Positions 1-35,807 of a DNA stretch of 35,807 nucleotides are shown here, in pieces; within the stretch, counting starts at the first letter, position 1; the number at the start of each line of letters is the position of its first letter. The position numbers and the translations under genes were made by a program. This DNA comes from Thiomargarita sp. Its GTDB lineage: Bacteria > Pseudomonadota > Gammaproteobacteria > Beggiatoales > Beggiatoaceae. The notes below the pieces were generated by a model, which was not told where the DNA came from, ran no database searches, and saw only the letters and a list, made by a program, of their open reading frames with translations. The stretch is from contig DYRG01000007.1 in NCBI GenBank assembly GCA_020718845.1, positions 1-35,807 of the forward strand. The letters run 5' to 3'.

Positions 1-864
1 GAGCACAAAGAAACGGTTGCACAAAAAGCCATTTTAGAGCATTTGTACGGTGGTTTAAAACCCATTATTGACAAACATCCCGATATTTTCAAAAAAATGA
101 AAAATTATGAAAAAACATGGACTTGTCAAATCGGAAGTTTAGGAAGTGGCAATCATTTTATTGAATTATGTTTGGATGAAAATCAAGATGTGTGGGTGAT
201 GTTACATTCGGGAAGTCGAGGGATTGGAAATGTGATTGGAAATCATTTCATTTCTTTAGCCAAAAAAGATATGGAACGATTACAAATTCAATTACCGCAT
301 CGTGATTTGGCGTATTTCAATGAAGGTGCGCAATATTTTGATGATTATGTAGAAGCCGTGCATTGGGCGCAGGATTATGCAATGGAAAACCGTCGTCAAA
401 TGATGCAGTTGCTCTTAAATTCTTTACAAAAAACCTTAAAGCCATTTCAAATAACTCAAGAAGCAATTAATTGTCATCATAATTACGTTAATATTGAGGA
501 ACATTTTGGAGAAAAAGTCTTTTTAACGCGAAAAGGTGCAATTAGTGCGAGAAATGGAGAATTAGGCATTATCCCAGGTAGCATGGGAGCAAAATCTTAT
601 ATTGTTCGCGGTAAAGGAAATGAAGAATCTTTTTGTTCGTGTTCTCACGGCGCGGGTAGAAAAATGAGCCGAACTGAAGCCAGAAAACGCTTTAGTTACA
701 GAGATTTAGAAAAACAAACTTTGGGCGTAGAATGTAGAAAAGATAATGGTGTTTTAGATGAAATTCCTGCGGCTTACAAAGACATCGACCAAGTCATGGC
801 ATTTCAAACTGACTTAGTCGAAGCAGTGCACACTTTAAAACAAATCATTTGTGTGAAAGGTTAA
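1..864 (+). CDS. rtcB: RNA-splicing ligase RtcB (3' part, truncated by window edge)
   Basis: RtcB joins RNA 2',3'-cyclic phosphate (3'-phosphate) ends to 5'-OH ends using GTP and Mn2+, in RNA repair or tRNA healing. The reading frame is open from base 1 (E-H-K-E-T-V...), so the TTG at 43 is not the start; the real start lies upstream. About 287 residues remain of a family of roughly 408. Visible family motifs are GSGNHFIEL and MLHSGSRGIGN (metal binding), NCHHNYV, PGSMGAKSYIVRG, and CSHGAGR with the GMP-accepting His at 646-648. The C-terminus, ending VCVKG-like (ICVKG), is very close to E. coli RtcB as I recall it. A hairpin terminator follows. No rtcA or rtcR is seen, but the upstream side is outside the window. 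Confidence 0.95.
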   Translation, partial: EHKETVAQKAILEHLYGGLKPIIDKHPDIFKKMKNYEKTWTCQIGSLGSGNHFIELCLDENQDVWVMLHSGSRGIGNVIGNHFISLAKKDMERLQIQLPHRDLAYFNEGAQYFDDYVEAVHWAQDYAMENRRQMMQLLLNSLQKTLKPFQITQEAINCHHNYVNIEEHFGEKVFLTRKGAISARNGELGIIPGSMGAKSYIVRGKGNEESFCSCSHGAGRKMSRTEARKRFSYRDLEKQTLGVECRKDNGVLDEIPAAYKDIDQVMAFQTDLVEAVHTLKQIICVKG

Positions 865-873
865 ATGTAAAAC

Positions 874-910
874 AACCTACTAAATTGTGGAATTCAGTAG
901 GTTATTTTTT
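874..910. terminator. Bidirectional intrinsic terminator between rtcB and rsxA
   Basis: AACCTACT (874-881) pairs with AGTAGGTT (896-903). The inner AATT/AATT pairing extends the stem past one mismatch to a GTGG loop. A T-run follows on the plus strand. The hairpin lies 10 bases after the rtcB stop and just past the rsxA stop at 918, so it can serve both convergent genes. Confidence 0.8.
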
Positions 911-917
911 AATAAAA

Positions 918-1496
918 TCAATGAGTTGCTAAACCCGCAAAACCCATAAATGCCAACGCTAACAATCCCGCTGTGATAAACGCGATTGGCATTCCAGAAA
1001 AGAGCGCGGGCACTTGCGAACGACTTAACCGCTCGCGCATCCCCGCAAACATCACCATCACCACAGTAAAACCTAATGCCGTCCCAAAACCCGCCAATAA
1101 ACTTTGGATAAAGCTATAATTTTCTTGAATATTTAACAACGCAACGCCTAAAACCGCGCAATTTGTGGTAATTAATGGCAAAAATATCCCTAAAACCTGA
1201 TATAAAGTCGGTGAAATTTTACGGATCACCATTTCGGTAAATTGAACGGTCGCGGCAATCACCAAAATGAAAGAAATAATTCTAAGATATTCAATTTCCA
1301 AAGGTTTTAACAACCCAAATTCGATAATCCACGCCGCCGCCGCCGCGACCGTCAACACAAACGTTGTCGCAAAGCTCAAGCCGATTGCACTATCGATTTT
1401 TTGGGAAACCCCCATAAACGAGCACAATCCCAAAAATTTAACTAAAACAATGTTATTCACCAACACTGTCCCAATGAGCAACATCAAATAATCCAT
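918..1496 (-). CDS. rsxA: Electron transport complex subunit RsxA/RnfA
   Basis: RsxA/RnfA is one of the membrane-core subunits of the Rnf/Rsx complex, which couples ferredoxin/NADH electron transfer to ion movement; in E. coli it resets SoxR. The 192-residue protein (family about 193) has about six hydrophobic helices. It carries the typical N-terminus [15 protein letters not shown] and [12 protein letters not shown], and the [14 protein letters not shown] segment with a conserved Cys that holds an iron-sulfur cluster in the family. A GAGG ribosome-binding site (about 1504-1507) precedes the ATG. The oddity is that rnfB, C, D, G and E do not follow: the next gene is convergent rtcB, with a terminator between. 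It is therefore a solitary gene here. Identity is secure from sequence; its partners must be elsewhere or missing. Confidence 0.93.
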
Positions 1497-1730
1497 AATA
1501 AACCTCTATTTTTAATAGCATTTTTATCTCATTTAGCACAAAATATGCCGCGATTTTTTGTTATTTAACCGTCTGATTTAATTAATAAAAATCTATATGC
1601 TCAACGGAGGTTTCCAAACAAAAAAAGATTATTGTCTTAAAACTTACAACACAAATCTTTAGCTATTCTTAGAGGAAAAAGGATTAGAAAATGTTATCAA
1701 TTTCATAAGAGCATTACCGAAAATAATTCA

Positions 1731-1764
1731 AAAAAAACCCCGAATTCAATGAACTCGGGGTTTT
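1731..1764 (-). terminator. Intrinsic terminator of the cco operon
   Basis: AAAACCCCGA (1734-1743) pairs with TCGGGGTTTT (1755-1764). On the minus strand this is a GC-rich stem followed by a run of T (plus-strand A run from 1731). It sits 23 bases past the ccoP stop. The rest of the 1497-1786 gap is AT-rich; apart from the rsxA ribosome-binding site I see nothing in it. Confidence 0.88.
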
Positions 1765-1786
1765 ATAAAAAGCGCAGTTAAATTAG

Positions 1787-2725
1787 TTACTTAGCTGGAG
1801 TTTGAGATAAACTAAATACATAAGCAGCTAATAAATGCACCTTGGCATCACCTAAAAACTCACCGTGCGCAGGCATTACACCAGCACGACCTTTGGCAAT
1901 GGATTCGATAACGGTTTCACGTTTGCCGCCATATAACCAAATTTCGTCGGTTAAATTGGGCGCGCCTAACGCTGCCATACCTTTTCCATCAACGCCGTGA
2001 CAACCAGAGCAAATGGCAAATTTTTCTTTACCTTGAGCGGCTAATTCGGCGTTCACGTCTTTGCGATTGCTTAAACTTAGGACGTATTCAGCAACTGCTT
2101 TAACGCCATCATCGCCACCTAAGGTATCTTTCCACGCGACCATTCCTGCGGAATTTTTGCCTTTGGAGATGACTTCTTCGATGGTTTTGGGGTCGCTACC
2201 GTATAGCCAATCGTTATCACGCAGATTTGGGAATCCCGTTGAGCCTTTTGCGTCAGAACCGTGACAAACCGTGCAATAGGTCATGAACAAACGTTCGCCC
2301 ATTTTAACGGCTTTTTGGTTCTTCACGAGTTCTTCAACGGGGGTATTTTTATGTTCCTCAAACATAGGACCATAAGTGCTTTCTGCGTTGTTCATTTCGA
2401 TATTGTATTGGACGTACTGATCTTGTTTAAGGAGACCTTGAAAGTTTCCTAGTCCTGGGTACAAAGCCAAATAAACGATTGCAAAATACAAGGTGATATA
2501 GAACATATTCAGCCACCATTTGGGTAGCGGATTGTTATATTCTTGCAAGTCACCATCCCAAGTGTGACCCATTGTTTCGGTATTGCCATGTTCGTCTTGT
2601 TTGGCTGGGGGACTTTTGCCTAACCAGATGATTAAAGCAAAGCAAGCAGCAATACTCAACACGGTAATAACAATAATGTACCAATTCCAAAACTCACTAA
2701 CAAATAAGTTGCTGTAATCAGGCAT
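1787..2725 (-). CDS. ccoP: cbb3-type cytochrome c oxidase subunit III (di-heme c)
   Basis: CcoP is the di-heme c subunit that takes electrons from soluble or membrane c cytochromes and passes them through CcoO to the CcoN catalytic site. The 312-residue protein has an N-terminal membrane helix (about 15-35) and a second hydrophobic segment (about 71-90), as in the longer CcoP type. Two periplasmic cytochrome c domains follow, with heme motifs CTVCH (151-155) and CSGCH (239-243). Likely axial Met residues are M195 (AGMVAW) and M284 (GVMPAH). Its ATG overlaps the ccoQ end by 8 bases, and a terminator follows. It is the last gene of ccoNOQP. Confidence 0.96.
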   Translation of the reverse strand: MPDYSNLFVSEFWNWYIIVITVLSIAACFALIIWLGKSPPAKQDEHGNTETMGHTWDGDLQEYNNPLPKWWLNMFYITLYFAIVYLALYPGLGNFQGLLKQDQYVQYNIEMNNAESTYGPMFEEHKNTPVEELVKNQKAVKMGERLFMTYCTVCHGSDAKGSTGFPNLRDNDWLYGSDPKTIEEVISKGKNSAGMVAWKDTLGGDDGVKAVAEYVLSLSNRKDVNAELAAQGKEKFAICSGCHGVDGKGMAALGAPNLTDEIWLYGGKRETVIESIAKGRAGVMPAHGEFLGDAKVHLLAAYVFSLSQTPAK

Positions 2726-2921
2726 GTTTATTCTCCTGTGGGGATTTCATAGAACCTTTTGGGGCATTCAACCCCTCGTCTTCATCGAAAGGTAGATGAG
2801 CGGCTTCGTCGAAAGTAGAACTGCGTTTGCTAAAAGTCCACAACAAAATACCTACAAACACCACAAACACCACGACCGACCAAATCGGGTTGAAGATTGC
2901 GTAAAAGGATTCTAGTGACAT
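2718..2921 (-). CDS. ccoQ: cbb3-type oxidase small subunit CcoQ
   Basis: CcoQ is a small single-span membrane protein that stabilises the cbb3 complex. The product has 67 residues, with one hydrophobic helix at about 13-29 (IWSVVVFVVFVGILLW), then a basic KRSS and an acidic tail (FDEDEG) typical of the family. It lies 3 bases after ccoO and overlaps ccoP by 8 bases, which suggests translational coupling. Identity rests as much on position between ccoO and ccoP as on sequence. Confidence 0.9.
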   Translation of the reverse strand: MSLESFYAIFNPIWSVVVFVVFVGILLWTFSKRSSTFDEAAHLPFDEDEGLNAPKGSMKSPQENKHA

Positions 2922-2924
2922 CCC

Positions 2925-3539
2925 TTATCTCCGTTGTTTAACGGCTGTTCCCAGCCCTTGTAGATAAGCGACTACCGCTTCGAGCTCCGTTTTGCCTTTG
3001 ATGGCTTCGGGGGCTTTAGCAATGTCGTCGTCGGTATAAGGTACGCCTAAAAACTTCATCGCATTCAATTTAGCTTGAATGCCATTTTCGTCGAGTTTAG
3101 CGTCCGCCAACCAAGGATAACTTGGCATGATAGATTCTGGCACAACATCACGAGGGTTGTTTAAATGTGCAATGTGCCAAGCGTCGCTGTAACGACCGCC
3201 CACGCGAGCTAAGTCGGGACCTGTCCGTTTTGAACCCCATTGAAAGGGATGGTCATAAACAAACTCACCCGCCACAGAGTAATGCCCGTAACGTTCGGTT
3301 TCAGCGCGGAACGGACGAATCATTTGTGAATGACATAAATAGCATCCTTCACGAATATAAACATCACGACCCTCTAGTTGCAATGCAGTGTAAGGTTTCA
3401 AGCCTTCGACTGGTTGAGTGGTACTTTTCATAAAGAACAAAGGAACAATTTGAACTAATCCTCCAACACTGACAACTATGAGGATCAAGATCACCATTAG
3501 ACCAATATTCTTTTCGACTGTTTCATGTGCCGCAGCCAT
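2925..3539 (-). CDS. ccoO: cbb3-type cytochrome c oxidase subunit II (mono-heme c)
   Basis: CcoO is the membrane-anchored mono-heme cytochrome c subunit that relays electrons from CcoP to CcoN. The 204-residue protein (family about 200) has one N-terminal helix (about 12-36). The periplasmic heme domain carries CYLCH at 66-70 in the family-typical setting [16 protein letters not shown]. The likely axial Met is M138 in [28 protein letters not shown] is also characteristic. The gene lies between ccoN (18-base gap) and ccoQ in the standard order. Confidence 0.96.
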
Positions 3540-3557
3540 CTTGTTTTAACTCCTCAA

Positions 3558-4976
3558 TTAGTGCGCGTGAGCAGGTTCTGGAATGGCAGCTTCAACTGTT
3601 TTTGCACCTTTGATGGTCATAAAAATATTGAACGCCATAATGCACATACCTGTTAAAAATAACAAACCGCCTAAGAATCGCATTGCATAGAAAGGGTGCA
3701 TCGCTTGAACAGATTCAATAAAGCTGTAAGTCAATGTTCCGTCTTCATTTACTGCACGCCACATTAAGCCTTGCATAATGCCAGAAACCCACATTGATGT
3801 AATGTAGAAAATAATCCCGACGGTTGCAATCCAGAAATGCCATTCAACTAATGCTAAGCTATAAAGTTCACGGTTAAATAAACGAGGAATTAAGTAATAC
3901 ATACTTCCCATTGTTACTAAACCCACCCAACCTAATGCGCCAGAGTGAACGTGACCTACCGTCCAATCGGTGTAGTGAGAAAGTGCATTCACTGATTTAA
4001 TTGCCATCATTGGACCTTCAAAGGTCGACATACCATAGAAAGACAACGAAACAATTAAGAAACGCATAATAGGATCAGTACGAAGTTTCTCCCACGCACC
4101 TGATAACGTCATGATTCCATTGATCATTCCACCCCAAGAAGGCGCTAATAAAATCAACGACATCACCATCCCTAAAGATTGTGCCCAATCGGGTAATGCG
4201 GTGTAATGCAAATGGTGAGGACCCGCCCAAATATAGGTGAAAATCAACGCCCAAAAATGCACGATCGATAAACGATAAGAATAAACTGGACGACCTGCTT
4301 GTTTAGGTACAAAGTAATACATCATGCCTAAAAAGCCCGCAGTTAAGAAAAAACCAACCGCGTTATGACCATACCACCATTGCACCATCGCATCTTGCGC
4401 GCCCGCATACACGGAGTAAGATTTGGTTAATGAAACAGGAATCGCTAAATTATTGAAAATATGCAACATTGCAATGGTCAAAATGAACGCGCCATAAAAC
4501 CAGTTTGCAACATAAATGTGAGGCGTTTTACGTTTAACAATTGTTCCAAAGAAAACAACCGCATACGCAACCCATACGAAGGTAATTAAAACATCAACAG
4601 GCCATTCTAATTCAGCATATTCTCTACTTTCGGTGATCCCTAAAGGTAAAGTGATCGCCGCTAACACGATGACCACTTGCCAACCCCAAAAGGTGAACGC
4701 CGCTAAACCGTCTGAAAACAAACGTGTGTGACAAGTCCGTTGGACAACGTAATAAGAGGTCGCAAATAACGCCGAACCCCCAAACGCAAAAATCACCGCA
4801 TTGGTATGCAGTGGACGCAACCGCCCGAACGTAATCCAAGGCAAGTCAAAGTTTAACCAAGGCCACGCCAATTCTGCCGCAACGTACACCCCGACCGCCA
4901 TCCCAACAATTCCCCAGACAATAGTCATAATGGCAAATTGTCGGACGACTTTGTAATTATAAGTGGCTTCAGCCAT
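3558..4976 (-). CDS. ccoN: cbb3-type cytochrome c oxidase catalytic subunit I
   Basis: CcoN reduces O2 at a heme b3-CuB centre and pumps protons; cbb3 enzymes work at low oxygen. The 472-residue protein is highly hydrophobic with about 12 helices. Expected ligands are visible: H57 (RPLHTNA) and H344 for low-spin heme b, H342 (GHVHSG) for heme b3, and H204 (WWYGHN) with H254/H255 (AGPHHLHY) for CuB. A strong AGGAGG site precedes the ATG. It is the first gene of ccoNOQP. The FNR-type promoter 230 bases upstream implies induction under oxygen limitation. The maturation gene ccoS is about 15 kb away at 20371. Confidence 0.97.
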
Positions 4977-5207
4977 TCTACCTCCTACAAAGAGTCTTAA
5001 TACAGTGGAAAAATTCCCATTACCGCCGACTAAATAACATTTCTTGATAGAGTTGATTTACTAAAAACCTTCCCCATCAACCTCCATACTCTATTATGAA
5101 AGGCTAAATAACTTTATAACTTATGTTAAGTTTTTGTGTCCCTTGCCACATCCCTTAAATATCCCTAAATATAAAATAAACTCAACAAAATCAATTCATT
5201 AAAAAAT

Positions 5208-5249
5208 ATATTAGAATGCAAAAAATTATACCTGTTTGATTTATATCAA
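5208..5249 (-). promoter_or_regulatory. FNR/ANR-type site with class II spaced -10 upstream of ccoN
   Basis: TTGATTTATATCAA at 5236-5249 matches the FNR consensus TTGAT-N4-ATCAA in every fixed position. On the minus strand a TAATAT hexamer lies at 5213-5208, exactly where a -10 belongs if the FNR site is centred at -41.5; this puts transcription start near 5201. Only ccoN lies downstream, because the gene on the other side (5310-6758) also runs minus and ends there. The leader would be about 225 bases. I see no other clear element in the rest of the 4977-5309 gap beyond the ccoN ribosome-binding site. Confidence 0.82.
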
Positions 5250-5309
5250 AAAATCACTATCCATGTAATGCGAATCAAGACAAAAAATTATTAAGAAACT
5301 TCAGAGAAT

Positions 5310-6758
5310 TCACGACAAATAATACTCAGCAATTTGGCGAAGTTGACGAATTTGCATATTATTTGCGAGCGTTTTAATATGATCTGTGACTTCGCTTAAT
5401 TCGGGAATACATTCTTTTAAGTTTTCACTAAAAGTTAAAATCCCTTCTATATCTCCTAATATAACCATTTCATGAAATGTTGTCGCAAAGGTTGGTTTAA
5501 ACAAAGATTTATACTCTTTCCAATTACCCATTTGTTTTATGTGCGGATCAACTGTAAACGAATTAGTTGTTTGATAATGATCAGACGTATTAAAAACAAC
5601 TTGCTTAATATCTTGTTGATTTAATTGATTTTCTTGTGCAGGCAATATAAAATAAAATAAACTTCCTTCACCAACACAGCTTTCAATTCCAACCTCTCCA
5701 CCTAATTTTTTTGCAATCCGTTTTACAATCGCTAAACCTAACCCGTGACCTTCCGCATCCATTGTATCTGCCAATCGAGTAAATGGATTAAATAATTTCG
5801 CTTTTGCTTCCTGCGTTAAACCTTTTCCATTATCGCGCACCCAGAAACGTATTTTCTTATCTTCTTGCAATGTCGCACCAATGGTTATTTTTGGAGGACG
5901 ACCACCATATTTCAAAGCATTGCTCAAATAATTTGCCCAAATCTCTGCTACCCAAGGCGCATAACCTAATGCAATAGGTAAAGTAGTGGTTTTTTGTAAT
6001 TCACCATCATATTGTTTAAACAAATGTGACAAACGATATTCCACTTGTTCAATGATTTCATTCATATTAATGGGCGCAGCTTCTATTTTTTGTTGTCCAA
6101 TTCGCGCTAATAGCAATAATGATTCAATAATTTCAAACATTTGCTGACCCGCACGAATAACCGATTGTAATTGATCGACACTTTCAAAATCTAATTCTGA
6201 ATGACGCTTTAAAACCATATCCGTCATTCCTAAAATTAAATTTAAAGGATTTTTCAAATCATGAGCAACCATGTAAGAAAACGCATCCAATTGATCATTT
6301 TTGGTTTTTAATTCTTCATTTTTAGCAGCTAATTCTTGATGACGTTCTAATAAGTTTTTATTGCTTTCTTGTAACGCTTTCTTTAATTTTTGCATAGTTA
6401 AATGCGTGCGGATTCTCGCCAAGGCTTCTTCATTTTGAATTGGCTTAGTAATATAATCAACTGCACCTAAATTGAAACCTGTAATTTTATTATTTATATC
6501 GTTTAATGCGGTCATAAAAATAATAGGAATATCACGAGTTTGCTCTAACGCTTTTAATTGCGCACAAACCTCAAATCCATTCATATCTGGCATCATAATG
6601 TCTAATAAAATCAAATCAGGCAATTCATCAGTAGCAATGTCTAAACCTGTTTGTCCATCTTCAGCAATTAAAACCTCAAACCCTTGACGATTTAACATTC
6701 GAAAAAGCATTTGTAAGTTTTCATGAATATCGTCAACTAAAAGTATTTTTTCAGCCAT
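5310..6758 (-). CDS. Receiver-first sensor histidine kinase (REC-HisKA-HATPase)
   Basis: This 482-residue soluble signalling protein has an unusual order: receiver first, kinase second. The receiver (about 3-118) has acidic D9/D10, phospho-acceptor D53 (LLDIMMPD), T83 and K105. A coiled coil (about 120-157) leads to HisKA with H166 (YMVAHDLKNPL). The ATPase has N280, DNGKG (309-313) and GHGLGL (337-342). There is no membrane helix, so input probably comes by phosphotransfer to the receiver. A 50-residue C-terminal module (431-480) matches the tail of the kinase encoded just upstream, 22 bases away in the same operon; the two probably work in one relay. An AAGGAGA site precedes the ATG. No DNA-binding output domain is present. 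Confidence 0.92.
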   Translation of the reverse strand: MAEKILLVDDIHENLQMLFRMLNRQGFEVLIAEDGQTGLDIATDELPDLILLDIMMPDMNGFEVCAQLKALEQTRDIPIIFMTALNDINNKITGFNLGAVDYITKPIQNEEALARIRTHLTMQKLKKALQESNKNLLERHQELAAKNEELKTKNDQLDAFSYMVAHDLKNPLNLILGMTDMVLKRHSELDFESVDQLQSVIRAGQQMFEIIESLLLLARIGQQKIEAAPINMNEIIEQVEYRLSHLFKQYDGELQKTTTLPIALGYAPWVAEIWANYLSNALKYGGRPPKITIGATLQEDKKIRFWVRDNGKGLTQEAKAKLFNPFTRLADTMDAEGHGLGLAIVKRIAKKLGGEVGIESCVGEGSLFYFILPAQENQLNQQDIKQVVFNTSDHYQTTNSFTVDPHIKQMGNWKEYKSLFKPTFATTFHEMVILGDIEGILTFSENLKECIPELSEVTDHIKTLANNMQIRQLRQIAEYYLS

Positions 6759-6780
6759 TTGAAAACTCTCCTTGTTTGTG

Positions 6781-9700
6781 TTACTTGTTATAAAGATTGA
6801 GTAAATTTTTAAGTTTAGCTAATTGAAAATTATCTGCTAAAAATTTAACCTTTTCTGCAAAGGCGATTAACTCAATGTTTTGATTTGATAAATTATCAAC
6901 AAATTCAATTAATTGCTTAACTTTTCCTTTCTTTGTTAAGATTAAAAGATGTTTAATATCTTCTATCTGCGGTGCAACTAATAAATCGGATTCGGCGGTT
7001 AAAATTTGCGGTGTTTCTTTTGCAAGTGAAATTTGAAGATTATTATCAGATATTGTTACCAAAGTTTGATTCATCGATAATAAAGGTATTTCAAAATAAA
7101 ATTCACTTCCTTTTTGAGGAATACTTTTCACTTTTAGCTCACCTTTCATTAAAGAAACTAAATTTTTACTAATTGGTAATCCTAATCCAGTTCCTTCTGC
7201 TTTTTGATGAGGATTTCCCACTTGTAAAAAAGGCTCAAAAATGACTTCTAATTGATTTTTTAAAATACCGCAACCCGTATCTAAAACACCAAAAGTTGCT
7301 TGATCATTTGCATAACTCACTTGCAAAATAATGTTACCCTTATTTGTGAATTTAACAGCATTACTTAATAAATTAAGCAAAATTTGTCGCAAACGTTTCT
7401 CATCTGCTTTTACAATTTGAGGCAACGGCGTTAAAGCATCAAACTTTAATTTCAAACCTTTGCTTTCTGCACGCATTTTGAACAAATCAGTAATACTTTC
7501 TAAAAAATTTGGGAAATTAAAAGTTGTAAATACTAATTCCAATTTGCTCGCTTCAATTTTTGAGAAATCTAACACATCATTTATAAGCATTAATAAATGT
7601 TCACCACTACGTTGAATGATTTCAATTCCACTACGTTGATCTAATGTTAAATGCTCATCATCACTTAACAAAATTTGCGCATAACCTAAAATACCATTTA
7701 AAGGAGTTCGTAATTCGTGACTAATGCTTGCAATAAAAGTGCTTTTTGCTTGATTAGTTCTTTCGGCAAGTTCTTTTGCCATTTTCAAAAGAGATTCCGC
7801 TTTCTTATGTTCTGTAATATCAGTTACAATAATAATTAAATGCTCTTCACCATTATATGATAAAGCAGTTGCAGAAATATCAATCCATAAGGTTTTTCCA
7901 TACTTATTTAGCATTTTACTTTCTAAACGATAACCTTTAATTTTTCCTCGACTGAGTTCCGCATGAAAATCTTGAATTTGTTTAACTTGTTCAAAAGGAA
8001 ATTCTAAATAGTTTTGACTTTTAATTTCTTCAGCATTAAATCCAGTCATTTCTAAATAATAACGATTAACTTTTAAAACCTGTCCTTTTTTATTAATAGT
8101 TAAAATTCCAATCGACGCATATTCAAATAATGCTTTTAAACGACTTTCACTTGCTTTTAACGCATCTAACGCATTTTTTTGCTCAGTAATATCCCAGCTT
8201 GATCCAATGTAACCATTAAACTGATGATCATCACGATAACGCGCAACGCCTTTATCTAAAATCCAACGATATTCTCCATCATGTCGACGCACTCGACATT
8301 CTATACTAAATGTTTTGTGTTCAATAGCTGAATTTTTATAAGTTTCTATATAAGAATTTAAATCATCAGGATGTAAATAACATCTCCAACCAGAACCTAA
8401 TTGTTTTTCTAAGGGTGTTCCAGTAAATTCAATCCATGCTTTATTAAAATAAGTTGCTCGTCCAATTGTATCACTTACCCAAATCATAACTGGTGCAGAA
8501 TCAGCCATTAACCGAAAACGTCGTTCACTTTCTAAAACCGCTAATTCAGCTTGTTTTCGTTGAGAAATATCCTGCATTGTACCAAAAATATGGGTTACTT
8601 TTCCATAACTATTTACTCTCGTACTTCCAAATGATTGCACATAATGAACTTTACCATCGGGATGTTTGACTCTAAATTCTAAATCAAATGATTTTCCAGA
8701 ATTAATTGTTTGTTGCAATACTACCATTAATAAAGCTCGATCGTGAGGATGAATAGCTTGATTAAATTGATCAACTGAAATGCGTTGTATTGGGGTTGGA
8801 GAAATCCCAAAAGTACGGAATACTTCTGGCGATAATTCAATATCTTGTTCTTCTAATATCCATTCCCATTGTCCTAATTGAGCAATGCGCTGTGTTTCTA
8901 ACAAACGGGTTTTGTGTTCTTGTAATAATGCTTCGGTATTTTTAAATGCAGAAATATCGGTAACAACCGCTAATTTAGCAACTTTTTTCTCATCCCAAAT
9001 AATGGTGCGTTCTTGAAAATACAACCAACGTTTAGATTGCGCATGAAAATACTCTCGATGCTGTAGACGTTGATTAAGATTTGGGGTTTCTAAAGTTTCA
9101 CAAAAAGAACACGGATTTTCTTGCCCGGGAAAAATAGTTTTCCAACACGTTTGTCCTAATAATGATTCACTACTTAAAATCGTTTTTGCGGATCGATTTG
9201 CAAATAAAATTTTATGATTATAGATATCAACCACATAAATAAATGAATCAATGCTATCAAGCACCGTTACAAATCGTTCGTGAGCAAGTTTTAATTTGTC
9301 TTCAGCAGTTTTTCTTTCAGTTATTTCTTCACAACAACCTAAAATTCCAATCACTTTTCCTTCAATATCTCGCAAAGGTAATCGAGTGGTATTTAACCAA
9401 CCTTGTTTTCCATCGACTCGGAGATAAGATTCAATGCGATGGTAATCGGGAATATCTTCATTTAAAACTGCCTGTTCTATTTCTTCAATTGCTTGAGAAT
9501 CTTCACGCCATGCTAAATCTTTATTATAAAAACCAACAAGTTGCTGAGGCGATTGCATTCCAACGGTGCACGCAAATGGTAAATTACATCCTAAGAATTG
9601 TAATTGGTTATTCTTCCAAAAAACTAATAACGGAATGTTATCTAATAATGAACGTAAAAAGGTTTCTTGTTCGCGTAATTTTCGAGTGCGTTCTTCAACC

Positions 9701-10290
9701 TGATTTTCTAAAGTTTGTTGATAAGCAAATTGTTTGGTTTCTAATTCATGGCGATGGGTAATATCCTCACTATAACCCACCACGCTAATAATTTTATTTT
9801 GTTTATCATAAAGTGGGATTTTAAGGGTTTGTCGCCACCAATGTTTTCCGTTATTAAAAATAGGGCGATCAATTAAACGTTCTTCAGGTTTGCCCGTTTT
9901 AATAACATCTTGATCTATATCACGAAAATACTCTGCTTGCGCATCTTGAAAGAAATCAAAATCGGTTTTACCTTCAATATTTTCTTGAGAATTTAAACCC
10001 ACCCATTGAGCAAATGCAGTATTGCAACCTTGATAAATTGATTGGGGATTCTTCCAAAAAATTAATAAAGGCGTATGATCAATAATTGCGTGAAAGAAAT
10101 CCGCAGCAGTTTGAGCATTTTGATATTTTTGCTCTAATTGAGTAACATAGCGATAAATTAAAAATATGAATAAAATCCATATCATCGCTAACAACATCGG
10201 AGGAATAATAAATATCCCGATGGTTAATAAAAAACCACCGATTAATATTCCCAGAAATTTAAATTGTTTAATTTTTTCAATGAAATACAT
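6781..10290 (-). CDS. Six-PAS membrane sensor histidine kinase
   Basis: The 1169-residue protein has two N-terminal hydrophobic segments (about 11-46), so a membrane anchor with almost no periplasmic part. Six PAS-type domains follow at roughly 62-185, 210-330, 335-450, 460-580, 587-705 and 712-830. Then come HisKA with H858 ([11 protein letters not shown]), N977 of the N box, DTGCG (1004-1008) and GTGLGL (1033-1038). PAS1 and PAS2 are near copies (PLLIFWKN / PLLVFWKN, GCN..FA). PAS3 carries C382, C394 and C397, which could bind metal or a redox cofactor. The C-terminal module (about 1118-1168) is shared with the next kinase. No receiver domain is fused; the downstream REC-first kinase is the likely partner. 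The ligand is unknown. The ribosome-binding site before the ATG is weak. Confidence 0.92.
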   Translation of the reverse strand: MYFIEKIKQFKFLGILIGGFLLTIGIFIIPPMLLAMIWILFIFLIYRYVTQLEQKYQNAQTAADFFHAIIDHTPLLIFWKNPQSIYQGCNTAFAQWVGLNSQENIEGKTDFDFFQDAQAEYFRDIDQDVIKTGKPEERLIDRPIFNNGKHWWRQTLKIPLYDKQNKIISVVGYSEDITHRHELETKQFAYQQTLENQVEERTRKLREQETFLRSLLDNIPLLVFWKNNQLQFLGCNLPFACTVGMQSPQQLVGFYNKDLAWREDSQAIEEIEQAVLNEDIPDYHRIESYLRVDGKQGWLNTTRLPLRDIEGKVIGILGCCEEITERKTAEDKLKLAHERFVTVLDSIDSFIYVVDIYNHKILFANRSAKTILSSESLLGQTCWKTIFPGQENPCSFCETLETPNLNQRLQHREYFHAQSKRWLYFQERTIIWDEKKVAKLAVVTDISAFKNTEALLQEHKTRLLETQRIAQLGQWEWILEEQDIELSPEVFRTFGISPTPIQRISVDQFNQAIHPHDRALLMVVLQQTINSGKSFDLEFRVKHPDGKVHYVQSFGSTRVNSYGKVTHIFGTMQDISQRKQAELAVLESERRFRLMADSAPVMIWVSDTIGRATYFNKAWIEFTGTPLEKQLGSGWRCYLHPDDLNSYIETYKNSAIEHKTFSIECRVRRHDGEYRWILDKGVARYRDDHQFNGYIGSSWDITEQKNALDALKASESRLKALFEYASIGILTINKKGQVLKVNRYYLEMTGFNAEEIKSQNYLEFPFEQVKQIQDFHAELSRGKIKGYRLESKMLNKYGKTLWIDISATALSYNGEEHLIIIVTDITEHKKAESLLKMAKELAERTNQAKSTFIASISHELRTPLNGILGYAQILLSDDEHLTLDQRSGIEIIQRSGEHLLMLINDVLDFSKIEASKLELVFTTFNFPNFLESITDLFKMRAESKGLKLKFDALTPLPQIVKADEKRLRQILLNLLSNAVKFTNKGNIILQVSYANDQATFGVLDTGCGILKNQLEVIFEPFLQVGNPHQKAEGTGLGLPISKNLVSLMKGELKVKSIPQKGSEFYFEIPLLSMNQTLVTISDNNLQISLAKETPQILTAESDLLVAPQIEDIKHLLILTKKGKVKQLIEFVDNLSNQNIELIAFAEKVKFLADNFQLAKLKNLLNLYNK

Positions 10291-10331
10291 AATATAATGC
10301 TTAGTTTAATAGTTGACAAATCAAATCAAAT

Positions 10332-10360
10332 TTGACAATTTTACCGCCCACCAATACAAC
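10332..10360 (+). promoter_or_regulatory. Candidate sigma70 promoter of the PilJ-type hybrid kinase
   Basis: TTGACA (10332-10337) is followed after 17 bases by TACAAC (10355-10360; four of six consensus bases). A start near 10367 would leave a leader of about 28 bases before the GTG at 10395. The -10 match is weak. A second TTGACA lies at 10313-10318. Confidence 0.4.
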
Positions 10361-10394
10361 AAGCCATTGGCATACGAAACGAAGGAGGATTTCA

Positions 10395-12761
10395 GTGATT
10401 TTCCAAAACTCACAACATCGGCTCACATTTACCTATATTCTAGCACTTTCATTAGTGGCTATTTTAACTATTTCGAGCCAAGTGTTGATTCATCACACCT
10501 TAGAAATTCAAGCAAATGATTCTCGCATTATCAATATTTCTGGGCGACAACGGATGCTTAGTCAACGCATTACAAAAACTGCTTTGCTTATTAGAGCAAG
10601 CCAAAATGAAACTGAAAAAACAAAATTATTAGAAACCTTTAATGATATTGTAAAATTATGGAAGAAATCTCATTTGGGATTGCAATTTGGCGACCAATCT
10701 TTGCAATTACCCGTTGGACAAAATAGCGATGCAATTACGTCGATGTTTTCTCGATTGCAACCTCATTACGAAGCAATGATCGAAGCTGCAAATATTATCC
10801 TTAATAATCAAGAAATTATTTCATCTAAAGCATTTCAAATTATCTTAGAAAATGAACACCAGTTTCTCACATGGATGGATAAAATTACCTTTCAATATGA
10901 TGATGAAGCAAAACAAAGAGTAAAGGGTATTAAACACATTGAAATGACTTTAATGTTGGTAACTTTGTTTTTGTTATTTTTGGAAGCACTATTTATTTTT
11001 CGTCCCGCTGCAAAAGCGATTTCACAGCAAATTGAAATTATTAAACAAACGGAGGAAGAAAAAATTCAAGCACAACAAAAACTTATTTCTCAATTAGAAG
11101 AATATCGTCAATTGCAACAACGTATTAATCAAGATTTAGAAATTAAAGTTAAAGAAAGAACCTCTGCAATTACAGAGCAAAATCGCCATATTTTAATGCA
11201 ATCAGAACAATTACGCCTTGCAAAACAACAGGCTGAATCTGCAAACATTGCAAAAAGTCAATTTATTGCAAATATGAGCCACGAGTTACGCACGCCTTTA
11301 AATGCAATTATTGGTTATAGTGAAATTTTGGCAGAAGAAGCCGCCGAATCTGGCGATCCAAATTGGACGGCGGATTTGAACAAAATTAAAACCGCTGGAA
11401 AGCACCTTTTAACCTTAATTAACGATATTTTAGATATTGCAAAAATCGAAGCAGGAAAAATGGAAGTCATTCCAGAGAACTTTGACATTACAAAACTCAT
11501 TGAAGAATTGAGCATTAGTGTTGAACCACTGATTCGTAAAAATAATAACATCATTGCATTAGAAATCTCTCCTCACGTTAAACAAGAACCATTGGTTTGT
11601 ACTGATGTTACAAAGTTACGTCAAATTCTATTGAATCTTTTGAGTAATGCTGCTAAATTTACTGATCAAGGAACGATTAGTTTAATTGTTGATATGAAAT
11701 ACGAAGAAAATAACAAATTCTTAATTATTAAAGTTAAAGATACAGGCATTGGAATTCCCGAAGAATATCAAAAGAAATTATTTCAAAATTTTGTGCAAGC
11801 AGATGGTTCTACCACTCGAAAATATGGTGGAACTGGCTTAGGTTTAGCAATTACTAAAAGATTTTGCGAAATCTTAGGCGGAATGATTAGTATGGAAAGC
11901 CAACCCAACATAGGAACAACCTTTACAATTTATTTGCCAGCCGTCGTTGATAATGGGATTATTAAAGATGTAAAACGTCATGTTTCATTGGGTAAAAAAA
12001 CAGTAGCAACAAACCCATCGGATAAAACTAAAGTTTTAATTATTGATGATGATACAGGTGCGAGAGAATTATTTCGTATCCATTTGAATCGCTTAGGTTA
12101 TGAGATTCTTGAAGCGGATAATGGCGTTGCTGGTTTAGCGATTGCGTATCGTGAGAAACCAGATGTTATTATTTTAGATGTCATTATGCCCGATTTAGAT
12201 GGTTGGGGTGTTTTAGCGCAATTAAAGAACGATCCAGTTTTATCAAGCATTCCAGTTGTTATGGCATCGATTGTAGAAAACCGTCCTTTGGCGTATGCGT
12301 TGGGAGCGGCTGAATTTGTGAACAAACCCATTGAAAGAATGAGCTTAGAAGATACGGTTAAAAAATGCCTAACTTCAGATCATATTTTAACAGTTTTAAT
12401 TGTTGAAGATGATGAATTGACTCGTTCTATGTTGAGTTCCTTATTAGCTAAGAAAGGTTGGAATATTAGAACAGCGATAAATGGAGCAGATGCTTTAATT
12501 TCTGTCAAAGAAATTTCACCAGATTTGATTTTATTAGATTTAATGATGCCAGAAGTGGATGGTTTTCAATTTCTCAAGATATTAAGAACCGAAGAGCAAT
12601 GGGAATCAATTCCAGTGGTTGTTCTTACCGCAAGAAACCTTTCTGAAGTTGAAAGAAATACGCTTTCAAATGATGCGCAAAATATCTTACAAAAAGGTGC
12701 TTATGATAAGGATTATTTATTAGATCAAATTCGTTTGTTGGTGAGAGAAAAATGTACTTAA
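10395..12761 (+). CDS. Hybrid sensor histidine kinase with PilJ-type sensor and two receiver domains
   Basis: I place the start at the GTG at 10395 because AAGGAGGA (10382-10389) sits 6 bases upstream; the in-frame TTG at 10332 lacks a site and would overlap the candidate promoter. The product is 788 residues: helix 1 (about 10-32), a periplasmic PilJ/NIT-like helical region ([17 protein letters not shown]), helix 2 (about 183-202), then a coiled coil. HisKA follows with H296 ([11 protein letters not shown]), N box N418, DTGIG (449-453) and GTGLGL (479-484). Receiver 1 has D595 and K644; receiver 2 has D715 and K767. There is no HPt or output domain, so phosphate likely passes to another protein. 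PilJ-type sensor regions resemble nitrate/nitrite sensors, but the ligand is not evident. The 3' end overlaps convergent nikR by 4 bases. Confidence 0.93.
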
Positions 12762-13186
12762 ATGGATAATTTGGCGGTTTTAGTTAATTTGGCTGCTCGA
12801 ACGCCACGCAAACCGCTAATTTCTCCACTTAATATTTCAATTTCTTGCGGATTTCCTTTAATTATAATCGTTTCTAAACATAAATCATGGCACAAATGAA
12901 CGTGCGTCGTACAAAGCACATGGACATAGCTATCATGTTGAATATCCATGATTTTTTGAGCAAGTTCGCGCTGATGATGATCATAAGTCAGCGTCAAAAC
13001 ACCAAATACTTCATTAGTTTGATCTTCCCATTCATCTTCAATAATTTTCTCCCGAATCAAATCCCGAATAAATTCTGAACGAGAGCTATATCCTTGTTGT
13101 GAAACCTGTTTATCCAAGGTTTCAAACAACGTTTGTGGCAATGAAACGCTAAAACGAATGGTACTTTCTTCTTTTGAGGAGCTCAT
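12758..13186 (-). CDS. nikR: Nickel-responsive regulator NikR
   Basis: NikR is a ribbon-helix-helix repressor with an ACT-like nickel-sensing domain, usually controlling nickel uptake. The 142-residue product has the N-terminal RHH segment (about 10-50: [26 protein letters not shown]). All four nickel ligands of E. coli NikR (H76, H87, H89, C95) are kept with an offset of 8: H84, H95 and H97 (THVHLCH) and C103. So metal sensing is probably intact. No nickel transporter or hydrogenase gene is visible nearby, and I found no clear dyad operator in the short gap to the divergent permease gene. Its target is unknown. Confidence 0.93.
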
Positions 13187-13203
13187 GATTAAATTACTCT
13201 GAT

Positions 13204-13232
13204 TTGGGAATTTAGCTAAAATGTGTTAATAT
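13204..13232 (+). promoter_or_regulatory. Candidate sigma70 promoter for the nine-gene plus-strand cluster
   Basis: TTGGGA (13204-13209), a 17-base spacer, then TAATAT (13227-13232). Transcription would begin near 13239. This is after the upstream in-frame ATG at 13236 and favours the ATG at 13263 as the start of the permease. Divergent nikR begins at 13186, so the site lies in the only gap available. Confidence 0.6.
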
Positions 13233-13262
13233 GCAATGTTTTTAATCGTCTATTTGGACGCT

Positions 13263-14021
13263 ATGTTTGCTTATTTAGAACTTATTTTATACAAAACCTA
13301 CGCCGACCTCAAAGCCGAAACCGAACGCACTTATTTGGGGTTTCTATGGTGGATTTTTGAACCTATTTTGTTTATGGGCGTGTTTTATTTTGTTTTTGGC
13401 GTTCTTCAAAAACAACCCGTTCCAAATTTCGTCCCTTTTTTATTAGTTGGATTAATCACTTGGGAATGGTTCAAAGCCTGCGTTTCTCACGGTTCTTCGG
13501 TAATTTATGGGCAATATCCGCTCATGCAACACGTTCATTTACCTAAGATTTTATTTCCTATTATTTTAATTCTAACAGATAGTTTTAAATTTGCATTTGT
13601 TTTTAGTTTGTTATTGATTTATTTGTGGTCAACGAATTATCCCGTAAATATGGCTTATTGGTCGTTGCCAGTGGTTTTATTGGTTGAATTGCTCTTTACA
13701 ATGGCAATTACGTTTTGGGTTGCTGCAATTGTCCCTTTTGTTCCCGATTTACGATTTGTGATTGAAAACTTTTTAACCGCTGTATTTATGATTTCTGGCG
13801 TGTTTTTCAGTGCAGAACAAATGACCGACGGTGTTCAATTCTATTTTTATTTGAATCCAATGGCAAATTTAATTGAAGATTACCGTAATATTTTATTGCA
13901 TGGAAAATTTCCAGATTGGTCTTCTTTAATGATTATTACGGCTGTTTCTTTAATTGGTATTTTAACTGCGCTGCGTGTTATTCGCCGCTTTGAATATGTT
14001 TATCCAAAGATTACTCCATGA
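13263..14021 (+). CDS. ABC-2 type polysaccharide exporter permease (Wzm/KpsM-like)
   Basis: This is the membrane subunit of an ABC-2 exporter that moves a finished lipid-linked or capsule-type polysaccharide across the inner membrane. From the ATG at 13263 it is 252 residues, with a cytoplasmic amphipathic start (FAYLELILYKTYADLKAE, RTYLGFLWWIFEPI, typical of the family) and about six helices. The in-frame ATG at 13236 would add nine residues but falls at the predicted transcription start and lacks a ribosome-binding site. The stop overlaps the ATPase start by 4 bases (ATGA), the usual coupling. No glycosyltransferase gene is nearby, so the polymer is unknown. Confidence 0.88.
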   Translation: MFAYLELILYKTYADLKAETERTYLGFLWWIFEPILFMGVFYFVFGVLQKQPVPNFVPFLLVGLITWEWFKACVSHGSSVIYGQYPLMQHVHLPKILFPIILILTDSFKFAFVFSLLLIYLWSTNYPVNMAYWSLPVVLLVELLFTMAITFWVAAIVPFVPDLRFVIENFLTAVFMISGVFFSAEQMTDGVQFYFYLNPMANLIEDYRNILLHGKFPDWSSLMIITAVSLIGILTALRVIRRFEYVYPKITP

Positions 14022-14716
14022 ACAAAAAAGTTTTTTCTTTACAAGAAGTTGGCATTTCCTATCGTAAAAAACGCGGTATTTTTGGTGAGCCTTTCTGGGC
14101 ATTAAAAAAAGTGTCTTTTGATTTATTTCAAGGTGAAACCCTTGGCGTGATTGGTAGAAATGGTGCGGGCAAAAGCACTTTAATGCGCATTATGTCTGGC
14201 ATTGTTCAACCCGATTGTGGAACATTTATAAATTATGGATACAAGGTTTCTTTGCTCTCATTACAATTGGGTTTTATTTCATATCTAACAGGTCGAGAAA
14301 ACGCCATTTTAGGTGGAATGTTAATGGGGTTAAGACGCAAAGAAATTGAAAAGAGAATTCCAGCCATTAAAGAGTTTTCTGAATTAGGCGATTTTTTTGA
14401 GAAACCCATTAATACTTATTCTTCTGGAATGAATGCGCGTTTAGGTTTCTCGGTGGCATTTCAAGTTGATCCAGATGTGTTATTAATTGACGAGGTTTTG
14501 GGCGTTGGAGATGAAGAGTTTCGTGCGAAATCAACTCGCGTTATGAAAGAACGTATTTTAAGTGGTAACAAAACTATTGTTTTTATTTCTCACGATGCAC
14601 GCAGCATAGAGAAACTCTGTGATCGAGTAGTGTGGATAGAAAATGGTGAAAGTAAAATGGAAGGAAATCCTAAACAAATTGTTGAAGAATATCACCGTTA
14701 TTTGCATACAAATTAA
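14018..14716 (+). CDS. ABC polysaccharide exporter ATPase (Wzt/KpsT-like, short form)
   Basis: This is the nucleotide-binding subunit that powers the permease encoded just upstream. The 232-residue protein has Walker A GRNGAGKST, the signature YSSGMNARLGFS, Walker B VLLIDEVLGVGDEEF and a switch His in FISHDARS. The wide spacing and the VGDEEF form are typical of polysaccharide and teichoic-acid exporters. It ends directly after the nucleotide-binding domain. The C-terminal carbohydrate-binding domain of Wzt proteins that recognise a modified chain end is therefore absent, as in KpsT-type exporters. The 4-base overlap with the permease gene supports a two-gene unit. Confidence 0.92.
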   Translation: MNKKVFSLQEVGISYRKKRGIFGEPFWALKKVSFDLFQGETLGVIGRNGAGKSTLMRIMSGIVQPDCGTFINYGYKVSLLSLQLGFISYLTGRENAILGGMLMGLRRKEIEKRIPAIKEFSELGDFFEKPINTYSSGMNARLGFSVAFQVDPDVLLIDEVLGVGDEEFRAKSTRVMKERILSGNKTIVFISHDARSIEKLCDRVVWIENGESKMEGNPKQIVEEYHRYLHTN

Positions 14717-14722
14717 TTGAAC

Positions 14723-15934
14723 ATGGCAACTAATCAATTTAATTATCAAGCCTGTGATGTGCAAGGAAAATTGCATAAAGGACAACTGAATGCTGAATCT
14801 GAGCAAGAAGTTGTTTCTTTATTACAAGCACGACAATTAATTCCGATTCAAATTGAGTTAGGAACTGGCTCAACAAATTCATTATCTTTTAACAAAAAAA
14901 CTGTTTCAACTCAAGAGGTTATTGAATTTACTAATGGTTTATGTACATTAATAGAATCCCATATTCCAATAGACAGAGCACTGGGTTTGTTGGAGAATTT
15001 AACTGAAAAGCCAACTATGCAAACTTTAATTACTGATTTACGCAGAGAAATTAAAGACGGTCGTTCTTTAGCGGATGCATTACAAAATCGCCCTGAAGTC
15101 TTTTCAAAAATGTATATCAACATTGTTCATGCAGGTGAGGAAGGTGGTATTTTAGAGAAATTATTGCCTCGCATGGCAAAATTCTTAGAAGAAGCAGAGG
15201 AATCTCGTCGAATTTTGATTTCTGCAATGATTTATCCGCTGATTTTATTAGTGGTAGGAATTTTGAGCGTGATGGCATTAATGATCTTTGTCGTTCCTCA
15301 ATTTGCAACTTTATTTGAAGACATGGGTTCATCAATGCCAGAATCCGCCGCACTTCTTTTAGGATTAAGCGCATGGTTGAAACATTATGGTTGGACATTG
15401 TTATTTGTTCCGCCCATTTTATGGTTTAGTTGGAAATACTTAGATACCAAACCCAATTTACGATTACAACGTGATCAATTTTTATTACAACTTCCTCTGT
15501 TTGGTGGTATTTTACGCGAATCAGAAAGCTCTCGTTTTTGTAGAACATTAGGGGCGTTGCTAGGTTCTGGTATTCCTCTGTTAAAAGCATTACATATTGC
15601 TCGAGGCGTAATGGAGAACCAAGTCTTAGCTGATAGTTTAGAACAAGTAGAAGAATCGGTAAGACGCGGGATTAGTTTAGGTAAAGCATTATTAAATACA
15701 AATCAGTTTCCCGTTCTATTGCCTCAATTGGTAATTGTGGGAGAAGAATCAGGCAAAACAGCGAGCATTTTAGATAAACTCGCCGAGTCTTTTGATTCAA
15801 ATGTACGTCGACAAACCAGTCGTTTGGTTTCTTTGGTAGAACCATTATTAATCGTTTCTTTAGGCATTATTGTTGGTTCTGTGGTAATTATCATGTTATC
15901 TGCTATCTTTAGCCTTAATGATGTTAAACTTTAA
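14723..15934 (+). CDS. gspF: Type II secretion inner-membrane platform protein GspF
   Basis: GspF is the inner-membrane platform protein that links the GspE ATPase to pseudopilus assembly. I chose the ATG at 14723 (403 residues; family about 405) over the TTG at 14717. The protein has the N-terminal FNYQACDVQGKLHKG segment, two homologous cytoplasmic GspF domains (about 70-190 and 270-395: GLCTLIESHIPIDRALGLLE and RTLGALLGSGIPLLKALHI), and about three membrane helices. PilC of type IV pili is the close alternative. The secretin gene 15 bases downstream favours type II secretion. It starts only 6 bases after the exporter ATPase gene. Confidence 0.87.
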   Translation: MATNQFNYQACDVQGKLHKGQLNAESEQEVVSLLQARQLIPIQIELGTGSTNSLSFNKKTVSTQEVIEFTNGLCTLIESHIPIDRALGLLENLTEKPTMQTLITDLRREIKDGRSLADALQNRPEVFSKMYINIVHAGEEGGILEKLLPRMAKFLEEAEESRRILISAMIYPLILLVVGILSVMALMIFVVPQFATLFEDMGSSMPESAALLLGLSAWLKHYGWTLLFVPPILWFSWKYLDTKPNLRLQRDQFLLQLPLFGGILRESESSRFCRTLGALLGSGIPLLKALHIARGVMENQVLADSLEQVEESVRRGISLGKALLNTNQFPVLLPQLVIVGEESGKTASILDKLAESFDSNVRRQTSRLVSLVEPLLIVSLGIIVGSVVIIMLSAIFSLNDVKL

Positions 15935-15949
15935 CAGATTGGATTTCTT

Positions 15950-18133
15950 ATGTATTTCAAATTAGAAAAAATATGGACTTTTTTTATTATCAGTAGCTTA
16001 ACTGCGTGTTCAACTTTTGAAACAAAACCAAAAGAAAATCTTAGTACAAATGATTTAATTGGTTTAGATATTCCGGGCGCACCACCTTTACAAAAAAACA
16101 TAGAAAATGTTCCCGTATTAAACAGTTCAACATCGACTACACCTAAAAAAATAATTGACAATATTGGAAAAACTCCAGAAATTATATCTCATAACCCTAA
16201 GCAAGTACCTCCACTCGCAGCAAATAAACTTGATGGTGATAAACATTCATTAAATCTTGAACAAATTGAATTGAGAGGGGTATTTGAAATTATTGCAGAT
16301 GCATTAGGAATTTCAGTAGTTATTGATTCGTCTATTGCCGAAAAAGTAACTGTAAGAACCGCACCCGATAAATCTCTAACACAAAATGATTTGTGGGCAT
16401 TATTGCAATTGTTGTTGGCAGAAAACAACGTTACAATGGAAAAAAAGGGCAATACTTACCATTTAAAGAAAGAGAAAAAATCTTTACCTGATACAATAGG
16501 AAGTAAGAAAGATCAGTTAGCTAATGCTAACGCATCTGAAGTATTACAAGTTACTCCTTTACGTTATATTACGGTTGATTCTGCTTTAATTGCTTTGAAA
16601 CCCATGGTTGAACCAGAAGGTCGTTTGTTAGTGGTTTCAAATTTGAATGTTTTAGGCATTGTAACATCACCTGAAAAACTCAATAAAATTAACAAATTAT
16701 TAGCATTATTAGATGCCGATCCATTTGTGCATCGTGGGATTCGTTTGTTTAGATTGCAAAATGCTAAATCAAGTGAAGCAAAAACAGATTTAGATAAAAT
16801 ATTGCAAGCCGTTGAAGGTAAAATGCCAGCATTTGAAATTATTGCTTTGGATAGAATTAATTCATTATTGGTAATTTCTCCGCCACAACGTGGATTTGAT
16901 GAGGTTGCACGGTGGATTGAAATTGTTGATGAACGCAATGAAGCGGGCGGAGAACAAATCTTTATTTATCGAGTGAGAAACTTAAAAGCAACCACCTTAG
17001 CAACGACCTTAAAAGATGTGTTTCGAACTGATGGGAAAGAAACCCCTAAAACAACGCCTAAAGACCCCAATAAACCCGACGAGAAACAACCAGAGCAACC
17101 TAAACCTGTTGAACAAAGCCCTTTAAACCAAGCAAATAATCCTCAAAATACTGCGATTGCAGCGGCTAATTTGAAAATTAATATTGTGGCAGATGAAGAA
17201 ACAAATAGTTTGCTAATTAGATCAACACCGCGTGATTATCGCCATTTACTAACTACCATTGCATTATTGGATAATTTACCTAAAGAAGTTATGATTAATG
17301 TCGTGATTGCAGAAGTTGAATTAACAGAAGGAAATCAGTTTGGTATTGATTGGTTCAGTTTATTCCATAAAGGAACAAAAGGTTTTATTGGAAGTGATTT
17401 CAAAATACCAGAAAGTACAACGGTTACAGATGGTATCCCAGTACGTGGCGATAATGGATTAGTTGTAAGTTATATCACGGGGTCTGTTAGTACGGTTTTA
17501 AATGCTTTAAATACTGAAGGAAGAGTTGAATTGTTATCGCGTCCTTCTTTATTAGTAAAAAATAATCAGGAGGCTACTATCAACGTGGGTGCTGATGAAC
17601 CAACAATTACTCGTGTAAATCAAACAACTGGGGTAACTGCTGGGGTAACCACTTCTAATGAAGTTCAATATAGAAAAACAGGGATTATTCTAAAAGTAAA
17701 ACCCCAAATTAATGAAGATGGGATTGTGAATATGACGGTAAAACAAGAAGTTTCTGCATTAGGAGCAACCAGAACTGCAGAGCAACTACCTTCTTTTAGA
17801 CAAAGGGTCATTGATACATCTCTAATTGTTCGTGATAGAACGGCTGTTATTATGGGAGGATTAATTCAAACATCAAATAATAATAGTAATGAAGGAATTC
17901 CTCTTTTAAAAGATGTGCCAGTGTTAGGAAAATTATTTCAAAGCCAAAGTAGTACTCGCACAAGAACTGAATTAGTGGTAATTATTGTTCCACAAATCAT
18001 TTATCCCGATGCAGACAATCGAGAATATGTGCGTCAATTCCGCGATAGAATGAGTGAAGTAAAACGTTTAATGGAAGAAGATGCAGTTCCAATGGTTGTT
18101 AATAAAACATTGCCCGTTAAATATGAAGAATAA
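15950..18133 (+). CDS. gspD: Type II secretion outer-membrane secretin GspD (lipoprotein)
   Basis: GspD forms the outer-membrane secretin channel of type II secretion. The 727-residue product starts with a short signal and a lipobox, SSLTAC, giving a lipidated C20. The periplasmic N0 domain is at about 95-170 (RGVFEIIADALGISVVIDSS), then N1-N3-type repeats with a Pro/Lys/Gln-rich linker (about 360-390) in the last one. The secretin core is in the C-terminal third (VELLSRPSLLVKNNQEATIN, TGIILKVKPQINEDG, VIMGGLIQTSNN, DVPVLGKLFQS). A lipidated secretin, as in XpsD and HxcQ, may reach the outer membrane without a pilotin. Apart from gspF, no other gsp gene is here. Confidence 0.92.
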   Translation: MYFKLEKIWTFFIISSLTACSTFETKPKENLSTNDLIGLDIPGAPPLQKNIENVPVLNSSTSTTPKKIIDNIGKTPEIISHNPKQVPPLAANKLDGDKHSLNLEQIELRGVFEIIADALGISVVIDSSIAEKVTVRTAPDKSLTQNDLWALLQLLLAENNVTMEKKGNTYHLKKEKKSLPDTIGSKKDQLANANASEVLQVTPLRYITVDSALIALKPMVEPEGRLLVVSNLNVLGIVTSPEKLNKINKLLALLDADPFVHRGIRLFRLQNAKSSEAKTDLDKILQAVEGKMPAFEIIALDRINSLLVISPPQRGFDEVARWIEIVDERNEAGGEQIFIYRVRNLKATTLATTLKDVFRTDGKETPKTTPKDPNKPDEKQPEQPKPVEQSPLNQANNPQNTAIAAANLKINIVADEETNSLLIRSTPRDYRHLLTTIALLDNLPKEVMINVVIAEVELTEGNQFGIDWFSLFHKGTKGFIGSDFKIPESTTVTDGIPVRGDNGLVVSYITGSVSTVLNALNTEGRVELLSRPSLLVKNNQEATINVGADEPTITRVNQTTGVTAGVTTSNEVQYRKTGIILKVKPQINEDGIVNMTVKQEVSALGATRTAEQLPSFRQRVIDTSLIVRDRTAVIMGGLIQTSNNNSNEGIPLLKDVPVLGKLFQSQSSTRTRTELVVIIVPQIIYPDADNREYVRQFRDRMSEVKRLMEEDAVPMVVNKTLPVKYEE

Positions 18134-18151
18134 CTTTTTGAGGAACTTGTT

Positions 18152-20368
18152 ATGAAATATCCTTGGTTTCCTTTAATTATATTGGGTTTCTACACACAAG
18201 CAAATAGTGAGAATGCTGCTTTGTGTCAAGCAATGGACAGTTTTATGCCAGTTCGTCCGAATTCTCAAATATATCAAGATGATAGTTATCATTTGAGTTC
18301 TAATCAAGCCGATATTCGTGAAATAAAAGGTATTAAACATTATTTGTTTAAAGGCGATGTTTTGCTGCAATATCAACAACGTACCGTGCGATCCGATCAA
18401 GTAACTTATCAAGAAGATACTGCGTTATTAACTGCGGAAGGTAATGTTACTTTGTGGGATAAACAATTGATTACACAAGGAAAAAAAGTCAACATCCGTT
18501 CAGATCGAACTGGTGAAGCATTTGATATGCAATATTGGTTGCCAAAACGTCGAGGACATGGAGAAGCATTGCACGCAGAACGTTTGAATGAAGACCAAAT
18601 AAAATTGAAAGAAACGCGCTATACAACCTGCGATCCAAATGAAGAAACTTGGCGATTACAAAGTAAAACAGTTGATTTAGATTTTAAAGAAGAACTGGGC
18701 ATTGCAAGAGATGCCACTTTACATATTAAAGATGTGCCTGTTTTTTATTTGCCGTATATTAGTTTTCCTTTAAGTGATAAAAGAAAAAGTGGTTTCTTAA
18801 TGCCGTCGGGTGGTTATTCAAAAACTCGAGGATTTGAAATCACCACGCCTTATTATTTGAATCTTGCACCAAATTATGATGCAACCTTAACGCCTCGTTT
18901 AATGACCAATCGCGGTTTAATGTTAAATAGTGAATTTCGTTATTTGACAGAAACTTCTAATGGTAAAATAATTAATGAATATTTACCAAATGATCGTGAA
19001 GAAACTGATCAGAACAAACGTTATTTCTGGCAAGTAAAAAATACCACTAAATTTAATCCACAATGGACAGGAGAACTTTATTATAATAAAACGTCAGATT
19101 CTCGTTATTTTGAGCATTTTGGAACAACCCCAGAAATCAATAATATTACCCATTTAGAACAACGTGCAGATTTAAAATTTCAAAACAATTTATTACGTTT
19201 CACAGGAAGAGCGCAGCGTTATCAATCTTTATTAGAAGATTTAAATGCTAAACCTTATGAACGGTTGCCACAATTGCTTGCAGAAACAGTTCAAACTAAA
19301 CGTAACAACCAGCTTTACTTTCAAAGCAATGCAGAGTATGTTCATTTCAATCGTGACGATAAAGAAGCCATTAATGGAAAACGGAGCAACTTTACGGGTG
19401 CGGTGAGTTATCCTTTTAAGAAACTTGCGGGTTTCTTTGAACCTAAATTACGGGTTGATTATACAAATTATAGTTTAGATTCTCAAACCAATGAAAATCG
19501 TTTTTTATATAGTGCAACGGCTGATGGTGGTTTGTTTTTTGAACGCACTTTAGATTTTAATGATTCTTCATTATTACAAACCTTAGAACCGCGTTTATTT
19601 TATTTGTATCGTCCTTACAAAGATCAAAAGAATATCCCAATATATGATTCGGCAGAAACTGATTTCTCTTTTAGCCAAATGTTTAGAGATAATCGTTTTA
19701 GTGGAATTGATCGTTTAAGTGATGAAAATCGGATTGCAACGAGTATTACAACCCGCTTTTTAGGGCAAGAAACAGGTGAAGAATATGTGAAAGCAAGTAT
19801 TGGACAAATTTATTATTTTGAAAAGCCTCAAGTCACTTTACCAACTCAAACTCGTTTTATTACAGATCATAATTCTGATTTATTAGAAGAAGTTTCTTTT
19901 AGATTATCAAAAGATTTCACATTTAGCCAAAATCTGCAATGGAATTATCAACAAAAAGAAATAGTTAAAAGCTCAGTAGCTTTAACTTATCAACCAAAAG
20001 GTCAAAACACAGTTATTAATTTAGCACATCGACTTCGTAAAGATTTGCCAGAGAAAATGAATCAAACAGATAGTTCTTGGTTCTTACCTGTGACAAATTA
20101 TTTGAGGGTTTTAGGACGTTGGAATTATTCATTAGAAAATAGTAAGCATTTAGAAACCTTTGCTGGATTTGAATATGAAAGCTGTTGTTGGGCAATTCGT
20201 TTGGTTGGAAGACGTTATTTACAAAACGCCCAAAATGATTACAGTAATGGTATTTATTTACAGTTTGAATTTAAAGGTTTGGCGGGCACTGGTAAAACAA
20301 CGAATACCTTTTTAAAACAAAGTATTCCTGGATTTCACTCACCATTAGAAGAAAGCATTAGAAGATAA
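18152..20368 (+). CDS. lptD: LPS assembly outer-membrane protein LptD
   Basis: LptD (OstA/Imp) is the beta-barrel that, with LptE, inserts lipopolysaccharide in the outer leaflet. The 738-residue protein has a signal peptide (about 1-19) and an OstA-type jellyroll (about 45-170: LFKGDVLLQYQQRTVRSDQV, TAEGNVTLWD). A large barrel follows with the family motif PVFYLPYISFPLSDKRKSG. Four cysteines match the essential disulfide set of E. coli: C25, C160, C678 and C679 (YESCCWAIRLV). Its usual neighbour surA is absent; instead it follows gspD by 18 bases and is 2 bases before ccoS. The operon thus groups outer-membrane machines. Confidence 0.95.
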   Translation: MKYPWFPLIILGFYTQANSENAALCQAMDSFMPVRPNSQIYQDDSYHLSSNQADIREIKGIKHYLFKGDVLLQYQQRTVRSDQVTYQEDTALLTAEGNVTLWDKQLITQGKKVNIRSDRTGEAFDMQYWLPKRRGHGEALHAERLNEDQIKLKETRYTTCDPNEETWRLQSKTVDLDFKEELGIARDATLHIKDVPVFYLPYISFPLSDKRKSGFLMPSGGYSKTRGFEITTPYYLNLAPNYDATLTPRLMTNRGLMLNSEFRYLTETSNGKIINEYLPNDREETDQNKRYFWQVKNTTKFNPQWTGELYYNKTSDSRYFEHFGTTPEINNITHLEQRADLKFQNNLLRFTGRAQRYQSLLEDLNAKPYERLPQLLAETVQTKRNNQLYFQSNAEYVHFNRDDKEAINGKRSNFTGAVSYPFKKLAGFFEPKLRVDYTNYSLDSQTNENRFLYSATADGGLFFERTLDFNDSSLLQTLEPRLFYLYRPYKDQKNIPIYDSAETDFSFSQMFRDNRFSGIDRLSDENRIATSITTRFLGQETGEEYVKASIGQIYYFEKPQVTLPTQTRFITDHNSDLLEEVSFRLSKDFTFSQNLQWNYQQKEIVKSSVALTYQPKGQNTVINLAHRLRKDLPEKMNQTDSSWFLPVTNYLRVLGRWNYSLENSKHLETFAGFEYESCCWAIRLVGRRYLQNAQNDYSNGIYLQFEFKGLAGTGKTTNTFLKQSIPGFHSPLEESIRR

Positions 20369-20370
20369 AC

Positions 20371-20541
20371 ATGGATATTTTATATTTGTTAATTCCCGTT
20401 TCTTTGGTTTTAGTGGTTGGAATCACTGCTGCGTTTCTTTGGTCGATTAAAAGCGGTCAATTTGAGGATTTAGAAGGTCCAGCGCATCAGATTTTAATGG
20501 ACGATGACACGCCAAAGCATAAGAAAGTTTCAGAAGAATAA
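20371..20541 (+). CDS. ccoS: cbb3 oxidase maturation protein CcoS (56 codons)
   Basis: CcoS (FixS) is needed to insert heme b and copper into CcoN. The short frame encodes 56 residues beginning M-D-I-L-Y-L-L-I-P-V-S-L, one membrane helix (about 3-24), then the family hallmark FLWSIKSGQFEDLEGPA with the hydrophilic tail HQILMDDDTPKH. It begins 2 bases after lptD and ends 11 bases before the TIR gene, so it is co-transcribed with unrelated genes. The usual ccoG, ccoH and ccoI partners are not beside it, and the oxidase operon is about 15 kb away on the other strand. Confidence 0.93.
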   Translation: MDILYLLIPVSLVLVVGITAAFLWSIKSGQFEDLEGPAHQILMDDDTPKHKKVSEE

Positions 20542-20552
20542 TTAAGCAACTT

Positions 20553-21938
20553 ATGTTTAAACCAGTTGAAATTTTTTATGCTTATGCTCATGCAGATGAA
20601 ATCTTGCGTCAAACCTTAGAAAAGCATTTGATAGTATTACAACATCAAGGTATTATTTGCGGTTGGCATGATCGAGAAATTGCAGCAGGTGATATTAGAG
20701 AAACAGAAGTAAAGAAACATTTGAATAACGCGCAATTGATTTTATTATTAATTAGCCCCGATTTTCTCGCCTCAGATGAATGCTATCAAATGGCATTGCA
20801 CGCATTAGAACGCCACGCACAAGGTCATACAAAAGTCATCCCTATTTTGTTACGTCCGACAGATATGTCGAGATTGCCTTTTATTCATTTGTCAGCCTTA
20901 CCTAGCAATAATGAACCCGTGACGTTGTGGACAAATCAAGATGCGGCATTTGTCGACATTGCAAAAGGCATTCGTCAAACCGCTGAACGTCTATCAAATC
21001 ACGTAAGTTCTTTTATTAAACCACAAGGAAATCCTTTTAATCCCACGCAATATATTTCTCCGTTGCGTTTTATTGGTAGAAATCATGAATTAAATGAAGT
21101 ATTTAGCATTTTAGAAGATAATCAAAGTGTTTCATTAGTGGGCGAACAACTGATGGGAAAAACATCATTTCTTCATAAAATTATGGATCATTTTAAATGT
21201 AATGTACCTCAAAAGAAAATTTTATTATTTAGTGGTTTAGATAGTGCAAGTCAAGCGATTACAAATTTTATTGAAAATATTATTGAAGAACGCATAGAAA
21301 GTGAAGATTCTGATCGTCTTGCTGATCAATTAGATCGTTGGGTTTCTAAAAACACGCAACAAGGCACGATTCCTCTTATTATTGTGGATGATGCAGAAAT
21401 CTTATTTGAACGGTTTCCAGTGCGTTTCTTGGAGCGTTTAAGGGGAATGTTAGGACGGATTTCTTTTATTTTTGCAACGCAGCGAGATTTGGATTTATTA
21501 ATTAATGAAATTTCTCGCACGTCTGGATTAGAAAATCGCTTGAAAATAATTAGATTAACTCTATTAGAAGACTCAGCAGTTGAAAATATTATTCAAGCGG
21601 GTTCTCCAATTTTATCAAAAGAAGATCAAACACTTTTAAAAGAATGGGCGGGACATCATCCTTTCTATTTGCATTTGTTGGGTGCTCGTTTGTTTAATGC
21701 ACGATTGCAAGGTCAACATAGTGAAGTTGCAATCGATCGTTTCTATATGGAAGCAGCACCTAAATTACGTCGGATTTGGAATAGTTTGCCAGAAATTGAT
21801 AAAATCACATTAAAAAATTTAAGTCAAGGAAAACAGATATTTACAAGACATAGAATTTTAAAAATACGAGGTTTGCTCACGCCCGATGGACAATTATTTG
21901 GTAGGATTTTACAAGAATGGATCGAACAAGAAACATAA
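20553..21938 (+). CDS. TIR-domain protein with STAND/AAA-like ATPase
   Basis: The 461-residue protein starts with a TIR domain (about 4-145: VEIFYAYAHADE, WHDREIAAGD, QLILLLISPDFLASDE, KVIPILLRPTDM). A P-loop ATPase of STAND/AAA_16 type follows: FIGRNHEL (173-180), P-loop GEQLMGKTS (197-205), Walker B LIIVDD (275-280) and ATQR (308-311). A helical, probably winged-helix C-terminus ends the protein (about 410-461). TIR domains in bacteria often cleave NAD+ after a sensor domain is triggered. Where a catalytic Glu is expected after the S-D-x-C motif, this protein reads DECYQMAL, so activity is doubtful. It has no signal peptide or membrane helix. Its end overlaps the next ATPase gene by 22 bases, pointing to joint function. 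The trigger and target are unknown. Confidence 0.85.
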   Translation: MFKPVEIFYAYAHADEILRQTLEKHLIVLQHQGIICGWHDREIAAGDIRETEVKKHLNNAQLILLLISPDFLASDECYQMALHALERHAQGHTKVIPILLRPTDMSRLPFIHLSALPSNNEPVTLWTNQDAAFVDIAKGIRQTAERLSNHVSSFIKPQGNPFNPTQYISPLRFIGRNHELNEVFSILEDNQSVSLVGEQLMGKTSFLHKIMDHFKCNVPQKKILLFSGLDSASQAITNFIENIIEERIESEDSDRLADQLDRWVSKNTQQGTIPLIIVDDAEILFERFPVRFLERLRGMLGRISFIFATQRDLDLLINEISRTSGLENRLKIIRLTLLEDSAVENIIQAGSPILSKEDQTLLKEWAGHHPFYLHLLGARLFNARLQGQHSEVAIDRFYMEAAPKLRRIWNSLPEIDKITLKNLSQGKQIFTRHRILKIRGLLTPDGQLFGRILQEWIEQET

Positions 21939-24274
21939 CAAATAATTTACCACCTTTCTTTCAATTTCTTTGGTTGTTTTTTATGCAACCTATTAAATTA
22001 TATCAAATCCTCAAAAGCTGTGGAATTGAACAACCAGATGCACCGATTTTTAATTTGTGGTGTTATCATGAATCGCTTTGTGAAATTCAAAGACATTATG
22101 TTATTCAACTCGTAAAAATATCATTGCTGACTGTTCCAATTGTTAGTTTCTATGGCGTAATATTTCTTTCAAATAATATTATTTTATCTTATTCTCTTAA
22201 TTTAAATAATATTGTTTTAAGTGTTTTAATTGGTATTTTAGTTGGTCTTTTAGTGGGTGGTTTAATTGGCTTATTAATTGGGATTGTTAATGGTATTACT
22301 GCAAGTTTGATTTCAGGGATTTTAATTGGCTTTCTTGCCATATTGTTAGAACATAAAGGTATTTTGTTATTATCTGGAAATCCAAATTCAATTATTTTTA
22401 TTGCAATTTTTATGGGTGGAGTTTGGGGTTTTATTGATAACATAGCCTTTGCACTTTCAAATGGTTATTTGAGAGGAAGATCAACCATTTTAACCACCTT
22501 ACTGCATACTTTATGGATTAGTGGTGTTTTTAGTTTAGCTATTACATTTCATAATTATTCTGTTGAATCAAATTTTCAAGAGATTTTCATTATTTTTATG
22601 AAACATTATGTCGCTTTTTTCATACCATTTTCTTTAATTTTTACGATTAGTTATTTAAGACTACCTTTTTATATTTTAGAAAGTTTTTGGCAAACTTTGA
22701 TTTATTATCGTCAGCTTTTAACTGGCGCAGAATCCTTGCATTTATCACCCGTTTTGTATCATAATTTATCTTATTTTTCATATCCTTATTTAGTTAAACA
22801 TTGCTTGCTTTCAAAAGAATCTAATCCTGTTATACTAAAGAAAATACTTGAAACAAGCGTATTAACGCCCGGGCAAAAAACAAATTTTCAAAAAATTTTA
22901 GCGCGGTTGCAAGTTGATGAAATTACTAAGTTAATTAGAACTAATAAATTTAAACAGTTATCTGAATTACGCGGAGAATGGCTATCAATACCTACACAAA
23001 ACATTTCTTCGCCGCTTTTATTAATTAAAGAAATCGGACGTTATTTACAAGCCGCAAATAGTGTTATTTTTACTTATCATCGATTGCAAAATTTAAAAGA
23101 TGCTGAAATAATTTTAAAACAATTAGAAACTCAACTACATCAGGATAATTCACCTTTAGGAAAGATGATGAATGCACAGCTTGCAACTTGGAGAAACTGG
23201 TTAGAACTCTGGCGTGAAGAAACGGAGCAAGTAAGTCGCCGTGAAGTGCCTAATCCTTTTCGTTCTGGAGAACCCCTAACACCTGAGCGTGGATCAGAGG
23301 TTTTTCGTGGAAGAACTGATTTGATTATGCAAATAGAAGGCTTATTAGCAGACCCTCAACAACGCCTTTCAATTGCTTTATTAGGACCGCGTCGAGTGGG
23401 TAAAACATCGTTGTTATATATGCTACCTTCTTTGTTACCGCATAGCATTTGTATTTTCTTTGATTTGCAAGATAATCCGATTGATAAACCAACGCATTTT
23501 TTTCAAGCATTGTCGAGAAGAATTCATGAGCAAATTCCTAAAGATAAAAACATTAAATTACCCACTTTACCCATTAATGCAACTATAGAAAATGCGGCGG
23601 AATGGTTAAGAGAATTAGATCATAGTTTAGGTAATCAACAATTATTGATTTCAATTGATGAATTTGAGCGTTTAGAAAGTGTTTTTCCGGGTAATCAACG
23701 TGAGTTTCTTCAGCTAATGGGAATCTTTCGTTCAATCATTCAACATCGTCGTAATATTTGTTTATTATTAGCGGGGGTTGCACCTTTTGATGAACTTGAT
23801 TCAATTTGGACAGATCATTTTATTAATGTGCGTGAAGTAAAGATTGGTTTTCTTTCAAAGAAAAATGCACTTGAATTATTAATGCGTCCAGTAATTGGTT
23901 TTCCAAGTCAAGCGATTTCTCAAGAGGTTGCAGAAAATGTATTTGAACGCACGGCTGGACAACCACTTTTGTTGCAATTTTATGGTTCTCGTTTAGTGCA
24001 ATCATTAAATGAGCAAAATCGTCGAGAAGCAACCTTAAAAGACATAGAAAAAATTGAAGAACGTGCATTAGAAGAAGTGACTTATTATTTTCGTAATTTA
24101 TATCAAACAACGCCGCAGCATTTGCAACCTATTTTAGAGCAACTCGCGTATAATAAACTTGTTGATTTGGATAGAAAAGATAAGGCTTGGTTACGGCGGC
24201 GTTTATTAATTGATGAAAATAATCAATTAGTGATGCCAGTTTTTGCAATGTGGATTCGTGAATATTTTATTTGA
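21917..24274 (+). CDS. Membrane-anchored AAA/STAND ATPase with glycine zipper
   Basis: I do not recognise a named family for the whole 785-residue protein. Residues 15-270 hold about six hydrophobic segments. Between 106 and 138 every fourth residue is small (eight Gly and one Ser), a long glycine zipper. A helical cytoplasmic region (270-440) leads to an ATPase: FRGRTDLI (463-470), P-loop GPRRVGKTS (490-498) and Walker B ISIDEFE (578-584). This ATPase has the same layout as the TIR protein encoded immediately upstream, which it overlaps by 22 bases. The start at 21917 keeps the hydrophobic FFQFLWLFFMQP segment; the ATG at 21983 is an alternative without a good ribosome-binding site. A role in a conflict or cell-death module is inferred, not shown. 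Confidence 0.8.
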   Translation: MDRTRNITNNLPPFFQFLWLFFMQPIKLYQILKSCGIEQPDAPIFNLWCYHESLCEIQRHYVIQLVKISLLTVPIVSFYGVIFLSNNIILSYSLNLNNIVLSVLIGILVGLLVGGLIGLLIGIVNGITASLISGILIGFLAILLEHKGILLLSGNPNSIIFIAIFMGGVWGFIDNIAFALSNGYLRGRSTILTTLLHTLWISGVFSLAITFHNYSVESNFQEIFIIFMKHYVAFFIPFSLIFTISYLRLPFYILESFWQTLIYYRQLLTGAESLHLSPVLYHNLSYFSYPYLVKHCLLSKESNPVILKKILETSVLTPGQKTNFQKILARLQVDEITKLIRTNKFKQLSELRGEWLSIPTQNISSPLLLIKEIGRYLQAANSVIFTYHRLQNLKDAEIILKQLETQLHQDNSPLGKMMNAQLATWRNWLELWREETEQVSRREVPNPFRSGEPLTPERGSEVFRGRTDLIMQIEGLLADPQQRLSIALLGPRRVGKTSLLYMLPSLLPHSICIFFDLQDNPIDKPTHFFQALSRRIHEQIPKDKNIKLPTLPINATIENAAEWLRELDHSLGNQQLLISIDEFERLESVFPGNQREFLQLMGIFRSIIQHRRNICLLLAGVAPFDELDSIWTDHFINVREVKIGFLSKKNALELLMRPVIGFPSQAISQEVAENVFERTAGQPLLLQFYGSRLVQSLNEQNRREATLKDIEKIEERALEEVTYYFRNLYQTTPQHLQPILEQLAYNKLVDLDRKDKAWLRRRLLIDENNQLVMPVFAMWIREYFI

Positions 24275-24288
24275 AAAGGAGAAACTTT

Positions 24289-24762
24289 ATGCGGTACTTT
24301 TTATTTCTAGTTTTAATGTTCAGCTCATTTATAACAAAAGCTGAATTTGTTTCAGAAGATAACCTGATTGCAACGTATCGAAGTAACGAAAGTTTTGAAA
24401 CCGTTAAAGAAAACGTTCAGCAGGCGATTACAAATAAAGGTTTGATTATTAGCGGGACATTGCACATTAGTGAAATGTTAAATCGCACCGCAAAAGATTT
24501 GGGGATTTCTAAAAACGCTTATCAGAAAGCGGAAGCCTTTGAGTTTTGTAGTGCGGTGCTTTCTCACAAAATGATTCAAGTAAATCCTTTGAATTTAACC
24601 GCTTGTCCTTTCACAATTACTTTTTTTGTGAAACCCGAAGAAACCAATGTTGTTTATTTGGCATTTCGTAAGCCACAATTAGCGGGAGAAAGTAAAGAAG
24701 TTTCTCAAGAAATTAACAATTTTCTACACAGTATTGTTAAAGAAGCGACGGGAGAATTTTAA
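24289..24762 (+). CDS. Periplasmic DUF302-like protein
   Basis: The ATG at 24289 follows a strong AAAGGAG site (24275-24281); the TTG at 24271 would place that site inside the gene. The product is 157 residues with a signal peptide (MRYFLFLVLMFSSFITKA, cut before EFVSED). The mature part has the fold pattern of DUF302: SFETVKENVQQAITNKGLII near the start, FCSAVLSHKMIQVNPLNLTACP in the middle with a Cys pair, and LAFRKP near the end. The family's biochemical role is not known to me. It is the last gene of the plus-strand cluster, 14 bases after the membrane ATPase. Confidence 0.75.
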   Translation: MRYFLFLVLMFSSFITKAEFVSEDNLIATYRSNESFETVKENVQQAITNKGLIISGTLHISEMLNRTAKDLGISKNAYQKAEAFEFCSAVLSHKMIQVNPLNLTACPFTITFFVKPEETNVVYLAFRKPQLAGESKEVSQEINNFLHSIVKEATGEF

Positions 24763-24770
24763 TTAAATTT

Positions 24771-24796
24771 CATTCCCACGCTCAAGCATGGGAATG
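24771..24796. terminator. REP-like palindrome / bidirectional terminator
   Basis: CATTCCCA (24771-24778) pairs with TGGGAATG (24789-24796) around the loop CGCTCAAGCA. It lies between convergent genes (stop at 24762, eno stop at 24806). The GTGGGAATG-type palindrome resembles REP-like dispersed repeats found in many gammaproteobacteria; that part is from memory. No T-run follows on the plus strand, so it may act as a repeat or mRNA stabiliser more than a terminator. Confidence 0.55.
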
Positions 24797-24805
24797 AGTA
24801 AGTAG

Positions 24806-26089
<1,284 letters not shown>

Positions 26090-26117
26090 CTAAAAACTCC
26101 TTTGTTAAAAAATTTAA

Positions 26118-26873
26118 TTACGGCTTTTGTAATAACCAAATATAACCAGGACAAAACCAATATGTATTATTGACAATAAACTTTGCAATCTTATGTTTGA
26201 GAGAGTTTGGTTTTAACATATATTCTATTTTATAATTTTCTGGATTATGTAACATTTTTGAAGTGAAATCTATCATTTGAAATGATTCTACTAATTTTTT
26301 CAATCCCCAATAACTCAAATGTTGCTCATAATAAAAATTACCTCGTTTCATTAAACGTAAATATAAATGCGCAAACGGTTTTGGAATAACTGATAAGAAA
26401 GGTAAATTGTAATGAGGTTCTTGAATATTAAAACGATTTCCAGCAGCAAAATAACAAACCCCTTGGGGTTTCAAAACTCGATAAATTTCTTTGATCATTT
26501 TTTGAGCATCTGGAACGTGTTCATAAATCTGCGCACAAATCACTATATCAAAAGAATTATCGGGAAATGTAATATTCATTGCATCGCCAACTTTAAAAGT
26601 TAAACGCTCGCTTGTTAAAGTTTTATCAGCATATTCAATGGCTTGCTCATCAATGTCAATTCCATCGACGTGTTTGAAATGTAACGATAAATAATGATCA
26701 ATAATGCCCGTTGAACTACCCACATCTAAAACCGTTAATTCAGATAATTTTTCCTTTGAAAAAAATTCACCCAATACTTTAATCATTGTGATAGCTTTTT
26801 TCTCACGAATTTCTTTATTATACATCGCATCTTGATGTAATTCTGAGAAATGATGTTGGTAACCGCGTTCCAT
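26118..26873 (-). CDS. Class I SAM-dependent methyltransferase
   Basis: The 251-residue protein has SAM-binding motif I VLDVGSSTG (about 49-57), the acidic end of strand 2 in VDGIDIDEQA, motif GDAMNITFPDNSFDIVICAQ and post-motif YRVLKPQGVCYFAAG. This is the Methyltransf_11 pattern. A C-terminal half with aromatic and hydrophobic segments (LPFLSVIPKPFAHLYLRL, YWFCPGYIWLLQ) could touch membrane or lipid substrates. Its start codon shares one base with the kdsA stop (TAATG), so it is coupled to kdsA. That suggests a surface-sugar or lipid substrate, but this is inference; the substrate cannot be read from the sequence. Confidence 0.82.
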   Translation of the reverse strand: MERGYQHHFSELHQDAMYNKEIREKKAITMIKVLGEFFSKEKLSELTVLDVGSSTGIIDHYLSLHFKHVDGIDIDEQAIEYADKTLTSERLTFKVGDAMNITFPDNSFDIVICAQIYEHVPDAQKMIKEIYRVLKPQGVCYFAAGNRFNIQEPHYNLPFLSVIPKPFAHLYLRLMKRGNFYYEQHLSYWGLKKLVESFQMIDFTSKMLHNPENYKIEYMLKPNSLKHKIAKFIVNNTYWFCPGYIWLLQKP

Positions 26874-27688
26874 TAGAGTAGTTCTTTAACCGTATTGTCT
26901 AAAATTTTAAGTGTTTCTAATAATTTTTTCATTTCTGAAAGTTTTAGAGAGTTTGCACCGTCACTTAATGCTTGTTCTGGATTTGGGTGGGTTTCCAGAA
27001 ATAAACCAGAAATCCCCACTGCAATCGCTGCACGCGCTAAAATGGGAACAAATTCACGTTGTCCACCAGAAGAAGTTCCTTGTCCACCGGGTAATTGCAC
27101 TGAATGCGTCGCATCAAATACCACTGGACAATCAGTTTCTCGCATGACAACTAAAGAACGCATATCTGAAACTAAATTATTATATCCAAAGGAAAATCCG
27201 CGTTCACAAACCATAATTTGTTGATTGCCTGTTGCTTTGGCTTTCTCTGCAACGTTCTTCATTTCCCAAGGCGATAAAAATTGACCTTTTTTAATATTAA
27301 CTGGCAAACCTTGTTTGCAAACATTTTGAATGAAATTTGTTTGACGACATAAAAAGGCTGGTGTTTGTAGAACATCAACCACTTTTGAAATTTCTTCTAA
27401 AGGTGAATCTTCATGGACATCGGTTAAAATAGAAACTCCAATTTGTTGTTTTATTTTTTCTAAAATTTGCAAGCCTTTTTCTAATCCCAATCCTCGAAAA
27501 CTGTTTAATGAAGAACGATTCGCTTTATCAAATGAGGATTTATAGATGAAAGGGATTTTTAATTCTTGAGTAATTTCTTTTAAAATTCCAGCGGTATCCA
27601 ATGCTAATTGCTCAGATTCAATAACGCACGTTCCCGCAATTAAAAAAAACGGTTCTTTTAGTCCAATTTCAAATCCACATAAATTCAT
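26873..27688 (-). CDS. kdsA: 3-deoxy-8-phosphooctulonate synthase (metal-dependent type)
   Basis: KdsA condenses phosphoenolpyruvate and arabinose-5-phosphate into KDO-8-phosphate for the LPS core. The 271-residue protein has [56 protein letters not shown] and FLETHPNP. The position held by Asn in the metal-independent E. coli enzyme (GMNVLES) is a Cys here (AGTCVIES, C21), as in the Aquifex-type metal-dependent enzyme. The other expected metal ligands (the His of FDATH, the Glu of FLETH and the Asp of LSDGANS) are present. The upstream gene ends 6 bases before it, and the methyltransferase gene overlaps its stop. Confidence 0.96.
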
Positions 27689-27694
27689 TTTCTT

Positions 27695-28219
27695 TTAATC
27701 CTCAAACCATGATTCTGTAAGTTTTAAATGTTTATCTTGCACCATTTCTCCCGCAAATATTCCCCAATTATTTTCAAATCCGAGAGGATCAGAAATTGGA
27801 ATACGAAATCGCCGCATAGTTGTATTTGTGACGGGTTTCTGGCGAGTGCGTAACCAATACAAATGTTGTTCACGCACATACATAGCAACATAGAAACTTG
27901 GAACAATAAAAAACTTCGGTAATTGTGTAAAACCACGCAATGCAACAAAACAATAAAATAAATTCAAATCCGCTAAAGTTTCATGTTTTGCAGTCATTGC
28001 CCAATGATAGCAGGGTTCATCCAAAAAAAGTAATTCACGGTGAGGATTATTACCAGTTGTTTTTACTTCAATTTTAAATAGCCGATTCAATTCAGAATTT
28101 GAAACAAGAATATCTACACCTTTTGTATTTGCTAGAGTGAACGTGGCTACTAAATTACGTTGCACAAGTTGCGCAAGAACATAAAATTCTCCAGCTAAAC
28201 CTATTTGTGTTCTATCCAT
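27695..28219 (-). CDS. PD-(D/E)XK nuclease-like protein
   Basis: The 174-residue product starts GLAGEFYVLAQLVQRNLVA, followed by GVDILVSN and FKIEVKTTG. This G-x-x-GE ... GvD ... EVKt arrangement is that of small PD-(D/E)XK endonuclease-fold proteins. The candidate active-site residues are E11, D36, E51 and K53. The C-terminal half (FYVAMYVREQHLYWLRTR) resembles nothing I can name. It lies in the pyrG-kdsA operon (36 bases after pyrG, 6 before kdsA), where the usual gammaproteobacterial order has no such gene. Function is unknown: repair, restriction-like or intron-associated activities are possible. The fold assignment is by motif only. Confidence 0.7.
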   Translation of the reverse strand: MDRTQIGLAGEFYVLAQLVQRNLVATFTLANTKGVDILVSNSELNRLFKIEVKTTGNNPHRELLFLDEPCYHWAMTAKHETLADLNLFYCFVALRGFTQLPKFFIVPSFYVAMYVREQHLYWLRTRQKPVTNTTMRRFRIPISDPLGFENNWGIFAGEMVQDKHLKLTESWFED

Positions 28220-28255
28220 ACAAACCTAATTTGTTATATAAAGTTGTTCAACTAA

Positions 28256-29923
<1,668 letters not shown>

Positions 29924-30076
29924 TTATTTTCTCAATCACAAATGATATACCCATGTTTTTAATATGTATATACGGTGATTTATAACTAAAGAAAGGAAAA
30001 TATTGAGAAAGGATCGATCAACTTAGCATATATTTTATAATTTCTAAAATAAAATGCTAAATTGATAACTATTTGA

Positions 30077-30733
30077 TTATTTTAAAGTTTTTACGCCATT
30101 ATCGCTGCCTAATAATAAAACATCAGCGGGACGTTGGGCAAATAAACCATTGGTAACAACGCCAACGATTTGATTTAAAGCAGTTTCTAATTTGACGGGT
30201 TCAGCAATGTGTAAGTTGTGAACGTCTAAAATAATGTTTCCATTATCCGTTACAAAGTTTTCTCGCCACACAGGTCGACCGCCTAATTTAACGATTTCTC
30301 TTGCAACATAACTCCGCGCCATTGGAATGACTTCAACAGGTAAAGGAAATGTTCCTAAGGTATCCACTAATTTACTATCGTCGGCAATACAAATAAAACT
30401 TTTTGCAACGGCTGCAACGATTTTTTCTCTGGTTAATGCGCCGCCGCCGCCTTTAATTAAATGTAAGTAATGATTGCTTTCATCTGCGCCGTCGACATAA
30501 ATAGAAATTTCATTCACACCATTTAAATCATAAACTGGAATACCGTGTGATTTCAAACGGTTAGCAGTAGCTTCAGAACTTGCAACCGTGCCTTCAATTT
30601 TGTGTTTAATGGTTGCTAAAGCGTCGATGAAATGGTTGGCGGTGCTACCCGTTCCTACCCCAATAATCATGTCTTGTTTGACGTATTCTAATGCGGCATA
30701 AGCCACTTGTTTCTTTTTATCATCTGCGTTCAT
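30077..30733 (-). CDS. rpiA: Ribose-5-phosphate isomerase A
   Basis: RpiA interconverts ribose-5-phosphate and ribulose-5-phosphate in the pentose phosphate pathway. The 218-residue protein (E. coli 219) shows the family motifs [16 protein letters not shown]-like ([12 protein letters not shown]), [38 protein letters not shown] and ADDSKLV, with catalytic Asp and Glu in the DGADE and ALTREK segments. It stands as a single gene between the cold-shock gene and pyrG. The csp terminator separates it from upstream transcription, so it must have its own promoter in 30734-30841; I see no convincing hexamer pair there. Confidence 0.97.
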
Positions 30734-30841
30734 TTTGGTTTTCCAATGTTATATTTTAAGAGGAGATTTTAAATGATTTTTGAAAAGGTGTTGCTTAAAA
30801 AATTCAATGCTTTTTTTTAGAACATAAAAAATAACAAAAAC

Positions 30842-30874
30842 AAAAAAAAGCGAACTGTCGTGAAACAATTCGCT
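30842..30874 (-). terminator. Intrinsic terminator of the cold-shock gene
   Basis: AGCGAACTGT (30849-30858) pairs with ACAATTCGCT (30865-30874) with one mismatch and a six-base loop. On the minus strand a T-run follows the stem (plus-strand A run 30842-30849). It lies just past the csp stop at 30893. Confidence 0.85.
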
Positions 30875-30892
30875 CTTTTAAAAAAGGTTTAA

Positions 30893-31099
30893 TTAGATCG
30901 CTGTAACGTTTTCAGCTTGATCGCCTTTTTTACCTTTGGTAACGTCAAATTGAACACGTTGACCTTCTGCTAAGGTTTTGAATCCGCTGCCTGCGATTGC
31001 ACTAAAATGTACAAACACATCATTTTTATCATTACCACCATCGCGTGAAATAAAGCCAAATCCTTTGGATTCATTAAACCATTTAACCGTGCCTTGCAT
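30893..31099 (-). CDS. Cold-shock protein, CspA family
   Basis: This small OB-fold protein binds single-stranded RNA and DNA and acts as an RNA chaperone. The 68-residue product has RNP1 KGFGFI and RNP2 VFVHFS and the N-terminal [14 protein letters not shown]. These are full-length family features. A GAGG site lies 7-8 bases before the ATG. It has its own promoter (31202-31231), a leader with a GAAA-capped hairpin and an intrinsic terminator, so it is a monocistronic unit. Whether it is cold-induced or constitutive cannot be read from the sequence. Confidence 0.96.
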
Positions 31100-31127
31100 T
31101 TTTTTACCTCAATAACTTACTAAATAT

Positions 31128-31145
31128 TGACAAGTTTCCTTGTCA
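31128..31145 (-). promoter_or_regulatory. GAAA-tetraloop hairpin in the csp mRNA leader
   Basis: On the minus strand TGACAAG, GAAA, CTTGTCA form a perfect 7-bp stem with a GNRA-type loop. It lies inside the predicted leader (about 31195 to 31100), about 17 bases before the ribosome-binding site. No T-run follows, so it is not a terminator. Confidence 0.55.
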
Positions 31146-31179
31146 GCCTTACACCCGCTAAGATTTGTATCTGTCAAAT

Positions 31180-31209
31180 TTTACATAGCAAAGTAAAGGA
31201 TACTATAAT
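31180..31209 (+). promoter_or_regulatory. Candidate sigma70 promoter for the LRR gene
   Basis: TTTACA (31180-31185), an 18-base spacer, then a perfect TATAAT (31204-31209). Transcription would start near 31216, about 130 bases before the ATG at 31346. The -10 overlaps the -10 of the divergent csp promoter. Confidence 0.5.
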
Positions 31210-31231
31210 GTAACTTATTGGGGGATGTCAA
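31202..31231 (-). promoter_or_regulatory. Sigma70 promoter of the cold-shock gene
   Basis: On the minus strand a perfect TTGACA (31231-31226), an 18-base spacer, then TATAGT (31207-31202; five of six). Transcription would start near 31195 and give a leader of about 95 bases, in keeping with the long leaders of csp genes. Confidence 0.7.
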
Positions 31232-31345
31232 ATTGATAAACGTTTAAAAAACAATCTTTTTTAAAGCGAAGCCCTTAAAATAAAGCCTTGAGTGGGTGTG
31301 AAAATTTTTTAACGCCCAAACCTAAATGAATACAAGGGGAATAAA

Positions 31346-33439
31346 ATGTTGCGTCATCTTTGGACAGCGTTATATGTGGTTATTATTGCGATGCTTCCGA
31401 CCAGCAGTTGGGCGTTGTGTTATTACTTGGTGGATCAACAAGGTAACGTGCAATCTTCAATTTATCCGCCTTACGATTTGAGTTATCCGTCCGATCAATT
31501 ATCGCCCGCCGAACGCGCCCGCCGTGCCCAACTGGGTCATTTGATTATCGGTGCTCGAGTCCCAACTTGCAACAATCAACCCTTTTCTCCGCCCAAAATC
31601 GCTAAAACACAACCTGTTGATTCTAATAAAAAAGTCGATAACACAACTACCACTCAAAATGCGCCTCCGCTTAAAAAACCACTCACCCCAACCGAAATCC
31701 AAGAAGCCACTAAATCATTTCAAAAAACTGAAGAAAATCAACAAATTACAACAAGACCCGCGTCAAAACCATTGCCCACAGTCGAAGAGCCTTTAAAGGA
31801 AACTAAAAAAACTGAAGTCGTAAAAGAAGAAACAACTCAACCCGTTAAAACACCATCTGCAAAAGAAAAGCCCGTTGAAAATCAACAAGTTGCATCAACG
31901 CCAGCCGTCACGCAAGCAAAAGAACCGCCTTTAGCGACGACGAAAGAAACTGTAAAAGAAAAAACAGAGCAACCTGCCGAAAAACTTGCTGAAAAACAAG
32001 CCATTCAAATTACTGAAAATATGGCATTACAAGCGATTCAATCTATTGATGATACTTTAAGCAGACGAGATTTGGTTTCTTATCGTAAATTATTAGCCCC
32101 GTCTTTAGAAGTCGGCGAATCAAAAAGCGGCAAATTAAAAATGCAAAAACTCACCGCCGAAACCTATAGCAAACAATTAGAACAAGCCTTATCAAAAATT
32201 GCTCGTTATGAATTAAAACATATCGACCCAAAAATAACGATTGATCATGAGAAATCTCAAGCAACCGTTAATTCAGAAGTTCATGTGCGTTTGGAGTTTC
32301 AAGATGCTTTAGAAACCAGTAAAACTTACGGTGAAATCACAACCTTTAATTTGGTAAATGAAAAATTGTTATTAAGCCGTTTAGCGGTGATTGCAAATGC
32401 ACCAAAATCAACGCCTCAAACTGCACCCGCTGTTTCAGAAACAAAACAACCTGTTGATCGTTGTAAAGGCATTAGTGAAATCCCAGAAACCGAATGTCAA
32501 TCTTTAGTTGAATTATATGAAACCACCGACGGCGATAAATGGAAGAATAAAAAGAATTGGTTTAAAACGAAACAACCTTGTCAATGGTTTGGCGTAACTT
32601 GCGTTAATAATCATGTGGTTACGATTAAATTGGATAAAAACCAACTTAATGGAAATGTACCTAATTTAAGTGGTTTAACCGTGTTAAAAATCCTTAATTT
32701 ATCCAGAAATAATTTAACAGGAGGATTACCGTCGTTTAATGCGTTATTGGAATTAGAAGTTTTAGCGTTGGACAATAACAAATTAAATGGACGTTTGCCC
32801 GAATTAAATCATTTGAAAATGTTGAGGATTTTAGAATTAAATAAAAACCAATTAACGGGTAATCTTCCTAATTTGGATAATTTTATAGAATTGGAAGAAA
32901 TTAATTTGAGCGACAATCAATTTGTCGGTGATTTGCCAAGTTTGAAAAAAATGAACAAACTTCAAAAATTTGCAATCTATAATAATCAATTAACAGGGAA
33001 TTTACCTGAATTAGATCAATTGGTCAGTTTGAAATCGATGCACTTATCTGGAAATCGTTTGACGGGACAAATCCCAGATGTGAGCAACTTATTGCAATTA
33101 GAATCGCTTAATTTGAGCGTTAATCAATTATCTGGAAATTTGCCGATTGGTTTGTCAAAATTAGCGAATTTGAAATGGTTGCAATTAGAAAGCAATCAAT
33201 TGAGTGGAAAAATACCTGATTTGAAAGATTTGCCTAAATTAAGTATTTTAAAACTTCAAAATAATCAATTATGCGGAGAAATTCATGAGGGATTGAGATT
33301 GAGTGGTTTAAAAGAAGCAAACAGTGAATTACAAATTCAAAACAACCATTTAACCGCCGATCATCAAGAATTATTGAGTTTCTTAGAAAGCAAAATTCCA
33401 AATTGGCAAACCACTCAGAAACCTCAGGCTTGTGAATGA
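31346..33439 (+). CDS. Secreted plant-type leucine-rich-repeat protein
   Basis: The 697-residue protein has a signal peptide (about 1-23, PTSSWA before LCYYLVD). A short N-terminal Cys-containing region (24-75) precedes a long Pro/Lys/Thr/Glu-rich linker (about 80-220). A folded region (about 222-350, ENMALQAIQSIDDTLSRRDL) looks like an NTF2/SnoaL-like domain. A plant-type LRR cap follows (C373, C384, C412, C419; PCQWFGVTC), then about ten LRRs (424-673) of the L-x-G-x-L/I-P class. An AAGGGG site precedes the ATG. It is likely periplasmic or exported and binds other proteins or surface polymers. No anchor or sorting signal is seen at the C-terminus. Its role is unknown. Confidence 0.85.
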   Translation: MLRHLWTALYVVIIAMLPTSSWALCYYLVDQQGNVQSSIYPPYDLSYPSDQLSPAERARRAQLGHLIIGARVPTCNNQPFSPPKIAKTQPVDSNKKVDNTTTTQNAPPLKKPLTPTEIQEATKSFQKTEENQQITTRPASKPLPTVEEPLKETKKTEVVKEETTQPVKTPSAKEKPVENQQVASTPAVTQAKEPPLATTKETVKEKTEQPAEKLAEKQAIQITENMALQAIQSIDDTLSRRDLVSYRKLLAPSLEVGESKSGKLKMQKLTAETYSKQLEQALSKIARYELKHIDPKITIDHEKSQATVNSEVHVRLEFQDALETSKTYGEITTFNLVNEKLLLSRLAVIANAPKSTPQTAPAVSETKQPVDRCKGISEIPETECQSLVELYETTDGDKWKNKKNWFKTKQPCQWFGVTCVNNHVVTIKLDKNQLNGNVPNLSGLTVLKILNLSRNNLTGGLPSFNALLELEVLALDNNKLNGRLPELNHLKMLRILELNKNQLTGNLPNLDNFIELEEINLSDNQFVGDLPSLKKMNKLQKFAIYNNQLTGNLPELDQLVSLKSMHLSGNRLTGQIPDVSNLLQLESLNLSVNQLSGNLPIGLSKLANLKWLQLESNQLSGKIPDLKDLPKLSILKLQNNQLCGEIHEGLRLSGLKEANSELQIQNNHLTADHQELLSFLESKIPNWQTTQKPQACE
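32615..33364 (+). repeat. In-frame LRR repeat array, 69-base period
   Basis: About ten units of usually 23 codons, pattern L-x-x-L-x-x-L-x-L-x-x-N-x-L-x-G-x-L/I-P. The units differ at most other positions, and codon choice varies, so the DNA is diverged rather than a recent tandem expansion. The seventh unit has an extra residue and the last is irregular. Confidence 0.85.
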
Positions 33440-33441
33440 AA

Positions 33442-34356
33442 CTACGCTAATTCAATGATAGAACCTTCTCGAGCAAGATGACATTGCAAGGGAGCGTTTC
33501 TTTCACTAATTAAACGCAGAGCATCGCGGTGCAAATCTTCCATTTTATCGTCGTTATACGCGGGATCAACGTGAAATAAATATAAATCTTTCACACCCGC
33601 TTCAATTGCATAATCAACGGTATCTAAATAACACGAATGTCCCCAGCCCCGTTTCTTTTGATAATCAGCGGGCGTATATTGCGCATCATGAATAAAAATA
33701 TCTACATCTTTCAAGATGTTAAGTGCACTTTGACGTTCTTCAACGAGCATTGCATTTAAGATTTCAAGTTCTTCGGGGTCTAATTCATTGGCGCGTAATT
33801 TTAGATTTTGTTCAATAAAATAGAGTTCATTATCAGACACATACACAATACTTTTATCGCCAATATCAATGCGATAACCAAAAGTTGTACCAGGATGATG
33901 AACGTTGAAAGGCGTAATTTTGAAATCACCCCAAATGACTTGATTATTTGAATTTAGCTCTAAATAATTGGTTTCTGCCATCCACGTTTCTAGTTCAACG
34001 GGAAAGTAAGGATTTTGCATTTGTCCGCCGAGCGATTTTTCTATGTCTTTGCCGTTTTGACTAGGTCCAAAGAAATTCACTTTCCAACCGGGTACAAATG
34101 CGGGAACAAAAAAAGGTAAGCCAGAAATGTGATCCCAATGATAATGGGTCATTAAAATAGTGACTTCTCGAATTGCACTTTGTCCCAATAATGAATTGCC
34201 AAGCGGAATAATACCCGTTCCACCGTCGCAGATAAGCACTTGATCATTATAGTTAATTTCTACGCAAGAGGTGTTGCCGCCCACTTTAAGATGCGAACTA
34301 AACGGGGCTGGATAAGAACCGCGCACGCCCCAAAACCGCAAATAAGGCTTATTCAT
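33442..34356 (-). CDS. Metallo-beta-lactamase-fold hydrolase (phosphodiesterase-like)
   Basis: The 304-residue soluble protein begins RFWGVRGSYPAP and GGNTSCVEI, as in phosphodiesterase-type (PhnP/RNase Z-like) members of the fold. The metal site is complete: THYHWDH (H71, H73, D75, H76), a His in NVHHPG (H153/H154), D175 (YVSDNE), and H262 (FHVDP); HDAQYT (223-228) and GHS (H240) are also typical. The ATG overlaps the stop of the receiver gene upstream by 4 bases. It may hydrolyse a nucleotide or phosphodiester signal under control of that receiver; the substrate is not known. Confidence 0.87.
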   Translation of the reverse strand: MNKPYLRFWGVRGSYPAPFSSHLKVGGNTSCVEINYNDQVLICDGGTGIIPLGNSLLGQSAIREVTILMTHYHWDHISGLPFFVPAFVPGWKVNFFGPSQNGKDIEKSLGGQMQNPYFPVELETWMAETNYLELNSNNQVIWGDFKITPFNVHHPGTTFGYRIDIGDKSIVYVSDNELYFIEQNLKLRANELDPEELEILNAMLVEERQSALNILKDVDIFIHDAQYTPADYQKKRGWGHSCYLDTVDYAIEAGVKDLYLFHVDPAYNDDKMEDLHRDALRLISERNAPLQCHLAREGSIIELA

Positions 34357-34751
34357 GAGATTTCTTGAGGGATAATTTTAGCGTATTTGAAAACGAGTTC
34401 ACGGATTTCTTTAAACTTGATGGGTTTAATCATAAAATCCAATGCACCCAGTTGTTTAGCCACGCCTCGATCTTGCATATAATCTTTAGAAGTGACCATA
34501 ATGACGGGGGTTTGTTCTTGGAGAGGAATACTGCGTAATTGTTTGAGGAAAGTTAAACCATCCATCCCAGGCATCACAATATCTAAAAACAACAAATCAG
34601 GAGAATGTTTGGACAAATACGGCAGCGCGGCGGCAGGTGAAGGAAAACTCACGAAATTTACGGCGAGTTTTTGCAAGCTGATGCGATAGACCCCAATAGA
34701 AGTCGGACTGTCATCCACCACAACGATGGTTGGCATTTTCCCTGTTGTCAT
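34353..34751 (-). CDS. Stand-alone response regulator receiver protein
   Basis: The 132-residue CheY-like protein is a single receiver domain: D13/D14 (VVVDDSP), phospho-acceptor D57 (LLFLDIVMPGMDG), T86 and K109 (FMIKPIKF). It has no output domain. It overlaps the metallo-beta-lactamase-fold gene by 4 bases (ATGA), so the two are probably made together and may interact. A second in-frame ATG at 34736 (residue 6) has a closer AGGG site and could be the true start. It follows the tRNA gene by 49 bases with no clear terminator between, so read-through from the tRNA promoter is possible. Confidence 0.93.
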   Translation of the reverse strand: MTTGKMPTIVVVDDSPTSIGVYRISLQKLAVNFVSFPSPAAALPYLSKHSPDLLFLDIVMPGMDGLTFLKQLRSIPLQEQTPVIMVTSKDYMQDRGVAKQLGALDFMIKPIKFKEIRELVFKYAKIIPQEIS

Positions 34752-34800
34752 TTGATGGAAACCCTGTGGGGTACAAAAAACGCCTAAGTAAAATAAAAAG

Positions 34801-34874
34801 TGGTGCCCCGAGAGGGAATCGAACCCCCGACTGATGATTACAAGTCAACTGTTATACCATTTAACTACCAGGGC
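34801..34874 (-). tRNA. tRNA-Thr (anticodon TGT)
   Basis: The minus strand folds into a complete cloverleaf of 74 bases with encoded CCA: acceptor GCCCTGG/TCGGGGC, D stem GTTA/TAAC, anticodon loop CTTGTAA with TGT at positions 34-36, variable loop AGTC, and T arm GGGGG-TTCGATT-CCCTC. The anticodon stem GTTGA/TCATC contains one T-T mismatch. Thr identity rests on the anticodon. Confidence 0.93.
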
Positions 34875-34904
34875 TTTGGTGTCATTCCAAAACAAAGTGA
34901 GCGC

Positions 34905-34933
34905 ATTTTAAGCTATTTCTTACTCAAACGCAA
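34905..34933 (-). promoter_or_regulatory. Stable-RNA promoter of tRNA-Thr
   Basis: On the minus strand TTGCGT (34933-34928), a 17-base spacer, TAAAAT (34910-34905), then a GC-rich discriminator GCGC. A start near 34898 leaves a 5' leader of about 24 bases. The GC-rich discriminator is a mark of stringently controlled stable-RNA promoters. Confidence 0.65.
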
Positions 34934-35036
34934 TTATTCTCACCAATATTCTTTAAAAGCAAAAATCTCTTTATAAACAAAGTGTTAGGTTGATTTACAC
35001 AAAAATAAAAGATAATTTTATGAAATTATGATCGAA

Positions 35037-35633
35037 TTATTCTACTTTGCGGATTTGACCTTTTAAGCCTTTTTCTTTTTTGAGTAATTTGAGCTGTTGT
35101 TTAGCGGCTTCTTCGGTTTCTTGGGGTTTCAATTGGATTTTGTACCATTCACCCGATTTAATGACTTCGGCGGGTAATTTTTTCTCGGTTAACTCATTTG
35201 CAAGTTTCTCTGCACGGTCTTTATCTTTTCCACTTGCCACTTGCACATACCATTTCTTATCTCCTTTCTCGGTTTTTTTAGTTTTATTTTCTTTGATATT
35301 TTCTTCATCGTCTTCGTCATCCATTGTTTCGGCGGTGGTGTCGGAGCTGCTCGACATGGGTTTGCCGTTCAAATCCAAAAACACAAAACGATTGATTAAG
35401 GGATATTTAAATTGAGGATTAATTTCATTAGAATCAGAAGGTTGTGCGACTGTTTTAATTTCATCAGGCAATGGGGCGCGCAAAGCATACGCCGTTCCGC
35501 CAGAAATGCCCAGCAAGGCTTTCAAAAGTGCGTACAATAAAATCATCAATAAAATCAAAACAATAGCTCCGACCGCACGTTGTTTTGGATCGTAAATTTC
35601 GCTTGGAGAATGACGGATATTTGGTTGCGTCAT
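35037..35633 (-). CDS. SPOR-domain membrane protein (DedD-like)
   Basis: The 198-residue protein has a short cytoplasmic N-terminus, one membrane helix (about 20-42, AVGAIVLILLMILLYALLKA) and a periplasmic stretch. An acidic then Lys-rich linker (about 95-125) leads to a C-terminal SPOR domain (about 126-198: WYVQVASGKDKDRAEKLANE, WYKIQLKP). SPOR domains bind denuded septal peptidoglycan, so a role at the division site is likely, as for DedD. The folC, cvpA and purF genes that often flank dedD are not seen. The stop lies 104 bases before the tRNA promoter, and the upstream gap has no recognisable promoter. Confidence 0.87.
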   Translation of the reverse strand: MTQPNIRHSPSEIYDPKQRAVGAIVLILLMILLYALLKALLGISGGTAYALRAPLPDEIKTVAQPSDSNEINPQFKYPLINRFVFLDLNGKPMSSSSDTTAETMDDEDDEENIKENKTKKTEKGDKKWYVQVASGKDKDRAEKLANELTEKKLPAEVIKSGEWYKIQLKPQETEEAAKQQLKLLKKEKGLKGQIRKVE

Positions 35634-35703
35634 GGCATTAAAACTTAACTAAAGAAATCAAAGCATTTAAGTATAAAACATAACGCTTTTTCTTAAAAGA
35701 AAT

Positions 35704-35734
35704 AAAAAAACCTACCGTTTTTGACGCGGTAGGT
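35704..35734 (-). terminator. Intrinsic terminator of a minus-strand gene entering from the right edge
   Basis: CCTACCG (35711-35717) pairs with CGGTAGG (35727-35733). On the minus strand the stem is followed by seven T (plus-strand A run 35704-35710). It lies about 50 bases after a minus-strand stop at 35783-35785. Confidence 0.85.
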
Positions 35735-35782
35735 GTGGGGATGTAGCCTAAATGATGAGGCTAAAAGGAGAGAGGATAAATT

Positions 35783-35807
35783 TTAACCGCGAATTCCTTT
35801 TCCTTCG
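35783..35807 (-). CDS. Possible 3' end of an unidentified gene (cut by window edge)
   Basis: The minus-strand frame ends E-G-K-G-I-R-G then TAA (35783-35785). The strong terminator just downstream supports a gene ending about here. Seven codons are too few to name it, and the other frames at the edge cannot be ruled out. Confidence 0.3.

Follow-up and report, generated by a model that had tools for sequence, protein, structure and literature searches.

A candidate two-gene STAND ATPase module with a membrane partner and an exchangeable fused domain in Thiomargarita sp.

Do the two overlapping genes found in a 35,807-nucleotide stretch of Thiomargarita sp. DNA (contig DYRG01000007.1; hereafter the window) act as one module, and if so, of what kind? 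An initial annotation, made from the letters alone, had taken them for a two-gene conflict module whose ATPases co-assemble, one giving a TIR output and the other a membrane output. From comparison of the pair with its relatives, we favor with moderate confidence the interpretation that it is a STAND conflict module (immune or programmed-cell-death) made of two components and tethered to the membrane. The features on which this interpretation draws are collected in Table 1.

Table 1. Coordinates of the gene pair, its predicted parts and the genes on either side, in window positions
Feature	Position	Strand	Details
Small ORF, ccoS-like (read by eye)	20371-20541		starts 2 bp past lptD end (20368)
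Gene 1: TIR-like domain and STAND/AAA_22-like ATPase	20553..21938	+	461 aa
TIR domain, aa 7-114	20571..20894	+	Pfam TIR_2, model
Gene 1 ATPase, aa 160-461	21030..21935	+	FIGR box; Walker A GEQLMGKTS, aa 197-205; Walker B IIVDDAE, D279
Overlap of gene 1 and gene 2	21917..21938	+	22 bp
Gene 2: membrane region, helical linker, second ATPase	21917..24274	+	785 aa
Membrane region, aa 61-244	22097..22648	+	6 hydrophobic segments, hydropathy
12-bp tandem repeat, in frame	22224..22297	+	6.2 copies, 73% matches; encodes GxxxG run
Helical linker, membrane part to ATPase, about aa 270-440	22724..23236	+	
Gene 2 ATPase, about aa 445-785	23249..24271	+	FRGR box; Walker A GPRRVGKTS, aa 490-498; Walker B ISIDEFE, D581/E582
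DUF302-like gene	24271-24762		

Both open reading frames are uninterrupted and start with ATG, and their coordinates bear out the overlap that had been reported. The same 22-bp overlap is seen in the Thioploca and Venteria pairs, where, as for every pair other than that of the window, the value is approximate because it depends on longest-ORF starts; the 395 bp obtained for one pair (L089) surely stems from a wrongly placed start. The first protein had been described as a TIR domain fused to an ATPase, and Pfam agrees, with TIR_2 exceeding its cut-off (E 2.2e-11) and AAA_22 falling just below it at residues 190-314 (E 1.6e-5). The second had been described as a multi-helix membrane protein with an ATPase of the same layout. 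Here AAA_22 exceeds its cut-off at residues 482-626 (E 8.5e-10), nSTAND1 lies below it at residues 458-765 (E 4.1e-5), and a hydropathy scan places membrane-type segments in this protein and none in the first. The FxGR box, the GKTS loop and the hydrophobic strand ending in acidic residues are present in both proteins as noted initially, and the ATPase halves are homologous by BLASTP (E 7e-6, 22% over 345 aa). Both also carry the P-loop, Walker B and GxP-type motif by which STAND/AAA_22 ATPases are assigned. Because the Walker A lysine (13/13 rows of gene 1 relatives, or ATP1, and 11/11 rows of gene 2 relatives, or P2) and the Walker B aspartate (12/13 and 11/11) are conserved, both ATPases look active.

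Structural models are consistent with this assignment. The top match of the protein 1 model (pLDDT 89.5) is the tetramer core of the plant TIR-NLR RPP1 (E 1.2e-10), followed by other plant resistosome NLRs and then by ORC/Cdc6 and clamp loaders, with the SIR2-STAND protein EfAvs5 at rank 40; its C-terminal part we read as winged-helix-like. For protein 2 the ATPase 2qen ranks first, Sr35 second and CED-4 eighteenth, amid many AAA+ proteins. Among the ATP1 rows, that of Methylovulum has GKM instead of GKT/S.

The membrane part of protein 2 is, from its residue pattern, a predicted glycine zipper encoded by the in-frame 12-bp tandem repeat. Its longest chain of glycines at every fourth residue numbers six, a length reached in 0 of 500 shuffles. 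The AlphaFold2 model is poor in this part (pLDDT below 50 at residues 86-155) and gives no confident topology. The helical linker that follows may possibly serve as a sensor or scaffold.

If the two proteins work together, their genes should travel together in varied contexts, a check that the initial annotation had proposed, and among close relatives they do. P2 genes were scored against profile A4 and ATP1 genes against profile A5. Seventeen P2 genes, picked by P2 similarity, score at least 400 bits; 11 of these are themselves rows of A4, and A5 includes most of their ATP1 partners, which makes the profile scores high by construction; the ATP1 kinship is also visible in BLAST. Four of the 17 lie at contig edges. 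All 13 that have upstream sequence are preceded by ATP1 on the same strand, in 12 cases with no intervening ORF and in one (L064) with two genes between; this count omits L088 (a partial P2 where its contig begins), L141 and L144. L140 and L142 belong to neither profile, and the ATP1 of L140 was seen only by a stop-to-stop scan. For two of the four edge cases (G037 and G019), a matching contig from the same genome carries ATP1 together with the start of P2.

Homologues thus do not occur singly as often as together within this group, although pairing is not absolute. The strict 12-row tree clade to which the window pair belongs has 11 P2 genes whose upstream region is available: 9 of them are paired, and the other two, single and membrane-less, are next to lipid-transport genes of the MlaD type. 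Across the wider superfamily, 52 of the 143 ATPase ORFs lack a partner and lie away from contig edges, a count that includes pairs below the thresholds. The group scoring at least 400 bits is not one clade in our tree of 37 rows, chosen and labelled by hand: a myxobacterial trio and the G032 group are placed among the groups that have HTH domains and those with eroded P-loops. Divergence of the two ATPases is closely matched across the 13 complete pairs, with split and degenerate pairs omitted (Mantel r 0.90, 0/10000 permutations), a correlation that partly reflects descent; for the 9 core pairs only, r is 0.695 (8/10000 permutations). The close pair is sparse and spans several phyla. Best P2 matches (E <= 1.9e-135) were found in 6 of 42 family genomes; counting by the 400-bit group instead gives 10 of 42. 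Tallies from the wider genome searches are lower bounds, since at most 3 to 5 candidates were scored per genome, and the matches include the query genomes (G000; G407 and G410; G408) as well as different architectures (G608). Searches of plasmids and viral contigs gave no match to the pair.

Relatives keep the pair but swap the predicted domain that is fused to ATPase 1. Among pairs this position holds TIR, SEFIR, SIR2, PNP, a calcineurin-like phosphoesterase or a membrane segment, and a trypsin domain is seen in a split pair. Pfam E-values on gene 1 relatives are 3e-19 and 3.4e-7 for SEFIR, 5.2e-31 for TIR_2, 2.5e-15 for Trypsin_2, 6.7e-13 for Metallophos, 5e-19 for PNP_UDP_1, and 1.7e-10 and 1.3e-5 for SIR2_2; the membrane segments were called by hydropathy, and the phosphoesterase of G411 was read by eye from a truncated ORF without a Metallophos match. 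Sister P2 genes can have unlike partners, as in Thioploca, where SEFIR stands opposite the membrane segment of G006 (support 99/93). The Methylovulum psychrotolerans pair carries the phosphoesterase, and an intact separate TIR belongs to the Venteria set. The exchanged domains make up the usual effector repertoire of predicted conflict systems. Co-occurrence, effector exchange and matched divergence together favor the conflict-type reading that had been proposed.

We suggest the following mechanism for such a module. Translational coupling would supply both proteins in matched amounts, and the two would form a hetero-oligomeric, ATP-dependent assembly at the inner membrane. A trigger would switch this assembly, and the output would be delivered jointly by the N-terminal domain of protein 1 and the membrane domain of protein 2.

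The TIR output foreseen for the window copy is not supported by this copy's sequence. The TIR fold is present, by the TIR_2 match and by the structural model. The catalytic glutamate is replaced by alanine at residue 81 (20793-20795), with an adjacent one-residue deletion, whereas all 12 other TIR domains compared, three of them from one protein, have glutamate there. Because of these changes, NAD cleavage by the window TIR itself is probably not the output of this copy. Its TIR might instead be an adaptor through which a second TIR is recruited (a different contig of the same genome, contig 30, encodes an intact one), or the output might be left to the membrane domain, through permeabilisation.

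The same lesion raises the idea that a conflict module is decaying in the window, its ORFs still open, its TIR already inactive and the whole nonfunctional as a system, and a related locus (G017) is visibly broken into fragments. Both window ORFs are nevertheless full-length, and nothing is lost from the Walker motifs, the overlap or the glycine zipper; decay would therefore be limited to the TIR active site, and we consider this explanation improbable. Thoeris is another candidate, in which the TIR protein would make an NAD-derived signal for a separate effector: the PADLOC ThsB1 profile (PDLC00420) matches residues 6-152 of protein 1 at E 9.2e-48, and the TIR sequence family is that of ThsB. 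Unlike ThsB, protein 1 has lost the catalytic residue and is fused to an ATPase; no ThsA-like gene was found among the scanned neighbours, SIR2, SLOG and macro domains find no match in protein 2, and non-TIR domains occupy the TIR position in relatives. We rejected Thoeris membership despite the strong match, and regard such a signalling role as highly improbable. For protein 2, PADLOC gave nothing better than E 0.008 and NCBIfam nothing at E <= 0.1; a scan with these resources would report only a "ThsB-like TIR", because no model in either one names the pair.

The closest printed precedent, as given in the operon section of Kaur et al. (eLife 2021, PMC8195603, Fig. 6C), is a two-gene nSTAND2 operon: adjacent genes with constant STAND ATPase cores, described as mobile and proposed to form a hetero-multimer, in which one partner has eroded NTP motifs and the effectors are most commonly GT4 or HEPN. 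The window pair resembles it in its adjacent STAND-type ATPase genes and in the variable predicted effector on one of them. It differs in STAND family, since PF20702 is absent from both window proteins at E <= 1 and appears below cut-off in two relatives only (3.6e-4 and 2.3e-3). In contrast to that operon's eroded partner, both ATPases here keep intact motifs, and P-loop erosion, judged by eye, is confined to a distant sister group; GT4 and HEPN are absent from the effectors named by Pfam, and the section on that operon makes no mention of a glycine-zipper membrane domain such as the window pair has. The EACC1-caspase systems, as far as the sources covered describe them, are likewise two-gene systems with a glycine-patch membrane helix and variable effectors, and we count their enrichment in multicellular bacteria as a further likeness; their constant parts are EACC1 and a caspase, whereas here they are the ATPase pair. 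Avs and other STAND defence proteins and plant TIR-NLRs share the effector-STAND architecture, as the RPP1 match reflects. Unlike Avs/AVAST, protein 1 stops shortly past its ATPase, with no long C-terminal repeat sensor and no match to a repeat family, and unlike both Avs and the TIR-NLRs, this is a two-protein arrangement with the membrane domain on the partner. The MoxR and vWA partners of MoxR-vWA ternary/iSTAND systems were absent among the scanned window proteins. We found no printed description of this pair in the literature covered, including the parts consulted of PMC8195603, PMC7159879, PMC10907252 and PMC4853749, which is no proof of absence.

We offer more tentatively, and think unlikely, the suggestion that the pair is a bacterial counterpart of paired plant NLRs, an interchangeable sensor/effector ATPase joined to an executor that inserts a glycine-zipper domain of variable repeat length, with the catalytically dead window TIR turned into a decoy or adaptor for the intact TIR elsewhere in the genome. 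Should the pair be a defence module, it would bring to bacterial immunity a design in which paired STAND proteins include a membrane executor, a single chassis on which effectors can be exchanged, and a testable pseudo-enzyme TIR. The 12-bp in-frame repeat would offer a natural series of length variants of the membrane domain.

The surroundings of the pair might suggest a different kind of role, in which a membrane ATPase and its partner sense or remodel the envelope as a housekeeping or stress-signalling pair unrelated to phage defence. The neighbours are lptD, the ccoS-like ORF, the DUF302-like gene and eno (by eye), and gene 1 starts 11 bp behind the lptD/ccoS-like run, so the earlier placement inside an envelope operon describes the gene order fairly. 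The position is not a shared one: gspF, gspD, lptD and the ccoS-like ORF are near none of the 9 other pairs, and kdsA-eno recurs in those regions only by the Thiomargarita pair, where it lies on the opposite side; the 28% match to kdsA in L064 is taken for a paralogue. MlaD and ABC_trans_aux genes directly precede the single, membrane-less ATP2 relatives of G018 and G014 and the split pair of G019, but relatives of these genes occur in only 3 of 90 regions, and we retained this link as a lead for the envelope role only. Of the 42 family genomes, 40 contain P2-like genes of the wider superfamily, and sister groups of gene 1 carry HTH domains, as a regulator might; the close pair, however, is sparse and crosses phyla, and the set of exchanged domains fits housekeeping poorly. 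On this evidence we judge an envelope role unlikely and retain the conflict module as our preferred interpretation.

A consensus promoter scan of the region gave no excess (24 found against 30.0 in shuffles), and no terminator-like site was found on its + strand. We weighed the DUF302-like gene as a possible third component and rejected it, since in G015, G006 and G008 its homologue and the pair are on different contigs. Most of the scanned genes nearby are housekeeping genes or encode sensor kinases, which upholds the initial view that this is not a defence island and tells against the conflict reading. PADLOC matches to other window proteins (a hybrid kinase hit by SduA and PDC models; a 132-aa ORF hit by PD-T4-6 at 1.4e-6) are taken to be unrelated. 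G+C content (0.347 and 0.319 for the two genes, 0.344 and 0.365 for the surroundings) does not indicate recent arrival. A neighbour of conflict type, a 1773-aa protein with three TIR-like regions that matches PADLOC TIR models, lies behind the Thioploca pair.

In protein 1 a TIR domain (Pfam TIR_2, E 2.2e-11) precedes an AAA_22/STAND-like ATPase. Protein 2, whose gene overlaps gene 1 by 22 bp, has six hydrophobic segments (aa 61-244, by hydropathy), then a helical stretch and an ATPase homologous to that of protein 1 (Pfam AAA_22, 8.5e-10; an nSTAND1 match fell below the cut-off). The surrounding genes are listed below. The DUF302-like gene probably starts at the ATG at 24289; it is present in 14 of the 42 genomes of the family, and is unlinked from the pair in three of them (G015, G006, G008). 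Genes for a cbb3 oxidase (FixP, FixO and COX1 matches) lie at 1787-4976 (-), 15 kb from the ccoS-like ORF.

Features of the gene pair and its immediate surroundings in the window
Feature	Position	Strand	Length	Remark
lptD	ends 20368			upstream of the pair
ccoS-like ORF	20371-20541	+	56 residues	between lptD and the TIR gene; identity by eye
gene 1	20553-21938		461 aa	ORF
gene 2	21917-24274		785 aa	ORF
DUF302-like gene	24271-24762	+		downstream of the pair; Pfam match below cut-off
eno-like gene				convergent, downstream of the pair and the DUF302-like gene; identity by eye

Relatives that match protein 2 best (E <= 1.9e-135) were found in 6 of the 42 family genomes, and the group of genes with a score of 400 bits or more against A4, the core protein 2 profile, added four more (G032, G037, G033 and G019). 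A scan of genome contigs covered 11 loci, several of them in Thioploca SL_4_0, Thiomargarita RS_2_10, Candidatus Venteria ishoeyi, Thiotrichaceae S06.Bin195 and Thiotrichales BB2; it also brought in Methylovulum psychrotolerans and MAGs labelled Planctomyces, Kofleriaceae, Myxococcales, Solibacter and Kuenenia, labels that may reflect mis-binning. The Thiomargarita pair (L065 5436-7809) lies near kdsA-eno, as does that of the window, but on the opposite side of these genes.

The 400-bit group comprises 17 genes, four of them at contig edges (in G037, G019, G033 and G411). An ATPase 1 gene lies upstream on the same strand in all 13 of the others, and in 12 of these no ORF intervenes; the thirteenth (L064) has two genes in between, one a Uma2 match and the other very similar to it. 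For the edge cases G037 and G019, contigs of the same genome carry the ATPase 1 gene and the start of the protein 2 gene, which breaks off in the repeat region. Since a large share of these rows went into the profiles themselves, their profile scores are no independent test; independent support for pairing comes from BLAST kinship and from two pairs that are in neither profile (L140, L142). In some pairs the two genes overlap, by 22, 22, 22, 25, 26 and 28 bp; in others they are 37, 142 and 328 bp apart, or the starts are unclear. Distances among the ATPase 1 proteins follow those among their partners (Mantel r 0.90 over 13 pairs, 0/10000 permutations; r 0.695 over the nine core pairs, 8/10000).

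Pairing is not strict. In the protein 2 tree the 400-bit group does not form a single clade: its G032 group joins pairs of an HTH type (98/98), and a myxobacterial trio joins, weakly (87/50), pairs in which the P-loop of the first ATPase is eroded. The window falls within a set of 12 rows (100/99), nine of which are paired; L137 lies at a contig edge, and L068 and L069 are single membrane-less genes on a long branch. Thus 9 of the 11 with upstream sequence are paired. Both single genes (L068 5064-8585 and L069 1-2843, in G018 and G014) lie directly downstream of MlaD and ABC_trans_aux lipoprotein genes, as does the split pair of G019 (L074 920-3852), a setting seen in only 3 of 90 regions. The more distant pairs combine an HTH-ATPase with a membrane ATPase of about 650-950 aa (e.g. 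L078, L154, L157 and L158; the HTH match exceeds the Pfam cut-off only in L154 and L158), or an ATPase whose P-loop is eroded, as read by eye, with a second ATPase (L117, L121 and L080, with GLA repeats in L117 and L080). Of 143 ATPase ORFs in a broad census, 80 were paired, 11 were unpaired at edges and 52 were unpaired, the last being a mixture of single genes, other families and pairs that the thresholds missed. Matches outside the family are rare: a class-level search found them in at least 5 of 369 genomes, one of the five (G279) outside the family, and searches of two other phyla in at least 4 of 282 and at least 3 of 246 genomes, query genomes included. G017 holds a degraded remnant (L067 629-2271), in which repetitive filler separates two ATPase fragments.

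Swapped effector domains on a constant chassis are the mark by which two published accounts recognised conflict systems (PMC7159879, PMC8195603). ATPase 1 carries SEFIR in Thioploca and in a planctomycete sample (G895), TIR in the Planctomyces MAG, a calcineurin-like phosphoesterase in Methylovulum, PNP in Kofleriaceae, SIR2 in two myxobacterial genomes, an N-terminal membrane segment in three Thiotrichales (two helices resolved only in G006, by hydropathy scan) and a C-terminal one in G032; the split pair of G037 has trypsin, and the Venteria pair has TIR as a separate gene. In the protein 2 tree the SEFIR and membrane-segment types are sisters (99/93), as are the window and Venteria (100/99). 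Directly behind the Thioploca pair lies a gene for a 1773-aa protein (L062 1611-6932, -) with three TIR-like regions and with WD40-like repeats, the latter read by eye. MAG G411 suggests that the membrane part may also be replaceable, perhaps by a kinase: an ORF read by eye as a phosphoesterase-ATPase, of which Pfam matches the ATPase alone, precedes a Ser/Thr kinase ORF cut off by the contig end (L136 3-947, -), and a different contig has a membrane-less protein 2 core at its end (L137 1747-3318, -).

The membrane region is present in the available sequence of 16 of the 17 proteins of the 400-bit group. Glycine recurs at every fourth residue in 15 of the 16 regions, in chains of 4 to 21 that at most 4 of 500 shuffles match in each case; the exception, L140, has a chain of 3, equalled in 99 of 500. 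Such glycine zippers occur in pore-forming helices and in helices that pack tightly. At the three loci examined, the underlying DNA is a 12-bp in-frame tandem repeat, whose copy number is 6.2 in the window, 23.8 in L064 and 15.1 in L066.

The AlphaFold2 model of protein 2 does not resolve its membrane part; that of protein 1 has a mean pLDDT of 89.5 and a pTM of 0.63. The best Foldseek match of protein 1 was the tetramer core of the plant TIR-NLR RPP1 (E 1.2e-10), with other plant NLRs also among the best, ORC/Cdc6 proteins and clamp loaders below them and the bacterial SIR2-STAND EfAvs5 at rank 40 (3.8e-5); TM-scores were low (about 0.3-0.4 by query) because domain placement differs. Protein 2 matched the archaeal ATPase 2qen first (4.8e-9) and, lower down, Sr35, ORC and CED-4 among many AAA+ proteins. 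With protein 1 as query, a sequence search of PDB chains returned TIR proteins and a single weak match to an ATP-binding protein; with protein 2 it returned nothing.

With all 13 non-edge genes of the 400-bit group paired and the attached domains exchanged between pairs, the two-gene conflict module proposed in the initial annotation is supported: judged by its sequence, the pair is a conserved paired-STAND module of predicted conflict-system type. We infer that the two proteins would co-assemble, respond to a trigger and produce an output. The nSTAND2 two-gene operon exemplifies the same kind of system; by comparison, the window pair belongs to a different STAND family, its type has two apparently active ATPases and a different effector set, and it is marked by the glycine-zipper membrane domain. 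Several observations weigh against the conflict-system reading. No defence island surrounds the pair: in a PADLOC scan of further window proteins, SduA/PDC models matched a hybrid kinase, and PD-T4-6 a 132-aa ORF. A 697-aa leucine-rich-repeat protein (31346-33439, +), 7 kb from the pair, had no PADLOC match at E <= 1e-5. Also against that reading, the G+C content of the pair resembles its surroundings, searches of plasmids and viral contigs gave no matches to it, and the two single membrane-less relatives and the split pair share the MlaD setting, rare as this is among the regions.

The suggestion that the window copy gives a TIR output is not supported as regards NADase activity. TIR NADases depend on an active-site Glu as their catalytic residue; this position is E in all 12 other aligned TIR domains and A81 in the window. 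Because of this replacement, a one-residue deletion beside it and a box 1 of AYAH, vs SYSH in the nearest relatives, the window TIR very probably lacks activity and is a likely pseudo-enzyme. We hypothesise that it may act as a TIR-TIR adaptor. Elsewhere in the genome there is a single TIR_2 match, a 237-aa stand-alone protein on contig 30 (L076 9888-10601, -), which has an intact Glu and 44% identity to the window TIR; its gene is flanked by MipA and M48-peptidase genes, one on each side.
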